A stretch of DNA of 64,000 nt, from positions 70,888 through 134,887 of the forward strand of contig JASBVM010000001.1 of assembly GCA_029961055.1 (NCBI GenBank), in the 5' to 3' direction. The translations under genes and the position numbers were made by a program. Positions 1 to 64,000 of the stretch are shown here, in pieces (position 1 is the first letter of the stretch; each line of letters starts with the position of its first letter). A model generated the notes under the pieces. It did not search any database. It saw only the letters and a list, made by a program, of their open reading frames with translations, and was not told where the DNA came from. Origin of the DNA: Bacillota bacterium (lineage in GTDB: Bacteria; Bacillota; Sulfobacillia; JAIMAT01).

Positions 1-1
1 G

Positions 2-679
2 ACCGTGGGCTCGGGCTTCGCCCTCGGTCGCCTGGTCCAGCTCTCGCTGGAGCAGGGCCTGGGGGGACTGGAGCCGCTGGCCGGGATCCCGGGCACGGTG
101 GGCGGTGCCGTCTACATGAACGCGGGCACGCCCGCGGGGAGCATCGGCGACAGGCTGGTCTGGGCGCGGCTGATCGGCCCTTCGGGAGAGGAGCGGCGGC
201 TTGCGCGGGAGGAGATGGGCTTCGGCTACAGGACGTCGCGCCTGCAGAGCGAGCCGGGCTGGCTGGTGGCCGAGGTCCGGCTCGAGCTGGACGAGGCGCC
301 GCGGGTGAACGCCGAGATCCTGCGGGCGGCCGCCCGCAGGCGCCGGCAGACGCAGCCGCTCGCCTACCCCAACGCAGGCAGTATCTTTCGCAATCCCCCC
401 GGGGATTACGCAGGCCGCCTGATCGAGGCGGTGGGGGCGAAGGGGCTGGCGGTGGGCGGGGCGGAGATCTCGACCCTGCACGCCAACTTCATCGTCAACA
501 CCGGCGGGGCGACGGCCGCCGACGTCATAGAGCTGATGCGGATCGCGCGGAGGCTGGTGCGCCAGCGATTCGGCCTCACCCTCGTCCCGGAGATCCGGCT
601 CTTCGGCGTGCCGGCGGGAACGCTGGAGCGATGGCTGGACGAGGGTGGAGGTGAAGCCGTTGGCACGCTTCCGCATTGA
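2..679 (+). CDS. murB: UDP-N-acetylenolpyruvoylglucosamine reductase (MurB), 5'-truncated by window edge
   Basis: MurB reduces UDP-GlcNAc-enolpyruvate to UDP-MurNAc with NADPH and FAD in cytoplasmic peptidoglycan precursor synthesis. The visible 225 residues carry the family signatures in order: GIPGTVGGAVYMNAG (FAD/substrate domain), YRTSRL, the catalytic-serine block NAGSIFRNP near residue 125, then AGRLIEAVGAKG and HANFIVN in the C-terminal lobe. The usual length is about 300 residues, so some 75 N-terminal residues including the first FAD-binding segment lie upstream of the window. The frame is open to the left edge, so the apparent GTG at position 5 is internal. Its end overlaps the start of murA by 20 nt, which fits a mur gene cluster transcribed together. 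Confidence 0.95.
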   Translation, partial: TVGSGFALGRLVQLSLEQGLGGLEPLAGIPGTVGGAVYMNAGTPAGSIGDRLVWARLIGPSGEERRLAREEMGFGYRTSRLQSEPGWLVAEVRLELDEAPRVNAEILRAAARRRRQTQPLAYPNAGSIFRNPPGDYAGRLIEAVGAKGLAVGGAEISTLHANFIVNTGGATAADVIELMRIARRLVRQRFGLTLVPEIRLFGVPAGTLERWLDEGGGEAVGTLPH

Positions 680-1925
680 AGGGGGGCACCCGCTGGTGGG
701 CGAGCTGCCCATCCGTGGGGCCAAGAACGCCGCCCTGCCGGTCCTGGCGGCCACGGTGCTGGCGCCGGAGCGAAGCCTGGTCGTCGACGTCCCGGAGCTG
801 CGGGACATCCATGTCATGGTGGAGATCCTGAAGGCGCTGGGCGCGCGGATCGAGGTCGGAGAGGTGGACGGGGTCCGCTCGCTGGCCGTGGAGCTGGCGG
901 AGGTGTCGGACTGGGAGCTGCCGGAAGGCCTGACGCGGAAGATGCGCTCCTCGATCTTCCTGGCGGGGCCCCTGCTGGCCCGGTGCGGCCGCGTCCGCTT
1001 CTCCTACCCGGGGGGCTGCGCCATCGGACCGCGCCCCATCAACTACCACCTGCAGGCGCTCAGGGCGATGGGCGCCCAGGTGGTGGAGCAGGGCGGCTAC
1101 GTGGAGGTCACGGCCGAGCGCCTGCACGGGGCCGAGATCCACTTCGACCAGCCGAGCGTGGGAGCGACGGAGAACGCGCTGATGGCGGCCACGCTGGCCG
1201 AGGGGGAGACGCGCCTCTACAACGTGGCCAAGGAGCCGGAGATCCAGGATCTGGCCGGCTTCCTGACCGCCATGGGGGCGGAGATCGAGGGCGCCGGCAG
1301 CGACGTGATCACCGTCCGGGGCGTGCGCGAGCTGCACGGCGCGACGCACCAGGTGATCCCCGACCGGATCGAGGCGGGCACCTTCCTGGTGGGTGCCGCC
1401 ATCACCCGCGGGGACGTGCTCCTGACCGGCGCCCGTGCCGACCACTTGGCGGCCGCCCTGGCCAAGCTGAACGAGGCGGGCGCCCGGGTGGAGAGCGGCC
1501 CGGGCTGGATCCGCTGCCGCGGCCCGCGCCGGCCGCAGGCGCTCGATCTCCGGACCGCGCCCTACCCGGGCTTTCCCACGGACCTGCAGAGCCCTTTCCT
1601 CGTCATGGCGACGGTGGCCGACGGAACCAGCGTCATCACCGAGTCCATCTTCGAGAACCGCTTCAAGGTGGCGGAGGAGCTGAGACGGATGGGCGCCGAC
1701 ATCACCGTCGACGGGCGCGTGGCGGTGGTGCGGGGAGTGCCCGAGCTCTCCGGCGCCGAGGTGGAGGCGATGGACGACCTGCGCGGCGGCGCCTCGCTGG
1801 TCCTGGCCGGGCTGGCGGCGCAGGGGACGACGTGGGTGACCGGCATCGAGCACGTGGAGCGCGGCTACGAGCGGATGGACGAGAGGCTGCGCCGGCTGGG
1901 GGCGGTGGTGGAGCGGGTGGACTAG
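660..1925 (+). CDS. murA: UDP-N-acetylglucosamine 1-carboxyvinyltransferase (MurA)
   Basis: MurA transfers enolpyruvate from PEP to UDP-GlcNAc, the first committed step of peptidoglycan synthesis. I take the TTG start because a GGAGGT Shine-Dalgarno lies 7 nt upstream and it gives the typical N-terminus ARFRIEGGHPL; an in-frame GTG at 645 would add five residues. This start places Lys22 and Asn23 (in GAKNAALP) at the family numbering, and the PEP-binding Cys is present near residue 120 in GGCAIGPRP, so the enzyme should be fosfomycin-sensitive. At 421 residues the length is normal. It overlaps the end of murB, so the two are probably co-translated. Confidence 0.96.
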   Translation: MARFRIEGGHPLVGELPIRGAKNAALPVLAATVLAPERSLVVDVPELRDIHVMVEILKALGARIEVGEVDGVRSLAVELAEVSDWELPEGLTRKMRSSIFLAGPLLARCGRVRFSYPGGCAIGPRPINYHLQALRAMGAQVVEQGGYVEVTAERLHGAEIHFDQPSVGATENALMAATLAEGETRLYNVAKEPEIQDLAGFLTAMGAEIEGAGSDVITVRGVRELHGATHQVIPDRIEAGTFLVGAAITRGDVLLTGARADHLAAALAKLNEAGARVESGPGWIRCRGPRRPQALDLRTAPYPGFPTDLQSPFLVMATVADGTSVITESIFENRFKVAEELRRMGADITVDGRVAVVRGVPELSGAEVEAMDDLRGGASLVLAGLAAQGTTWVTGIEHVERGYERMDERLRRLGAVVERVD

Positions 1926-2022
1926 GAGGCGACGGGGCGGCCACCTGGGGTGCGGGCGGCGGAGGAAGCGCGATGGTAGTAGAATCAAGCCGGTCGCCCG
2001 ATGGCTTCAGGAGGGAGGAGCG

Positions 2023-3183
2023 TTGCCCGCTGCACGGCTCCATCGCCACCCGTGGTCCGTGGCAAGGGAGGGTTGGCGGTCTCGCGTACCGGCCAAGGTG
2101 CGCCTTCGCGCCCGGGCCCTCCCGCGCCCCGAGCAGGTGGGGACCATCCTGGTGCCGGTCCTCTGCCCGCTGGGCGACACGCTCTTCGCCACGCCGGCTC
2201 TCCGCGCCCTTCGCCGGCGTTTCCCCGGCGCGCAGGTGACCGTCCTCGCCTGGTCGTCCAATGCCGAACTGCTGGCCGGGAACCCGGCCGTCGACCGCCT
2301 CTGGGAGGCGGAGGGCCCGATCGAGCTGCCCCGCTGGCTGGTCACCTGCCAGGAGGCCCGCTTCGACCTGGCGGTCGGCCTCTCCAACGTGGGCAGCTGG
2401 CTCGCCGCCTTCAGCGGGGCCCGCTGGCGGACGGGCTTCGCCTCGCAGAGCCTGGGGCTCCTGTACAACGTCCCGGTGCCCGACCGGCGCGACCTCCACG
2501 CCGTCGACTACGCGCTCCGCGTGGCGGCCGCCCTGGGTGCCGAGCCGCCGAGGGATCCGGCGCCCGAGGTCTACCCGTCGCCCGCCGAGCGGCGCTGGGC
2601 ACGGCGGTTCGAGCGCCGCTTCCGCCTGCCGGGCCGTCCCCTGGTGGCGATCCACCCGGGGGGACGCTTCTTTCCGCAGAAGAGGTGGCCGGCCACCTAC
2701 TTCGCCCGCCTGGCCTCCGAGCTGGAGAGGCGACGGGGGGCGCGCCTGCTGGTGGTGGGCGGCCCCGACGACGCCGAGGCCGGCGAAGCCATCCTGGACG
2801 CCCTTGCCGAACGCGGGAACGGCAGGAACCTGGCCGGCCGGATCGGGCTCCGGCGGACGGCCGCCCTGCTGGCCCGTGCCGACCTCTTCGTGGGCAACGA
2901 CTCGGCCCCGCTCCACCTGGCCTGGGCGATGGGGACGCCCACGCTCGCGCTCTTCGGCCCCACCGACCCGCGCAACTTCGCGCCGCGCGGGGAGCGCCAC
3001 CGGCTGCTGCAGGTGCCGATGAGCTGCGGCCCCTGCGTCCACTGGATGGGCGGTACCCTGGAGTACCTGGCGGCGCGCCGCTACCAGGAAGATGCGCCGG
3101 CGGAGTGCATGCTCCGCCTCACCCCGGAGAGGGTGCTGGCGGAGGCGGAGCGGCAGCTGGACCGCTGGGGGCGGAGAGGATGA
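2023..3183 (+). CDS. Glycosyltransferase family 9 (heptosyltransferase-like)
   Basis: A GT9/ADP-heptose:LPS heptosyltransferase-type enzyme of 386 residues. It has an N-terminal Rossmann-like half (TILVPVLCPLGDTLFATPAL) and a C-terminal nucleotide-sugar half with the GT9 marks AIHPGG, FVGNDSAPLHLAWAMG and ALFGPTDP. The TTG start sits behind a GGAGGGAGGAG purine run. An A/T-rich TAGAAT (1980-1985) may be a -10 box, but no matching -35 is visible. It overlaps the next gene by 4 nt (ATGA) and lies with a GT4 enzyme, a flippase-like protein and a heptose-kinase-like protein, so it probably builds a cell-surface glycan. The exact donor and acceptor cannot be read from the sequence. Confidence 0.85.
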   Translation: MPAARLHRHPWSVAREGWRSRVPAKVRLRARALPRPEQVGTILVPVLCPLGDTLFATPALRALRRRFPGAQVTVLAWSSNAELLAGNPAVDRLWEAEGPIELPRWLVTCQEARFDLAVGLSNVGSWLAAFSGARWRTGFASQSLGLLYNVPVPDRRDLHAVDYALRVAAALGAEPPRDPAPEVYPSPAERRWARRFERRFRLPGRPLVAIHPGGRFFPQKRWPATYFARLASELERRRGARLLVVGGPDDAEAGEAILDALAERGNGRNLAGRIGLRRTAALLARADLFVGNDSAPLHLAWAMGTPTLALFGPTDPRNFAPRGERHRLLQVPMSCGPCVHWMGGTLEYLAARRYQEDAPAECMLRLTPERVLAEAERQLDRWGRRG

Positions 3184-4349
3184 GCGGCATGCGCGTGGCC
3201 ATGTTCACGGACAGCTACACGCCGTACGTGAGCGGTGTGGTCCGCTCCATCCTGCTGCTCAAGCGCGAGCTGGAACGGATGGGCCACGAGGTGACGGTCT
3301 TCGCCCCCGACTATCCCGGCGTCTCGCCGGAGGAAGACCGCGCCCAGCGGGTGATCCGCCTCCCCTCGCTGCCCGCCCCGACCCAGCCGGACTTCCACGT
3401 GGCCATCCCCTGGGCGCCCGGCATCATGCGCCGCATGCGCCGGCTGGAGCTGGAGGTGGTCCACAGCCACACCCCCTTCGTCATGGGGGGCGTGGCCGCA
3501 GCGGCGGCGCGACGCTTCCGCCTGCCGCTGGTCTTCACGTACCACACGCGCTACGACCTCTACACGCACTACGCGCCCATCGACGTCCCGCTCACCCGCC
3601 GGGTGGTGGCCGAGTGGGCCACCTTCTACGCCAACTCGGCCGACCAGGTGATCGCGCCCTCCCCCTCGCTGGCCCGCTGGCTGGCCGAGCAGGGGGTGGG
3701 ATCGCCGGTCCGCACCATCCCCAGCGGCATCGACCTGGAGGCGCTCCGCGCGGGCGATCCGGAATGGCTTCCCGGGCGGATCGGCATCGCCCCGGGCACG
3801 CCCATCGTCCTCTACGCGGGGCGACTGGGGGCGGAGAAGAACCTCGACCTTCTCTTCCGCGCCTTCGCCGGCCTGGCGGAGGTGCGGCCGCAGGCGCACC
3901 TGGCCCTGGCGGGCGACGGCACCGAGCGCCGGCGCTTGGAGCGGTGGGCGGAGCAGCCCCCGCTGGCGGGGCGGGTCCACTTCCTCGGGACGCTGCCGCC
4001 GGAGGAGCTGCGCCACGCCTACCACGGCGCCACCTGTTTCGCCTTTCCCTCCCTCACGGAGACGCAGGGGCTGGTGCTGGCCGAGGCCATGGGCGCCGGG
4101 CTCCCGCCCGTGGCGGTGGACGCGCCGGCCAGCCGGGACACCATCCGGGACGGCGTCGACGGCCTGCTGGTGCCTGCGTCGGAGGAAGCGATGAAGGCGG
4201 CGCTGCTGCGCCTCCTCGACGATCCGCGGCTCCGCGCCCTCCTGGCCAGCGAGGCGCGCGCCCGCGCCGAACGCTTCTCCATCCGCCGGACGGCCTCGCT
4301 GGTCCTGGCCACCTACGAGGCAGCCCTGGCCGCCGTGCTCAAGCCGTGA
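3180..4349 (+). CDS. Glycosyltransferase family 4 (GT-B)
   Basis: A 389-residue GT4 enzyme. The N-terminal domain begins MRVAMFTDSYTPYVSGVVRS, typical of diacylglycerol/mannosyl glucosyltransferases. The C-terminal GT-B donor domain has VLYAGRLGAEKN and the E-x7-E-type motif in FPSLTETQGLVLAEAMGAGLP. Members of this subfamily transfer a sugar from a nucleotide or prenyl donor to lipid (for example diacylglycerol) or mannosides at the inner membrane. ATG with SD GGAGAGG; 4-nt overlaps with both neighbours show tight translational coupling with the GT9 gene and the membrane protein. The acceptor is unknown; glycolipid synthesis is the most likely role. Confidence 0.87.
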   Translation: MSGMRVAMFTDSYTPYVSGVVRSILLLKRELERMGHEVTVFAPDYPGVSPEEDRAQRVIRLPSLPAPTQPDFHVAIPWAPGIMRRMRRLELEVVHSHTPFVMGGVAAAAARRFRLPLVFTYHTRYDLYTHYAPIDVPLTRRVVAEWATFYANSADQVIAPSPSLARWLAEQGVGSPVRTIPSGIDLEALRAGDPEWLPGRIGIAPGTPIVLYAGRLGAEKNLDLLFRAFAGLAEVRPQAHLALAGDGTERRRLERWAEQPPLAGRVHFLGTLPPEELRHAYHGATCFAFPSLTETQGLVLAEAMGAGLPPVAVDAPASRDTIRDGVDGLLVPASEEAMKAALLRLLDDPRLRALLASEARARAERFSIRRTASLVLATYEAALAAVLKP

Positions 4350-5389
4350 GCGCCCGCGCCCTGCGCCGCGGCCTTCTCCTCTCCCTCGGCCTCAGCATCG
4401 CCGGGGTGGTGCTCCTCCTCGTGGTGGGTGGCGGCCGGCGGGCGCTGGAAGCGCTCTTCTACGTGGAGCCGGCCTGGTACCTGGCGGCCGTGGCGCTCAT
4501 CTTCCTCGCCTGGGGGCTCCGCACCTGGCGGATCACCGTCCTGGCCCGGGCGCTGGGCCATCCCATGCCGGTCGGTCGCTCATGGACCTTCTACCTGGCG
4601 AGCGTCTTCGTCTCCCACGTCACCCCCAGCAGCTCGGGCGGGCTGCCGGCCCTCCTGGCGCTGATCATCCGGGACGGGATGCCGGCCGGCCGCGCCTCCG
4701 CCCTGGTCTTCCTGGAGTCGACGCTGACCGCGCTCGTCTTCGCGGTGGCCGCGCCGCTCCTGATCCTGGTCGGCCCCGTGGCGCACCTCGCCCCCGACCT
4801 GCGCGCCGGCCTGGAGACGCTGGTCACCGCCTTCATCGGCGTGGCGCTGCTGCTCCTCGCCCTCCTCCTCTGGCCCGCGGCCCTGGGCGGCGCCTTCCTC
4901 CGGCTGGTCGTCAACCGGCCGCTCCTCCGCCTCCTGGGGCGCGAGCGGGGCGCCCGCTGGAACCGGGGGGTGCGCCGGGAGGTCCGGCGCTTCACCGTGG
5001 CCATGCGCTGGATGCTCGTGCGCCGCTGGCCGGCCCTCCTGGTCACGGTCCTGCTCAGCCTGCTCTACTGGGCGGTCTACCTGGCCATCCTTCCGGCGCT
5101 GATGGCAGGGCTGGGTGTAAGATTCACCTGGTATGCGCCCTTGGCGGTCCAGCTCCTGTTCAACCTGGTCCAGCCCGCGATTCCGACGCCGGGAGGAAGT
5201 GGTGGCGCGGAGATCCTCTTCGCCTACCTCCTCCGGGGGCTGGTTCCGGCGGAGCTGGTCAGCCCGCTGGTGCTCCTCTGGCGATCGGTCACCTTTTACC
5301 TGAGCGTGGCGGTGGGCGGCGGCGCAGCCATCCTGACGCTGCGGCCGTTCTTCTCGGGGCGCCGGCTGGCCGGCCACCGGGTGCGCTGA
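4346..5389 (+). CDS. Flippase-like integral membrane protein (LPG synthase TM / UPF0104 family)
   Basis: A 347-residue polytopic protein with about eight hydrophobic segments and the family signature SHVTPSSSGGLPALLALIIRDG in the second/third helix region plus PTPGGSGGAEILFAYLLRG near the C-terminus. This is the membrane domain of lysylphosphatidylglycerol synthases (AglD/MprF-like) without the catalytic aminoacyl domain. Stand-alone members are proposed to move lipids or glycolipids across the membrane. The GTG start overlaps the preceding stop by 4 nt. Its position behind two glycosyltransferases suggests it handles the lipid-linked product they make; that link is inference. Confidence 0.8.
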   Translation: MSARALRRGLLLSLGLSIAGVVLLLVVGGGRRALEALFYVEPAWYLAAVALIFLAWGLRTWRITVLARALGHPMPVGRSWTFYLASVFVSHVTPSSSGGLPALLALIIRDGMPAGRASALVFLESTLTALVFAVAAPLLILVGPVAHLAPDLRAGLETLVTAFIGVALLLLALLLWPAALGGAFLRLVVNRPLLRLLGRERGARWNRGVRREVRRFTVAMRWMLVRRWPALLVTVLLSLLYWAVYLAILPALMAGLGVRFTWYAPLAVQLLFNLVQPAIPTPGGSGGAEILFAYLLRGLVPAELVSPLVLLWRSVTFYLSVAVGGGAAILTLRPFFSGRRLAGHRVR

Positions 5390-5450
5390 GGCCGGGGGCC
5401 GGCCAGGCGCGGGCGGCGACCGCGGAGACGCGGAGAGGGGAAGAACCGCT

Positions 5451-6476
5451 TTGTCGAAGACGGAACGCCTGGAAGAAGCGCTCCGCGCCTGGCGCGGCTG
5501 CCGGGTGGCGGTGCTGGGCGACCTGATCGCCGACCACTACGTCGCCGGCGAGGTCCGCCGCATCTCCCGCGAGGCGCCGGTGATGATCGTCGAGGAGCAG
5601 CAGGAATGGTACCAGCCGGGCGGGGCGGCCAACGCCGCCCAGGGCGCCCGTGCGCTGGGCGCCTCGGTCACCGTGCTGGGCATGGTGGGCGCCGACGAGG
5701 CCGGCCGCCGGCTGCTGGACGGCCTGGCCAGCCAGGGCATCGACACCCATTCCATCCTGGTCGAGAGCGACCGCCCCACGGCGGTGAAGACCCGGTTCCT
5801 GGCGGGGGGCCCGCAGGCGCTCCGCCAGCAGGTGCTGCGCGTCGACCGGACGCCCCCCATCCCCCCCGAGGAGGTCATCCACCCGCTGATCGAGCGGCTG
5901 GAGCGCCTTCTGGAGGGGATGGACGCCGTCCTCCTCTCCGACTATGGGCACGGGCTCCTGACGCCCGCCCTGATCGAGCGCGTGCGGGAGGTGAGCCGGC
6001 GGCGGCAGATCCCGGTCACCGTCGACTCCCGCTACCGGCTGGGCGAGTTCCGCGGGCTGACGGCGGCCACGCCCAACCTGCCGGAGGCGGAGGCGATCCT
6101 GGGGCGACCGCTGCCCGAACAGGCGGCGGTGGAGGAGGCGGGACGCTCCCTCCGCCGGGCGCTCGATCTGGAGACGCTGCTCATCACCCAGGGGGACCGG
6201 GGCATGACGGTCTTCACGCCCGCCGCGGTCCGCCACATCCCCGCCCTGGAGGTGGCCGAGGTCTTCGACGTCACAGGGGCGGGCGACACGGTGATCGCCA
6301 CCTTCACGCTGGGCCTGGCGGCCGGGCTCGACCCGCTGGAGGCGGCCGAGGTGGCCAACGTGGCCGCCGGCCTGGTGGTGCGGAAGCTGGGCGCGGCCAC
6401 GGTCGGCCCCGACGAGCTGCGGGAGGGATGGCGCGCATGGCTGACGCCGACGGGGAGCGGCGTCCTCCGGAGTTGA
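5451..6476 (+). CDS. rfaE1: PfkB-family sugar kinase, D-glycero-D-manno-heptose-7-phosphate kinase-like (RfaE domain I)
   Basis: A ribokinase-fold enzyme of 341 residues. The N-terminus (VAVLGDLIADHYVAGEVRRISREAPVMIVE) matches the RfaE/HldE kinase domain closely. The PfkB signatures are GGAANAAQGARALGA and the catalytic DVTGAGDTVIATFTLGLAAG, with the Asp base in GAGD. HldE-type kinases phosphorylate heptose-7-phosphate at C1 on the way to ADP- or GDP-heptose. There is no cytidylyl/adenylyltransferase domain here, so a separate nucleotidyltransferase would be needed. TTG start with SD GGAGAGGGGAAG. Together with the upstream GT9 gene it hints at a heptose-containing surface glycan. Confidence 0.78.
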   Translation: MSKTERLEEALRAWRGCRVAVLGDLIADHYVAGEVRRISREAPVMIVEEQQEWYQPGGAANAAQGARALGASVTVLGMVGADEAGRRLLDGLASQGIDTHSILVESDRPTAVKTRFLAGGPQALRQQVLRVDRTPPIPPEEVIHPLIERLERLLEGMDAVLLSDYGHGLLTPALIERVREVSRRRQIPVTVDSRYRLGEFRGLTAATPNLPEAEAILGRPLPEQAAVEEAGRSLRRALDLETLLITQGDRGMTVFTPAAVRHIPALEVAEVFDVTGAGDTVIATFTLGLAAGLDPLEAAEVANVAAGLVVRKLGAATVGPDELREGWRAWLTPTGSGVLRS

Positions 6477-7222
6477 GACCGGACGGGTCCGCTCGGCCGG
6501 GCAAGCAGGCATACGTCGAGAGCATCTTTGACCGGATCGCCCCGCACTACGACCGGATGAACCGGCTGATGACCATGGGCGTCTGGAGCTACTGGCAGAG
6601 GAGCTTTCGCCGCCTCGCCGGAATCCGCCCGGGGGACCGCGTCCTGGACGTGGGATGCGGCACCGCCGAGCTCTCCTTCCTGGCGGCCCGGGAGGCGGGG
6701 CCTGGGGGGCGCGTCACCGGCGTCGATATCGCCGAGGGGATGCTGCAGATCTGCCGGCAGAAGCTGCTCGACCACCCCATGGCCGACCGGCTGGAGTTCC
6801 TGCGCGCCGACGCCCAGGCGCTCCCCTTCCCCGACGCCAGCTTCGACGTGGTCGTCTCCGGCTTCATGCTGCGAAACGTCGCCTCCCTGGACCGCGCCCT
6901 GGTGGAGATGGTCCGCGTGCTCCGACCCGGGGGTCGCCTCGCCGTCATGGAGCTGACCCACCCGCCTTCGCGCTGGGTGGCCGCCCCCTACCTGGCCTAC
7001 TTCCGCCATGTGGTCCCCTGGCTCGGACGCTGGGCGGCTCGCGAGGGCGACCCGCTCCCTCCGTACGCCTGGCTGCCGGAGTCGCTCAGGGAGATCCCGT
7101 CCGCCCCGGAGCTGGCGCAGCGGATGGAGCGGGCCGGTCTCAACCGGGTCGCCTACCGCTACCTGACCGCCGGCATCGTGGCCATCCACACCGGCCTCAA
7201 ACCCGGCCGCAGCGAGCGATAG
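6437..7222 (+). CDS. menG: Demethylmenaquinone methyltransferase (MenG/UbiE family)
   Basis: An SAM-dependent class I methyltransferase of 261 residues that performs the last step of menaquinone synthesis. Visible are FDRIAPHYDRMNRLMTMG at the N-terminus (UbiE signature 1), the SAM motif VLDVGCGTAELS, DALPF-like ADAQALPFPDASFD, and the second UbiE signature around FMLRNVASLDRALVEMVRVLRPGG. I prefer the ATG nine nt downstream of a first ATG, because GGGAGG then lies at a normal distance. The start overlaps the preceding kinase gene by 40 nt. It is the last gene of this run; the next transcript (hem) starts after a gap with its own A/T-rich box. Confidence 0.92.
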   Translation: MADADGERRPPELRPDGSARPGKQAYVESIFDRIAPHYDRMNRLMTMGVWSYWQRSFRRLAGIRPGDRVLDVGCGTAELSFLAAREAGPGGRVTGVDIAEGMLQICRQKLLDHPMADRLEFLRADAQALPFPDASFDVVVSGFMLRNVASLDRALVEMVRVLRPGGRLAVMELTHPPSRWVAAPYLAYFRHVVPWLGRWAAREGDPLPPYAWLPESLREIPSAPELAQRMERAGLNRVAYRYLTAGIVAIHTGLKPGRSER

Positions 7223-7356
7223 AGGGCTCCCGCCCGCCGGCTGGCCCCGTCCCGCTCCGCCCGGCGACGGCCTTCGTCAGGAGCGGTCAACGGCTACAAT
7301 GGGGATCAGGAACTGTGATCAAGGTCGAAACGAATCGGGGGCGATGGCCGCTCGAG

Positions 7357-8721
7357 ATGTCCGTCATCGTCGTGGGTCTCAACCACAAGACGGCCAAGTT
7401 GGCGCTGAGGGAGCGCGCCTCCTGGCCGGAGGGCGAGATCCCCTCCGCCTTGCGCAGGCTGGTGACCCTCCCAGGGGTCCAGGAGGCGGCCATCCTGGCG
7501 ACCTGCAACCGCGTCGAGGTCTACGCCGCCGTGGAGAGCCCGGCGCGCGACGCGCAGCGGATCCGGGAGTGGTGGGGCGAAGGCAGGGGGCTCGGCCCCC
7601 ATCTGGAAGAGTCGGGATACCTTTACGTCGACGGCGAGGCCGCCGGCCACCTCTTCGCCGTGGCCGCCGGCCTCGACTCGCTCGTGCTCGGCGAGACGCA
7701 GATCCTGGGCCAGGTCCGCCATGCCTACCGGGTGGCCCAGCTGGCCGGGACGCTGGGGAAGAACCTGTACGAGCTCTTCGACCGTGCGCTGACGGCCGCC
7801 AAGCGCGTCCACACCGAGACCGCGCTCAGCCGGAGGCCGGCCAGCGTCCCCCACGCGGCGGTCGAGCTGATCCGGCGCATCTTCCCCGACCTGGAGCGGC
7901 GGTCGGTCCTGGTGGTGGGCGCGGGTCGGACGGCGGCGCTGGCGGCACGGCAGCTGGCAGCCGGCCACCCGGGGCGCTGGGTGATCGCCAACCGGACCCG
8001 GGCCCACGCGCTTCCGCTGGCGGAGGAGCTGGGCGCGGAGCTGGCCGGGCTGGAGGCCCTGGAGTCGCTCCTGGGCGAGGTGGACGTCGTCCTCACCGCC
8101 ACCAGCTCGCCGCACCTGCTGGTCACCCGGGAGATGGTGGCGCGGGCGACGGAGAGGCGGGAGCACCCCCTCTTCCTGGTGGACATCGCGGTGCCGCGGA
8201 ACGTCGACCCCCAGGTCCGCTCGCTCGAAGGGGTCTACCTCTACGTGATCGACGACCTCCAGGTGCTGGTGGCCCGGGAGCTGGAGGCCAAGGCGAGGGA
8301 GGCCGCCCGCGCCCGGGCCATCCTGGGCGAAGAGGTGGACGCCTTCCGGGAGTGGCAGGCGTCGCAGAGCGTGATCCCCCTGGTTCGCGCCCTGGTGGAG
8401 AAGGCGGAGGAGATCCGCAGGGCGGAGATGGAGAAGACGCTCCACCGGCTGCCCGGCCTGGGGGAGAGGGAGCGCCAGGCGCTGGACCAGCTGACGGCCA
8501 GCATCGTCCACAAGCTTCTGCACGACCCCATCGAGCAGCTGAAGGAAGGGGCGTTGCGCCCCGAGGGCGGCGATCTGGCGGAGATCTTCGGGAGGCTCTT
8601 CCGCCTGGCGCCGGAGCCGCAGGCCGGCGGGCCCGGGGCGGAGGCGGGAAGCGCGCGGGAGCCGGCGGCGGCCGCCTCCGGCGGGACCGCCCTCCGCGGC
8701 GTGGAGCGCCGGGCCCCATGA
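7357..8721 (+). CDS. hemA: Glutamyl-tRNA reductase (HemA)
   Basis: It reduces glutamyl-tRNA(Glu) to glutamate-1-semialdehyde, the first step of C5 tetrapyrrole synthesis. The sequence shows VGLNHKTAKLALRER, the catalytic Cys50 in ATCNRVEVY, the GETQILGQVRHAY block, the NADPH site VVGAGRTAALAA and the dimerisation helix at the C-terminus. The ATG gives a standard N-terminus; a GTG at 7315 is in frame but lies only about 8 nt after the likely transcript start. A TACAAT at 7295-7300 may be the -10 of the hem operon, but its -35 is weak. About 35 residues at the C-terminus are Ala/Gly/Pro-rich and dispensable-looking. It overlaps hemC by 4 nt. Confidence 0.95.
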   Translation: MSVIVVGLNHKTAKLALRERASWPEGEIPSALRRLVTLPGVQEAAILATCNRVEVYAAVESPARDAQRIREWWGEGRGLGPHLEESGYLYVDGEAAGHLFAVAAGLDSLVLGETQILGQVRHAYRVAQLAGTLGKNLYELFDRALTAAKRVHTETALSRRPASVPHAAVELIRRIFPDLERRSVLVVGAGRTAALAARQLAAGHPGRWVIANRTRAHALPLAEELGAELAGLEALESLLGEVDVVLTATSSPHLLVTREMVARATERREHPLFLVDIAVPRNVDPQVRSLEGVYLYVIDDLQVLVARELEAKAREAARARAILGEEVDAFREWQASQSVIPLVRALVEKAEEIRRAEMEKTLHRLPGLGERERQALDQLTASIVHKLLHDPIEQLKEGALRPEGGDLAEIFGRLFRLAPEPQAGGPGAEAGSAREPAAAASGGTALRGVERRAP

Positions 8722-9659
8722 AGATCCGGATCGGGACGCGGGGTTCGCGCCTGGCGCTCTCCCAGGCCGCCTCCGTGCGGCAGGCGCTCCTGGCCCTGCT
8801 CCCGGAGGAGGACGAGGTCGAGCTGGTGCCCATCGTCACCAAGGGCGACCGGCGGCAGGACGTCTCCCTCGCCCGCCTGCGCGGGCGCGGCGTCTTCGTC
8901 AAGGAAGTGGAGCAGGCGCTCCTGGAGGGGCGCGTCCAGATGGCGGTCCACAGCGCCAAAGACCTCACCTCCCGGACCCCGGAGGGCCTCCGCCTGGGCG
9001 CCTTCCCGCCCCGCCAGGATCCGCGCGACGCGCTGCTGAGGCCGCGGGGGCGGCCCCCGGCCCGCCTGGAGGAGCTCCCCCGCGGGGCCCGCGTGGCCAC
9101 GGGGAGCATCCGGCGCCAGGCGCAGCTCCGCTTCCTGCGGCCCGACCTGGAGCTGGTCGACCTGCGCGGCAACGTGGAGACACGGCTGAAGCGCCTGGAC
9201 GCGGGGGAGTTCGACGCCCTCGTCCTGGCGGTGGCCGGGCTGGCGCGGCTGGGCGTGGCCGACCGGGCCTGGACGGTGCTGGAGCCGGATGTGCTGTTGC
9301 CCGCGGTGGGTCAGGGGGCGCTGGCGGTGGAGATCCGGGACGAACCGGGTCCCGTCGCCGAGTGGGCGGGTCGCCTGGACGACCCGGAGACCGCCGTCTG
9401 CGTCGGCGTCGAACGCGAGTTCCTGGCTACTTTCGGCGGCGGCTGCGAGGTGCCGCTGGCGGCGCTCGCGCGGCTCTCCCCGGGGGGCAGCCATGTCTCC
9501 CTGGTCGCCCGGGCGCTCGACCCGGCGGGAGGAAGCCAGCTGGAGGAGCGGGCGACCGCGCCCCGCGAGGAGTGGCGGGGGCTGGGGCGGCAGGTGGCCG
9601 AGCGCCTGATCGGGCGGGGCGCGCTGGAGCTGGTGGGGCGCCGTGACCGGCGAGCCTGA
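8718..9659 (+). CDS. hemC: Porphobilinogen deaminase / hydroxymethylbilane synthase (HemC)
   Basis: Polymerises four porphobilinogens to hydroxymethylbilane. The 313-residue protein has IRIGTRGSRLALSQA at the N-terminus, the catalytic Asp region AVHSAKDL, RRQAQL, DLRGNVETRL and LLPAVGQGALAVE. The Cys that carries the dipyrromethane cofactor is in FGGGCEVPLAAL. ATG overlaps the hemA stop (ATGA) and its own end overlaps hemD by 17 nt, so the hem genes are translated as one unit. Confidence 0.96.
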   Translation: MKIRIGTRGSRLALSQAASVRQALLALLPEEDEVELVPIVTKGDRRQDVSLARLRGRGVFVKEVEQALLEGRVQMAVHSAKDLTSRTPEGLRLGAFPPRQDPRDALLRPRGRPPARLEELPRGARVATGSIRRQAQLRFLRPDLELVDLRGNVETRLKRLDAGEFDALVLAVAGLARLGVADRAWTVLEPDVLLPAVGQGALAVEIRDEPGPVAEWAGRLDDPETAVCVGVEREFLATFGGGCEVPLAALARLSPGGSHVSLVARALDPAGGSQLEERATAPREEWRGLGRQVAERLIGRGALELVGRRDRRA

Positions 9660-10449
9660 GGGGAGCGGGGCGCGGGCGGCGGCGCCTGCGCGCCGGGTGG
9701 CGCTGGTGGCGCTGGAGGACGACCGCCGGCTCGCCCGGCTCGTGGAGGCGCGCGGCGGCGAGGCGGTGGTGCTCCCCCTCCTGCGCGTCGAGCTGGCGCC
9801 GGCCGGGTCGGCGGAGGCGATGGAGGCGGCGCTGGAACGGCTCCGTCCCGGCGACTGGGTCGCCCTGACCAGCGCCCGCACCCTCCGCGCGCTGGCCGAG
9901 CTGGGCGGCCGCCTGGGGTGGAAGGGTCTGGACGAAGCCTTCCGCGGGCGCGCCCTCCGCGTGGCCGCGGTCGGTGGGGCGACGGCGCGGGCGGCGGAGG
10001 AGGCGGGTCTCCCGGTGGAGCTGCGGGGGGGCGGCGGCGACCTGGAGCTGGCGGAGAGGCTGGCGGCCGCGGGTGCCCGGCGGGTCCTGCTTCCCCGCTC
10101 CGGGGCGGCGGGCGAGGGCTTCCCCCAGAGGCTCCGCGAGCTGGGCGTCGAGCCCCTGGCGGTGACGGTCTACGAGAACGTCCTGGCGGGGGAGAGGCTG
10201 CCCGAGGCGGCGACGCTTCTGCGGGAGCGGCGGCCGGAGGCGGCCCTTCTGACCAGCGGCTCCACCGCGCTGGCGCTGGCCGAGGCGCTGCGGGCGGCCC
10301 GCCTGGCGCCGCCGCCGGTCGGGGTGATCGGCGCGTCGACGCGGCGCGCGGCCGAGGAGGCGGGGCTGCCGGTCGCCTTCATGGCCGCGCGCCCGTCGCT
10401 GGAGGAGCTGGTGGAGGCACTGGACCGCTTCCTGGCGGGGCGCGAGTGA
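9643..10449 (+). CDS. hemD: Uroporphyrinogen-III synthase (HemD)
   Basis: Closes and inverts ring D of hydroxymethylbilane to give uroporphyrinogen III. Sequence conservation in this family is low. The assignment rests on length (268 residues), the two-lobed pattern with [50 protein letters not shown] and [15 protein letters not shown], and position between hemC and hemB. GTG start inside the end of hemC. The first 17 residues before RRVALVALE are likely a flexible extension. Confidence 0.92.
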
Positions 10450-10462
10450 AGGAGGAGGGACG

Positions 10463-11464
10463 ATGGCGACGAGTCGACAGGCCCAGGTGGCCGCCTTTCC
10501 CGCGGTGCGCATGCGCAGGTTGCGCGAGAACCCGGTGATCCGGGAGATGGTGCGCGAGACGCGCCTCTCGCCGCGGGAGTTGATCCAGCCCTTCTTCGTC
10601 CGGGAGGGGAAGGGCGAGCGGGAACCGGTCCCGGCCATGCCGGGGGTGGAGCGGCTGAGCATCGACCAGCTGCTGGTGGAGGCGCGGCGGAGCTACGAGG
10701 CGGGCGTGCCGGCCGTCCTCCTCTTCGGCATCCCCGGGGTCAAGGACGAGACGGGCTCGGGGGCCTACGCCCGGGAGGGGATCGTGCAGCGCGCCGTGCG
10801 CGAGCTGAAGTCGGCGCTGCCCGAGCTGGTGGTGATCACCGACGTCTGCCTCTGCGAGTACACCTCGCACGGGCACTGCGGGCTGATCATCAACGGGCGC
10901 GTGGCCAACGACCCGACGCTGGAGCTGCTGGCCGAGACCGCCGTCTCCCACGCCGAGGCCGGCGCCGACATCGTGGCGCCCTCGGACATGATGGACGGCC
11001 GCATCGCCGCCATCCGGCACGCGCTGGACGAGGCCGGGTACACGGAGACGCTGGTCCTCTCCTACGCGGCCAAGTTCGCCAGCACCTTCTACGGGCCGTT
11101 CCGCGAGGCCGCCGGCTCGGCGCCCGCCTTCGGCGACCGGCGGAGCTACCAGATGGACCCGGCCGACGGCGACCAGGCGCTCCGCGAGGTGGCGCTGGAC
11201 GTGGAGGAGGGCGCGGACATGATCATGGTCAAGCCGGCGCTCCCCTACCTGGACGTGATCCGCCGCGTGCGGGAGCGCTTCCTCCTGCCGCTGGTCGCCT
11301 ACCAGGTCTCCGGCGAGTACGCCATGATCCGCTTCGCGGCGCAGGCGGGCGCGCTGGACGAGGAGGCGGCCGTCCTGGAGTCGCTCACCGCCATCCGGCG
11401 CGCCGGGGCGCAGATGATCATCACCTACTTCGCCACCGACGTGGCCAGGCGCCTGGGCGCCTGA
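10463..11464 (+). CDS. hemB: Delta-aminolevulinic acid dehydratase / porphobilinogen synthase (HemB)
   Basis: Condenses two 5-aminolevulinates to porphobilinogen. The 333-residue enzyme shows the Zn-binding cysteine cluster in [14 protein letters not shown], so it is a zinc- rather than Mg-type HemB. Both active-site lysines are visible, in [14 protein letters not shown] and [15 protein letters not shown] with [12 protein letters not shown] 5-6 nt upstream. It is the last gene of the hemACDB operon and is followed within 40 nt by a strong terminator. hemL is not in the window. Confidence 0.97.
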
Positions 11465-11501
11465 CCGCCTCCGGCGCCTGTCGCGCGCGTCAACCCGCGA
11501 G

Positions 11502-11533
11502 GCCGCCGCATCCCGCCGGATGCGGCGGCTTTC
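11502..11533 (+). terminator. Rho-independent terminator of hemACDB
   Basis: A perfect 12-bp stem, GCCGCCGCATCC paired with GGATGCGGCGGC around a CGCC loop, is followed by TTTTCC. It begins 37 nt after the hemB stop and separates the hem operon from the B12-mutase genes. The U tract is short, as expected at this base composition. Confidence 0.85.
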
Positions 11534-11628
11534 CTGCCAAGGAGCAGGAGTGACGCCGCGTCGACCCGTACAATGGAGGTGACGCATCCGTAAAATCCGC
11601 ATTCGCGCGAAGGAAGGGAGGAGCGCCG

Positions 11629-13293
11629 ATGGCCATCCGGCAGCAGGCGCCCGGGCAGGGGCCGCAGGCGGAGAGCCGGCCGGAAGCGGAGGGCGGGCTG
11701 CGGAAGCCGCGCTTCCTGACCCGTTCCGAGATGGAGGTGCCGGCCTTCGTCCGGCCGGAGCAGCTGGCGGAGGAGGGCTTCGACTACGAGCGGGACCTGG
11801 GCGACCCGGGCGAGTACCCCTTCACCCGGGGGATCCACCCCACCATGTACCGCGGCCGCCTCTGGACCATGCGCGAGTTCGCCGGCTTCGGCGACGCGGC
11901 GGCCACCAACCGGCGCTTCCACTACCTGCTGGAGCAGGGACAGACCGGTCTGAGCGTCGCCTTCGACTTCCCCACGCTCCTGGGCTACGACTCGGACGCT
12001 CCCGTGGCCGAGGGCGAGGTGGGCCGCATGGGCGTGGCCGTGGACACGCTGGCCGACATGGAGCGCCTCTTCGAGGGCATCCCGCTCGACCGGGTCTCCA
12101 CCTCCATGACCATCAACGGCCCGGCCATGATCCTCTTCGCCATGTACCTGGCGCTGGCCAGGAAGCGGGGGATCCCCTTCGACCGGCTGAACGGGACGAT
12201 CCAGAACGACATCCTCAAGGAGTACACCGCGCAGAAGACCTATATCTTCCCGATCCGGCCGTCGCTGAAGATCATCACCGACATCATGGCCTACGCCTCG
12301 GAAGAGGTGCCGCGGTGGAACACCATTTCCATCTCCGGCTACCACATCCGCGAGGCGGGGGCCACCGCCGTACAGGAGCTGGCCTTCACCCTGGCCGACG
12401 GCTTCACCTACGTGGAGGAAGGGATCAAGGCCGGCCTGGACGTCGACCGCTTCGCGCCACGCCTCTCCTTCTTCTGGGACATCCACCTCAACTTCTTCGA
12501 GGAGATCGCCAAGATCCGCGCCGCCCGCCGCATCTGGGCGCGGGAGATGCGCGAGCGCTTCGGCGCCAGGAACCCGCGCTCCTGGACGATGCGCTTCCAC
12601 AGCCAGACGGCGGGCGTCTCGCTCACCGCCCAGCAGCCCGAGGTGAACATCGTCCGCACCGCCTTCGAGGCGCTGGCGGCCGTGCTGGCGGGTACGCAGT
12701 CGCTCCACACCAACTCCTTCGACGAGGCGCTGGCGCTGCCCACGGAGGAGGCGGTCCGGCTGGCGCTGCGGACGCAGCAGGTGATCGCCGAGGAGATCGG
12801 CGTGGCCGATACCGTCGACCCGCTGGCCGGCTCCTACTACGTGGAGTGGCTGACCCGCCGGATGGAGCGGGCCGCCTACGACTACTTCCGCCGGATCGAG
12901 GAGGCGGGCGGCGTCGTGGCCGGGATCGAGAACGGGTTCTTCCAGCGGGAGATCGCCGACGCCGCCTACCGCCAGCAGCTCCGCCTCCAGTCCGGCGAAG
13001 AGGTGCTGATCGGCGTCAACAAGTACGTGCTGGACGAGGAGCAGCCCCCGCGCATCCTGCGCATCGACCCGGCCGTGGAGCGGGAGCAGGTGGAACGCCT
13101 CCGCCGCATCCGCTCCGAACGGGACCCGCAGGCGGTGGCCCAGGCGCTGGAGCGCCTGGAGCGGACCGCCCGCGAGGGAGGGAACCTGATGCCGGCGCTG
13201 GTGGACGCCGCCTCGGTCTACGCCAGCGAGGGCGAGATGGCCGACGCGCTGCGCTCGGTCTACGGCGTCTACCACGAGGAGCCGCTCTTCTGA
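11629..13293 (+). CDS. Adenosylcobalamin-dependent acyl-CoA mutase, large catalytic subunit (methylmalonyl-CoA mutase family)
   Basis: The 554-residue catalytic (TIM-barrel) subunit of a split methylmalonyl-CoA mutase-type enzyme, which interconverts branched and linear acyl-CoAs. Family marks are [74 protein letters not shown] and [19 protein letters not shown]. It lacks the B12-binding domain, which is supplied by the next gene. Where canonical methylmalonyl-CoA mutases have an arginine in the PSMR/PSLR segment, I read PSLKII, so the substrate could be isobutyryl- or another acyl-CoA. ATG with SD GGAAGGGAGGAG. A/T-rich boxes TACAAT (11569) and TAAAAT (11591) are possible promoter parts without clear -35 partners. 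Confidence 0.9.
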
Positions 13294-13362
13294 ACGTCCC
13301 GGAACGAATCTCGCCGGCCGGGGGGCGCTTCCTCCGGCCCGGCAGGGAGGCGCACCTGCGCG

Positions 13363-13776
13363 ATGAGCCGACCGCTTCGAGTCCTGGTGGCCAAGCCCGG
13401 GCTGGATCGCCACGACCGGGGGGCCAAGGTGATCGCACGCGCGCTCCGCGACGCGGGCATGGAGGTGATCTACACCGGCATCCACCAGACCCCGGCCGAG
13501 ATCGTCGCCGCCGCCGTCCAGGAAGACGTCGACGTGGTCGGCCTCAGCATCCTCTCCGGCGCCCACATGACGCTGGTACCGCGGGTCCTCCAGGGGCTGC
13601 GCGAGGCGGGGGCCGGCGACATCCCGGTGGTGGTGGGCGGCATCATCCCTCCCGAGGATGCGGAGGAGCTGAAGCGGGCGGGGGTGCTGGAGGTCTTCGG
13701 CCCCGGGAGCTCGACGGAGGCCATCGTCGACTTCATCCGCCGCGAGGTGGGCGGCCGGGTGAACGCCCTTGGCTGA
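13363..13776 (+). CDS. B12-binding subunit of acyl-CoA mutase
   Basis: A 137-residue cobalamin-binding domain protein. [18 protein letters not shown] holds the DxHxxG motif whose His ligates cobalt in the base-off/His-on mode. SILSG and VVVGGIIP complete the Rossmann-like B12 site. Such stand-alone small subunits pair with 550-residue catalytic subunits like the one encoded 70 nt upstream. ATG preceded by GGCAGGGAGG. The next gene, the GTPase that protects the mutase, starts inside its last codons. Confidence 0.95.
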
Positions 13777-14794
13777 GCCGGGAGCGGTACCGAGGAGGGA
13801 GACGGCCGAGGGCTGGGCGGAGCGCCTCCTGGCCGGCGAGAAGCGGGCGCTGGCGCGGCTGATCACGCGCATCGAGGCGCGCGACCCGGCGGCGGGCGAG
13901 GTGCTCCGCCTTCTTCACCGCCGTGCCGGCCGGGCGCACGTCGTCGGGGTGACCGGGGCCCCGGGCGCCGGAAAGAGCACGCTGATCACCGCCCTGGCCC
14001 GGGAGCTCCGGCGGCGGGAGCGGAGCGTCGCCGTCCTGGCGGTCGACCCCTCCAGTCCCCTGACCGGCGGCGCGCTCCTCGGCGACCGGATCCGTCTGGG
14101 GAATCTCTCCACCGACCCCGGCCTCTTCTTCCGGAGCTTCGCCAGCCGGGGTCACCTGGGCGGCCTCAGCCGGGCCGTCGGTGACGCGGTCCGCGCGGTG
14201 GACGCCGCCGGCTACGAGGTGGTGCTGGTGGAGACGGTGGGTGCCGGCCAGTCGGAGGTGGAGGTGGCGGAGCTGGCGCACACCACGCTGGTGGTCCTCA
14301 CCCCCAACCTCGGCGACGACGTCCAGGCGGCCAAGGCCGGCCTCCTCGAGGTGGCCGACCTCTTCGCCGTCAACAAGGCCGACCTGCCCGGCGCCTCGGA
14401 GACGGCGGGCGAGATCCGCTTCATGCTGGGGCTCGGCCCGGCGCGGGCGTGGACGCCCCCGGTGGTGGAGTGCTCGGCCCGGACGGGGCAGGGCGTGGCG
14501 GAGCTGGTGGAGGCGCTGGTCCGGCACCGCGACTTCCTCGTGGGGAGCGGGCGCTGGGACGAGAAGCGGCGGCAGGCGGCGGAGCACCAGCTGCGAGACC
14601 TCCTGGGCGAGGAGCTCCTGCGCGCGGCGCTGGAGCGGCTGGAGGCCGCCGGGTGGGGTCGCTGGGTCGAGGCGGTGGCGCGCCGCGAGCAGGACCCGTA
14701 TACGCTGAGCGAAGAGCTGGCTCGCCGCCTTCTCGCGGCAGGGGCGGGCGGGTCCGGGGAGGAGGGGCAGCCCCGTGGAGTTCCAGCTGAGTGA
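13769..14794 (+). CDS. meaB: MeaB/ArgK-family GTPase, B12-mutase chaperone
   Basis: A 341-residue G3E-type P-loop GTPase that gates cobalamin loading and guards methylmalonyl-CoA-type mutases from inactivation. Walker A is [10 protein letters not shown], the switch/Mg region [20 protein letters not shown] is characteristic of the family, followed by [19 protein letters not shown] and base-recognition motif NKADLPG. TTG start overlapping the B12-subunit gene by 8 nt; its 3' end overlaps the acyl-CoA dehydrogenase by 20 nt. The tight coupling supports a joint role with the mutase. Confidence 0.93.
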
Positions 14795-15983
14795 GACCGA
14801 GCGGGCGCTCCAGGAGGCGGCGCGGGAGCTGGCCGAGCGCGAGCTGAGGCCGCGGGCGGCCGTCCTGGACGAGGAGGAGCGCTTCCCCTGGGAGAGCGTG
14901 GCGGCGCTGGGCGAGGCGGGCTTCCTGGGGATGATGGTGCCGCCCGGGTACGGCGGCGCCGGCGCGTCGGCGCTGGAGCACGCGCTGGTGGTGGAGGAGG
15001 TGGCCAAGGCCGACGCCGCGGCCGCGGTCCTCCTGGAGGTGCACAACGCGCTGGCCTGCGGCATCCTCCAGCGCTTCGGCGACGAGGAGCTGAAGCGGCA
15101 GTGGCTGCCGCGCATGGTGGGGCGCGGGCTCCTGGGGGCCTACGCGCTGACCGAGCCACAGGCCGGCTCCGACCCCTCGGCCATGCGGACCCGCGCGCTC
15201 CGCCGCGGCGACCGCTACCGGCTCGAGGGCATGAAGACCTTCATCACCGGCGCCGGCTACGCCGACCTCTACGTCGTCTTCGCCGTCACCGACCCGGCGG
15301 CGGGGAAGCGCGGGATCAGCGCCTTCCTGGTGCCCAAGGAGAGCGAGGGGCTCCGCTTCGGGAAGCCGATGAGGAAGATGGGCGTCCGCGCTGCGCTGAC
15401 CGCGGAGCTCTACCTGGACGGGGTGGAGGTCCCTGCTGCCTGGCGGATCGGGCCCGAGGGCCAGGGATACAAGATGGCCCTGGCCTGCCTGGACGCCGGC
15501 CGCGTCGGCATCGGCGCCCAGGCGCTGGGCATCGCCGAGGCGGCGCTGGAGGCGGCGCGGGCGTACGCGCTCCAGCGCGAGCAGTTCGGCCAGCCCATCG
15601 CCGCCTTCCAGGGGACGCAGTGGAAGCTGGCCGAACTGGCCACGGCGGTGGAGGCCGCCAGGCTGCTGGTCTACCGGGCGGCCTGGCTTCTGGACCAACC
15701 CGGCCGCCACTCGGGCGCCGTCGCCCAGGCCAAGCTCTTCGCCTCGCGGGTGGCGGTCCAGGCCGCGCTGGAGGCGATCCAGATCCACGGCGGCTACGGG
15801 TACGTCCGCGAGACCGGGGTGGAGCGCCTGCTGCGCGACGCCAAGATCACGGAGATCTACGAGGGGACCTCCGAGATCCAGCGGCTGGTGATCGCCCGGG
15901 AGCTCCTGGCCGCCGGAACCCGCGCCGAGGTGGCCGCCGGCGGCTCAACCCAGTCCGAAGGACCGCACCAGCGTGAACCCTAG
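14775..15983 (+). CDS. Acyl-CoA dehydrogenase
   Basis: A 402-residue FAD flavoenzyme that introduces the alpha-beta double bond into acyl-CoAs. Domain order is classic: N-terminal helical domain, beta-domain with YALTEPQAGSDPSAMRT and GMKTFITGAGYADLYVVFA, C-terminal helical domain with REQFGQPIAAFQ, QIHGGYGYVRE and the catalytic Glu in KITEIYEGTSEIQRLVIAREL. GTG start. Linkage to a B12 mutase suggests branched-chain or short-chain acyl-CoA catabolism feeding the mutase. The last 13 codons run antisense to the end of the convergent ZIP transporter gene. Confidence 0.94.
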   Translation: MEFQLSETERALQEAARELAERELRPRAAVLDEEERFPWESVAALGEAGFLGMMVPPGYGGAGASALEHALVVEEVAKADAAAAVLLEVHNALACGILQRFGDEELKRQWLPRMVGRGLLGAYALTEPQAGSDPSAMRTRALRRGDRYRLEGMKTFITGAGYADLYVVFAVTDPAAGKRGISAFLVPKESEGLRFGKPMRKMGVRAALTAELYLDGVEVPAAWRIGPEGQGYKMALACLDAGRVGIGAQALGIAEAALEAARAYALQREQFGQPIAAFQGTQWKLAELATAVEAARLLVYRAAWLLDQPGRHSGAVAQAKLFASRVAVQAALEAIQIHGGYGYVRETGVERLLRDAKITEIYEGTSEIQRLVIARELLAAGTRAEVAAGGSTQSEGPHQREP

Positions 15984-16787
15984 GTAGAAGAGGAGGGCGC
16001 CGCCCAGGCTTCCCGCCAGCGCCCGCTGTGTCCCGTGCTGGTGGGCGACGGGGATCATCTCGGTGGCGCCCAGGTAGAGGATGGCACCGGCGGCGAGGGC
16101 GATCACCGAGTCGACCAGCCGCGGCTGGAGGCTGCCCGCCAGCCAGACGGTGACGCCGCCCGCCAGGGTGGCCACGGCCAGCCCGAGGGTGCTCCAGATG
16201 GCCGCCCGGCGGCCGGCCTCGCCGGCGTCGGCCGCCTGCATCACCGATCCCAGGGCGAATCCCGCCGGCAGCTTGTGGGCGGAGAGGGCGACGAACATCA
16301 GCAGCCCCGTGGCCACGCCCCCCGCGAAGCTCGCCACCACCGCCACCCCGTCGAAGAAGGCGTGGACGGTCAGCCCCGCCGCCGCGGCGATGCCGCCGGC
16401 CCGGGAGATGGTGTGCTCCTCCTGCCGGGCGGGGGCGAGGAGCGTGTGCTCGTGCAGGAGCTCGTCCGGGGGATGATCGGCGCCCCGGCCGGGCGCCGCG
16501 CCCGTCGCGGGCAGCCCCGCGCCTTCGTGGGCGTGGACGTCGAAGAGGTGCTCGCTCACGTAGAGGACCAGGTAGCCGGCGAACGCCCAGGCCAGGTTCC
16601 CGCCGCGGGCGGCCTCCGGCAGCAGGTCGAGGAAGACGGCCGCCAGGAGGAAACCGGCGCTGACCGCGATGAGCAACCGGAGCCCTTCGCGCGAACGCTC
16701 CCCCATCCGGGCGGAGAGGTAACCGCCCAGCAGGTTCATCAGCCCCGAAAGGGCAGCCAGAAGCGTTCCCACCGCCTCTGCCGACAT
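15945..16787 (-). CDS. ZIP-family metal transporter
   Basis: A 280-residue polytopic protein of the ZIP (ZupT-like) family, importing Zn2+, Fe2+ or Mn2+. Eight hydrophobic segments can be followed, with a His-rich loop (DVHAHEG, DELLHEHTLL) between TM3 and TM4. The TM4/TM5 metal site is in LTVHAFFDGVAVVASF and ALSAHKLPAGFALGS. I chose the ATG behind GGGGGGACGAACGG; the frame is open further upstream, but that stretch is leader. It converges on the acyl-CoA dehydrogenase and overlaps it by 39 nt. A palindrome in its promoter (see separate entry) suggests metal-responsive repression. Confidence 0.88.
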   Translation of the reverse strand: MSAEAVGTLLAALSGLMNLLGGYLSARMGERSREGLRLLIAVSAGFLLAAVFLDLLPEAARGGNLAWAFAGYLVLYVSEHLFDVHAHEGAGLPATGAAPGRGADHPPDELLHEHTLLAPARQEEHTISRAGGIAAAAGLTVHAFFDGVAVVASFAGGVATGLLMFVALSAHKLPAGFALGSVMQAADAGEAGRRAAIWSTLGLAVATLAGGVTVWLAGSLQPRLVDSVIALAAGAILYLGATEMIPVAHQHGTQRALAGSLGGALLFYLGFTLVRSFGLG

Positions 16788-16901
16788 CCGTTCGTCCCCC
16801 CGTTTCCCGGCGCCCGGGTGCCGGGCGTGCCGCAGACGCGCCAGGAGCGCCGCGCGCGGCCAGCCCTCCTCCCGGCTTGGCCGGCCCTGCTGGCAGCAAG
16901 C

Positions 16902-16930
16902 ATGATACATAGTATCAAGAGGTGCGGCAA
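16902..16930 (-). promoter_or_regulatory. Promoter of the ZIP transporter with overlapping palindromic operator
   Basis: On the minus strand TTGCCG (complement of 16925-16930) and TATCAT (complement of 16902-16907) are spaced by 17 nt, a good sigma-70/A promoter. A perfect dyad, TGATAC-ATA-GTATCA at 16903-16917, overlaps the -10 box and spacer, where a repressor would block RNA polymerase. Dyads of this size are typical of Fur/Zur/MntR/DtxR-type metal regulators, but the sequence does not match a consensus I know well enough to name the regulator. Confidence 0.65.
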
Positions 16931-16977
16931 GCGGAGAAGACGGATCGAGGCCGGGCCGGGCGGCCGGTCGGGGCGGG

Positions 16978-18177
16978 CTACCGGCGCGACTCCAGCGGCA
17001 GCGCCGTCACCAGCGGCACCTCGGCGACCGGCTCCTGGCCGATGCGGATCACCGCCACGCCGACCCGCTCACCGGCCGCCAGCCGGCTCGGCCAGCTCGC
17101 CGGCAGCAGGCGCTGGACGCGGATCCGGCTCTGCTCGCCGGCGCGGACGGGCAGCACGAAGGGGCTCGGCCCCGCCGTGGTCAGCACCACGCTCCGGCCG
17201 TCGCCGGTGGGGAGGCGGACCGGCCCCTCCAGCCCGGGCACGGGCACGCGGCGGAAGTTCCGCCAGCCCCAGTCGAGGAGCTGGAGCGTATCCTCGTACT
17301 GGGCGTGGAGGTTGTCGCGCAGGACCACCACCGCCAGCTGCCACCCGTCCCGGGTGGCGGAGCCGACGAAGGTGTTGCCGGCCGCGCGCGTGTATCCCGT
17401 CTTGACGCCGTCCAGGGGTCTGCCCAGGAGGCGGTTGTGGTTGACCAGCCAGTGCCATGTGCCGTCGGGCCAGCGGACCCGCCAGACGGGCGTGGAGACG
17501 ATCTGGCGGATGGTGGGGTCCATCAGCGCCGCCCGGGTGATCCGGGCCATGTCCACGGCCGTGGTCACGTGGTGCTCGTCGGGCAGGCCGCTGGCGTTGG
17601 TGAAGTGGGTGTGGACCGCGCCCAGCCGGCGCGCCTCGGCGTTCATCAGCGCGGCGAAGTTGGCCTCGCTGCCGGCCACCGCCTCGGCCAGCGCCCGGGC
17701 GGCGTCGTTGCCCGACTCCAGGAGGAGGCCGTAGAGCAGGTCCCGGACCGGGAGGCGCATGCCCGCCCGCAGGTACATGCTGGAGCCCTCGGCGGCGGCG
17801 GCGCGGGGCGTGACCGTCACCGGCAGGTCCAGGTCGAGCTTCCGCACGGCCACGAGAGCGGTCAGAATCTTGGTGATGCTGGCCGGGTACCCGGCCGTCT
17901 GGCCCGCCTTGGCGTAGAGGAGCCGGCCGCTGGCCACGTCGATCAGGGCGGCGGCGCCCGCCTGGAGCCGGGGTGGGGCGGCGGGCCCCGGACCGGGTGC
18001 CGGCGAGGGCCGTTCGACGCGCGGCTCGGGGGCGGGCCGGGCCGGGGGCTGGGCGTGCGTCCGCCCGGAGGCGCCGGCGGCTCCGGCCGTGACCACCAGC
18101 AGGGCCAGCGCCAGGGTCAGACAGGCTCGTTGTCGGATGGAGCGCCCTCGCAGGGCGACGTGACAGGGACGGATCAC
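16978..18177 (-). CDS. D-alanyl-D-alanine carboxypeptidase (PBP5/DacF type, peptidase S11)
   Basis: Low-molecular-mass penicillin-binding protein that trims the terminal D-Ala from peptidoglycan pentapeptides outside the membrane. After a signal peptide (CLTLALALLVVTAGAAGASG) and a Pro-rich linker of about 40 residues come the three serine-peptidase motifs: SITK (S-x-x-K), SGND and KTGYT. A C-terminal beta-rich domain follows, as in PBP5. The GTG start gives 399 residues but has no strong SD, so the exact start is uncertain. It is transcribed away from a nudix gene and toward the ZIP gene, 190 nt further on. Confidence 0.9.
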   Translation of the reverse strand: MIRPCHVALRGRSIRQRACLTLALALLVVTAGAAGASGRTHAQPPARPAPEPRVERPSPAPGPGPAAPPRLQAGAAALIDVASGRLLYAKAGQTAGYPASITKILTALVAVRKLDLDLPVTVTPRAAAAEGSSMYLRAGMRLPVRDLLYGLLLESGNDAARALAEAVAGSEANFAALMNAEARRLGAVHTHFTNASGLPDEHHVTTAVDMARITRAALMDPTIRQIVSTPVWRVRWPDGTWHWLVNHNRLLGRPLDGVKTGYTRAAGNTFVGSATRDGWQLAVVVLRDNLHAQYEDTLQLLDWGWRNFRRVPVPGLEGPVRLPTGDGRSVVLTTAGPSPFVLPVRAGEQSRIRVQRLLPASWPSRLAAGERVGVAVIRIGQEPVAEVPLVTALPLESRR

Positions 18178-18239
18178 GCGCAGTAGGCTGGCTGGCGAGG
18201 CAGGCGGATATACCCGCCTGGAACGGGGGGCGTGAGAGG

Positions 18240-18668
18240 GTGCGTTTCGAGCGCGCGGCGGGAGGGGTCGTCTTCCTCCCGGGGCGGGAGGTGCCGTCGA
18301 TCCTTCTGGTGCTCGATCGCTTCGGCCGCTGGACCTTTCCCAAGGGGCACGTCGAGCACGGCGAGAGCGACGAGGAGGCCGCACTCCGCGAGATCGAGGA
18401 GGAGACCGGGGTGACCGGGCAGGTGGTCGACGAGCTGGCCGCGGTCCGGTACCGCTTCCTCCCGGCGGGCGCGTCGGAGGAGGTCGAGAAGGAGGTCCGC
18501 TACTTCCTGGTCCGGGCCACGGGCGGCGATCCGCGCCCGCGGGAAGGTGAGACGCGGGAGGTCCGCTGGTTCCGGCCGGACGAGGTGGGAGGGCTTCCCC
18601 AGTATCCGAACAACCGGCCGGTGCTGGAGGCGGCGCTCGAGGCGCTGGGCGGCGAAGCCGGGTCATGA
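18240..18668 (+). CDS. Nudix hydrolase
   Basis: A 142-residue protein with a complete Nudix box, GHVEHGESDEEAALREIEEE followed by TG, that is Gx5Ex7REUxEExGU with the metal-binding glutamates present. The opening FERAAGGVVFLP and KGH are typical of small bacterial members acting on diadenosine polyphosphates or (d)NTPs; the substrate cannot be predicted. GTG start 62 nt from the divergent carboxypeptidase gene. A dyad AGGCGG-N6-CCGCCT at 18202-18219 lies in that shared gap. Its stop overlaps the next start (ATGA). Confidence 0.9.
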   Translation: MRFERAAGGVVFLPGREVPSILLVLDRFGRWTFPKGHVEHGESDEEAALREIEEETGVTGQVVDELAAVRYRFLPAGASEEVEKEVRYFLVRATGGDPRPREGETREVRWFRPDEVGGLPQYPNNRPVLEAALEALGGEAGS

Positions 18669-19522
18669 GCGCGACGGCCGGGCGGATGGACGTGCGGCTG
18701 GTCACCCGCCGCGAGGAGATCGAGCCCCGCGAGCTCGAGGGACGGGCGGCGGTGGTCATCGACACGCTCCGCGCCACCACCTCCATCGCCACGGCCCTGG
18801 CCGCGGGCGCGGCCTGGGTGCTCCCGGTGGACTCGGAGGAAGCGGCCTGGACCGCCCGGCGGGCTCTCCAGGACCCGGCCGGCCAGCCACCCCTGCTGGC
18901 GGGCGAGCGCGAGCGGATCCGCATCCCCGGCTTCGACCTGGGCAACTCCCCGGCGGAGTTCACCCCCGGGCGCGTAGGCGGCCGGGGCATCGTCCTCTTC
19001 ACCACCAACGGCTCCCGCGCCCTCCACGCCGCCGCGCCCCGGGCCGCGCGGCTCTACTGCGCCGCGCTGGTCAACGCGGGCGCGGTCGCGGGCGAACTGC
19101 TCCGCACGGGGGCGGAGCGGCTCACCCTGATCTGTTCCGGTTCGGGTGGCCGCTTTTCGGTGGAGGACTTCCTGACCGCCGGCTGCCTGATCGACAGGCT
19201 GCACGCGGCGACGGGCGACGCGCCTGGCGAGGAGGGTTGGGAAGGCGTCGAGGCGCTGGCGCCCGGGCGGCTCCGCCTGGACGACGCCGCGGAGGCGGCC
19301 TGGCTCGCCTGGCGGGCCGGACGACGCCGGCTCCGGGCGCTGGTCGAGCCCGGCCGGGCGGCCCGCGCCCTGGCCGAGGTCGGGCTGGCGGACGACCTGG
19401 ACGACGCGCTCCGCCTCGACAGCCTGGGCGTCATCCCCATCTTCCGCGAAGGAAGGGTGGTCGCGCTCGACGGGCCGGCATCCCAGCTGGACGCCGCCCG
19501 GCGTGACACGGAGCGATCCTGA
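18665..19522 (+). CDS. comB: ComB-family 2-phosphosulfolactate phosphatase-like protein
   Basis: A 285-residue member of the ComB family (PF04029-type). VVIDTLRATTSIATALAAGA holds the conserved Asp and Arg-Ala-Thr-Thr stretch; FDLGNSPAEFT, LFTTNGSRAL, ICSGSGGRFSVEDFLTAG and LGVIPIF are further conserved blocks. ComB dephosphorylates 2-phosphosulfolactate in coenzyme M synthesis, but bacterial homologues are widespread without that pathway, so the physiological substrate is open. Translation is coupled to the nudix gene by a 4-nt overlap. Confidence 0.85.
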   Translation: MSATAGRMDVRLVTRREEIEPRELEGRAAVVIDTLRATTSIATALAAGAAWVLPVDSEEAAWTARRALQDPAGQPPLLAGERERIRIPGFDLGNSPAEFTPGRVGGRGIVLFTTNGSRALHAAAPRAARLYCAALVNAGAVAGELLRTGAERLTLICSGSGGRFSVEDFLTAGCLIDRLHAATGDAPGEEGWEGVEALAPGRLRLDDAAEAAWLAWRAGRRRLRALVEPGRAARALAEVGLADDLDDALRLDSLGVIPIFREGRVVALDGPASQLDAARRDTERS

Positions 19523-19565
19523 AACGTTCGACTCGGGGAAACGTACAGAGAAGAGGTAGACAAAA

Positions 19566-19642
19566 TGGTCGGGATGGCGAGATTCGAACTCGCGACCTCC
19601 GCGTCCCGAACGCGGCGCCCTGCCAAACTGGGCCACATCCCG
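19566..19642 (-). tRNA. tRNA-Pro (anticodon CGG), CCA encoded
   Basis: Reading the minus strand, a full cloverleaf forms: 7-bp acceptor CGGGATG/CATCCCG, D arm GCCC/GGGC, anticodon stem CCGCG/CGCGG with loop TTCGGGA (anticodon CGG), and T arm GCGAG-TTCGAAT-CTCGC. The discriminator base is A and CCA is encoded, followed directly by TTTTG, probably the terminator. It decodes CCG, a common proline codon in this genome. Confidence 0.97.
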
Positions 19643-19654
19643 GCGGCGTCTCGC

Positions 19655-19684
19655 ATTCTACGGCCGGTCATCGGCCCTTGTCAA
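19655..19684 (-). promoter_or_regulatory. Promoter of tRNA-Pro
   Basis: Minus strand TTGACA (complement of 19679-19684) and TAGAAT (complement of 19655-19660) with an 18-nt spacer, a near-consensus vegetative promoter 12 nt before the mature tRNA 5' end. The strength fits a stable RNA gene. Confidence 0.85.
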
Positions 19685-19740
19685 ACGGGCGACCGCGGGG
19701 CGACGGCAGGGTCGCCGGGCGGGAGGTCGATGGGGACGCC

Positions 19741-21147
19741 ATGAGCGCGGCCCGTTCTTCCCTTCGCTTCGCCGTGGCTTGGCGGCTGGTGGTGGCGCTG
19801 GAGCGTCTGGCCCGGCTGGCCGGGCACGGCGGCTCCAGCCTGCCGGGCCTCTGGGGGCAGCGCCTCGATCCGCGGCTCCTGGAAGAGCTCGCCGGCACCC
19901 TGGAGAAGGGGAGCGCCGTGGTCACCGGCACCAACGGCAAGACCACCACGGCCACGCTGCTGGCCGAGATCGGCCGCCGTTCGGGGCTCCGCCTGGCCCA
20001 CAACGCCGCCGGAGCCAACCTGATCAGCGGCCTGGTCACCGCCCTCGCGGGGCAACGGGCCGAGGGCGCCGACCAGTTCGCCGTCCTGGAGGTGGACGAG
20101 GCGACGGTGGCGCGGGCCATGCCCGCCCTCCGCCCGCGCCTGATCGTGGTGACCAACTTCTTCCGCGACCAGCTCGACCGGTACGGCGAGCTGCTGGGCG
20201 CGGTGGGCCGCGTGGCCGAGGGAATCACGGCGGTGCCGGAGACCGCCCTCCTCCTCAATGCCGACGACCCGCACGTCGCCTCGCTCGCCCGGCCGGACCG
20301 GGAGGTCCACGCCTTCGCCCTGGAGGTGGCCGGCGGCGCCGCCAGGAAGCCCGGCGGCGACGCGATCCTCTGCCCCCGTTGCGGCCGCCCGCTCCGCTAC
20401 CGGAGCGTCACCTTCGCGCACCTGGGCGATTACGCCTGCCCCGGCTGCGGGTTCCGCCGTCCCAGTCCGGAGGTGGTGGGGCAGGTGCTCCGGAACGGGC
20501 GCGAGACGGCGCTCCGCATCCGCGCCGGCGGGCAGGAGCTGGCCGACCTGGCGCGCTTCCAGCTGCCCGGGCTCTACAACGCCTACAACGCCGTGGCGGC
20601 CGCGGCCGCCGCCTGGCTGCTGGGCTGGCCGGCGCAGGCGATCAGCCGGGCGCTCTCCGAGGCCACGCCCGTCTTCGGCCGGATGGAACGGTTCGAGGCG
20701 GACGGCCACCCGGTTCGCCTTGCGCTGGTGAAGAACCCGGCCGGCTTCGACGCGGTCCTGGAGACGCTGGCCGGCGAGGGCGAACCGGGGGCGCTCGTCC
20801 TGGCCATCAACGACCTGGACGCCGACGGGCACGACATCTCCTGGCTCTGGGACGTCCGCTTCGAGGACCACCTGGCGCTCCTCGCCCGGAGCCGGCCGCT
20901 CCTGGCCTCCGGCCTGCGGGCCGAGGACATGGCGCTGCGCCTGGCCATCGCCGGCGCCGACCGGGAGCGGATCGAGCTGGAGCCCGACCCGGAGCGTGCG
21001 CTGGACGGGGCGCTCCGCCGGCTTCCCCGCGGCAGGCCGGTGACGGTCTGCCTCACCTACACGGCGTTGCTCGATCTCCACCGGCGCCTGGCCCGGCGCT
21101 ACCCGGTGGCCGCCTTCTGGGAACGGGGGGCTCGCCGCGGTGCTTGA
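19741..21147 (+). CDS. murT: Lipid II isoglutaminyl synthase subunit MurT
   Basis: A Mur-ligase-fold protein of 468 residues that, with GatD, amidates the D-Glu of lipid II stem peptides. The ATP-binding loop is GTNGKTTT; the MurT-specific four-Cys zinc ribbon is present as CPRC and CPGC about 25 residues apart in the middle domain, followed by the DUF1727-type C-terminal domain. The ATG is preceded by GGGAGG and GGGG; frame openness extends further upstream but toward the divergent tRNA promoter. gatD overlaps its end by 8 nt, the usual murT-gatD arrangement of Firmicutes and Actinobacteria. Confidence 0.94.
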   Translation: MSAARSSLRFAVAWRLVVALERLARLAGHGGSSLPGLWGQRLDPRLLEELAGTLEKGSAVVTGTNGKTTTATLLAEIGRRSGLRLAHNAAGANLISGLVTALAGQRAEGADQFAVLEVDEATVARAMPALRPRLIVVTNFFRDQLDRYGELLGAVGRVAEGITAVPETALLLNADDPHVASLARPDREVHAFALEVAGGAARKPGGDAILCPRCGRPLRYRSVTFAHLGDYACPGCGFRRPSPEVVGQVLRNGRETALRIRAGGQELADLARFQLPGLYNAYNAVAAAAAAWLLGWPAQAISRALSEATPVFGRMERFEADGHPVRLALVKNPAGFDAVLETLAGEGEPGALVLAINDLDADGHDISWLWDVRFEDHLALLARSRPLLASGLRAEDMALRLAIAGADRERIELEPDPERALDGALRRLPRGRPVTVCLTYTALLDLHRRLARRYPVAAFWERGARRGA

Positions 21148-21922
21148 ACTGCGCATCGGCCACCTCTACCCCCGCGAGCTCAACCTCTACGGCGACCGGG
21201 GTAACCTTCTGGCGCTGGCCGACCGGGTCCGCCGCCGCGGCGGCCGGGTCACCGTCCTGCCGCTGGAGCCGGGCGACCCCTTGCGCATGAGCGAGATCGA
21301 CCTGGTCTTCATCGGCGGCGGGCAGGACCGCGAGCAGCGCTGGATCGCCGAGGACCTGGCGCGGGGGAAGGCGCGCGAGCTGGCGGCCGCGGTCCGGGAC
21401 GGGATGCCGCTCCTGGCCGTCTGCGGGGGCTACCAGCTCTTGGGCCGGTACTACAGGACGGTATCCGGCGAGAAGATCCCCGGCGTCGGCCTCTTCGACC
21501 TCTGGACCGAGGCGGGGTCGCGGCGGCTGATCGGCAACGTGGCCATCGAGAGCGACCTCTGGGAGGAGGGTGACCGGACCCTGGTCGGCTTCGAGAACCA
21601 CGCCGGCCGGACCTGGCTCGGGCCCTCCGTCCGCCCGCTGGGGCGGGTGCTCCGCGGCCACGGGAACAACGACCGGGACGGCAGCGAGGGCGTCCGCTGG
21701 CTGAACGCCATCGGCACCTACCTCCACGGCTCGCTCCTGCCCAAGAACCCGCGCCTGGGCGACTGGCTGATCCTGGCCGCCTGGCGGAGGAAGTACGGCA
21801 TCGACCGGCTGGAGCCGCTGGACGACCGCTGGGAGGAGATCGCCCACCGGGCCGCGCTGCGGCGCCTGGGCGCGGCTGCCGTCCAGCCGACTTGCTCCAG
21901 GGACCGGCGGGGCGCATGGTAA
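21140..21922 (+). CDS. gatD: Lipid II isoglutaminyl synthase glutaminase subunit GatD
   Basis: A 260-residue class I (CobB/CobQ-type) glutamine amidotransferase that supplies ammonia to MurT. The nucleophile is Cys95 in [12 protein letters not shown], and the partner His lies in [14 protein letters not shown] near residue 192. The N-terminal [15 protein letters not shown] is characteristic of GatD. GTG start within murT; they form a heterodimer in characterised species. The product, amidated lipid II, is a substrate for transpeptidation in Gram-positive walls. Confidence 0.94.
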
Positions 21923-22004
21923 GTGTGGAAGGATGAAGGAGAGGCGCGGCCGGCAGGGTCGGTCAGCCGGTCGCACCGCACTTTCGGGAGCGGAGGGAAA
22001 CCCA

Positions 22005-22952
22005 TTGGCCTTCAAGAACGATCCGTACGACGTGGTGATCATCGGCGCCGGCCCGGCGGGTCTGACGGCGGCGCTCTACACGGCTCGCTCCAACCTGGAG
22101 ACGCTGGTGCTGGAGAAGGAGGTGCCGGGCGGCCAGATCGCCACCACCAACGACATCGAGAACTACCCGGGCTTTCGCAGCGTGACCGGTCCGGAGCTGG
22201 CGGAGACGATGGAGAAGCACGCCCGCGCCTTCGGTGCCCAGATCGAGTTCACCGTCGTCGAAGGGCTCGAGATGGCCGACGGCGAGCTGAAGCGGATCCG
22301 CACCAGCGACGGCGAGATCCTGGCCCGGACCGTCATCATCGCCTCCGGCTCCGAGCCGAGGAAGCTGGGCGTCCCCGGGGAAGACCTGCTCCGCGGCCGG
22401 GGCGTCTCCTACTGCGCCACCTGCGACGGCGCCTTCTTCCAGGACAGGTTGTGCGTCGTCGTCGGCGGCGGCGACTCCGCGCTCCAGGAAGGGAACTACC
22501 TGACCCGCTTCGCCTCCAAGGTGCTGGTGATCCACCGGCGCGACCGGTTCCGCGCCAGCGAGGCGCAGCAGGCCAAGGCGCGCGCCAACCCCAAGATGGA
22601 GTTCCTCTTCAACCACGTGGTGGAGGAGATCCTGGGCGAGCAGCGGGTCACCGGCGTGCGCGTGCGCAACGTCGTCACCGGCGAGCGGCGGGAGATCGCC
22701 TGCGACGGCGTCTTCCCCTACGTCGGTCTCAAGCCCAACTCGGACTTCCTGCCGCCCGAGATCGAGCGGGACGCCCTGGGCCGCGTGGTCACCGACGAGC
22801 ACATGCGCACCACCCTTCCCGGCGTCTTCGCCGCCGGCGACATCCGGCCCAAGGAGATCCGGCAGATCACCACGGCGGTCAGCGACGGCACCGTCGCCGC
22901 CATGGAGGCGGAGGCCTACCTCGCCTCCCGGGCCGTGGCCGCCCGGGCCTGA
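22005..22952 (+). CDS. trxB: Thioredoxin reductase
   Basis: A 315-residue flavoprotein reducing thioredoxin with NADPH. FAD motif [18 protein letters not shown] is at the N-terminus, the redox-active disulfide CATC is in [11 protein letters not shown], the NADPH motif is [13 protein letters not shown], and the C-terminal FAD block is GVFAAGDI. I prefer TTG behind GGAGGG; an in-frame ATG 72 nt upstream would add a basic, unconserved extension. selB follows 53 nt later, and a redox/selenium link is plausible but unproven. Confidence 0.94.
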
Positions 22953-23005
22953 ACCCGGCTGGGAGTCGAGCCGAGGCCGAAGAGGCCGACCGGAGGAGGC
23001 CGCGC

Positions 23006-24949
23006 ATGTCCGCCACCGCGCCCGCCGGGAGCGAAGGCCCGGCGCCGCTCATCATCGGCACCGCCGGCCACGTCGACCACGGCAAGAGCACGCTGATCCG
23101 GGCGCTGACCGGCACCGACCCCGACCGCCTCCCCGAGGAGAAGCGCCGGGGCCTCACCATCGACCTGGGCTTCGGCCACCTCCGCCTTCCCAGCGGGCGG
23201 GAGGCCGGCATCGTCGACGTGCCCGGCCACGAGCGGTTCGTCAAGAACATGGTGGCCGGCGCCAGCGGAATGGACCTGGTCCTCCTGGTGGTGGCGGCCG
23301 ACGAGGGCGTCATGCCCCAGACCGAGGAGCACCTGGACATCCTCCAGCTGCTCGGCGTCCGCAGGGGGCTCCTGGTGGTCACCAAGGTGGACCTGGTCGA
23401 CCGGGAGTGGCTCGACCTGGTGGACGAGGAGGTGCGGGAGGCGGTCCGCGGGACCTTCCTGGAGGGGGCGCCCCTGGTCCACGTCTCCAGCCTCACGGGG
23501 GAAGGCCTGGAGGAGCTGCTGGCCACCGTCGAGCAGGTGGCGGCCGGGACGCCGCCGCGTCCGGCGACCGGCCCGGCCCGCCTCCCCGTCGACCGCGTCT
23601 TCACCATGGCCGGCTTCGGCACCGTGGTGACCGGGACGCTGGCTTCCGGCCGCGTCCGCCTGGAGGAGCGGCTGGAGCTCCTTCCTTCCGGGCGGCCGCT
23701 GCGGGTGCGCGGGATCCAGGTGCACAACCGGCCGGTGGAGGAGGCGACCGCCGGCCACCGGGTGGCGCTGAACATCAGCCTCGACCGCGACGAGGTGGTC
23801 CGGGGCGACGTGGTCGCCACGCCCGGCGTCTTCCGGGCGAGCCTCGGCTTCTCCGGCCACCTGGAGCTGCTGGGGCGGCTCGCCCGGCCGCTCGCCAACG
23901 GCGCCAGGGTCCGGCTGCACGCCGGCACCCGGGAGAGCCTGGGCCGCATCGTTCTCCTCGACCGGGACGAGCTCCGGCCGGGCGAGCGCGCCCCGGTCTA
24001 CTTCCGCTCCGAGACCCCGCTCGTGGTCGCCCGGGGCGACCGCTTCGTCATCCGCAGCTACTCGCCCGCCCGCGCCATCGGCGGAGGCGACGTGATCGAT
24101 CCCGTCCGCCGCGTCCGCCGGGGCGACCGGGCCGGCCTGGAGCGCCTCGAGCGGCTGGCGCGGGGGGACCGCGTGGAGGTGCTCCGCTCCTTCCTCGACG
24201 ACCCGCGCCCGTGGAGCCTGGAGGAGCTGGCCCGGGCGGTGGAGGCCCGCCCCGCCGAGCTGGGGCCGCTCCTGGAGGGCCTCGCCCGCCGGGGGGAGGC
24301 CTCGCAGGCGGCCGAGGGGGTCTGGCTCGGCCGCAACGCCGAGGAAGCCCTCCTGGAGCGCCTGGCAGCGCGCCTCCGCCAGCATCTGGAGGCCAACCCG
24401 CTTCGCCACGGCCTTCCCAGGGAGGAGCTGCGCCAGGCGCTCCTCCCCGACCTCTCGCCGCGCGCCTTCGGCCAGCTCCTGGAGCGCTGGGCCGCCGGAG
24501 GCCGGCTCCGGCTGCGCGGCGAGCTGGTCCAGCCGGCGGGCTGGGAGCCCCGGCTCTCGCCGGCGGCAGCGGGCGCCGCCGCCCGCGTCGAGGAAGCGCT
24601 CCGCACCCGTCCCTTCGACCCGCCGGATCCCCAGGGGCTGGAGCTGCCCCGCGGCGCACCGCCGCTGGCCGAGGTCCTGCGCTACCTGCAGGAGTCGGGG
24701 CGGATCGAACGCGCCGGGACGTTCTGGTTCCACCGCAGCGCCGTGGAGGAGGCGGTCCGGCGCGTGCGCGAGCACTTCCTGAGGGAGCCGCGGCTCACCC
24801 TGGCGCAGCTCCGCGACCTCCTGGGCACCACCCGCAAGTACGCGGTGCCGCTGGCCGAGCGGCTGGACGAGCTGGGCGTCACCCGCAGGGCCGGCGACGA
24901 CCGGGTGCCGGGCCCGGCGGGCGGCACCCGGCGTTCCCCTTCCGAATAG
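23006..24949 (+). CDS. selB: Selenocysteine-specific elongation factor SelB
   Basis: Delivers selenocysteyl-tRNA to UGA codons and binds the SECIS hairpin. The 647-residue protein has the G domain motifs GHVDHGKSTL, DVPGHERF and TKVDLV, EF-Tu-like beta-barrels, and C-terminal winged-helix repeats ending in LTLAQLRDLLGTTRKYAVPLAERLDELGV, the SECIS-binding part. ATG with [10 protein letters not shown]. No selA, selD or tRNA-Sec is in this window, so the rest of the selenocysteine machinery must be elsewhere. Confidence 0.95.
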   Translation: MSATAPAGSEGPAPLIIGTAGHVDHGKSTLIRALTGTDPDRLPEEKRRGLTIDLGFGHLRLPSGREAGIVDVPGHERFVKNMVAGASGMDLVLLVVAADEGVMPQTEEHLDILQLLGVRRGLLVVTKVDLVDREWLDLVDEEVREAVRGTFLEGAPLVHVSSLTGEGLEELLATVEQVAAGTPPRPATGPARLPVDRVFTMAGFGTVVTGTLASGRVRLEERLELLPSGRPLRVRGIQVHNRPVEEATAGHRVALNISLDRDEVVRGDVVATPGVFRASLGFSGHLELLGRLARPLANGARVRLHAGTRESLGRIVLLDRDELRPGERAPVYFRSETPLVVARGDRFVIRSYSPARAIGGGDVIDPVRRVRRGDRAGLERLERLARGDRVEVLRSFLDDPRPWSLEELARAVEARPAELGPLLEGLARRGEASQAAEGVWLGRNAEEALLERLAARLRQHLEANPLRHGLPREELRQALLPDLSPRAFGQLLERWAAGGRLRLRGELVQPAGWEPRLSPAAAGAAARVEEALRTRPFDPPDPQGLELPRGAPPLAEVLRYLQESGRIERAGTFWFHRSAVEEAVRRVREHFLREPRLTLAQLRDLLGTTRKYAVPLAERLDELGVTRRAGDDRVPGPAGGTRRSPSE

Positions 24950-24984
24950 GCTGGGACGAGTCTTGGCGGAAGGGAGGGTCGGAG

Positions 24985-25095
24985 GTGTCCCGCGGCTGGT
25001 TCCACGAGAACGACTTGTCGGTGTTGATCGTGATCCTGCTCATCTACCTCATCGTCGTCCAGTCGCACCACTGCCAGTACGACGAACACGAGTGA
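24985..25095 (+). CDS. Small single-pass membrane peptide, 36 residues
   Basis: GTG start behind GGGAGGG/GGAG. The peptide has a short polar N-terminus (SRGWFHEND), a hydrophobic helix LSVLIVILLIYLIVV and a His/Cys/acidic tail (SHHCQYDEHE). The layout recalls the tiny YjcZ-type sporulation membrane peptides, but I cannot assign a family. It lies 35 nt after selB in the same orientation, and the purine-rich SD argues that it is translated. The Cys/His-rich tail could bind metal; that is speculation. Confidence 0.5.
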   Translation: MSRGWFHENDLSVLIVILLIYLIVVQSHHCQYDEHE

Positions 25096-25150
25096 GAGGC
25101 CGTCGGCGCCGGGAGCCGGACCCTGGAACCGACGGGAGAGGGGGCAGAGC

Positions 25151-25222
25151 ATGAACGAGGAAGGCTGGGGAGGATTCCTGCACGGACCGTTGTTCCGCCT
25201 GATCATCCTCCTGAGCATCGTT
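25151..25222 (+). other. Start of a second small hydrophobic ORF, end unclear (possibly frameshifted)
   Basis: ATG preceded by GAGAGGGGGCAG. The first 24 codons give NEEGWGGFLHGPLFRLI and a hydrophobic run IILLSIV, like a tiny membrane peptide. The same frame then continues as Pro/Arg-rich, non-membrane sequence antisense to the sensor-kinase gene for over 150 codons, which looks non-coding. In another frame the run could continue as IKYGASAAA. The ORF is either a degenerate small gene or one with an indel. Confidence 0.3.
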
Positions 25223-25263
25223 CCGCCCGGATCAAGTACGGGGCGTCCGCGGCCGCCCCGGCC

Positions 25264-26739
25264 TCACGCGGCGGGAAGCCAGACCGAGAAGCGCGTCCCG
25301 CCCCTGGCGCCCGGAGGCCAGGGGCTTTCCACGTCCACGCGGCCGCCCTGCGCCTGGACGAAGCTGCGCACGATGGCGAGGCCGAGCCCGCTCCCGCCGG
25401 TCTCCCGGCTGCGGGCCGGGTCGCCGCGCCAGAAGCGCTCGAAGACGAGGGGCAGGTCGCGCGCCGGGATGCCGGGACCGGTGTCGGTGACATGGAAGAG
25501 GACGCCGCCGCCGTCCCCGGCGGGTGCCGGCTCGGCGGAGAGGGTGACGGAGCCGCCCGCCGGGCAGTGGCGGAGCGCATTGGCCAGGAGGTTGGAGAGC
25601 ACCTGGACCAGCCGGTCGCGGTCCGCCCGGACGGCCAGCTCGCCGGCCGCGCTTCCTTCCAGGCGGACGCCGCGGGAGTCGGCCTCGGCCTGGTAGAGCT
25701 CCAGCATGTGCGCGACCAGGGGCGCCACCGGCAGCCGCTGCGGGCGGAGCTCCAGGGCGTGCGCCTCGGCCAGGCTGACCTCCTGGAGCTCGCGCACCAG
25801 GCGGCTCATGCGCAGCACCTCGTCCTCCAGCGAGAGGATCGTCTCCGGTCGCGGCGGCTCCCCCGCCTCGTGGATCGCCTCCAGGTGGCCTTGGAGCACC
25901 GCCAGCGGCGTCCGCAGCTCGTGGGCCACGTCGGCCATCAGCCGGCGCCGCCCCGCCTCCGACTCCTCCAGCCGGACGGCGAGGCCGTCCAGCGCCCTGG
26001 CCAGCTCCCCGAACTCGTCCCCCTGCGAGCTGACCGCCGCCGGCGCCCGCGCGCCGAGGTCGCCCTGGGCCAGGCGCCGGACGGTGAGCAGGAGCTGGCG
26101 GAGCGGGGCGGAGAGCCAGCGCGAGAGGAGCGCCGCCGCCAGCGCCGCCAGGAGGAGCGCCACCAGGGAGCCCAGGAAGACCTGGCGGGTGGCGGTGGCC
26201 TGGAACTCGCCCTCCAGCGTCTGCACCCAGGACAGGCGTGGAGGCGCCAGCCAGACCGTGCCCACCCGGCGGCCGCCCGCCTCCACCGGCGCCCGGATCA
26301 GCGTGCCGGCGGAGTCCCGGAGCAGCTCCCGGTCGAAGGCGGCCGTGGCGTAGAGCAGGCGGCCGCGGGCGTCGGTCAGCGCCCAGGCGGAGCCGAGGAG
26401 GCGGCTGGCCAGGGGGGCCGCGCGCCCCCTGCCCGCGGGGGCGCCGGGCGCCGGAGAGTCCAGACCGAACAGGCGCAGGCCGCGGCCGCGACCTCCGGCC
26501 TCCAGATCCTGCAGAAGCGGCGGCCAGCCGCCTTCGCGCCGGTAGGCCTGGGCGAGCCGGAGGGCGATCTCGTCCGCGCGCTCCTGGGTGGCCTCCGTCA
26601 GGTAGCGCTGGAAGCCCCGGTGGAGCGCGGCCTCGCCCCACCAGGCGGCGACCAGCAGGGCGACGAAGGCGACGCCGGCGATGGCCAGCCCGACGCGCAG
26701 GCGGAAGGTCCAGCGGGAGCCGGGGACGGGCTCGGTCAT
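25264..26739 (-). CDS. Sensor histidine kinase (HAMP, HisKA, HATPase)
   Basis: A 491-residue membrane kinase. TM1 is GLAIAGVAFVALLVAAWW near residue 20, followed by an extracytoplasmic sensor region of about 150 residues, TM2 near residue 195 (FLGSLVALLLAALAAALL), a HAMP linker, and the phospho-acceptor His in DVAHELRTPLAVLQGH. The ATPase domain has N-box NLLANALRHC, G1 DTGPGIP, F-box FERFWRGD and G2 GGSGLGLAI. It begins 5 nt after its response regulator. The stimulus is unknown; no obvious target gene is adjacent. Confidence 0.93.
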   Translation of the reverse strand: MTEPVPGSRWTFRLRVGLAIAGVAFVALLVAAWWGEAALHRGFQRYLTEATQERADEIALRLAQAYRREGGWPPLLQDLEAGGRGRGLRLFGLDSPAPGAPAGRGRAAPLASRLLGSAWALTDARGRLLYATAAFDRELLRDSAGTLIRAPVEAGGRRVGTVWLAPPRLSWVQTLEGEFQATATRQVFLGSLVALLLAALAAALLSRWLSAPLRQLLLTVRRLAQGDLGARAPAAVSSQGDEFGELARALDGLAVRLEESEAGRRRLMADVAHELRTPLAVLQGHLEAIHEAGEPPRPETILSLEDEVLRMSRLVRELQEVSLAEAHALELRPQRLPVAPLVAHMLELYQAEADSRGVRLEGSAAGELAVRADRDRLVQVLSNLLANALRHCPAGGSVTLSAEPAPAGDGGGVLFHVTDTGPGIPARDLPLVFERFWRGDPARSRETGGSGLGLAIVRSFVQAQGGRVDVESPWPPGARGGTRFSVWLPAA

Positions 26740-26743
26740 CGTC

Positions 26744-27517
26744 TCACCGTCCCCCCGGCGGCGAGGCGGCGGCAGGGGGCTCCCCGGGCAGGTCGAGCCG
26801 GTAGCCGACGCCGTGCACCGTGCCGATCCAGCGAGGGTCGCCGCCCGCGGCGGCCAGCTTCCTGCGCAGGTTGGAGATGTGCGTGTCCACCGTCCGCTCG
26901 TAGCCCGCGTACTCCGCGCCGAAGGCGGCCTCCAGGAGCTGGAGCCGCGTCCAGACGCGCCCGGGCCGCTCCGCCAGGAGGTCGAGGATGCGGAACTCGG
27001 TCCGGGTCAGCTCCAGCTCGCGCCCGTCCACCTCCGCCCGGTACCGCTCGGGGTAGATGCGGAGCAGGCCGGCCGCGTGGACGGTCTCGGCCGTCTCCTC
27101 CGCCCCGGGCGAGGCGCTCGCCTCCCCGCGGCTCCGGCGGAGGATGGCGCGCACCCGGGCGGCCAGCTCGCGGAGGCTGAAGGGCTTGACCATGTAGTCG
27201 TCCGCGCCCAGCTCGAGGCCGAGGAGGCGGTCCGCCTCCTCGCCGCGGGCGGTCAGGATCAGGATGGGGACGCGCGAGCGGCTCCGGATGCGGCGGCAGA
27301 CCTCGAGGCCGTCCAGACCGGGCAGCATCAGGTCCAGGATGACGAAATCCGGTTCGGCCCGGCCCGAGGCGAACCGGTCCAGGGCGGTGAGGCCGTCGGC
27401 GGCCGTCTCGCAGGCGTAGCCCTGCGCCCGGAGGAAGTCGGCGATCATCTCCGCCAGCTTCCGCTCGTCCTCGACCACCAGCACCCGCGTTCCGGGCGAG
27501 CCCGGATCCCGCTCCAC
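26744..27517 (-). CDS. OmpR/PhoB-family response regulator
   Basis: A 257-residue regulator with a receiver domain (VLVVEDERKLAEMIADFL, phospho-acceptor Asp in FVILDLMLPGLDGLEVC, Lys in YMVKPFSLREL) and a winged-helix DNA-binding domain (ELTRTEFRILDLLAERPGRV, YERTVDTHISNLRRKL, GVGYRLD). GTG start with SD GGAGGT 6 nt upstream. It forms an operon with the downstream kinase and is divergent from the pyr operon, whose promoter lies in the 240-nt gap; autoregulation there is possible. Confidence 0.94.
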   Translation of the reverse strand: MERDPGSPGTRVLVVEDERKLAEMIADFLRAQGYACETAADGLTALDRFASGRAEPDFVILDLMLPGLDGLEVCRRIRSRSRVPILILTARGEEADRLLGLELGADDYMVKPFSLRELAARVRAILRRSRGEASASPGAEETAETVHAAGLLRIYPERYRAEVDGRELELTRTEFRILDLLAERPGRVWTRLQLLEAAFGAEYAGYERTVDTHISNLRRKLAAAGGDPRWIGTVHGVGYRLDLPGEPPAAASPPGGR

Positions 27518-27560
27518 GCGCGCACCTCCGCCCCCCAGCCTACCACGCGCGGCTCGCGGC

Positions 27561-27589
27561 TTGACTCGGACGCCTCCAGCCTCTAGAGT
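27561..27589 (+). promoter_or_regulatory. Promoter of the pyr operon
   Basis: TTGACT (27561-27566) and TAGAGT (27584-27589) with a 17-nt spacer. The expected transcript start near 27596 gives a 160-nt leader before pyrB that contains the PyrR loop and the terminator hairpin. Confidence 0.8.
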
Positions 27590-27613
27590 CGAGCTGACGA
27601 TGGCCTTTAAGCC

Positions 27614-27627
27614 GGTCCGGCGAGGCT
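27614..27627 (+). promoter_or_regulatory. PyrR RNA-binding loop in the pyr leader
   Basis: GGTCCGGCGAGGCT matches the PyrR recognition consensus (A/G)GUCCNGNGAGGYU at every fixed position and is flanked by GCC...GGC arms that can form the binding hairpin. In Bacillus and relatives PyrR with bound UMP stabilises this loop so that the downstream terminator forms. It lies in the leader of pyrB, exactly where expected. Confidence 0.85.
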
Positions 27628-27670
27628 GGCAAGGCGGTGCCCCACAGGCTCCCATCAGGGCGGATGACCG

Positions 27671-27712
27671 CGAGCCCCTCGCGCAGGCCGGAATGGCCGC
27701 GCGAGGGGCTCG
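27671..27712 (+). terminator. Attenuator terminator of the pyr operon
   Basis: A 14-bp stem, CGAGCCCCTCGCGC against GCGCGAGGGGCTCG, with an inner GGCC/GGCC extension and a single unpaired A. It is followed by TTCC, a weak U tract. Its position between the PyrR loop and pyrB marks it as the regulated terminator. Confidence 0.75.
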
Positions 27713-27757
27713 TTCCGTCAGGGGCCGGCACCGCGGGCCCGGAAAGGGTGAGCGGTC

Positions 27758-28738
27758 TTGGCGACATGGGTGGAAACCCGGTCGGGCGTAGGGCGTCACT
27801 TCCTGGGTGTCCGGGGACTGGAGAGGGAGGCGCTGGCGGCCGTCCTGGGCCGGGCCGCCCAGCTCAAGCGCGCCTGGCTGGAGGGCGAGCCGCTCCCGCA
27901 GGCGCTGGCGGGCAGGACGGTGGCCACGCTCTTCTTCGAGCCCAGCACGAGGACGAGGAACAGCTTCCTGCAGGCCGCCCAGCTCCTGGGCGGCCTCACG
28001 CTGACGGTGGAGGCCGAGAGCTCCAGCGTGCGCAAGGGGGAGACTCTGGAGGACACGGTCCGCACGTTGGAGGCGGTGGGGGTGGAGGTGATGGTCCTCC
28101 GCCACCCCGAGTCGGGCGCGGCCCTCCGCGCCGCGGCGGCCGCCTCGCGGCTGGCCGTCCTCAACGCCGGCGACGGCATGCACGAGCATCCGAGCCAGGC
28201 GCTCCTGGACGTGATGACGCTGGCGGAGCACTTCGGCGGCGCCCGGCGCTCGGGCGAGCTGGACCTGGACGTGCTGCGCGGGCTCCGCCTCCTGATCCTG
28301 GGCGACATCGCCCACAGCCGGGTGGCCCGCTCCGACATCTGGGCGCTCACCACCCTGGGCGCCCGCCTCTGGGTGAGCGGGCCGGCCACGCTTCTGGGCT
28401 GGCTTCCCGAGGAGGTCCGGCGCGTGGAGCGGCCGGAGGAGGTGCTGGGCCAGGTGGACGCGGTGATGGCGCTCCGCCTCCAGCGCGAGCGCATGGCGGA
28501 CGGCCTGGTCCCCTCCGAACGCGAGTTCCGCCAGCGCTGGGGGATGACCGCCGACCGGGTCCGCCTCCTGCCGGCCCACGCGGTGGTCCTCCACCCGGCG
28601 CCGGTCAACCGGAACGTCGAGCTGGACGACAGCGTGATGGACTCCGACCGCTCGCTGGTCTTCCAGCAGGCGCGGAACGGCGTCGCCGTCCGCATGGCGC
28701 TCCTGGAGCGGGCCGTGGAAGGGGAGGATGCGCGATGA
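27758..28738 (+). CDS. pyrB: Aspartate carbamoyltransferase catalytic subunit (PyrB)
   Basis: Joins carbamoyl phosphate and aspartate in pyrimidine synthesis. The 326-residue protein has the carbamoyl-phosphate motif FEPSTRTRNSF, the HEHPSQALLDVMTL block and HPAPVNRNVE. TTG start behind AAAGGGTGA. No pyrI regulatory chain is present, as usual in Firmicutes. It is the first gene of pyrBCKDFE, controlled by the PyrR attenuator, and overlaps pyrC by 4 nt. Confidence 0.96.
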   Translation: MATWVETRSGVGRHFLGVRGLEREALAAVLGRAAQLKRAWLEGEPLPQALAGRTVATLFFEPSTRTRNSFLQAAQLLGGLTLTVEAESSSVRKGETLEDTVRTLEAVGVEVMVLRHPESGAALRAAAAASRLAVLNAGDGMHEHPSQALLDVMTLAEHFGGARRSGELDLDVLRGLRLLILGDIAHSRVARSDIWALTTLGARLWVSGPATLLGWLPEEVRRVERPEEVLGQVDAVMALRLQRERMADGLVPSEREFRQRWGMTADRVRLLPAHAVVLHPAPVNRNVELDDSVMDSDRSLVFQQARNGVAVRMALLERAVEGEDAR

Positions 28739-30075
28739 GCCGCCTCTGGCTGACCGGCGCCCGCCTCGTCGATCCGGAGGGCGGCGAGCACGAGGGGTCG
28801 CTCGCCATCGAGGAAGGGCGGATCGTCGAGCTGCGGCGGGAAGCCCGACCCGACCCCGCCCTCCTCCGCTCCTCGCCCGTCCTCGACCTGGAGGGCGCCT
28901 ATCTCCTTCCCGGGCTGGTCGACCCGCACGTCCACCTGCGCGACTTCGAGGAGGCGGGCAAGGAGACGGTGGCCAGCGGCACGCGGGCGGCCGCCCACGG
29001 CGGCTACACCACCGTCTGCGCCATGGCCAACAGCCGGCCGCCGCTGGACGGCGTGGAGGCGCTGGCCGCCTTCCAGGCCAAGGTGGCCGAGTCGGCGGTG
29101 GTCCGCGTCCATCCCCTGGCCGCGGTCACCCGCGGGCGCGAGGGCCGGGAGCTGACGGAGATGGGCCGCCTGCGGGAGGCCGGCGCCGTCGCCTTCTCCG
29201 ACGACGGCTCGCCCGTCGCCGACGCCGCCGTCCTGCGCCGGGCGCTCCTCTACGCCGCCCAGCTGGGGGCCGTGATCGTGGCGCACGAGGAGGAGCCGGC
29301 GCTCTCCGCCGGCGAGCCCCTGGCCGCGGGGGAGACCGCCTTCGCCATGGGCTTCCTCGGCCAGCCGGCCTCCGCCGAGACGGCCATGGTCGCCCGGGAC
29401 CTGGCCCTCCTGGCCGAGACCGGCGGGCGCCTCCACCTCGCCCACCTCTCCACCGCCGGCGCCGTCGCCGCGGTCCGCGCGGCCAAGGCGGCGGGCCTGG
29501 CCGTCACGGCCGAGGTGACGCCCCACCACCTCCTCCTGACCGAGGCCGCCTGCGCCGGCTTCCGCAGCGAGGCGAAGGTCAACCCGCCGCTCCGCGGCCA
29601 GGCCGACCTGGAGGCGCTCTGGGCCGGTCTCGTCGACGGCACCCTCGACGCGATCGCCACCGACCACGCGCCCCACACCGCGGCGGAGAAGGCGCGCGGC
29701 TTCGCCCACGCCCCCTTCGGCATCGCCGGCCTGGAGGCGGCCTTCCCGCTCCTCTACACCTACGGGGTGCTGGCCGGCCGCATCGACCTGGCGACGCTGG
29801 TGGAGCGCATGTCGGCCGGGCCGGCGCGGCTCTTCGGCCTCGAGCCGCCGGCGCTCCGGCCGGGCGCCCCCGCCGACCTCTTCGTCTACGATCCGCGGCC
29901 CGAGCTCCCGGTCGACCCCGAGGCGTGGCTGAGCCGCGGGCGGAACACGCCCTTCGCCGGCTGGCGGGTGCGCGGCGAGGTGCTCCTGACGCTGGTGGAG
30001 GGGCAGGTCGCCTACGCGGCGCCACGGCTGGCGCTGCCGGAGCTCCTCCGGACCGGGGAGGCTCCGGTGCGGTGA
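28735..30075 (+). CDS. pyrC: Dihydroorotase (PyrC)
   Basis: Cyclises carbamoyl-aspartate to dihydroorotate. A 446-residue amidohydrolase of the Firmicute type I class. Metal ligands are visible in VDPHVHLRDFE, the carbamylated-Lys region, VTAEVTPHHLLLTE and the catalytic Asp in AIATDHAPHTAAEK. A 4-nt overlap with pyrB and with pyrK shows coupled translation. carAB, which follows pyrC in Bacillus, is missing from the operon. Confidence 0.96.
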   Translation: MSRLWLTGARLVDPEGGEHEGSLAIEEGRIVELRREARPDPALLRSSPVLDLEGAYLLPGLVDPHVHLRDFEEAGKETVASGTRAAAHGGYTTVCAMANSRPPLDGVEALAAFQAKVAESAVVRVHPLAAVTRGREGRELTEMGRLREAGAVAFSDDGSPVADAAVLRRALLYAAQLGAVIVAHEEEPALSAGEPLAAGETAFAMGFLGQPASAETAMVARDLALLAETGGRLHLAHLSTAGAVAAVRAAKAAGLAVTAEVTPHHLLLTEAACAGFRSEAKVNPPLRGQADLEALWAGLVDGTLDAIATDHAPHTAAEKARGFAHAPFGIAGLEAAFPLLYTYGVLAGRIDLATLVERMSAGPARLFGLEPPALRPGAPADLFVYDPRPELPVDPEAWLSRGRNTPFAGWRVRGEVLLTLVEGQVAYAAPRLALPELLRTGEAPVR

Positions 30076-30977
30076 AGGGGCGGATCGTGCGGAACCGCTG
30101 GTTGCGCGTGGACGACGGCGACGACGGCGGGGCGGGGAGGGGCGCCGGGGCGGCTCCCGGCGCACCCGCCCTCCGCGAGCTCTGGCTGGAGGCGCCGGAG
30201 GCGGCCCGCGAGGCCCGGCCGGGACAGTTCCTCCACCTGCGCCTGGGCGAGGAAGGCACCCCGCTCCTCCGCCGCGCGCTCACCCCGGTGGGCATCGACC
30301 GGGAGCGAGGGGCCCTGCGCCTGGCCGTCCGGCCGGGCGGCCGCGCGCTGGGACGTCTGGCGCTCCGGGGGGAGGGCGAGGAGGTCGACTTCCTCGGCCC
30401 GCTCGGCCGCCCCTTTCCGCTGCCGGCAGAGCTGGAGCGACCGCTGCTCGTGGCGGAGGGCGGCGCATGGCTCGCGCTCTGGGCGCTGGCCGAGGAGCTC
30501 GACCGGCGCGGCCTCCGGCCGGGGATCCTGCTCGCGGGCGAGGTCGATGCGGCGGTGGAGGCGGAGATCCGGCGCCTGGGCGCGCTGGACAAGGTGGCCG
30601 GCGGCCATGGCCCGGAGGGCAGGGCGGCCGCCCTGGCCGCAGCCGCCGCCCGGGCGGCCGAGCGGATCGCCGAGGGCGTCGACGCCCTCTACGCCGCCGG
30701 CTCGGAGCAGCTTCTGATCGCCCTCCGCGCCGCGGCGACGGAGGCGCGCGGGGGCGCGCCGCTTCCCGCCTGGGCGGCGCTCGAGGGGGCGATGGCCTGC
30801 GGGATCGGCAGCTGCCTCGGCTGTGCGGTCCTGTTGAGGGAGGGCGCCCCGGGCGGGCCGAGAGCGGCGGGCGCCGTCCGGGTGGCCCGGCTCTGCACCG
30901 AGGGACCGGTCTTCGAGCTGGAGCGGCTGGCGCTGGGCGAGAGCTGGCCGCGGGAGGAGGAGGTGGCGGGCGCATGA
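30072..30977 (+). CDS. pyrK: Dihydroorotate dehydrogenase electron-transfer subunit (PyrK)
   Basis: The FAD/2Fe-2S subunit that passes electrons from PyrD to NAD+. At 301 residues it is somewhat longer than usual because of an Ala/Gly-rich insert. The FAD site is in LLRRALTPVGID, and the 2Fe-2S cysteines are MACGIGSCLGCAV and RLCTEGPVF, completing the CxxxxCxxC...C set. In GGAWLALWALAEEL the NAD(H) region is atypical and GC-drifted. GTG start overlapping pyrC by 4 nt; the stop overlaps pyrD. Confidence 0.9.
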   Translation: MKGRIVRNRWLRVDDGDDGGAGRGAGAAPGAPALRELWLEAPEAAREARPGQFLHLRLGEEGTPLLRRALTPVGIDRERGALRLAVRPGGRALGRLALRGEGEEVDFLGPLGRPFPLPAELERPLLVAEGGAWLALWALAEELDRRGLRPGILLAGEVDAAVEAEIRRLGALDKVAGGHGPEGRAAALAAAAARAAERIAEGVDALYAAGSEQLLIALRAAATEARGGAPLPAWAALEGAMACGIGSCLGCAVLLREGAPGGPRAAGAVRVARLCTEGPVFELERLALGESWPREEEVAGA

Positions 30978-31978
30978 CGGCGGGACGGGGTTCCGGCCCG
31001 CTCCCGGCTCGCCAAGAGCGGGGAGCTCCCGAGCTGGCGGTGCGGGTGGGGCCCTGGCGGCTCGAGACGCCGGTCATGCCGGCCTCGGGGACGTTCGGCT
31101 ACGGCCGCGAGATGGCCGCCTGGGTCGACCTCCGCCGCCTGGGTGCGCTGGTGACCAAGGGGACGAGCCTCCGCCCGCGCCTGGGCGCGCCGCCGCCCCG
31201 GCTGGCGGAGACGCCGGCGGGCCTCCTGAACGCCGTCGGCCTCGAGAATCCGGGCATCGAGGCGGTCGTCGACGACGAGCTCCCCTGGCTGGCGGCCCTG
31301 GGCATCCCCGTCTTCGTCAACGTCTGGGGGACCGGCGTCGGCGAGTACGCCGAGCTCGCCCGCCGCCTGGAGGGGGCGCCCGGCGTGGCGGGGATCGAGC
31401 TCAACCTCTCCTGCCCCAACGTCGGCGCCGGCGGCACCGAGTTCGGACGCGACCCCCGGCTGGCCGCGGCCGTGGTGGAGGCGGCGCGCGGCGCCACCTC
31501 GCTGCCGCTCCTCGCCAAGCTGGCGGCCGACGCTCCCGACCTCCTGGCGGTGGCGCGCGCGGTGGCGGCAGCCGGCGCCAGCGCCATCACGCTGACCAAC
31601 ACGCTCCGGGGCATGGCCGTCGACGTGCACCGGCGCCGCCCCGTCCTCGGCCGGGGCCAGGGCGGCCTGTCGGGTCCGGCCGTCAAGCCGCTGGCGCTCC
31701 GCGCCGTCTGGGAGGTGGCCGGGGCGGTGGAGGTGCCCGTCATCGGCGTGGGCGGCATCCGGAGCGGCGAGGATGCGGCCGAATTCCTCATGGCCGGGGC
31801 GCGGGCGGTCCAGGTGGGGACGGCCAACCTGGTCGAGCCCGACGCCTGCCTGCGGGTGACGGCCGAGCTGGAGGCGCTGCTGCGGCGCGAGGGCTTCGCC
31901 TCGGTGGAGGCGATGATCGGCGCGGCCCGGCCTGCGCGCCGGGCGGGAGAGGGACAGGGAGAGGGGGGAGGCGCTTGA
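30974..31978 (+). CDS. pyrD: Dihydroorotate dehydrogenase, class 1B catalytic subunit (PyrD)
   Basis: Oxidises dihydroorotate to orotate with FMN. The 334-residue protein shows MPASGTFGYGREMAAW, VTKGTSLRPRLG, GLENPGIEAV, the active-site Cys in ELNLSCPNVGAGG, TLTNTLRGM and FMN-phosphate motif IGVGGIRSGEDA. Class 1B assignment follows from that cysteine and from the adjacent pyrK. An unconserved 20-residue N-terminal extension precedes the core. Confidence 0.95.
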   Translation: MTAGRGSGPLPARQERGAPELAVRVGPWRLETPVMPASGTFGYGREMAAWVDLRRLGALVTKGTSLRPRLGAPPPRLAETPAGLLNAVGLENPGIEAVVDDELPWLAALGIPVFVNVWGTGVGEYAELARRLEGAPGVAGIELNLSCPNVGAGGTEFGRDPRLAAAVVEAARGATSLPLLAKLAADAPDLLAVARAVAAAGASAITLTNTLRGMAVDVHRRRPVLGRGQGGLSGPAVKPLALRAVWEVAGAVEVPVIGVGGIRSGEDAAEFLMAGARAVQVGTANLVEPDACLRVTAELEALLRREGFASVEAMIGAARPARRAGEGQGEGGGA

Positions 31979-32721
31979 GCCCGACCGGGAGCAGGCAGGC
32001 GGGCGACCGCGGGAGGCCGTTCCTCTTCCTGGCGCTGGACGGACCCGCCTGGGAGGCGGACCGCCGCCTGGTCGAGCGGCTGCTGGAGACGCCCGAGGGG
32101 CGCGCGCTGAGCGGCTTCAAGATCGGCCCGGCGCTCTTCACGGCCTATGGCCCGGAGCCCGCCCGCTGGCTGGCCGGGCGGGGGGGCGAGCTCTTCCTGG
32201 ACCTGAAGCTCCACGACATCCCCGCCGTGGTGGCGCAGGCGGTCCGCGCGGCGGCGGGCCTCGGCGCCCGCTGGCTGACGGTCCACGCCGGCGGCGGCCG
32301 CGCCATGCTCGAGGCCGCCTGCGCGGCGCGCGACGAGGCCGGCGGGCGGCCCGGGATCCTGGCGGTGACGGTGCTGACGAGCCTCGAGGAAGCCGACCTC
32401 GCGGCGATGGGCTTCGCGCGGGGCGTGGCCGCCACCGCCCTGCGCCTGGCCGAGCTGGCGCTGGCGGCGGGCGTCGACGGGCTGGTCGCCTCCGCGCACG
32501 AGGTGGCCGGCCTCCGGCGCCGCTTCGGCCCCGGGCCCCGTCTGGCCGTACCGGGCCTGCGGCTGCCGGGCGAGCCGCCCGCCGGCGACGACCAGAGGAG
32601 GGTGGCCTCGCCGGCCGAGGCCGCCCTGGCGGGGGCGGACCTGCTGGTGCTCGGGCGCCTGGTGCGGCACGCCCCCGATCCGGTGGCGGCGCTGGGGCGC
32701 GTGCTGGAGGTGCTGCGATGA
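31975..32721 (+). CDS. pyrF: Orotidine-5'-phosphate decarboxylase (PyrF)
   Basis: Decarboxylates OMP to UMP. In 248 residues the core motifs are FLALDGPAWE, GFKIGPALF and the catalytic DLKLHDIP with its Asp-x-Lys-x-x-Asp triad; PGLRLPG and VLGRLV complete the phosphate site. TTG start overlapping pyrD by 4 nt, and its stop overlaps pyrE. Confidence 0.95.
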   Translation: MSPTGSRQAGDRGRPFLFLALDGPAWEADRRLVERLLETPEGRALSGFKIGPALFTAYGPEPARWLAGRGGELFLDLKLHDIPAVVAQAVRAAAGLGARWLTVHAGGGRAMLEAACAARDEAGGRPGILAVTVLTSLEEADLAAMGFARGVAATALRLAELALAAGVDGLVASAHEVAGLRRRFGPGPRLAVPGLRLPGEPPAGDDQRRVASPAEAALAGADLLVLGRLVRHAPDPVAALGRVLEVLR

Positions 32722-33338
32722 GCGGCGACGATGCGCAGGATCTCGAGGTGCGGCGGCTCCTGGAGGAGGTGGGGGCGCTCCGGCGGGGCCACTTCCTCCT
32801 CACCTCCGGCCGCCACAGCGACGGCTACGTCCAGTGCGCCCGGCTCTTCGAGCGGCCCGAGGCGGCGGAGCGCGCGGCCGACCTGCTCGCCCGGCGGCTC
32901 GCCCCCCTCCTGCGCGAGGAAGTGGACGCCGTGGCCGGCCCTGCGCTCGGCGGCGTCATCCTGGGCTACCTCCTCGCCCGGCGCCTGGGGGCGCGGGCGC
33001 TCTACGCCGAGCGCGAGGAGGGCGCGCTCCGCCTGCGGCGGGGCTTCGCCCTCGAACCGGGCGAGCGGGTGGTGGTGGCCGAGGACGTGGTCACCACCGG
33101 CGGCTCGGTCGGCGAGCTGATCGAGCTGGCCCGCGCCGCCGGCGCGCGGGTGCTGGCGGTGGCGGCGGTGGCCGACCGCTCCGGCGGCGCCGTCCGCTTC
33201 GACGTGCCGGCCGCCTTCGGCGCCCGGCTCGACCTTCCCAGCTGGCCCGCCGGCGACTGCCCGCTCTGCCGCAGGGGCCTGCCCGTCGAGCGGCCGGGGA
33301 GCCGCCACCTGGGCGCGGCCGCGAACGGTACGGCGTAG
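32718..33338 (+). CDS. pyrE: Orotate phosphoribosyltransferase (PyrE)
   Basis: Adds ribose-5-phosphate from PRPP to orotate. The 206-residue protein has LTSGRHSDGYVQC at the N-terminus, the flexible-loop/PRPP motif VVVAEDVVTTGGSVGELI, and a C-terminal Cys pair CPLCRRG as in the PyrE group of many high-GC Firmicutes. Last gene of the operon. It is followed by an imperfect hairpin and then a site-specific recombinase. Confidence 0.94.
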   Translation: MSGDDAQDLEVRRLLEEVGALRRGHFLLTSGRHSDGYVQCARLFERPEAAERAADLLARRLAPLLREEVDAVAGPALGGVILGYLLARRLGARALYAEREEGALRLRRGFALEPGERVVVAEDVVTTGGSVGELIELARAAGARVLAVAAVADRSGGAVRFDVPAAFGARLDLPSWPAGDCPLCRRGLPVERPGSRHLGAAANGTA

Positions 33339-33341
33339 CGC

Positions 33342-33380
33342 CGCATAGCCTGCCTCGCCGGGAGGCGAGGGGCCTATGCG
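33342..33380. repeat. Imperfect inverted repeat after pyrE
   Basis: Arms CGCATAG-n4-CCTCGCC and GGCGAGG-n3-CTATGCG pair with two 7-bp helices around a GGGA loop. There is no T tract. It may end the pyr transcript or be a binding/crossover site for the adjacent recombinase; the start of the next small ORF lies in its right arm. Confidence 0.55.
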
Positions 33381-33576
33381 AGGAAGCAGGATCCGCGGGG
33401 AGCGTCTCCGCCTCCGGGTGGAGGCGCTTCCTCCGTCCACGCCGGCGGAGGAGGCGGCGCTCCGCGAGGCGCTCCGCCTCTGGCGGGCGAGCCGGGCGGG
33501 GGAGGGGGCGGCGCCCGGGCCGGAGGAGGCGGCCGGCCGGGCGGGGGGTCGCGCGGCCGGGCGGCCGGGCCGCTGA
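33376..33576 (+). CDS. Small basic/acidic hypothetical protein, 66 residues
   Basis: ATG GCGAGG... reads MRGSRIRGERLRLRVEALPP, then an Ala/Glu-rich helix (TPAEEAALREALRLWRASRAG) and a Gly/Arg tail. No clear SD is seen because the start sits in the right arm of the inverted repeat. Codon usage is compatible with coding, but the tail looks compositional. It ends 20 nt before the recombinase and could be a small partner of it. No family recognised. Confidence 0.35.
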   Translation: MRGSRIRGERLRLRVEALPPSTPAEEAALREALRLWRASRAGEGAAPGPEEAAGRAGGRAAGRPGR

Positions 33577-33595
33577 CCGGAGCCTGGAGCGAAGG

Positions 33596-35215
33596 ATGCG
33601 CGCCGCCGTCTACGCCCGCGTCTCCTCCGAGGAGCAGGTGGGCGGCTACAGCCTCCGCAGCCAGGAAGAGCTCTGCCGCCGCCGCGCGCTCGAGCTGGGC
33701 GCCGAGGAGGTGGTCGCCTTCGTCGAGCGCGGCGTCCCCGGCGACACGCTCGACCGCCCGGAGCTGGAGCGCCTGCGCGGCGCCCTCCGCCGCCGCGCCT
33801 TCGACCTGGTGGTCGTCCTCGACCCCGACCGGCTGGCGCGCTCGCTGGCGCTCCAACTCCTCCTGACCGAGGAGATCACGCGCTCGGGGGCGCGCCTGGA
33901 GTTCGTCGGCTACGAGTGGCGCGACACGCCGGACGGCCGTCTCTTCTACGCGCTGCGCGGCGCCATCGCCGAGTACGAGCGCGAGAAGATCCGCGAGCGG
34001 ACGACGCGCGGCAAGCTGGCCAAGGCGCGCGCCGGCGGCATCATCAACGCGCCCCGCACCTACGGCTACCGCTTCGACCCCGAGGGCGACCGCCTCCTCC
34101 CCGACCCGGCGACCGCGCCCGTGGTCCAGCTCCTCTTCGCCTGGGCCGAGGAAGGCCTCGGACCCGCCGCCATCGCCCGGCGCCTGGCCGCGCTCGGCAT
34201 CCCGGCGCCGGGCGGAGGGCCTCGCTGGTGGGCGCGCACGGTCGCCCGCATCCTGAGGAACGAGACCTACCGCGGGCGCCTCCGGGTCCACCGCTGGTCG
34301 ATCACCCGCCAGGGCCGGCGCCGGCGGACGCGCGAGCGGCCCCGCGACGAGTGGTCGCTGGTCGAGGTGCCGCCGCTGGTGGAGGCGGAGCGGTGGGAGG
34401 CGGTCCAGCGCCGCCTCCGGCGGGAGGAAGCGGCGGGCGCCCGCGGCGCCACCCCCTTCCTCCTCGGGGGGCTCGTGCGCTGCGGCCACTGCGGCGCGCC
34501 CATGGTGGGGCAGAGCCGGCGGCAGCGCAGCCGTCTCTTCCGCTACTACGTCTGCCGGAGCGCGCGCCGGGCGGGCGCCACACCGCTCGCCGGGGCGGCC
34601 GGCTCGCCGCCTCCGCCCGCCCACGGCCGCTACGTGCCCGCCGACCTCCTGGAGGCCAGGGTCTGGGCGGCGGTGGAGGAGCGCCTCACCGGGCTGGCCG
34701 CCCCCGGGGCGGAGGCGGGCGCGGGCGAGGCGCAAGGGGCGGGTGCCGAGCGCCGGGCGCGGCGTCGCCTTCTCGTCGACCGCCTGCGCGCCCTCCGCCG
34801 GGCGCGCGAGCGGACGCTCTGGGCCTTCCAGCAGGGCTTCCTCTCGGCGGCGCGGTACGCCTCGGAGAGCGAGCGCCTGCGCGCCGAGCGGAGCGCGCTC
34901 CTGCGCGAGGCGGCCGCCCTCCGGGCGGAGGCCGGGCGCGGGCGGCGGAGCCGCGGCGGCGGGGAGGAAGGGCGACCGCCCGCCGCCGGCCGGGCGCGGG
35001 AGCCCGAGTGGGCGCTGCGCCGGCGGATCCTCGCGGAGCTGGTCGAGCGGATCGAGGTGACCGCCGACGCGGCCGGCCGGGCGGAGGTGCGCCTCCGGCT
35101 CCTTCTGCCTCCGGGCGCGGCCGGCGGCGCGGGGGTGGCCGCCCCGGGCTCCCGGGCGGGGCGGCTTTCCGCCTGGGGGGACGATCCTCCTGATCATCAT
35201 CAAGCTGATCTTTGA
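33596..35215 (+). CDS. Large serine recombinase (SpoIVCA/CisA-like site-specific recombinase)
   Basis: A 539-residue large serine recombinase. The resolvase domain starts RAAVYARVSSEEQVGGYSL with the nucleophile at Ser10, followed by VVVLDPDRLARSL and EYEREKIRERTTRGK. The Recombinase domain (GYRFDPEGDRLLPDP, GPRWWARTVARILRNETYRG) and a zinc ribbon (CGHCGAPM...YYVC) follow, then an Arg/Ala-rich coiled coil. The usual fourth zinc cysteine is not evident; where it is expected I read HGRYVPADLLE. ATG with a GGAGC site. Base composition matches the host, and no phage or transposon genes adjoin, so this is an orphan or relic integrase. Confidence 0.9.
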   Translation: MRAAVYARVSSEEQVGGYSLRSQEELCRRRALELGAEEVVAFVERGVPGDTLDRPELERLRGALRRRAFDLVVVLDPDRLARSLALQLLLTEEITRSGARLEFVGYEWRDTPDGRLFYALRGAIAEYEREKIRERTTRGKLAKARAGGIINAPRTYGYRFDPEGDRLLPDPATAPVVQLLFAWAEEGLGPAAIARRLAALGIPAPGGGPRWWARTVARILRNETYRGRLRVHRWSITRQGRRRRTRERPRDEWSLVEVPPLVEAERWEAVQRRLRREEAAGARGATPFLLGGLVRCGHCGAPMVGQSRRQRSRLFRYYVCRSARRAGATPLAGAAGSPPPPAHGRYVPADLLEARVWAAVEERLTGLAAPGAEAGAGEAQGAGAERRARRRLLVDRLRALRRARERTLWAFQQGFLSAARYASESERLRAERSALLREAAALRAEAGRGRRSRGGGEEGRPPAAGRAREPEWALRRRILAELVERIEVTADAAGRAEVRLRLLLPPGAAGGAGVAAPGSRAGRLSAWGDDPPDHHQADL

Positions 35216-35285
35216 CGACGACTGGATGGGCGAGCACAGCCAGGGTTGAGAAGCCGCCCGGACAGCCGAGCCGGGTGGATCGCGC

Positions 35286-35317
35286 GCGGGGAGAGGGGGT
35301 GAACCCCCTCTCCCCGC
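35286..35317. terminator. Bidirectional terminator between recombinase and coiled-coil gene
   Basis: A perfect 15-bp stem, GCGGGGAGAGGGGGT against ACCCCCTCTCCCCGC, around GA. No T tract follows on either side. It lies between convergent genes ending at 35215 and 35420. Confidence 0.7.
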
Positions 35318-35419
35318 ACGCCTCCCCGGGTGGCCTTCGGGTCCGCCCGCGCCCGGTCGCCGGGAGGAGGAAGGGCAGAGGGCGACGGCGCGGCCGCGGC
35401 ACCGGGCCGGCCAGCCCGG

Positions 35420-36082
35420 TCAGCCCTGCCCCAGCAGCCGGCTCAGCGTCCGCCGGACCTGCGGCGAGCGGAGCAGCTCCGCCAGGGGATCGTCGCCTTC
35501 CTCCGCCCGGCCCGCCGTGGGCGGGCCGCCGGCCGCAGCGACCGGGCGACCGGCCGGCGGGTCGCTGCGCTCCAGCTGTTCCGCCAGCGCCCTCAGGCCG
35601 CTGACCACCTCTTCGGGCTTCGTCACCAGCAGCCGCGCGAGCTCGGCCAGCTCCACCAGCGCCTCCGTCCGCTGCTCCAGCGCCTGCAGGGCGGCGTGCA
35701 TGCCGCGCAGCTCCTGCGTCAGCTCCTCCCAGCGCAGGGTTCGGAGCGGGCGGCGGGTCCGGCGGCCCGGACCGCCGCTGCTCCGCTCCGCACCGCCCGC
35801 GGCCGGCGCCCGGAGCCGGCCGCCTTCCTCGCCGTCGCCTTCCGCCTGCGGGCCGTCGGGGCCGGGCTCCCCCGGCGCCTCCGGCACGGCCCTCTTCTCC
35901 TGGGCGGGCCCGGGCGAAAGGGCGGCGGCCGGCTCGGTCGCGGCGCCGCCCGGGCCGGCGGAGGCCACCCCTCCCACCGGGGCGGAAGGCTCCTCGCCAC
36001 CCTCGCCTGCCCTCCGCGGGCGAGGAAGCGGCCGGTGGCCCGCTCCCCGCTCCCGGTTCTCCTGGTCGGGTTGCGCGTCCAT
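35420..36082 (-). CDS. Hypothetical protein with disordered N-terminus and C-terminal coiled coil
   Basis: 220 residues. The first 130 are Pro/Gly/Ala/Glu-rich and probably disordered. The C-terminal part is helical: WEELTQELRGMHAALQALEQ and ALVELAELARLLVTKPEEVV with heptad-like spacing, ending in DPLAELLRSPQVRRTLSRLL. No signal peptide or membrane segment. ATG with a strong SD (GGGAGGTGGGAG). It is divergent from the PF09818-type ATPase, with a 153-nt shared upstream region that contains an 11-bp dyad. Function unknown; no family recognised. Confidence 0.7.
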   Translation of the reverse strand: MDAQPDQENRERGAGHRPLPRPRRAGEGGEEPSAPVGGVASAGPGGAATEPAAALSPGPAQEKRAVPEAPGEPGPDGPQAEGDGEEGGRLRAPAAGGAERSSGGPGRRTRRPLRTLRWEELTQELRGMHAALQALEQRTEALVELAELARLLVTKPEEVVSGLRALAEQLERSDPPAGRPVAAAGGPPTAGRAEEGDDPLAELLRSPQVRRTLSRLLGQG

Positions 36083-36121
36083 CGCTCCCACCTCCCGTGC
36101 ACGAGCGGCCCAGTATATGTG

Positions 36122-36146
36122 CTCCGGGCCCCCCGGGGGCCCGGAG
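36122..36146. repeat. 11-bp inverted repeat in a divergent promoter region
   Basis: CTCCGGGCCCC-CCG-GGGGCCCGGAG, perfect arms. It sits between two divergent genes, next to A/T-rich boxes on each strand (TATACT on the minus strand at 36112-36117; TAGCAT on the plus near 36197). It could be an operator or a terminator-like barrier. Confidence 0.5.
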
Positions 36147-36235
36147 GGCGCCCGCCCGCCCCGCTCGCGCCTGGACGAGGTCGCCCGGAAACGCTTAGCA
36201 TAGGCGCTGCGCATGCTCTTCCCTGGGAGGCGAGG

Positions 36236-38065
36236 ATGGAGATGGGCTTCGACCCGGGCGCCCGGCGACCGCCGCGGGGCGCGGGCATGGAGACGCGGAG
36301 CCGCCCGCCGCAGCCCGACGCCGAGCGGCTGCGGGCGCTCCTGGAACGCCTCGACGGCCGGGGGTACAAGGCGTACCAGGGCCTGGCCGGCCGCTGGTCG
36401 CTGGGAGGCTTCACGCTCCACGTCGACCACGTCCAGGGCGATCCTTTCGCCGAGCCGTCGCGCCTGCGCGTGGAGATGGAGGCCAAAGTCCACGGCCTGC
36501 CGCTGGAGCCGCTCCAGACCCCGGAGGGGCGGATCGCCACCGCCGACTTCCTCCTCCGGCAGGTGGTCCGCGTGCTCCAGGCGCGGGGGCAGCGGAGGCG
36601 CGGGACGGGCCACTCGGGCGAGATCCGGGTGGCCGAACCCGGGCAGTCCTTCCTGCCGCGGAGCGCCATGGAGGTGGACGCCGAGGGGCATCTGACCTGG
36701 CGCTTCCAGGCGGGGCTGCCGGCCGACGGCCGGACCATCCTGGGACGGCAGGCGGCCATCCTGCTCCTCGAGGAGATCCCGGCGGTGGTCCGCGAGGCGC
36801 TCCTCTACCGGAGCCTCAACGCCCGCCAGCTGCGCGCCTGGCAGGAGGTGGCCGCCGACCAGGCGGTCGCCCGCCGGCTGATGGAGGAGCGCGGGCTGGT
36901 CGCCTTCGTGGCCGAGGGCAGCATCCTGCCCCGCCGCTCCGGGGTGAGCGACCTGCCGCTGGACCCGGGGCGGGCGGTCCCCTTCCGCGCGCCCGGGGAG
37001 ATGCGCCAGAGCTTCCTCCTGCCCCACGCGGGGGAGGTGCAGGGACTGGCCATCCCCGAGGGGGTCACGCTGATCACGGGCGGCGGATTCCACGGCAAGA
37101 GCACGCTCGAGCGGGCCGTCGAGCTGGGCGTCTACGACCACATCCCGGGTGACGGCCGGGAGCTCTGCCTCACCCGCCGCGACGCGGTCAAGGTGCGGGC
37201 GGAGGACGGCCGCGCGGTCACGGCGGTGGACATCTCGCCCTTCATCGGGCGGCTGCCGGGCGGGGTCGAGACGGAGACGTTCACCACCGAGCTGGCCAGC
37301 GGCAGCACCTCCCAGGCGGCCAACATCGCCGAGGCGCTGGAGGCGGGGAGTCGCCTCCTCCTGATGGACGAGGACACCTGCGCCACCAACTTCATGGTCC
37401 GCGACCGGCGCATGCAGCGGCTGATCCCGCGGGAGCAGGAGCCCATCGTCCCCTTCGTCGACCGGGTCCGCCAGCTGCGCGACGAGCTGGGCGTCTCCAC
37501 CATCCTGGTGGTGGGAGGCGTGGGCGACTACCTGGACGTGGCCGACCACGTCATCGCCATGCGCGAGTTCCGCCCCGCCGTCATCACCGAGGAAGCCCGG
37601 CGGCTGACGGAGGAGCTCCCCTCCCAGCGCGAGCCCGAGGCGCCCGGACCGGTCCGCTTCCGCATCCGCCGCCACCCGCGGCTCGCCGTGCTGGAGGCGG
37701 AGGAGCGCCGGCCGGCGAGGATCCGCTCCCAGGAGGTGGACGAGCTCCGCTTCGGCCGCTGGGAGATCGACCTGGGCGCGGTGGAGCAGGTGGTGGAGGT
37801 GACCCAGTCCCGCGCCATCGGCCACATCCTTCGCCTGCTGGCGCGGATGGAGCGGGAGGGCGCCGGCGGCGCGACGCCGGCCATGCCCGAGCTGCTGGAG
37901 GCGGCGGAGGAAGCGCTCCGTAGCGGCGGCTGGCGCTCCCTGGTCGAGCGCCCGGAGGAGGTGCGCGGCGACTGGGCGCTGCCGCGCCGCTACGAGATCG
38001 CCGCCGCCATCAACCGCTTCCGCGGCCTGCACGTCGACGTGGAGCGGCTGCGAGAAACCTTTTGA
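36236..38065 (+). CDS. ABC-class predicted ATPase (PF09818-type)
   Basis: 609 residues. The protein belongs to the 'predicted ATPase of the ABC class' family: a long N-terminal domain (LRALLERLDGRGYKAYQGL, then GEIRVAEPGQ), Walker A GGGFHGKSTLERA, the family block YDHIPGDGREL, signature-like ASGSTSQAANI, Walker B LLLMDEDTCATNFMVRD, and a Gly-rich switch VVGGVGDYLDVADHV. There are no membrane segments, so it is a soluble ATPase of unknown role, often suspected in nucleic-acid or translation-related work. ATG with SD GGGAGG. Its stop codon overlaps the -35 box of the secDF promoter. Confidence 0.88.
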   Translation: MEMGFDPGARRPPRGAGMETRSRPPQPDAERLRALLERLDGRGYKAYQGLAGRWSLGGFTLHVDHVQGDPFAEPSRLRVEMEAKVHGLPLEPLQTPEGRIATADFLLRQVVRVLQARGQRRRGTGHSGEIRVAEPGQSFLPRSAMEVDAEGHLTWRFQAGLPADGRTILGRQAAILLLEEIPAVVREALLYRSLNARQLRAWQEVAADQAVARRLMEERGLVAFVAEGSILPRRSGVSDLPLDPGRAVPFRAPGEMRQSFLLPHAGEVQGLAIPEGVTLITGGGFHGKSTLERAVELGVYDHIPGDGRELCLTRRDAVKVRAEDGRAVTAVDISPFIGRLPGGVETETFTTELASGSTSQAANIAEALEAGSRLLLMDEDTCATNFMVRDRRMQRLIPREQEPIVPFVDRVRQLRDELGVSTILVVGGVGDYLDVADHVIAMREFRPAVITEEARRLTEELPSQREPEAPGPVRFRIRRHPRLAVLEAEERRPARIRSQEVDELRFGRWEIDLGAVEQVVEVTQSRAIGHILRLLARMEREGAGGATPAMPELLEAAEEALRSGGWRSLVERPEEVRGDWALPRRYEIAAAINRFRGLHVDVERLRETF

Positions 38066-38091
38066 CAAGCCTCCGCGGCCGTCCCTATAAT
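38062..38091 (+). promoter_or_regulatory. Consensus promoter upstream of secDF
   Basis: TTGACA (38062-38067) and TATAAT (38086-38091), both perfect, with an 18-nt spacer. The -35 overlaps the TGA stop of the ATPase gene. Expected transcript start is near 38098. Confidence 0.92.
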
Positions 38092-38115
38092 GCACCGTAC
38101 CCTTCCGGCTGGACG

Positions 38116-38142
38116 CCATGTGCCCGCGGCACATGGATTTTT
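38116..38142 (+). terminator. Leader terminator/attenuator 25 nt downstream of the secDF promoter
   Basis: A perfect 9-bp stem CCATGTGCC-CGC-GGCACATGG followed by ATTTTTC, a textbook intrinsic terminator. A transcript from the promoter just upstream would be only about 45 nt unless it reads through. It could be an attenuator of secDF or the end of a tiny RNA. It would also stop transcripts from the upstream ATPase gene. Confidence 0.8.
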
Positions 38143-38201
38143 CATGCGGCCGAGACCCGTGGATCCAAGGGTGGACCGCTTCGGGGGGAAACCCTGCAGG
38201 C

Positions 38202-40460
38202 ATGAACCGCCGGACGCGCAATATCGTCTACCTCGTGTCGACCGTCCTCGTCGTCGCCGCTGCCGCGGTCTACGCACTGGTGCCGCTGCCGTTCAACCAG
38301 GAGCGGCCGCTCTGGCAGCGGATCACCCTGGGCCTCGACCTGCAGGGCGGCGTCCACGTGGTCTACCAGGCCGAGCCCGACAGGCAGCACCCGCTCACCC
38401 CCGAGGCGATGTCGAAGGCGCGGCAGATCATCGAGCAGCGCGTCAACGGCCTGGGCGTCGCCGAGCCGATCATCCAGCAGCAGGGCAACAACCGGATCAT
38501 CGTCGAGCTCCCCGGCGTGAAGAACCCGGAGCAGGCGATCCGGACGATCGGGCGGACGGCCAAGCTGGAGTTCCGGGACTACAAGGGGGACGTGATCGTC
38601 ACCGGCGCCGAGCTGGTCTCGGCCGACCCGGAGATCGACCCCCAGAGCAACCAGCCCGTGGTGGCGCTCAAGTTCAACGCGCGGGGCGCCAAGGCGTTCG
38701 AGAAGGCGACGGCCGCGGCGCTGCCGTACGCCCAGGCCAGCAACGGCTCGGACCCGCGCGGCCACATCGGCGTCTACCTGGACGACAAGCTCCTGACCAA
38801 CCCCCAGGTCAGCGCGGTCATCCCCAACGGGCAGGCCATCATCACCGGGTACAGCTCGCTGGAGCAGGCGAAGAACGACGCCGTCGCGCTCCAGTCCGGC
38901 GCGCTCCCCATCCCGCTCAAGATCATCGCCAACCAGACGGTCAGCGCCTCCCTGGGGGCCGAGTCGCTCCACCGGAGCGTGGTGGCGGGGATCGCCGGCC
39001 TCCTCCTGGTCGCCGCCTTCATGCTCCTCTACTACCGGCTGCCGGGCTTCTGGGCGACGGTGGCGCTCACCATCTACTTCCTGCTGGACCTCCTGGTGCT
39101 CCACCTGATCCACGCCACGCTCACGCTGCCGGGCATCGCCGGCCTGATCATGTCGGTGGGCGTGGCCGTCGACGCCAACGTCATCATCTTCGAGCGGGTC
39201 CGCGACGAGCTCCGCCGCGGGCTGACGCTGCGCTCGGCGCTGGAGGCCGGCTTCAAGAACGCCTTCCGGGCGATCCTCGACTCCAACGTGACCTCGCTGA
39301 TCGCGGTGGCCGTCCTCTACTACTTCGGCACCGGCCCGGTCCGCGGCTTCGCGGTCACGCTGGGAGTCGGCGTCCTGATCAGCATGCTGACCGCCATCCT
39401 GATCACCCGCCAGCTCCTCCGCTGGCAGGTCGGCACCGGGATCCACCCCGGCTTCCTCATGTTCGGCCACGAGGCGGAGGTGGGCGCCCAGGTGGCGGCC
39501 GCGGAGGAGAGGGCGAAGCGCGACCGGAAGAAGGCGGCCCCGGCCGCCGCCGCGGAGCCCGCGCTGCTGGAGCGGGAGCGCTTCCACTTCCGCTTCATCC
39601 ACCACCGGAGGATCTGGTTCACCATCTCGGGGATCGTCCTGGTCGCCACGCTGGTCTCGCTGGCGACGCAGGGGCTCAACTACGGCGTCGACTTCAAGGG
39701 CGGCACCCTCTTCGACCTCCGCTTCGCCCGCCCGACCAGCGTGGCCGAGGTGCGGACCGCCTTCAGCCGCGTGACGCCCGAGGTGACCGTCCGCGCCACC
39801 GGCACGGGCGCCGACGAGTACCTGGTCACCGTCCCGACCACCGACGAGGCGGAGCGGAACCGGATGATCGACCAGGTCCAGAAGTCGCTGAACAACCCGA
39901 TCAGCGTCCGCAGCGTCAACGAGGTCTCGCCGGTCATCGGCTCGGAGCTCGAGCGCTCGGCGGCCCTGGCGCTCCTGATCGCCGTGGTGCTGATGCTCGC
40001 CTACATCGCCGTCCGCTTCGAGTGGCGCTTCGCCGTCGGGGCGGTGCTCGCCGACCTGCACGACGTGTTGGTGGTGGTGGGGCTCTTCACGATCTTCCGG
40101 CTGCCGGTGGACACCTACTTCATCCCGGCGATCCTGACGGTCTTCGGCTACTCCATCACCGACACCATCGTCATCTACGACCGGGTGCGCGAGAACCTGC
40201 GCCAGCGCCGGCGCGAGTCGCTGCTGGAGCTGGTCGAGCGGTCGCTCAACCAGGTGCTGGTCCGCTCCATCAACACCACCACCACCACGCTCCTGGCCAT
40301 CGCCGCCGTCTTCTTCTTCGGCGGGGTGACCATCCGCGACATGACGCTGGCGCTCCTGGTGGGCATGGGCACTGGGGCCTACTCTTCCATCTTCCTGGCC
40401 AGCCCGATCTACTGGCTCCTGGCGCGGCGGAGGGAGGAGCCCGCGGCCAAACCGGCCTGA
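38202..40460 (+). CDS. secDF: Protein translocase accessory fusion SecDF
   Basis: 752 residues joining SecD and SecF, the RND-type pair that uses the proton gradient to pull secreted proteins through SecYEG. The SecD half has TM1, LGLDLQGGVHVVYQ, the periplasmic head and TM4 block GVAVDANVIIFERVRDELRRG. The SecF half starts near residue 460 with FNYG-like LNYGVDFKGGTLFDLRF and ends with YSITDTIVIYDRVRENLR. About twelve TM segments in total. In-frame ATGs at 38118 and 38133 exist but lie in the leader terminator hairpin; I chose the ATG that gives a standard SecD N-terminus. Confidence 0.95.
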   Translation: MNRRTRNIVYLVSTVLVVAAAAVYALVPLPFNQERPLWQRITLGLDLQGGVHVVYQAEPDRQHPLTPEAMSKARQIIEQRVNGLGVAEPIIQQQGNNRIIVELPGVKNPEQAIRTIGRTAKLEFRDYKGDVIVTGAELVSADPEIDPQSNQPVVALKFNARGAKAFEKATAAALPYAQASNGSDPRGHIGVYLDDKLLTNPQVSAVIPNGQAIITGYSSLEQAKNDAVALQSGALPIPLKIIANQTVSASLGAESLHRSVVAGIAGLLLVAAFMLLYYRLPGFWATVALTIYFLLDLLVLHLIHATLTLPGIAGLIMSVGVAVDANVIIFERVRDELRRGLTLRSALEAGFKNAFRAILDSNVTSLIAVAVLYYFGTGPVRGFAVTLGVGVLISMLTAILITRQLLRWQVGTGIHPGFLMFGHEAEVGAQVAAAEERAKRDRKKAAPAAAAEPALLERERFHFRFIHHRRIWFTISGIVLVATLVSLATQGLNYGVDFKGGTLFDLRFARPTSVAEVRTAFSRVTPEVTVRATGTGADEYLVTVPTTDEAERNRMIDQVQKSLNNPISVRSVNEVSPVIGSELERSAALALLIAVVLMLAYIAVRFEWRFAVGAVLADLHDVLVVVGLFTIFRLPVDTYFIPAILTVFGYSITDTIVIYDRVRENLRQRRRESLLELVERSLNQVLVRSINTTTTTLLAIAAVFFFGGVTIRDMTLALLVGMGTGAYSSIFLASPIYWLLARRREEPAAKPA

Positions 40461-40530
40461 GCCGGCAGAAGCCGGCCTGTGCCGGCAGCGGGGCCGACGC
40501 GGGCGAGCGACGATCCGGACTGGCATAAAG

Positions 40531-40568
40531 GACCAGCCCCGGGAGCAGACTACGCTCCCGGGGTGGTC
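40531..40568 (+). promoter_or_regulatory. 15-bp hairpin overlapping the ribosome-binding site of the MoxR-like gene
   Basis: GACCA-g-CCCCGGGAGC pairs with GCTCCCGGGG-TGGTC around AGACTAC, 15 bp with one bulged G. The only SD-like sequence for the ATG at 40575 is GGGGTGG (40560-40566), which lies in the 3' arm. No T tract follows, so translational control is more likely than termination. Confidence 0.6.
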
Positions 40569-40574
40569 GTTCCC

Positions 40575-42008
40575 ATGGTGATGCGCGAGCCCGTCCGGCA
40601 CGCGGGCAACGAGAGCCTCTACCAGGCCGTCGAGTTGTCGGTCCTGGCGCGACGGTGGGGCGTGCCGCTCCACCTCCACGCCCAGGGGGTCCGCGGAACG
40701 GGGAAGACCACCGTCCTGCGCTCGGTGCGGCCGCTTCTCCCGCCCATCCGGAGGGTGCGCGGCTGCCTCTTCAACTGCGACCCGGAGCGGCCCCACTGCC
40801 CCCAGCACCGCTCCCTCGGCCGGGAGGAGCTGGAGCGGATCGGCAGCGAGGAAGTGCCCATGCCCTTCCTGGAGATCTCGGCCTCGGCCAAGATCGGCAC
40901 GGTGGTGGGGACCATCGACCTCGAGCGCCTGGCCGCCGACCGGCCGGCGCTCCTTCCCGGCACCATCGCCCAGGCCCACCGGGGCATCCTCTTCGTCGAC
41001 GAGATCAACCGGCTGGCCGACGTCGCCCCGGAGCTGGCGGACGTCCTCCTCGACGTGATGGGCACGCGGCCCGGCCGCCTCCAGATCGAGGAAGCGGGAC
41101 TCCCCCGGGTGGAGCTCCCGGTCAATGTGACCGTCTGGGCTGCCTCCAACCCGGACGAGGAGCCCGGGCCGCTGGAGGAGGTCCGCCGCCAGCTGGCCGA
41201 CCGCTTCGACCTGGTCGTGCGGATGGGCCGGCCAGCGGAGCCGGCCGACGTGGAGGCGATCCTCCGCCGCGACCCGCTGGGGGAGACCGCGCCGGACGGG
41301 AGGGAGCCGGAGGGCGAGCCGGCGGAGGGTGCGGCCGGCCCCTTCGCCCCGCTCCGCGCCGCTCTCGGCCGCGAACCGGTGCCGGGCTCCAGCGCCTGGC
41401 TCCGCTCGCTCCTGGCGACCGTCTACACGCGCTTCGGCCTGGAGAGCCTCCGCACCGTGGAGGCCTGGCAGCTGGCGTCACGCCTCGAGGCTCTCCGTCG
41501 CGGGCGGAGCCGCGTGGGGCAGGAGGAGCTCCTGGCGACCCTGCCGCTCCTGCTGGCAGGGCGCATGGTCCCGGAGGAGCAGGCAGAGGTGGCCCGTTTC
41601 CTGCGCGAGCCGGCGCTCTGCGATCCGCCCTTCCGCGAGGCGGCGCCCGCCGGCCGCGCCGAGCCGGCCGCGGGAGAGGGCACCCCGGCCGGACGGGGCG
41701 CGCAAGAAGGCCCGCCGAATCCCGCCGCCGGGGAGCAGGGAGCCGAGGCGGAGGTTCCGCCGGCAAGGGGTGGCCCGGGTCCGGGCGGAGCGCCCGCCGG
41801 CTCCTCCGGGGAAGCCGGCCGGCTCCGCCGCCTCCTCCACCGCCTGCGGCTGGACGGGCCGTCCGCGGCGGTCCCGGCGGCGGCCGCGGACGGCGGGGAC
41901 GAGGGGGTTCGGCCGGTTCCCCCCGCCTGGGCACCGCCCAGGCGGGCGCGGCCCTGGCTCCTGGTCCGGCCCGAGGAACGCTTCCGCGAGGCGAGGCCGC
42001 AACCGTGA
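40575..42008 (+). CDS. MoxR/ChlI-like AAA+ ATPase
   Basis: 477 residues from the ATG after the hairpin; a GTG at 40479 would add 32 unconserved residues. The AAA+ core is related to magnesium-chelatase subunit I: Walker A GVRGTGKTTVL, a Cys/His cluster CLFNCDPERPHCPQH, Walker B GILFVDEINRLADVAPEL and sensor VTVWAASNPDEEPG. A 120-residue Ala/Gly/Pro-rich linker and a conserved-looking tail follow. GTGA overlap with the VWA gene. Such ATPase/VWA pairs act as chaperones that insert metals or remodel targets; the target here is unknown, and no chlorophyll or cobaltochelatase genes are near. Confidence 0.85.
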   Translation: MVMREPVRHAGNESLYQAVELSVLARRWGVPLHLHAQGVRGTGKTTVLRSVRPLLPPIRRVRGCLFNCDPERPHCPQHRSLGREELERIGSEEVPMPFLEISASAKIGTVVGTIDLERLAADRPALLPGTIAQAHRGILFVDEINRLADVAPELADVLLDVMGTRPGRLQIEEAGLPRVELPVNVTVWAASNPDEEPGPLEEVRRQLADRFDLVVRMGRPAEPADVEAILRRDPLGETAPDGREPEGEPAEGAAGPFAPLRAALGREPVPGSSAWLRSLLATVYTRFGLESLRTVEAWQLASRLEALRRGRSRVGQEELLATLPLLLAGRMVPEEQAEVARFLREPALCDPPFREAAPAGRAEPAAGEGTPAGRGAQEGPPNPAAGEQGAEAEVPPARGGPGPGGAPAGSSGEAGRLRRLLHRLRLDGPSAAVPAAAADGGDEGVRPVPPAWAPPRRARPWLLVRPEERFREARPQP

Positions 42009-43588
42009 GGCTCTTCGCGCGGCGGCCGGCCGCGGAGCCGGCCGAGCCGGCGATCGCCCGGGCCGGGCTGGAGCGGGCGCTGGAGCGGATCGGGCGAGGA
42101 AGGGCGCTGGCGGTGGGCGACGCCTGTGCCGTCAGTCTCCACGTCCACCTCCTCCGCTCCGACCGCCCCTCCACCGTCTTCGTCCTGGGCGACCAGGACG
42201 CGGGCGAGGTCTTCTACGGCCGTTCCCGCCCGGGCCAGATCTGGCACGTCGACTTCTTCCACGCCGTCGCCCGCCTCGACCCCCGGGCCGTCGCCCGCTT
42301 CCTGGTGCCGGTCTTCGCCCGGCCGGAGCTGGTCGACATCCAGACCGGGGCGGGCGGCGGGCGCCTCAACGGAAGGCTGGTCTACGGGCAGGGGGAGGTG
42401 CTCCGCGCCGCCCACCGCAACCACGTCCACCTGGCCTTCCACCCCGCCGCCTTTGCCGGGCCGCCCGACCTGGTCGGCCTGGTGCTGGCCCTGGAGCGCG
42501 CCCTGGAAGCGCTGGGCGTGGAGCCACGCCGCATCGACGAGCTGGTGGAGCTCTCCAACCCCGCCACCGGCCGCCTCCGCCTCGACGGCTACCACGACGC
42601 CTCCGACTCGTTCCTCCGCGGTCCCGGGCCGGCGCCGGGACGGGAGCGTGTCCGGACCGGACGCGCGGACGAAGGGGGAAGCGGGCCGGAAGCGGCCGCC
42701 GCTCCCGGGACCGGCGGCGCGGGCGAAGCGCGTGCCACGCCGGTGCAGCACCCCTTCCCGGCGGAGAGGACGGACGCTTCCACCCGCCCTTCCTCCGCGG
42801 CGAGGAGTCTGGAGCGCGAGCTGAAGCGCCCGCCCCTGCTGCCGGGGCGGAACGGTGCGCCGGGCGCCCGCCTGCTCCGCGGGCGCGCCGCCCCCGGTGC
42901 CGCCCGCCGCGACGAGCCGCTCCGGACCTCCCCGGGCTGGCAGCAGCTCGACCTGGCGGGCACCGTCCGCCACGCGCTGGCTGCCGGCGGGGTGCGGGCC
43001 CCGCGGGAGCTCCTCCGCCACCTCCGCGTCCTGCCCCGCCGGCGCCGCGGCGCCCTGGACATCTGCCTCCTCCTCGACGCCAGCGCCTCCATGGCCGGCG
43101 CCCGCATGGCGGCGGCGCGACGGCTCGTCCGCCACCTGGCGCTCCAGACCCGCGACCGGGTGGCCATCATCGTCTTTCAGGACCGGACCAGCCGGCTCCA
43201 CGCCGGCTTCACCCGGCGCTGGCGGCTCCTGGCCGAGGGCCTGGACGCCGTCCACCCCAGCGGGCTCACCCCCCTGGCGGAGGGGCTCGTCCACGCCACC
43301 CGGTACGTGGCCGCCCACGCCCGCAGGAAGACGCTCCTGCTCCTCCTCACCGACGGCATCCCCACCGTCCCGCGCCTCTCGCTCAACCCGCTGCAGGACG
43401 CGGTGGAGGCGGCGCGGGAGATCCGCCGGCGCCGCCTGGCCTTCGCCTGTGTCGGCCTGGCACCCAACGAGGGCTACCTGCGCCAGCTCTGCGAGGCGGC
43501 CGGCGGCCGGCTCTACGTCCTGCCCGAGCTGGAGAGCGGCGCCCTGGTCCGCATCGCCGAGAGCGAGCGCCAGCGCGTCATCCGCTGA
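42005..43588 (+). CDS. VWA-domain protein (ChlD/CobT-like partner of the MoxR ATPase)
   Basis: 527 residues. The N-terminal 220 residues are a conserved globular region (HVHLLRSDRPSTVFVLGDQD, GQIWHVDFFHAVARLDPRAV) of unknown fold. A variable, charged linker follows, then a C-terminal von Willebrand A domain with a full MIDAS: DASASMAG (DxSxS), the Thr in SGLTPLAEGL, and the Asp in LLLTDGIPT. The GTG start overlaps the ATPase stop by 4 nt. In MoxR-VWA systems the MIDAS protein binds a client and the AAA+ ring remodels it. Nothing nearby identifies the client. Confidence 0.85.
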   Translation: MRLFARRPAAEPAEPAIARAGLERALERIGRGRALAVGDACAVSLHVHLLRSDRPSTVFVLGDQDAGEVFYGRSRPGQIWHVDFFHAVARLDPRAVARFLVPVFARPELVDIQTGAGGGRLNGRLVYGQGEVLRAAHRNHVHLAFHPAAFAGPPDLVGLVLALERALEALGVEPRRIDELVELSNPATGRLRLDGYHDASDSFLRGPGPAPGRERVRTGRADEGGSGPEAAAAPGTGGAGEARATPVQHPFPAERTDASTRPSSAARSLERELKRPPLLPGRNGAPGARLLRGRAAPGAARRDEPLRTSPGWQQLDLAGTVRHALAAGGVRAPRELLRHLRVLPRRRRGALDICLLLDASASMAGARMAAARRLVRHLALQTRDRVAIIVFQDRTSRLHAGFTRRWRLLAEGLDAVHPSGLTPLAEGLVHATRYVAAHARRKTLLLLLTDGIPTVPRLSLNPLQDAVEAAREIRRRRLAFACVGLAPNEGYLRQLCEAAGGRLYVLPELESGALVRIAESERQRVIR

Positions 43589-43744
43589 GCGGGGGCGGCC
43601 GCCGCCGGGGTAGCGGGCGGACGCGCCGCCGCCCCGCTTCCTGCCCGTCCAGCAGGCGCCCCGGGGCCGGTGCTATATTGTAGGGAAAGGTCGATGCGGC
43701 GCTGGAGACAGAGAGCGGCCGCGTCGAGAACGGAGTGGACCGAC

Positions 43745-45952
43745 GTGCCGACCATCCTGGGAGTGGCGATCAGCGACCCGAGCGACTTCGCGCCCCTCCG
43801 GGAACGGGCCAGCACCTACCTGGGACGCGAGGACGTGGAGCGCCTCGAGGCGGCCTTCCGTTTCGCCAGCGAGGCGCATCGGGGGCAGTTCCGCGCCTCG
43901 GGGGAGCCTTACATCATCCACCCCCTCTCGGTGGCCGGCATCCTGGCCGACCTCGAGCTGGACGCGGCCACGCTCGAGGCGGCGCTCCTCCACGACGTGG
44001 TGGAGGATACCGGCGTCACCCTGGCCCAGCTGGAGAGCGCCTTCGACCCGGAGGTGGCGCTTCTGGTGGACGGCGTCACCAAGCTGGGCCAGATCAAGTA
44101 CCGGAGCCGGGTCGAGGAGCAGGCCGAGAACCTGCGCAAGATGTTCCTGGCCATGGCCAAGGACATCCGGGTGATCCTGATCAAGCTGGCCGACCGGCTG
44201 CACAACATGCGCACGCTGGAGTACCTGCCACCCGAGAAGCGGCGGGATATCGCCCAGGAGACGCTGGACATCTTCGCCCCCCTGGCGCACCGCCTGGGGA
44301 TCTACCGCATCAAGTGGGAGCTGGAGGACCTCGCCTTCCGCTTCCTGGAGCCCGACGTCTACCGGGATCTGGCGCGGCGCATCCCCAAGCGGCGGGCGGA
44401 GCGGGAGGGTTTCGCCGAGCAGGTGATGGAGGCGCTCCGGCCGCGGCTGGCCGAGGTGGGCATCAAGGCGGAGCTGCAGGGGCGTGCCAAGCACTTCTAC
44501 AGCATCTACCAGAAGATGTACCACCAGGGGAAGGACCTGAACGAGATCTACGACCTGGTGGGCGTCCGCGTCATCGTCGACTCGGTCCGCGACTGCTACG
44601 GGGCCCTGGGCGTGGTCCACACCCTCTGGAGGCCGATCCCGGGCCGGTTCAAGGATTACATCGCCACCCCCAAGCCGAACATGTACCAGTCGCTCCACAC
44701 CACGGTGGTCGGCCCGCAGGGCGAGCCCTTCGAGATCCAGATCCGGACCTGGGAGATGCACCGGACGGCCGAGGTCGGCATCGCCGCCCACTGGAGGTAC
44801 AAGGAAGGCCGTACGGACCCCAAGCTCGACCAGAAGCTCAACTGGCTCCGGGAGATCCTGGAGTGGCAGAAGGACCTGCGCGATCCCCGCGAGTTCATGG
44901 AGTCGCTCAAGATCGACATCTTCCCGGACGAGGTCTTCGTCTTCACCCCCAAGGGCGACGTGGTCCCTCTGCCGCGCGGGGCGACGCCCATCGACTTCGC
45001 CTACGCCATCCACACGGAGATCGGCCACCACTGCGTGGGCGCCAAGGTGAACGGCCACATCACGCCCCTCTCCTCGGCGCTGGAGACGGGCGACATCGTG
45101 GAGATCATCACCTCGAAGCAGAGCCCGGGGCCCAGCTCGGACTGGCTCGGCATCGTCAAGACGGCCAGCGCCCGGGCCAAGATCCGCCAGTGGTTCAAGC
45201 GGGAGCGGCGGGAGGAGAACCTGGCCCGCGGGCGCGAGATGCTGGAGCGGGAGGTCCACCGTCTGGGCGGCGACCCGGCCAGCTGGCTGGACCCGCAGCG
45301 GATGGAGGAGATCGCCCGCCGGCTCAACCTGCAGGGCGCGGACGACCTGCTGGTCTCGGTCGGCTACGGGGGCATCAGCGTCGCCCAGGTGCTGGGCCGC
45401 CTCCGCCAGCTGGAGGGGCGGGCGCGCCCGCCGGAACGGCCGGAGAGCGACGAGGCCGTCCTGGCGCGGCTGACCGAGTGGGGCGCCCCCTCCAACGGGG
45501 TGCGGGTGAAGGGCATCGACAACGTGCTCGTCCGCTTCCCGCACTGCTGCAACCCGGTGCCGGGGGAGCCGATCGTGGGGTACGTCACCCACGGGCGCGG
45601 CGTCTCCGTCCACCGCATGGACTGCCCCAACATCGCCCTGCGCCTCGCCCAGGAGCCGGATCGCCGGATCGAGGTCACCTGGGACAAGGTGGAGAGCGCC
45701 TACCTGCCGCGCAAGGTGGTGGTCACCGCCCTCGACCGGCCCGGGCTGCTCTCCGAGGTGGCCCAGGTGGTGGCGGCGAACCGGATCAACATCGTCAGCG
45801 CCCAGGTTCGACCGCTCCGCGGCCAGCGCTCCAGCATCGAGATGGTCCTGGAGGTGCGCAACCGCCAGCAGCTGGAGAACGTGCTCCGCCAGATGCAGCG
45901 CGTGCGCGACGTGCTGGCGGCCGACGTGGCGGGCGCGGCGGGGCGCGCCTGA
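43745..45952 (+). CDS. rel: Bifunctional (p)ppGpp synthetase/hydrolase Rel
   Basis: 735 residues, the stringent-response enzyme. Hydrolase domain: HRGQFRASGEPYIIHP and LLHDVVEDTGVT (HD). Synthetase domain: YSIYQKMYHQGKDL, VGVRVIVDSVRDCYGALGVVH, RFKDYIATPKPNMYQSLHTT (RFKD of bifunctional Rels). Then TGS (FVFTPKGDVVPLP), a helical/ZFD region with the Cys pair FPHCCNPVPGEPI, and ACT at the C-terminus. I prefer GTG behind CGGAG; an ATG at 43694 with GAAAGG is the alternative and adds 17 residues. TATATT at 43674 may be the -10 box. dtd follows 2 nt later. Confidence 0.95.
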   Translation: MPTILGVAISDPSDFAPLRERASTYLGREDVERLEAAFRFASEAHRGQFRASGEPYIIHPLSVAGILADLELDAATLEAALLHDVVEDTGVTLAQLESAFDPEVALLVDGVTKLGQIKYRSRVEEQAENLRKMFLAMAKDIRVILIKLADRLHNMRTLEYLPPEKRRDIAQETLDIFAPLAHRLGIYRIKWELEDLAFRFLEPDVYRDLARRIPKRRAEREGFAEQVMEALRPRLAEVGIKAELQGRAKHFYSIYQKMYHQGKDLNEIYDLVGVRVIVDSVRDCYGALGVVHTLWRPIPGRFKDYIATPKPNMYQSLHTTVVGPQGEPFEIQIRTWEMHRTAEVGIAAHWRYKEGRTDPKLDQKLNWLREILEWQKDLRDPREFMESLKIDIFPDEVFVFTPKGDVVPLPRGATPIDFAYAIHTEIGHHCVGAKVNGHITPLSSALETGDIVEIITSKQSPGPSSDWLGIVKTASARAKIRQWFKRERREENLARGREMLEREVHRLGGDPASWLDPQRMEEIARRLNLQGADDLLVSVGYGGISVAQVLGRLRQLEGRARPPERPESDEAVLARLTEWGAPSNGVRVKGIDNVLVRFPHCCNPVPGEPIVGYVTHGRGVSVHRMDCPNIALRLAQEPDRRIEVTWDKVESAYLPRKVVVTALDRPGLLSEVAQVVAANRINIVSAQVRPLRGQRSSIEMVLEVRNRQQLENVLRQMQRVRDVLAADVAGAAGRA

Positions 45953-45954
45953 GC

Positions 45955-46404
45955 GTGCGGGCGGTGGTCCAGCGGGTCTCGCGCGCCGAGGTCCGCGTGG
46001 CGGGTGAACGGGTGGGCGCCATCGGGCGGGGCTTCCTGGTGCTGGTGGGCGTCCGGCGCGGCGACGGCAGCCGCGAGGCCGCCTACATGGCCGACAAGAT
46101 CCTCCACCTGCGCATCTTCGAGGACGAGGCGGGCCGGCTCAACCGCTCCATCCTGGAGAGCGGCGGCGCGCTCCTGGTCGTCTCCCAGTTCACCCTCTAC
46201 GGCGACGCGCGCCACGGCCGGCGGCCCAGCTTCACCGAGGCGGCCCCGGCCGAGGAGGCGGCGCCGGTCTTCCAGGAGCTGGTCGACCGGCTGGCGGCCA
46301 GCGGCCTGGAGGTGGCCACGGGCCGCTACCAGGCGGAGATGAGCGTCGAGCTGGTCAACGAAGGACCCGTCACGCTGCTCCTCGACAGCGACCGTCGCTT
46401 CTGA
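45955..46404 (+). CDS. dtd: D-aminoacyl-tRNA deacylase (Dtd)
   Basis: 149 residues; hydrolyses D-amino acids wrongly attached to tRNA. Both active-site motifs are present: SQFTLYGD (SQxTL) and NEGPVT (NxGPVT) near the C-terminus. GTG start two nt after the rel stop, the rel-dtd pairing common in Firmicutes. The stop codon lies six nt from the right end of a decayed IS element. Confidence 0.95.
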   Translation: MRAVVQRVSRAEVRVAGERVGAIGRGFLVLVGVRRGDGSREAAYMADKILHLRIFEDEAGRLNRSILESGGALLVVSQFTLYGDARHGRRPSFTEAAPAEEAAPVFQELVDRLAASGLEVATGRYQAEMSVELVNEGPVTLLLDSDRRF

Positions 46405-46410
46405 GCCGTT

Positions 46411-46438
46411 GCCGAGAACATCGAAATCTGTTCCCGGC
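46411..46438 (-). mobile_element. Right-end hairpin of a decayed IS200/IS605-family element
   Basis: On the minus strand GCCGGGAACA and TGTTCTCGGC form a 10-bp stem (one G-U) around GATTTCGA. It lies just past the tnpB stop, where IS605-family right ends carry their subterminal palindrome and where omega RNAs end. Confidence 0.65.
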
Positions 46439-46469
46439 ATCCATCCGTTGCCGGGCGGAGGCGCCGGTC

Positions 46470-46775
46470 TTACGCGCTTTCGCGCCGCCGGCTTCCCGCT
46501 TCCTCCGGGACCGCCTGCATGCCGCCGAAGGCGGCTTCAGGTCTTACACCCCGTCCACGGGCGTTTCGCGTCTCCGGGCCACTCCCGGCGACGGCGGCCA
46601 AAAGCGCCGCGAGGTTTCGCGCCGCGTTCTCGTCCCGGTCCAGGACGAGACCGCAGGCATCGCACCGGAACGTCCGCTCCCCCAGGGGCAGGTCCCCTTT
46701 CACTTCCCCGCAGCGGGAGCACGTCTTGCTGCTCGGGTAGAACGTGTTCGCGGTCTCCAGGCGCGACCCGTAGTT
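46470..46775 (-). pseudogene. tnpB: 3' fragment of tnpB (IS200/IS605 family)
   Basis: The last 101 codons of a TnpB/OrfB nuclease: NYGSRLETANTFYPSSKTCS, the zinc ribbon CSRCG...CDACG, the final RuvC catalytic Asp in LVLDRDENAARNL, and the usual tail with PETRNARG and VRP down to the native stop. Upstream of codon 1 here the reading frame becomes unrelated sequence, so the N-terminal three quarters are deleted. The frame has no internal stops, so loss looks recent or is a single deletion. No tnpA is near. The last 60 bases plus the right-end hairpin may still encode the omega-RNA scaffold. Confidence 0.85.
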
Positions 46776-46904
46776 GCAAACCCCTTTTGCGCCACCGGAC
46801 CTTCCTCTCCCGGGGCTCGCCGGCGCCCGGGTGGGACAGGCGTCCCCGCGGCATAGCGGGTCGAGGGGACGAATATGTTCCGTGAGCGGAAGGGGGGTCA
46901 AGTC
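46776..46904. other. Leader between the IS remnant and the SH3b lipoprotein gene
   Basis: No gene seen. It contains a hairpin CGTCCCC-n16-GGGGACG (46842-46871), an A/T-rich GAATATG and a short hairpin TTCCG-TGAG-CGGAA right before the SD GGGGGG of the lipoprotein gene. The left breakpoint of the IS deletion is near 46776-46790. Confidence 0.5.
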
Positions 46905-47384
46905 ATGGCGGGAGGCAGGGCAGGGGCGGCCCGCCGCGGGGCGCCGGTGGCGGTCCTGGCCGGCCTGGCGCTGCTGCTGGCCGGCTGCGGCGGAGGCGGC
47001 AGCGCCTCCAACCAGCAGGCGACCGTGGACCAGCTCGCCCAGCGGGTGACGCACCTGGAGCAGCAGGTGGCCGACCTGGAGGCGGCGGTGGTCGCCTCGG
47101 CGCCCGCGCCGGGGAGCGACACCTCGGGGACCGGGGGCTCCCAGGCGACCGGCTCGCAGAGCAGCTCCGGACGGAGCGCCGCCATGGAGGCGACGGTCAC
47201 CACCGACTACCTGAACGTGCGCTCGGATCCCGACGAGAACGCCACCCGGGTCGGGCAGCTGCGGAAGGGGACCGTGGTGGAGGTCCTGGGGCAGAAGAAC
47301 GGCTGGTCGCACGTGGTGCTCCAGCAGGGGAGCACCGTCGTGGTCGACGGCTGGGTGACCAGCGAGTACCTGGAGCCCCATTGA
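46905..47384 (+). CDS. SH3b-domain lipoprotein
   Basis: 159 residues. A basic N-terminus, hydrophobic stretch VAVLAGLALLLAGC with lipobox LAGC, then a short coiled coil (VDQLAQRVTHLEQQVADLEA), a Ser/Gly linker and a C-terminal SH3_3 domain (TTDYLNVRSDPDENATRVGQ, GWSHVVL, VDGWVTSEYL). SH3b domains bind peptidoglycan peptides, so it is probably a membrane-anchored wall-binding protein. ATG with GGGGGG SD. It converges on the SleB-like hydrolase gene with a shared terminator. Confidence 0.88.
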   Translation: MAGGRAGAARRGAPVAVLAGLALLLAGCGGGGSASNQQATVDQLAQRVTHLEQQVADLEAAVVASAPAPGSDTSGTGGSQATGSQSSSGRSAAMEATVTTDYLNVRSDPDENATRVGQLRKGTVVEVLGQKNGWSHVVLQQGSTVVVDGWVTSEYLEPH

Positions 47385-47421
47385 CGCGGCAGGAAGGGGG
47401 CGCCCGCGGGAGCGCGGCGGA

Positions 47422-47458
47422 GCGAGCGAGGGAGCGGCCCGGCCGCTCCCTCGCTCGC
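47422..47458. terminator. Bidirectional terminator, 18-bp perfect inverted repeat
   Basis: GCGAGCGAGGGAGCGGCC and GGCCGCTCCCTCGCTCGC flank a single C. It lies between two convergent genes ending at 47384 and 47470. No T tract on either side. Confidence 0.75.
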
Positions 47459-47469
47459 CGCTCTCCGGT

Positions 47470-48456
47470 TCACCGCGGCCGGTAGAAGACCATGCCGCCG
47501 CTCTGCAGGGTGAGCGTGTAGCGGGCGGGGTTCTTCCACGCCGCCGGCACCGAGGCCAGGTCGGTGAAGTAGAGCGCGCCGCCGGTGGGATCCTCGCCGC
47601 GCAACGCGCGCAGCACCGCCTCGCGGACGCTGGGCATCAGCGGTGTCCGCAGGTAGGCGCCGGTCCGCACCACCGTGAACTGGCCGGGCGCCAGGAGGAC
47701 GTCGGCCAGGCTCCGTCCCCAGCCGGCGCGGACGCGGTTGACGATCACCGCGGCCACGGCCACCTGGGTCTCCGTGGGCGCGCCATACGCCTCGGCGTTG
47801 ACCACGTGGACCAGCAGGTCGAGCTGCCGGGCGTCGACATCGGGGAGGATCAGGGCGGAGGCCGACTGGACCGGGCTGCTCTGCACCGCGGTGGTGCCGG
47901 CGGCGGTGGACTGCCCGGTCGCGGCGTTCCGGGCCTCGGGCTCGGCCACCACCTGGGCCGCGGACCAGCGGACCACCGCGCGGCGAAGCTGCGCGTCCCA
48001 GGTGACCTGCCCGCCCAGACCGCGGAAGAGCGCGGCCACCGGAACCAGCAGCTGGTCGGTCATCAGGGCGGCCGGTGCGTCGACCCGGCGGCCGTCGATG
48101 TCCAGGCCTGGCTGACCGGCCCGCGCCGTCACCACCGCGGCCGGCTGGCTCAGGAAGCCCCGCCCGGTCCGGCTGGCGGGATCGAAGTAATAGCGGCCGG
48201 CGAACGCCTCGACCAACTCATCGAAGGGTGCAAAGAGCACTCCGCTTGCGATGCGGATTTCGCTGAGGTCGAGGAGCTCGCCGTTGACGGCCACCGTCGG
48301 CGGCCCCTGGGCGACCTGGCTGGCGGCTGCGCTGGCGGTGGCCGGAACGCCCAGAAGGAGCGCCGCCACCAGCGCACCCGCAGCCAGACGGCTGCCGGGG
48401 GCCGGCCTCTTCGTCTGCTCGGGCAAGAACATCCCCCCTCGTGCAGGCATGCGCAT
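47470..48456 (-). CDS. Secreted cell-wall hydrolase: copper-amine-oxidase-like domain plus SleB-type Hydrolase_2
   Basis: Up to 328 residues. A signal peptide (LAAGALVAALLLGVPATASA) leads to a copper-amine-oxidase N-terminal-like repeat region (VAVNGELLDLSEIRIASGVL, QVTWDAQLRRAVV), then a SleB/CwlJ domain with the catalytic Glu in VVNAEAYGA, VAAVIVNRV, APGQFTVV and the hallmark DPTGGALYF. SleB-type enzymes are lytic transglycosylases of spore cortex, which supports an endospore-forming ancestry. The start is uncertain: ATG 48456 has no SD, while GAGGGGGG suits a TTG at 48426. Confidence 0.88.
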   Translation of the reverse strand: MRMPARGGMFLPEQTKRPAPGSRLAAGALVAALLLGVPATASAAASQVAQGPPTVAVNGELLDLSEIRIASGVLFAPFDELVEAFAGRYYFDPASRTGRGFLSQPAAVVTARAGQPGLDIDGRRVDAPAALMTDQLLVPVAALFRGLGGQVTWDAQLRRAVVRWSAAQVVAEPEARNAATGQSTAAGTTAVQSSPVQSASALILPDVDARQLDLLVHVVNAEAYGAPTETQVAVAAVIVNRVRAGWGRSLADVLLAPGQFTVVRTGAYLRTPLMPSVREAVLRALRGEDPTGGALYFTDLASVPAAWKNPARYTLTLQSGGMVFYRPR

Positions 48457-48537
48457 ACAGGCTTACCATTCCGCCTCTTGTGGAAAAGTCCTTCCGGGCG
48501 GGGGAACCGGCGCCCGCCCTGGCGCGTCTTGCGCAAG

Positions 48538-48566
48538 TTGAGCCTGTCGCCGGCCACCGGTAGAAT
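48538..48566 (+). promoter_or_regulatory. Promoter of hisS-aspS
   Basis: TTGAGC (48538-48543) and TAGAAT (48561-48566) with a 17-nt spacer. A 10-bp palindrome CTTGCGCAAG (48528-48537) abuts the -35 box. The leader to hisS is about 50 nt, too short for a T-box; a small hairpin CCCGC/GCGGG is visible in it. Confidence 0.8.
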
Positions 48567-48622
48567 GTCGAGGACATCCCGACCCGCACCCACGCGGGAC
48601 GGTCAGGGGGAGCCCAGGCATC

Positions 48623-49973
48623 GTGCCCATCCAGACACCGCGCGGCATGGAGGACGTGCTTCCGGCCGACTCCTGGCGCTGGGAGTACGTCGAGGCGCTT
48701 TTCCGCGACCTGGCCGCGCGCTACGGCTACCGCGAGATCCGCACGCCCGTGGTGGAGGCGACCGAGCTCTTCGAGCGCGGGGTGGGGAGCGGCACCGACG
48801 TGGTCGAGAAGGAGATGTACACCTTCCTCGACCCGGCGGGCCGTTCGCTCACGCTCCGCCCGGAGGGGACGGCGGGCGCCGTCCGCGCCTACATCCAGCA
48901 CCACCTCGAGCAGGAGCCCGGCCCCGTCAAGCTCTACTACGTGGGAGCCCCCATGTTCCGCTACGAGCGGCCCCAGGCCGGCCGCCAGCGCCAGTTCTAC
49001 CAGTTCGGGGTGGAGGTGCTGGGCGCGGGCGCGCCCACCGTCGACGCGGAGGTGGTGGCGCTGGGCGTCCGCTTCCTGGAGGCGCTGGGGGTGGAAGGCG
49101 TCCGGGTCGAGCTGAACAGCATCGGCGACCCGGTCTGCCGCCCCCGCTACCGGGAGGCGCTGCTCGCCTACTACCGGCCGCTCCGCGACCGGCTCTGCCA
49201 GGACTGCCAGCGGCGGCTCGAGCGGAACCCGCTCCGGCTCCTGGACTGCAAGGTGGACCGCGAGCTGGCGGCGGCCGCCCCCTCGCCCCGCGACTGGCTC
49301 TGCGCGGACTGCGCCCGCCACTACGAGGAAGTGAAGCGGCTCCTGGGCGAGCTGGGCGTGGAGGTGGTGGAGAACCCGCACCTGGTGCGGGGGCTCGACT
49401 ACTACACGCGGACCGTCTTCGAGCTGGTGAGCGACCGCCTGGGCGCCCAGAGCGCGGTCCTCTCGGGCGGTCGCTACGACGGGCTGGTGGAGGGGCTGGG
49501 CGGGCCGGCGACGCCCGGCATCGGCTTCGCGGGCGGGATGGAGAGGCTGCTGGCGCTCCTGCCCCGGGAGGGGCCGCGGGCGCCGGCGGAGCCGGGGGCC
49601 GACGTCTTCGTCGCCCTGGTGGAGCCGGAGCGGGCGGCCGAGGGGCTGGCCGCCGCCGAGCGCCTCCGGGCCGCCGGGCTCCGGGTCGAGGTGGAGCTGG
49701 AGGGCCGGAGCCTCAAGGCGCAGATGCGCTACGCCTCGCGCCGACGCTTCCGCCTGGCGCTCCTGGTGGGGGGGAGCGAGGCGGCGCGCGGCGAGGTGAC
49801 GCTCCGGGACCTGGGGGACGGGCGCCAGCAGGCCGTCCCCTGGTCGCGGCTGGAGGAGCGGCTGGCCAGGCTGGCCACCCGGAGGGCCGAGCGGGGTGCC
49901 GGCGATCCGGCCGGCTTCCTGGCGGCGCTCCTGGAGGACGAAGAGGGAGGGCGAGGGGGGGACGAGCGAGACG

Positions 49974-49981
<8 letters not shown>
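48623..49981 (+). CDS. hisS: Histidyl-tRNA synthetase
   Basis: 452 residues, class II synthetase. Motif 1 is in YGYREIRTPVVE, motif 2 in YYVGAPMFRYERPQAGRQRQF, the histidine-binding block in LVRGLDYYTRTVFE, and motif 3 in TPGIGFAGGMERLLALL, followed by the anticodon-binding domain. A Cys-rich stretch (CQDCQRRL, CADCARHY) around residue 190-230 is found in several Firmicute HisRSs. GTG start. Its stop overlaps the probable aspS start. Confidence 0.96.
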
Positions 49982-51761
<1,780 letters not shown>

Positions 51762-51773
51762 TACGATCGGGCC

Positions 51774-52018
51774 GGAACGAGGCGTCAGCCTTCCCCGCCG
51801 TGGAGAGCGCCTCGATCCGACCGACCCAAACGAACGCAGCAGGGAGTCCGCCTCCGCCGGCGGTGAGCGCCTCCGCCGAGGAGCCCGAACCGGCGGGAGG
51901 ACACCCACCTGGTGGAACCGGATCCTGCTCGGACGGGGCGCACGAGACGGCGGGGTGATCTCTGGGAGAGCGCGGGCGAGGGGAGCGGCCCGCGCATCTT
52001 TCGTCTGGGGGGATCGAG
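51774..52018 (+). promoter_or_regulatory. Long structured leader before ltaE with a T-box-like motif (tentative)
   Basis: No protein is encoded here that I can support. The RNA could fold into GAGGCG...CGCCTC near its start, CCGCCGG...CCGGCGG around 51853-51897, and CCACC-T-GGTGG at 51905-51915. GGTGGAACCG (51911-51920) equals the core of the T-box consensus GGUGGNACCG, but the flanking T-box bases do not match and I cannot lay out a specifier stem with confidence. A regulated leader is likely; its class is uncertain. Confidence 0.3.
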
Positions 52019-53059
52019 GTGGCGGACGGCGTGGTCGACCTGCGCAGCGACACGGTCACCCGGCCCACGCCGGCGATGCGGCAGGCGATGGCCTCTGCCG
52101 AGGTGGGCGACGACGTCTACGGCGAGGATCCCACCGTGCGGGCGCTGGAGGAGATGGGCGCCGCGCTGGTGGGCCAGGAGGCGGCGCTCTTCGTGCCCAG
52201 CGGCACCATGGGCAACCAGGTGGCGGTCCTGACCCACACGCAGCGCGGCGACGAGGTCTTCTGCGAGGCCGAGGCGCACATCTACTACTACGAGGTGGGC
52301 GACATCGCCGCCCTCTCGGGTGCGCAGGCGCACCCCATCCCGGGCGTCCGCGGCCGCTTCACCGCCGAGCAGCTGCGTCAGGCGGTCCGCCAGCCCGACA
52401 TCCACTTCCCGCGCCCGCGGCTGGTCTGCCTGGAGAACACCCACAACCGCGCCGGCGGCACCGTCTGGCGCCCGGAGGAAGTCGACGCCGTGGTGGCGAC
52501 CGCCCATGAGCTGGGCCTGGCGGTCCACCTGGACGGCGCCCGCCTCTTCAACGCGGCGGTCGCCCTGGGCGTGCCGGCCGAGCGGCTGGCCCGCGGCGCG
52601 GACAGCGTCATGTTCTGCCTCTCCAAGGGACTGGGCGCGCCGGTCGGCTCGCTCCTCTGCGGCCCCGCCGAGTGGATCGGGCGGGCGCGCAAGGAGAGGA
52701 AGCGCCTGGGCGGCGGCATGCGCCAGGCGGGCATCCTGGCGGCTGCCGGCATCTACGCCCTCCGGCACCACGTCGAGCGGCTGGCCGAGGACCACGCCAA
52801 CGCGCGCTGGCTGGCCGAGCAGCTGGCGGACGTGCCGGGGCTCCGCGTCGATCCGGCCGCGGTGGAGACCAATATGGTGTTGGTGGGCGTGCCCGGCCCG
52901 GCCGTCGCCTTCTCCCAGGCGCTGCGCGAGCAGGGGGTGCTGGCCAACCCCTCCCGCCCGGACGCGCTCCGCCTGGTCACCCACCTGGACGTGGACCGCG
53001 CCGGCTGCCGGCGGGCGGTGGAGGCGTTCCGGACGGTGGCCCGCCAGCTGGCTGCCTGA
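52019..53059 (+). CDS. ltaE: Low-specificity L-threonine aldolase
   Basis: 346-residue PLP enzyme (fold type I, beta-eliminating lyase family) cleaving threonine/allo-threonine to glycine and acetaldehyde. Motifs: [20 protein letters not shown] at the N-terminus, [31 protein letters not shown], and the PLP Lys in [13 protein letters not shown] start behind GGGGGGAT. It is the first gene after a long leader and precedes gabT by 60 nt. Confidence 0.93.
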
Positions 53060-53119
53060 GGCGGCCGGCGCGGCTGGCGGGAGCGGCGAGACGACCGACG
53101 GGGAAGGAGGCTCCAGCCG

Positions 53120-54463
53120 ATGAGGGCGGGGATCGAGCGGAAGACGGAGATACCGGGGCCGCGGTCGCGCGAGATTCTGGCACGCCACGCCCGGGTCGTG
53201 CCGCGGGCGATGTCGGTGCTCCACCCGGTGGTGATCGAGAGCGCGCAGGGGGCGCTGGTCCGGGACGTGGACGGGAACGTCTTCCTCGACCTGACCGGCG
53301 GCGTGGGCGTCCTCAACGTGGGGCACGCCCGGCCCGAGGTGGTCGAGGCGGTCCACCGGCAGGCGGGGCGCTTCCTGCACACCGACTACACCGTGGTCCC
53401 CTACGAGCTCTACGTGACCGCGGCAGAGCGGCTCGGCGGCATGGTCCCGGTCGAGGGGCCGGTGAAGGTGGCCTTCTTCAACAGCGGCGCCGAGGCGGTG
53501 GAGAACGCGGTCAAGATCGCCAAGCGGGCGACCGGCCGGCACGAGCTGATCGCCTTCGAGGGCGCCTTCCACGGCCGGACGCTGGGCGCCCTGGCGCTCA
53601 CCTCGAAGCCGCGCCCCTACCGGCACGGCATGGGGCCCTTCCCGGCCGGTGTCCATCGGCTTCCGTACGCCTACTGCTACCGCTGCCCGCTGGGGCTGGA
53701 GTACCCGGACTGCGGCGTCGCCTGCGCCGAGGCGCTGGAGCGCGGCTTCCACACACGCTACTCCGAGGACGAGGTGGCCGCCGTCGTCATCGAGCCCGTC
53801 CAGGGCGAGGGCGGCTTCGTCGTCCCGCCGGCGGAGTTCCTCCAGAGGGTGGAGGAGATCGCGCGGGAGCACGGCGTCCTCCTCATCGTCGACGAGGTGC
53901 AGACCGGCTTCGGCCGGACCGGGGCGCTCTTCGCCTCGGAGCGGCTGGGCATCCGGCCCGACCTGATCACCATGGCCAAGTCGATCGCCGGCGGGCTCCC
54001 GCTCTCCGGCGTCGCCGGCCGGGCCGAGCTGATGGACGCTCCCGAGGACGGCGAGCTCGGGGGCACCTACGTGGGCAACCCGCTGGCGCTGGCGGCGGCG
54101 CTGGAGATCCTGCGCCTGATGGAGGAGGAGCGGCTCCCGCAGCGCGCCGAGGCGATCGGGGCGCGGCTGGCCGAGGGGCTCCGCCTCCTCCAGGAGCGGC
54201 ATCGTCTGATCGGCGACGTCCGCCGCCTGGGTGCCATGGTGGGCGTCGAGCTGGTTCGCGACCGGTCGACCAAGGAACCGGCCGACCGGGAGACCCGGGC
54301 GGTGGTGGCCGCCATGCGGCAGCGCGGGGTACTGGCGCTGACGGCGGGGATTTACGGGAACGTGCTCCGCTTCCTCAACCCGCTGGTGATCGAGGACGAG
54401 CAGCTGGAGGCGGCGCTGGAGGTCCTGGACGAGGCGCTGGGCGAGGTGGAGGCGGGCTCCTGA
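53120..54463 (+). CDS. gabT: Class III aminotransferase, 4-aminobutyrate aminotransferase-like
   Basis: 447 residues. Class III PLP aminotransferase with GVGVLNVGHARPEVV, FNSGAEAVENAVKIAK, FHGRTLGALALTSKP, VIEPVQGEGGFVVPP, DEVQTGFGRTG and the PLP Lys in MAKSIAGGLPLSG. The pattern fits GabT (GABA to succinic semialdehyde with 2-oxoglutarate), but related omega-amino acid aminotransferases look alike. ATG with SD GGAAGGAGG. Transcribed with ltaE and rarA. Confidence 0.88.
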   Translation: MRAGIERKTEIPGPRSREILARHARVVPRAMSVLHPVVIESAQGALVRDVDGNVFLDLTGGVGVLNVGHARPEVVEAVHRQAGRFLHTDYTVVPYELYVTAAERLGGMVPVEGPVKVAFFNSGAEAVENAVKIAKRATGRHELIAFEGAFHGRTLGALALTSKPRPYRHGMGPFPAGVHRLPYAYCYRCPLGLEYPDCGVACAEALERGFHTRYSEDEVAAVVIEPVQGEGGFVVPPAEFLQRVEEIAREHGVLLIVDEVQTGFGRTGALFASERLGIRPDLITMAKSIAGGLPLSGVAGRAELMDAPEDGELGGTYVGNPLALAAALEILRLMEEERLPQRAEAIGARLAEGLRLLQERHRLIGDVRRLGAMVGVELVRDRSTKEPADRETRAVVAAMRQRGVLALTAGIYGNVLRFLNPLVIEDEQLEAALEVLDEALGEVEAGS

Positions 54464-54507
54464 GCGGAGCCGGCGGGCCCGGCGCAGAAGGAGGCAGGAA
54501 GCCGCAG

Positions 54508-55908
54508 GTGAGCCTCTTCGACCAGATGGGCGAGGCCTTCCGGTCGGCCAACGCGCCGCTGGCCGACCGGATGCGGCCGCAGAGCCTGGAGGAGTTCGTC
54601 GGCCAGGAGGCGGTGATCGGACCGGGCCGGCTCCTCCGCCGGGCGATCGAGGCGGGGCGTGTGCCCAGCCTGCTGCTCTGGGGGCCGCCGGGAAGCGGGA
54701 AGACGACGCTGGCCCGGCTGATCGCCCGTTCCACCCGGGCCGCCTTCGTCCAGCTGAGCGCGGTCAGCGCCGGGGTCGCCGACCTCCGCCAGGTGGTGGC
54801 CGAGGCGCGCGAGCGCCAGCGGATGGAGCAGAGGAAGACCATCCTCTTCATCGACGAGATCCACCGCTTCAACAAGGCGCAGCAGGACGCCATCCTCCCC
54901 TACGTGGAGGACGGGACGCTCACGCTGATCGGGGCGACCACGGAGAACCCCTACTTCGAGGTGATCGCGCCGCTCCTCTCCCGCCTCCGCCTCTTCCGCC
55001 TCCAGCCGCTGGGCGAGGGGGAGCTGCGCACCCTCCTCCGGCGCGCCCTGGCCGACCCGGAGCGGGGATTGGGCCGGACCCGGGCCGAGGTGGACGAGGC
55101 GGCGCTCGACCACCTGGTCCGCATGGCCGCAGGCGACGCGCGGACGGCGCTCAACGCGCTCGAGCTGGCCGTGCTCAGCACCGAGCCCGGTCCGGACGGT
55201 GTCCGCCACGTGACCCTGGAGGCGGCGGAGGAGTCGATCCAGGCCAAGGCGCTCCGCTACGACCGCCTGGGCGACGAGCACTACGACACGGCCAGCGCCT
55301 TCATCAAGAGCATGCGCGGCTCCGACCCCGACGCCGCCCTCTACTGGATGGCGCGCATGATCGAGGCGGGCGAGGACCCGCGCTTCATCGCGCGGCGGCT
55401 GGTCATCCACGCCGCGGAGGACGTGGGGCTGGCCGACCCCATGGCCCTGGTGGTCGCCGCCTCCGCCTTCCAGGCGGCCGAGCTGGTGGGCTGGCCGGAG
55501 GGGCGGATCCCTCTGGCCGAGGCGGTGCTCTACGTGGCCACGGCACCCAAGTCGAACAGCGTGGTCCGCGCCATCGACGCGGCCCAGCGCTCGGTCCGCG
55601 AGGCGCCCGCGGGCGGGGTGCCGCTCCACCTCCGCTCCTCCGGCTACCGTGGCGCCGCCCGGCTCGGCCACGGCGAGGGCTACCGCTACCCGCACGACGA
55701 CCCGCGCGGCTTCGTGGAGCAGCAGTACCTGCCCGACGGGGTGCAGGGCGGATTCTACGAGCCCGGGAAGCGCGGGTACGAACGCGAGGTGGCCAGACGG
55801 CTGGCGGGCTGGTGGCCGAAGCGGTGGCCGGGGGAGCCCGGGGCCGCGGGTGGGGGTGAGGCCGGAGGCGGCCAGGGGACCGGGTCAGGGTCCGGGTCGG
55901 CGGGCTGA
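54508..55908 (+). CDS. rarA: Replication-associated recombination protein A (RarA/MgsA)
   Basis: 466-residue AAA+ ATPase acting at stalled replication forks. Opening LADRMRPQSLEEFVGQEAVI, Walker A GPPGSGKTTLAR, Walker B ILFIDEIHRFNKAQQDAIL, sensor IGATTENPYFEV, and the C-terminal domains with SDPDAALYWMARMIEAGEDP and YRYPHDDP. GTG start with GGAGG upstream. The last 30 residues are Gly/Ser-rich and unconserved. A long inverted repeat downstream probably ends the transcript. Confidence 0.94.
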   Translation: MSLFDQMGEAFRSANAPLADRMRPQSLEEFVGQEAVIGPGRLLRRAIEAGRVPSLLLWGPPGSGKTTLARLIARSTRAAFVQLSAVSAGVADLRQVVAEARERQRMEQRKTILFIDEIHRFNKAQQDAILPYVEDGTLTLIGATTENPYFEVIAPLLSRLRLFRLQPLGEGELRTLLRRALADPERGLGRTRAEVDEAALDHLVRMAAGDARTALNALELAVLSTEPGPDGVRHVTLEAAEESIQAKALRYDRLGDEHYDTASAFIKSMRGSDPDAALYWMARMIEAGEDPRFIARRLVIHAAEDVGLADPMALVVAASAFQAAELVGWPEGRIPLAEAVLYVATAPKSNSVVRAIDAAQRSVREAPAGGVPLHLRSSGYRGAARLGHGEGYRYPHDDPRGFVEQQYLPDGVQGGFYEPGKRGYEREVARRLAGWWPKRWPGEPGAAGGGEAGGGQGTGSGSGSAG

Positions 55909-55971
55909 GCCCGGGCGAGGGGCCCCCGCTGAGTCCGGGCCGCGGGATGCGGGCATGCGAGGATCTCCCGG

Positions 55972-56035
55972 GATGCACCGGCGCGATCGGATGGCAGGAT
56001 GGCCTCGCCGCCGCCATGCCATCCGATCGTGCATC
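55972..56035. repeat. Long imperfect inverted repeat downstream of rarA
   Basis: Perfect 13-bp arms CGATCGGATGGCA (55984-55996) and TGCCATCCGATCG (56017-56029), extended by GATGCA (55972-55977) and TGCATC (56030-56035) with a 6-nt asymmetric bulge; the loop carries GGATGGC/GCCATGCC. A weak TCTTT follows. It could be the rarA terminator or a small mobile-element relic. Confidence 0.6.
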
Positions 56036-56114
56036 GGTCTTTGCCGGCTGCCCGGCGGCGGGCTCGCACCCCGGGGCGCCCCTCCCCGCCGCTCCGCACC
56101 GCGCCGCATCGCCG

Positions 56115-56143
56115 TTGACCGGCGGGAAGCCGGATGCTACCAT
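56115..56143 (+). promoter_or_regulatory. Promoter of the Rrf2-iscS-mnmA operon
   Basis: TTGACC (56115-56120) and TACCAT (56138-56143) with a 17-nt spacer. The expected start near 56150 gives a 168-nt leader that contains the tandem repeats. Confidence 0.75.
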
Positions 56144-56181
56144 GTGCCCTGGATAACCGACTGCTTTGCTCGGAATTCGGC

Positions 56182-56235
56182 ATCGGCGTGCAGCGCCGAG
56201 CGGCGCCCGGTATCGGCGCGCAGCGACGGGCGGCG
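56182..56235 (+). repeat. Two tandem 24-nt direct repeats in the Rrf2 leader
   Basis: ATCGGCGTGCAGCGCCGAGC(GGCG) and ATCGGCGCGCAGCGACGGGC(GGCG), 30-nt period, three differences. They lie about 30 nt after the predicted transcript start, a place where operator copies or RNA structure could regulate the operon. Confidence 0.6.
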
Positions 56236-56317
56236 GGTTCGCGTTCCGCATCTCGGCGGGGGCACGCCGTCGCGCCGGTGGTGGCCGGTGGTGGTCCGTG
56301 AGCTGGGGGGCTGAAGC

Positions 56318-56770
56318 GTGAACATCTCGACACGCGGACGGTACGGCCTGATGGCCATGACCGAGCTGGCCTTGCGCTACGGCCAGGGCCCCGTACCCCT
56401 GAAGACGATCGCGGAAAGCCAGGGCCTGAGCGAGAGTTACCTGGAGCAGCTCTTCGCGGCGCTGAGGAAGGCGTCGCTGGTGCGCAGCGTGCGCGGCGCC
56501 CAGGGCGGGTACGAGCTGAGCCGGCCGCCGGAGACCATCAGCGTCGGCGACGTGCTCCGCGTCCTGGAGGGTCCCCTGGCGCCCGTGGAGTGCGCCATCC
56601 TGGAACGGGACGACTTCGCCCACTGCGGCAATCCGGACCGGTGCATGACCCGGAGCGTCTGGGTGCGGCTGCGGCAGAGCATCGAGAAGGTGGTCGACTC
56701 CATCAACCTGGCCAGCCTGTGCGAGGAAGCCCGCGACCAGAGCGCCCAGGGGCTCATGTACTACATCTGA
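56318..56770 (+). CDS. Rrf2-family transcriptional regulator (IscR/CymR-like)
   Basis: 150 residues. A winged-helix N-terminus (STRGRYGLMAMTELALRYGQ, LSESYLEQLFAALRKASLV, GAQGGYELSRPP) and a cluster of Cys92, Cys103 and Cys109 (VEC, HCGNPDRC), close to the Fe-S ligand positions of IscR. This predicts a regulator sensing iron-sulfur status; a CymR-like cysteine-metabolism role is the alternative. GTG behind GGGGGG. It heads an operon with iscS and mnmA, matching Isc-type autoregulation. Confidence 0.92.
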   Translation: MNISTRGRYGLMAMTELALRYGQGPVPLKTIAESQGLSESYLEQLFAALRKASLVRSVRGAQGGYELSRPPETISVGDVLRVLEGPLAPVECAILERDDFAHCGNPDRCMTRSVWVRLRQSIEKVVDSINLASLCEEARDQSAQGLMYYI

Positions 56771-56831
56771 GGGAGCGCGGCCACGGCTGGACGAGGCGGT
56801 CACGGCGCGACCCGGACGGGCGGGGGAGAGC

Positions 56832-58001
56832 GTGATCTACCTGGACTGGGCGGCCACCACGCCGATCCGGGAGGAGGTCCTGGAGGCGATGGTGGCCTTC
56901 GAGCGGGAGGCGTGGGCCAACCCGTCGAGCACCCACGCGGCCGGCCGCCAGGCCCGGAGCCGCCTGGAGGCGGCGCGGCGGGCGGTGCGCCGCTGGCTGG
57001 GGGCGGAGACGGGACGGATCGTCTTCACCTCGGGCGGCACCGAGGCCGACAACCTGGCGGTCTTCGGGCTGGCCGCGGCCGCCGAGGCGAGGGGGAGGCC
57101 GCGGCGGGCGGTGACCAGTGCCATCGAGCACCGCGCGGTCCTGGACGCCTTCCGCGAGCTGGAGCGGCGCGGCTGGGAGGTGACCTACCTGCCCGGCGAC
57201 GGCCGAGGCCTGGTCCCGCCGGAGTCGCTGGAGGCGGCGCTGGAGGCGGAGCCCGGGCCCGCCTTCCTCAGCCTGATGTGGGCGAACAACGAGACGGGCG
57301 CCCTCCAGCCCGTGGTCGAGGCCGCCCGGCTGGCGCACCGGCGGGGCATCCCCGTCCACAGCGACGCGGTCCAGGCGGCACCGCTCCTGGAGCTGGGGCT
57401 GGACGCGCTGGGGCCGGACGGCCCGGACCTGGTGGCCGTCTCCGCGCACAAGCTGGGCGGGCCCAAGGGCGTCGGCGCGCTCTGGATCCGGGACGGGCTG
57501 GAGCTTTCCCCGCTCCTCTTCGGCGGCGGCCAGGAAGCGGAGCTCCGCCCGGGGACGGAGAACGCGGCCGGCATCGTCGGCTTCGGGCGGGCGGCGGAGC
57601 TGGCGGCGCGCGAGGCGGGGGCGGAGTGGGAGCGGCTGCGGCGGGTCGCCGGCCGCTTCCTGGGGGAGGTCCGGCGGCGGCTCCCGGACGCGGTGCTCAA
57701 CGGGCCCGAGGAAGTCGGGCGGCGGGCGGGGGCGAGGCTTCCCTCCATCGTCAACCTGGGCTTCCCGGGGGTGCGCGCGGAGAGCCTCCTGATCCGCCTC
57801 GACCTGGCCGGGGTGGAGGCCTCGGCGGGGGCGGCCTGCTCGGCGGGGAGCCTGGAGCCGTCGCACGTGATCGCCGCCATGGGGAGGCCGGAGCTGGCCG
57901 GCGCCTCGCTCCGCTTCTCCTTCGGGCGGCTGAGCGACGAGGAGGAGGCGGCGGAGGCGGCCGCCATCGTGGCGCGCGAGGCGGGGGCGCTGAGGAGGTG
58001 A
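56832..58001 (+). CDS. iscS: Cysteine desulfurase (IscS/NifS family)
   Basis: 389-residue PLP enzyme taking sulfur from cysteine for Fe-S clusters and tRNA thiolation. YLDWAATTPIREEVLEAM, NPSSTHAAGR, FTSGGTEADNLAV, AIEHRAVL, the PLP Lys in SAHKLGGPKGVG and the catalytic Cys loop in GAACSAGSLEPSHV. GTG start. No iscU follows; the partner is mnmA, so sulfur delivery to tRNA 2-thiouridine is a likely main job. Confidence 0.95.
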   Translation: MIYLDWAATTPIREEVLEAMVAFEREAWANPSSTHAAGRQARSRLEAARRAVRRWLGAETGRIVFTSGGTEADNLAVFGLAAAAEARGRPRRAVTSAIEHRAVLDAFRELERRGWEVTYLPGDGRGLVPPESLEAALEAEPGPAFLSLMWANNETGALQPVVEAARLAHRRGIPVHSDAVQAAPLLELGLDALGPDGPDLVAVSAHKLGGPKGVGALWIRDGLELSPLLFGGGQEAELRPGTENAAGIVGFGRAAELAAREAGAEWERLRRVAGRFLGEVRRRLPDAVLNGPEEVGRRAGARLPSIVNLGFPGVRAESLLIRLDLAGVEASAGAACSAGSLEPSHVIAAMGRPELAGASLRFSFGRLSDEEEAAEAAAIVAREAGALRR

Positions 58002-58006
58002 GCGGG

Positions 58007-59110
58007 GTGGCCGGCATGCGCGTGGTGGCCGCCATGAGCGGCGGCGTGGACAGCTCGGTGGCGGCGGCCTTGCTGGTGGAGCAGGGGTACGAGGTGATCG
58101 GCGTCACCCTGCAGATCTGGCAGGCGCGCGACCCGGGCGCGCAGGCGCGCCTGGGGGGGTGCTGCTCGCTGGGGGCGGTCTCGGACGCTCGCCGGGTGGC
58201 CGAGCTCCTGGGCATCCCCTACTACGTCCTCAACCTCCAGGAAGCCTTCCGGCGCTCGGTCATCGACGACTTCGTGCGCGAGTACGCGCGCGGCCGGACG
58301 CCCAACCCCTGCATCGTCTGCAACCGCGAGATCAAGTTCGCGGCGCTGCTGGAGCGGGCGCGGGAGCTGGGCGCCGACTACGTGGCCAGCGGCCACTACG
58401 CGCGCGTGGCCTGGGAGCCGGAGCGCCGCCGCTGGACGCTCCGCCGCGGGCGCGACCCGCGCAAGGACCAGAGTTACGTCCTCTACCCCCTGGGGCAGGA
58501 GCAGCTGGCGCACGTCCTCTTCCCCCTGGGCGAGATGGAGAAGGCGGAGACCCGCCGGCTGGCGGCCGAGCTGGGCCTGCCGGTGGCGAGCAAGCCGGAG
58601 AGCCAGGAGATCTGCTTCGTCCAGGACGACGACTACGCCGGCTTCCTGGAGCAGGAGATTCCCGACCGCTTCCGGCCCGGGCCCATCGTCGACCGTGCGG
58701 GGCGGCGGCTGGGGACGCACCGGGGCCTGCCGCGCTACACCGTGGGCCAGCGGCGCGGCCTCGGCGTCGCCGCCGGCGAGCCGCTCTACGTCCTGGAGGT
58801 GGACGCCGCGGCCAACCGGCTGGTGGTGGGGACGGCCCGGGAGGCGGAGCGAAGCCGCTTCGAGGTGGCGCCCGTCACCTGGGTCTCCGAGGCGCCACCC
58901 GCGGGCGACGCCTGGCAGGAGGCGACGGTCCAGATCCGCGCGCACGCCCCCGTCCGGCCCGTCCGCTACCGGCTCTCCCGGGAGGACCCGGACCGCCTGG
59001 AGCTGGAGCTGTTGCAGCCGGTCCGGGCGGTGACGCCCGGCCAGTCCGCCGTCCTCTACCGGGGCGACGAGGTGGTCGCCGGCGGGCCTATCCTGCGCGT
59101 CCTGGAGTAG
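58007..59110 (+). CDS. mnmA: tRNA-specific 2-thiouridylase MnmA
   Basis: 367 residues; thiolates U34 of tRNA Lys/Glu/Gln. PP-loop SGGVDSSVAAALL, the two catalytic cysteines in NPCIVCNREIKF and ESQEICFVQDDDY, and the GQRRGLGVAAGEPLYVLEVD and C-terminal barrel. I chose GTG because the perfect SD AGGAGGTGA (57993-58001) lies 5 nt upstream; ATG 58016 and GTG 57998 are alternatives. The SD overlaps the iscS stop, coupling donor and acceptor of sulfur. Confidence 0.94.
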   Translation: MAGMRVVAAMSGGVDSSVAAALLVEQGYEVIGVTLQIWQARDPGAQARLGGCCSLGAVSDARRVAELLGIPYYVLNLQEAFRRSVIDDFVREYARGRTPNPCIVCNREIKFAALLERARELGADYVASGHYARVAWEPERRRWTLRRGRDPRKDQSYVLYPLGQEQLAHVLFPLGEMEKAETRRLAAELGLPVASKPESQEICFVQDDDYAGFLEQEIPDRFRPGPIVDRAGRRLGTHRGLPRYTVGQRRGLGVAAGEPLYVLEVDAAANRLVVGTAREAERSRFEVAPVTWVSEAPPAGDAWQEATVQIRAHAPVRPVRYRLSREDPDRLELELLQPVRAVTPGQSAVLYRGDEVVAGGPILRVLE

Positions 59111-59216
59111 ACCGGCGTCCCCGGGGTCTGCGCCTGCGCCGCCCGTATAACTTCCTGCCTGCCTGCGAAACCTTTTCCAGGTGAGGCGTTCCGGAAGGGG
59201 AGCCGGGGGGTGGAGG

Positions 59217-59768
59217 ATGGCGACGGCCACCTGGACCGGGGTGGTGGGCCTGCCGCTCATCGAGCGCCGCACGGGGCGGAGGCTCGGGGTGGTGGAGGAC
59301 TTCCTGGTCAGCGCGCCCGACGGGCACGTGATGGGACTCCTGCTGGACGGTCGCGACCGGAACGGGAGGCAGCGCGTCTTCCCCTTCGAGGCCGTCGCCG
59401 AGATCGGCTCGGGGGCGATCCTGACGGAGGAGGCGGGGGCGCTCCTGCCGGTGCCCGACGGCCGGCGGCTGGGCGAGCTTCTGGCACGCCACCGGCGGCT
59501 GATCGGCAAGCCGGTGGTGGACGGCCATGGCGACGCCCTGGGCGGGATCGTGGACGTCGCGTTCGACGCCGGGAGCGGGCGGATCACCGCCATCGGCGTG
59601 GCCGACGGCCTCTGGCGCGAGCTGCGCGAGGGGCCGCGCTGGCTGCCGGCGGCGCAGGGGATCGTCTGGGGCGAGGATGCGGTGATCCTGGGCGGGGAGG
59701 AGCTTCGCGATCGCCGGCGGATCGCGGCGGTGGAACCCGGCGCAGGGGAGTTCGGGGAGGATGGATGA
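59217..59768 (+). CDS. PRC-barrel domain protein
   Basis: 183 residues with two PRC-barrel-like repeats: GLPLIERRTGRRLGVVEDFL and then LIGKPVVDGHGDALGGIVDV, a domain also found in photosynthetic reaction centre H and RimM. Bacterial stand-alone forms of this kind sit between mnmA and alaS in many Firmicutes; their role is unknown. ATG with GGGGGGTGGAGG. A TATAAC box (59146-59151) in the gap might be a weak promoter. It overlaps the next small gene by 4 nt. Confidence 0.85.
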   Translation: MATATWTGVVGLPLIERRTGRRLGVVEDFLVSAPDGHVMGLLLDGRDRNGRQRVFPFEAVAEIGSGAILTEEAGALLPVPDGRRLGELLARHRRLIGKPVVDGHGDALGGIVDVAFDAGSGRITAIGVADGLWRELREGPRWLPAAQGIVWGEDAVILGGEELRDRRRIAAVEPGAGEFGEDG

Positions 59769-59968
59769 TGAGGATGGATGACGCGGTGATCCGTTGCCCG
59801 CACTGCGGCAGCTCGAACGTGGGCAAGGTCGATCATCGGCACTACTTCTGCTGGGAGTGTTACGTGGAGTTCGTCCAGAGGGGCGGTCGCTGGCTCCTCT
59901 ACCGCATCGACACGGAGGGCGCCCTGGAGCCGCTGGAGACGGCGGAGCTGGTGGAAGAGCGGCGCTAG
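59765..59968 (+). CDS. Small zinc-ribbon protein
   Basis: 67 residues. CPHCGSSNVGKVDHRHYFCW and CWEC form a CxxC...CxxC zinc ribbon, followed by a short helical tail. Translation is coupled to the PRC-barrel gene by ATGA. Small ribbons in this position are common next to PRC-barrel genes in Clostridia-type genomes; function unknown. Confidence 0.8.
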   Translation: MMRMDDAVIRCPHCGSSNVGKVDHRHYFCWECYVEFVQRGGRWLLYRIDTEGALEPLETAELVEERR

Positions 59969-59974
59969 GCGGGC

Positions 59975-61006
59975 GTGGAGGGCCGATCGGTATGGCGCAC
60001 GCTGGCGTGGGCCGCCGCCGTCCTGGCGGCGGCCCTCGTTCTCTGGCGGGTGCGCCACGCGCTTCTGCCCTTCTTCCTGGGAGCGGCCCTGGCGTACGTG
60101 GTGGAGCCGGCGGTGGCCTGGTTCCACCGCCGCGGGTTGGGCCGGGGCTGGGCGCTGGTGCTGGTCTTCCTCCTGGGTGCGCTGGCCGCGGCCGCGGCGG
60201 TCGCCCTCCTGGTCGCGACGGCCGGCCCGGAGCTGAGCCAGCTCTCGCAGCGCCTGCCGGAGGCGGTCCAGCGCCTGCAGGGTCTGGGGGAGGAGGCCGC
60301 TCGGCGGCTCGCCCAGGCGGGGGTGCCGCCGTCGCTGCTGGAGTGGGGGCGGCGTCTCCTGCGCCGCGCCGGCGCCCACCTGGAAGAGGGCCTGACCCGG
60401 GGCCTGAGCGACTGGTCCGCCGCCGGCGAATGGGCGGGCTCGGTGCTGCTCAGCCCCGTGATCGCCTTCTACATCATCGCCGCCTGGCCGGACTGGCGGG
60501 AGAGCTTCTGGCGCCGGCTCCCGGCCGCCTACCGGCCGCCGGTCCAGCGCATGGCCTGGGCCGCCGACCGGGTGCTGGGCAGCTACCTGCGCGGGGAGCT
60601 ATGGGTCTCGCTGGCCGTGGGCGCCGTCACCGCCGCCGCCTTCATGCTGGTGGGCACGCCCTTCGCGGTCCTGCTGGGGCTGCTGACGGCGCTGGGCGAG
60701 CTGATCCCGTACTTCGGCCCGCTGCTGGCGCTGGGGCCGGCGGCGGTGGCGGGCTTCCTCCGCTCCAACCAGACCGGGCTCCTGACGCTTCTGGCCTGGG
60801 TGGTCGTCCAGCAGCTGGAGTCGAGCGTGATCAGCCCCCGGCTCATCTCCGGCGGGCTCGGCCTCCATCCGCTGGCGGTCATCCTGGCGCTCCTGGTGGG
60901 CGAGTCGCTGGGCGGGATCCTGGGGCTCTTCCTGGCCGTCCCGCTCTTCGCCCTGGTCCGCGCGCTCCTGCCCGACCTGGTCCGGCTCGGCCGGGGCGCG
61001 CGTTGA
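59975..61006 (+). CDS. AI-2E family permease (PF01594-type)
   Basis: 343 residues with about eight TM segments: LAWAAAVLAAALVLWRV, FFLGAALAYVVEPAVAW, a central soluble coiled-coil part (SQRLPEAVQRLQGLGEEAAR), then VLLSPVIAFYIIAAW, PYFGPLLALGPAAVAGFL and the family signature SSVISPRLISGGLGLHPLAVILALLVG. These proteins export diverse solutes (AI-2 only in a few). GTG start six nt after the zinc-ribbon gene. Its TGA stop lies in the -35 box of the alaS promoter. Confidence 0.9.
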   Translation: MEGRSVWRTLAWAAAVLAAALVLWRVRHALLPFFLGAALAYVVEPAVAWFHRRGLGRGWALVLVFLLGALAAAAAVALLVATAGPELSQLSQRLPEAVQRLQGLGEEAARRLAQAGVPPSLLEWGRRLLRRAGAHLEEGLTRGLSDWSAAGEWAGSVLLSPVIAFYIIAAWPDWRESFWRRLPAAYRPPVQRMAWAADRVLGSYLRGELWVSLAVGAVTAAAFMLVGTPFAVLLGLLTALGELIPYFGPLLALGPAAVAGFLRSNQTGLLTLLAWVVVQQLESSVISPRLISGGLGLHPLAVILALLVGESLGGILGLFLAVPLFALVRALLPDLVRLGRGAR

Positions 61007-61032
61007 CCCTCCGCGCCCGGGACATCTAGTAT
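61003..61032 (+). promoter_or_regulatory. Promoter of alaS
   Basis: TTGACC (61003-61008) and TAGTAT (61027-61032), 18-nt spacer, -35 overlapping the stop codon of the upstream permease. The leader to the alaS ATG is about 25 nt, leaving no room for a T-box. Confidence 0.8.
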
Positions 61033-61062
61033 TTGGTTTACCGGGCCTTGAGGAGGAAAAGC

Positions 61063-63723
61063 ATGCGGTCGCTCAGTTCGTCCGAGATCCGGACACGCTT
61101 CCTTCGGTACTTCGCCGAGCGGGGCCACACGGTGGTCCCGAGCTCGCCCCTGGTGCCCCAGAACGATCCGACGCTCCTCTTCACCAACGCCGGCATGGTC
61201 CAGTTCAAGGACGTCTTCCTGGGCAACGCCCGGCTCCCCTTCCAGCGGGCGACGACGGCGCAGAAGTGCATGCGCGCCGGCGGGAAGCACAACGACCTGG
61301 AGAACGTGGGCAGGACGCCCCGGCACCACACCTTCTTCGAGATGCTGGGGAACTTCTCGTTCGGCGACTACTTCAAGGCGGACGCCATCCGCTTCGCCTG
61401 GGAGTTCCTCACCGGGGAGCTGGAGCTCGACCCCGAGCGCCTCTGGGTGACGATCTACGAGGAAGACGACGAGGCGGAGCAGCTCTGGCGCTCCGTCGCC
61501 GGCGTCCCCGCCGGGCGGATCGTCCGCCTGGGCGAGAAGGACAACTTCTGGGCCATGGGCGAGACCGGCCCCTGCGGGCCGTGCAGCGAGATCATCTACG
61601 ACCGCGGCGAGGAGCACCGCTGCGACGCGCCGGTCTGCGGCATCGGCGCCTGCGACTGCGACCGCTGGCTGGAGGTCTGGAACCTGGTCTTCATGCAGTA
61701 CGACCGCGACCAGGCCGGGGTGCTCCACCCGCTGCCCAAGCCCAGCATCGACACCGGCATGGGGCTCGAGCGGATCGCCTCCGTCCTCCAGGGCGTGGAC
61801 TCCAACTTCGACACCGACCTCTTCCACCCCGTCGTCCGGCGGATCGAGGAGCTGACCGGGCGGCGCTACGACCGCGGCAGCGCCGGCTTCCCCTTCCGGG
61901 TGATCGCCGACCACGCCCGCGCCGGCGCCTTCCTGGTGGCCGACGGCGTCCTCCCCTCCAACGACGGGCGCGGCTACGTCCTCCGCCGCATCCTCCGGCG
62001 CGCCGCCCGCTTCGGCCGGGTGCTCGGCCTGGAGCGGCCCTTCCTGGGCGAGGTGGTGGAGAGCGTGGTGGCGGTGATGGGCGACGCCTACCCCGAGCTG
62101 CGCGAGCGCCAGGCCTTCATCCGCGACGTGATCCGCCGCGAGGAGGAGCGCTTCCAGCAGACGCTGGAGCAGGGGATGCGCGCCTTCGCCGACCTGGCCG
62201 AGAAGGCGCGCGCCGAGGGCCGGCACGAGCTGCGCGGCGAGGACGCCTTCCTTCTCTACGACACCTACGGCTTCCCGCTGGACCTGGCCCAGGACATGGC
62301 CGAGGAGGCGGGGCTGGCCATCGACCTGGCCGGCTTCCAGGCGGCGCTGGAGCGGCAGCGGGAGCGGGCGCGGGCCGACCGGGCCGCGCGCGGGCTGCGC
62401 GCGGGCGACGCGGTGGCGCAGCTGGTGGCCGACCTGCCGGCCACGCGCTTCCTGGGGTACGAGGGGACGGAGGGACGCGCGCGCGTCCTTGCCCTGGTCC
62501 TCCTGGACGAGACGCCGGCCCGGGTCGAGGAGGCCGAGGAGGGGAGCGAGGTCCGCCTGGTCCTGGACCAGACGCCCTTCTACGCCGAGGGCGGCGGCCA
62601 GGTGGGGGACACCGGCTGGCTCCTCTCGGACGAGGCGCGGGTCCGCATCACCGATACCCAGGAGGTGGGGCGCGGCATCCACCTCCACTTCGGCCGCGTC
62701 GAGGCGGGGACGCTCCGCGCCGGCGCCGAGGTGGAGGCGCGGGTGGACGCCGACCGCCGCCGCGCCATCATGCGGAACCACAGCGCCACGCACCTCCTGC
62801 ACAAGGCGCTCAAGGAGATCCTGGGCGAGGAGGCGACCCAGGCGGGCTCCCTGGTGGCGCCCGACCGGCTCCGCTTCGACTTCACCCACGACGGCGCCCT
62901 GGACGAGGAGACGCTCCGCCGGGTGGAGGACCGGGTCAACCGGGTCATCCTGGAGGCGCTGCCCGCCACGGTCCAGGTGCTGCCGCTGGAGGAGGCGCGC
63001 AGGACGGGCGCGGTCGCCCTCTTCGGCGAGAAGTACGGCGAGCGCGTGCGCGTGGTCAGCATGGGCGACTACTCGAAGGAGCTCTGCGGCGGCACCCACG
63101 TCCACAACACCGCCGAGATCGGGGCCTTCAAGATCGTCGGCGAGTCGAGCATCGGCTCCAACCTCCGCCGCATCGAGGCGGTGACGGGGCTGGGCGTCGT
63201 CGAGGTCGCCCGCCTCCAGGAGAGCCGCCTCCGCCAGGCCGCCCAGATCCTGCGCGCGCCGGAGGAAGAGCTGGTCGCCCGCACGGCGGCGCTCAGCGAG
63301 GAGCTTCACACCGCCCAGCGGCGCATCCGCGAGCTGGAGGAGCGGCTCGCCCGGGTCGCGGCGGAGCGGCTCCTCGAGCGGGTGGAGACGGTGGCGGGCG
63401 TGCGCATCGTCCGCGGCGAGCTGGAGGGCGTGGGGCCCGAGGAGCTCCGCCAGGCCTCCGACTGGCTCCGGCAGAAGCTCGGCTCCGGCGTCGTCCTCCT
63501 GGCCACCCGCTCCGACGGCAAGATCCAGTTCGTCGCCGCCGTGACCGCGGATCTGGTGCAGCGGGGGGTCCACGCCGGCAAGATCGTCAGCGCGGCGGCC
63601 CGGGTGGCCGGCGGGGGCGGCGGCGGCCGCCCCGACCTGGCCCAGGCGGGCGGGCGGCGGCCCGAGCTCCTGGAGTCGGCCCTGTCGGCCGGCCTCGACG
63701 CCCTGCGCGAGCTGGCGGGCTAG
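61063..63723 (+). CDS. alaS: Alanyl-tRNA synthetase
   Basis: 886 residues, standard length. Catalytic core with SSEIRTRFLRYFAERGH, HHTFFEMLGNFSFGDYFK and GMGLERIASVLQG; editing domain with HSATHLLHKALKEILGEEA and CGGTHVHNTAEIG zinc site; C-terminal DHHA1/oligomerisation domain with GGGGGGRPDLAQAGG. ATG chosen because AGGAGG lies 6 nt upstream; an in-frame TTG at 61033 overlaps the -10 box and is rejected. Confidence 0.97.
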   Translation: MRSLSSSEIRTRFLRYFAERGHTVVPSSPLVPQNDPTLLFTNAGMVQFKDVFLGNARLPFQRATTAQKCMRAGGKHNDLENVGRTPRHHTFFEMLGNFSFGDYFKADAIRFAWEFLTGELELDPERLWVTIYEEDDEAEQLWRSVAGVPAGRIVRLGEKDNFWAMGETGPCGPCSEIIYDRGEEHRCDAPVCGIGACDCDRWLEVWNLVFMQYDRDQAGVLHPLPKPSIDTGMGLERIASVLQGVDSNFDTDLFHPVVRRIEELTGRRYDRGSAGFPFRVIADHARAGAFLVADGVLPSNDGRGYVLRRILRRAARFGRVLGLERPFLGEVVESVVAVMGDAYPELRERQAFIRDVIRREEERFQQTLEQGMRAFADLAEKARAEGRHELRGEDAFLLYDTYGFPLDLAQDMAEEAGLAIDLAGFQAALERQRERARADRAARGLRAGDAVAQLVADLPATRFLGYEGTEGRARVLALVLLDETPARVEEAEEGSEVRLVLDQTPFYAEGGGQVGDTGWLLSDEARVRITDTQEVGRGIHLHFGRVEAGTLRAGAEVEARVDADRRRAIMRNHSATHLLHKALKEILGEEATQAGSLVAPDRLRFDFTHDGALDEETLRRVEDRVNRVILEALPATVQVLPLEEARRTGAVALFGEKYGERVRVVSMGDYSKELCGGTHVHNTAEIGAFKIVGESSIGSNLRRIEAVTGLGVVEVARLQESRLRQAAQILRAPEEELVARTAALSEELHTAQRRIRELEERLARVAAERLLERVETVAGVRIVRGELEGVGPEELRQASDWLRQKLGSGVVLLATRSDGKIQFVAAVTADLVQRGVHAGKIVSAAARVAGGGGGGRPDLAQAGGRRPELLESALSAGLDALRELAG

Positions 63724-63736
63724 AGGACGAGCGCGG

Positions 63737-64000
63737 GTGGCCCGCTTCCGCTCCGGTCCGGCGCGCAACGTGAAGAAGCGCCACCACGTGGTGCCGGGGC
63801 TGGAGCCGCTGGTCGACCGGATCGGCGCCGCGCCCGGCGTGGAGGCGGTCATCCCGGGGCGGATCCGGCCGCTGGAGCGGGGGGCGGCGCCCTCCGTCAC
63901 CTACCAGTACCGGACGGAGAGCGGTTTCAAGCTCCTGGGCCGCGCCGGCGGCGCGGTCCAGGAGATCTTCGTGATCACGGGCAAGCCCGAGGAGGCGCTG
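63737..64000 (+). CDS. DUF2103-like protein, 3'-truncated by window edge
   Basis: 88 codons visible. GTG start after a 13-nt gap. VKKRHHVVPGLEPLVDRIGA, VEAVIPGRIRPLE, VTYQYRTESGFKLLGRAGGA and VQEIFVIT match the pattern of the DUF2103 family of predicted metal-binding proteins as I remember it; the His pair near the N-terminus could be ligands. The C-terminal part is outside the window. In many Firmicutes this slot after alaS holds ireB/ruvX, so the gene order differs here. Confidence 0.6.
   Translation, partial: MARFRSGPARNVKKRHHVVPGLEPLVDRIGAAPGVEAVIPGRIRPLERGAAPSVTYQYRTESGFKLLGRAGGAVQEIFVITGKPEEAL

Follow-up and report, generated by a model that had tools for sequence, protein, structure and literature searches.

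The gap between dtd and an SH3-domain lipoprotein gene in the window, the 64-kb stretch of DNA that was analysed, is occupied by what we consider, with a probability of about 0.88, a dead, internally deleted insertion sequence of the IS607 family (Table 1). A full-length element of ~1.95 kb, coding for a serine-recombinase TnpA and for TnpB, inserted at GG one base beyond the dtd stop codon. Later, a deletion of ~1.57 kb took all of tnpA, three quarters of tnpB and the left end save ~12 nt. The scaffold of the guide RNA (omegaRNA) probably survived owing to its place at the end spared by the deletion and to the recency of the event. The remnant is now most likely inert and drifting, in an assembly that offers no TnpB to process, bind or use the scaffold.

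Table 1. Features of the remnant and its surroundings (positions in the window).
Feature	Positions	Strand	Remarks
Whole remnant, internally deleted IS607-family element	46406..46783	(-)	378 bp, counting the GG core at either end
Left-end remnant GGGTTTGCAACT	46772..46783	(-)	~12 nt of the element start including the GG crossover core
tnpB 3' fragment, 100 C-terminal aa + stop	46470..46772	(-)	No internal stops
Rfam RF03015 'Transposase-2' RNA, core of omegaRNA/reRNA scaffold	46436..46502	(-)	Spans the tnpB stop
Terminal right-end hairpin	46410..46439	(-)	11 pairs including one G-U; covaries among relatives
GG crossover dinucleotide, right element edge	46406..46407	(-)	Divergence point of relatives; GG rule (PMC6188088)
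Predicted guide CTCAGAAGCGACGGTCGCTG	46386..46405	(-)	Antisense to dtd 3' end and stop; position by family rule (PMC10711439)
dtd, D-Tyr-tRNA deacylase	45952..46404	(+)	Intact; 1 bp separates its stop codon from the element

Family, boundaries and age of the remnant

A DNA search found close copies of the remnant in two congeners, plus further relatives. Full-length elements with the same right end, a comparison that an earlier note on this DNA had suggested, do exist and measure ~1950 bp (L035, reverse complement, 3070-5019; L036, 840-2789). The intact relatives, two copies in congener G002 and one in G003, code for a serine recombinase of 187 aa and, after it, for TnpB. The recombinase matched PF00239 and the NCBIfam model NF033518 transpos_IS607 (203 bits, cut-off 110), and TnpB matched NF038280 IS607_TnpB (522.6 bits, cut-off 350) while remaining below the cut-off of the IS200_TnpB model (254.8 bits vs 425). 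Since the TnpA and TnpB of the relatives pass the IS607 models and fail the IS200/IS605 TnpB model, the element was assigned to IS607. The IS200/IS605 assignment made in the earlier note had to be abandoned, as the relatives carry a serine recombinase and not a Y1 (HUH) enzyme.

IS607 elements insert at GG without target duplication (PMC6188088). At this locus GG is found at both edges of the element, the exact crossover base being ambiguous within a G run, and the flanks, once joined, resemble the element-free gap of congener G001 with no duplication. Both observations fit the IS607 mechanism. The same dtd-SH3 gap is free of the element in G001 and G002, indicating that the element was inserted into it. 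The TnpA and TnpB types that define the family are present in the full-length relatives, and the window copy has lost its own tnpA and a complete tnpB; it is the remnant of an IS607 member and not a working member.

The boundaries were set by matching the right end to the relatives up to ...CAACGG and the left end to L035. More than 12 relatives part company immediately past ...AACGG, which sets the right edge at 46406, and the left edge lies at about 46783. The earlier note had the locus right, although it put the right edge at 46411 and missed the 12-nt left-end remnant. This sequence, GGGTTTGCAACT, matches the L035 left end exactly, has a single occurrence in the window, and abuts tnpB directly with a 1-nt overlap, the T at 46772. 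Conservation of the left end extends to L037 and, less closely, to L036; the left end of the G002 element begins GGGTTTGCAACTGTTGG.

The tnpB fragment matches Pfam PF07282 (E=1.5e-15), its product is 98, 89 and 80% identical to those of relatives, and its CxxC...CxxC zinc ribbon and RuvC-III DRDEN (DRDENAARN) motif are intact, while RuvC-I, RuvC-II and the N-terminal regions are deleted. A C-terminus free of stops and the loss of the first three quarters of the protein had both been read correctly from the DNA alone. The attribution to decay was not borne out: about 12 nt of left end, with the GG core, are fused straight to tnpB codon ~325, so that what is retained is this left end plus a right part of 367 nt (one T in common), with a single ~1.57 kb deletion between them. 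This shape is that of an internal deletion rather than of gradual decay, both ends lying at element boundaries. A 303-aa minus-strand open reading frame, running antisense through the SH3 gene, was considered fortuitous.

The window and G001 copies are identical throughout the upstream coding part and differ at few places in the right end, whereas the dtd genes of the two genomes are only 85% identical; the copies are therefore much younger than the split between the two genomes. In so young a remnant, a frame without stops is expected in the absence of selection. The comparison of the copies thus shows the open tnpB frame, which had been taken as preserved, to reflect a recent deletion and not preservation. 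In G001 (L034, contig C48, reverse complement ~8478), the tnpB copy directly adjoins a truncated ligA, of which the 5' portion remains. The adenylation domain of NAD ligase was matched nowhere else in G001, and not at all in the genome of the window, which suggests a contig chimera and assembly gaps rather than a real loss of ligA. With a possible chimera at this junction, the truncation of the G001 copy is uncertain.

The right-end scaffold and its position at dtd

Over its full length, the RF03015 model matched the right end with 66 bits (E=5e-11; gathering score 42.7). In an alignment of 15 sequences, 13 of them distinct, 94% of the cells in a five-helix scaffold are paired, falling to 33-40% in slid controls. 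Among the 13 distinct sequences, 13 of the 31 scaffold pairs are altered on both sides, a figure matched by 0 of 500 shuffles. The covarying pairs and the collapse of the slid controls point to a real scaffold whose structure is conserved. Both the sequence and the secondary structure conserved here are those of an omegaRNA/reRNA scaffold (RF03015). An omegaRNA scaffold overlapping the 3' end of tnpB, in line with the earlier note, is thus supported by covariance match and covarying pairs alike, and the hairpin that it described past the tnpB stop proved real, with 11 pairs in place of a 10-bp stem. The window copy keeps 30 of the 31 scaffold pairs; a change specific to it, at 46444, turns a C-G pair into C-A. 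Compared with G001, G002 and G003, the variable scaffold hairpin at 46517-46537 is longer by an in-frame insertion of 12 nt, which makes a perfect GCCGCC/GGCGGC stem. The origin of RF03015 did not turn up in literature searches.

The guide had been placed in the last dtd codons, and the position predicted here agrees, covering the dtd stop and last codons in antisense. The first 16 nt of the predicted guide match the genome exactly only at their own locus. In ISXfa1, another IS607 element, the scaffold takes in the base that flanks the right end (PMC10711439), so the exact first base of the guide is an inferred one.

As the remnant begins 1 bp past the dtd stop, a minus-strand transcript that ran on past its right end would read dtd in antisense. 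Cis regulation of dtd or of the downstream SH3 gene, by such an antisense RNA to the 3' end of dtd or by hairpins in the dtd transcript, was considered and is judged very unlikely. No terminator-like site for dtd and no T tract were found at the remnant, and a role as dtd terminator was rejected on the lack of a T tract. Moreover, a conserved block of its own upstream of the SH3 gene is retained on the far side of the insertion, and the dtd-SH3 gap of the congeners lacks the element. The block (46840-46885, GGCATAG...GGACGAATATGTTCCGTGAGCG) is conserved in this genome, G001 and G002, is possibly a promoter or regulatory site of the SH3 gene, and has the remnant upstream of it. The sole promoter-like site directed at the remnant, 46901-46872, falls in a conserved stretch that is also present in gaps free of the element. 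Farther on, a long, G+C-rich palindrome without a T tract (47384-47470), between the convergent SH3 and cell-wall hydrolase genes, is probably a bidirectional transcription barrier.

Partners in the genome and solitary scaffolds in the class

The assembly (2.28 Mb in 54 contigs) is 96% complete, so that its gaps could conceal a full copy. In it TnpA has no match, the remnant is the only match to the TNB domain, and a full TnpB query returned only fragments, at contigs C17 and C27, with no other usable TnpB. These searches showed the absence of TnpA and TnpB from the assembly. A second internally deleted IS607 copy is present in the same genome (L020, L038; C17, 111144-111458), in which TnpB residues 2-67 are fused to 388-421 and the terminal hairpin is missing. 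With the remnant DNA as query, one copy of the deleted form described here was found in the genome.

Both boundaries and both GG cores are retained, as they would be in a non-autonomous (miniature) derivative moved by TnpA in trans. We give this very little credence and rejected a mobile miniature element, for there is no second copy of the form, the same junction has so far not been seen elsewhere, the assembly has no TnpA, and the ~12 nt of left end compare poorly with the requirement of IS1535 TnpA for left-end positions ~20-69 (PMC6188088). By analogy with IS1535, the remaining left end would have no TnpA binding region.

The survey of solitary scaffolds took in 154 genomes from the class; RF03015 is present in 18 of them. 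Among the 54 scaffold loci above the cut-off, TnpB is full and uninterrupted at 21, full-length with a frameshift or stop at 10, and truncated or absent at 23, one of the latter (L198) being interrupted by the end of its contig. Scores are lower at truncated loci (median 62.9 bits) than at intact loci (73.1 bits; p=0.0025), copies within a genome not being independent. A preference for retaining the omegaRNA end, apparent in the raw counts (18 vs 6), was rejected: the genomes had been selected for having the RNA, and in multi-copy genomes taken alone, 5'-only and 3'-only fragments (5 vs 7-8, p=0.58-0.77) show no significant bias toward the 3' end. Solitary right ends this frequent are ordinary debris of an active family. 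RAGATH-18 RNAs, too, adjoin an IS607 TnpB in only 64% of cases (PMC11061315). In G002, a solitary 3' scaffold end lies just past the stop of an aldo-keto-reductase-like gene (L035, 3695-3798), with an intact copy ~1.2 kb off in opposite orientation.

The dead-element reading has points against it: the scaffold keeps 30 of 31 pairs, the 12-nt hairpin insertion is in frame, and the assembly is 96% complete. The first of these, together with an intact, covarying terminal hairpin, would also suit an omegaRNA acting in trans, which could arm another or incoming IS607 TnpB, guarding the dtd site, or compete with its omegaRNA; near-identical elements do circulate among the congeners (that of G001, with 98% protein identity, and intact ones in G002 and G003). 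We hold this to be very unlikely. This genome has TnpB fragments only, and a decoy or regulatory RNA for other TnpB copies, as the earlier note imagined, would find none usable in the assembly. No tnpA-side promoter is left, the only promoter-like site lies in conserved sequence also found where the element is absent, and multi-copy genomes give no significant 3'-end bias. Continued transcription of a solitary omegaRNA at dtd that has lost its nuclease, and that would arm or interfere with the TnpB of arriving IS607 elements, appears highly improbable.

Comparison with known systems

As a single case, a deleted IS607 copy is modest in importance. However, it illustrates that a match to an omegaRNA family need not mean a working RNA-guided system, uninterrupted TnpB adjoining only 21 of the 54 class loci, and the window offers a clean, recent example with element-free comparison loci and intact relatives. 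Solitary scaffolds, if they were transcribed, would provide natural substrates with which trans-guiding of IS607 TnpB, or competition for it, could be studied.

The remnant agrees with the IS607 family (IS607, IS1535, ISXfa1) in both ends, the GG core, the tnpB C-terminus and the omegaRNA scaffold, and differs in being without tnpA, three quarters of tnpB and nearly all of the left end. With the RF03015 Transposase-2 RNA it shares a full-length match and the usual site over the tnpB stop, but one scaffold pair is broken and no functional tnpB lies upstream. RAGATH-18 reRNAs (PMC11061315) are alike as IS607 TnpB guide RNAs at the right end whose copies are also found apart from TnpB; unlike them, the remnant matches another Rfam family and its scaffold overlaps coding sequence. 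IS200/IS605 elements with TnpB, such as ISDra2, resemble it in the TnpB C-terminus and in the logic of a right-end omegaRNA, whereas their own transposase is a Y1 enzyme acting on single strands, and the relatives of the remnant fail their TnpB cut-off.
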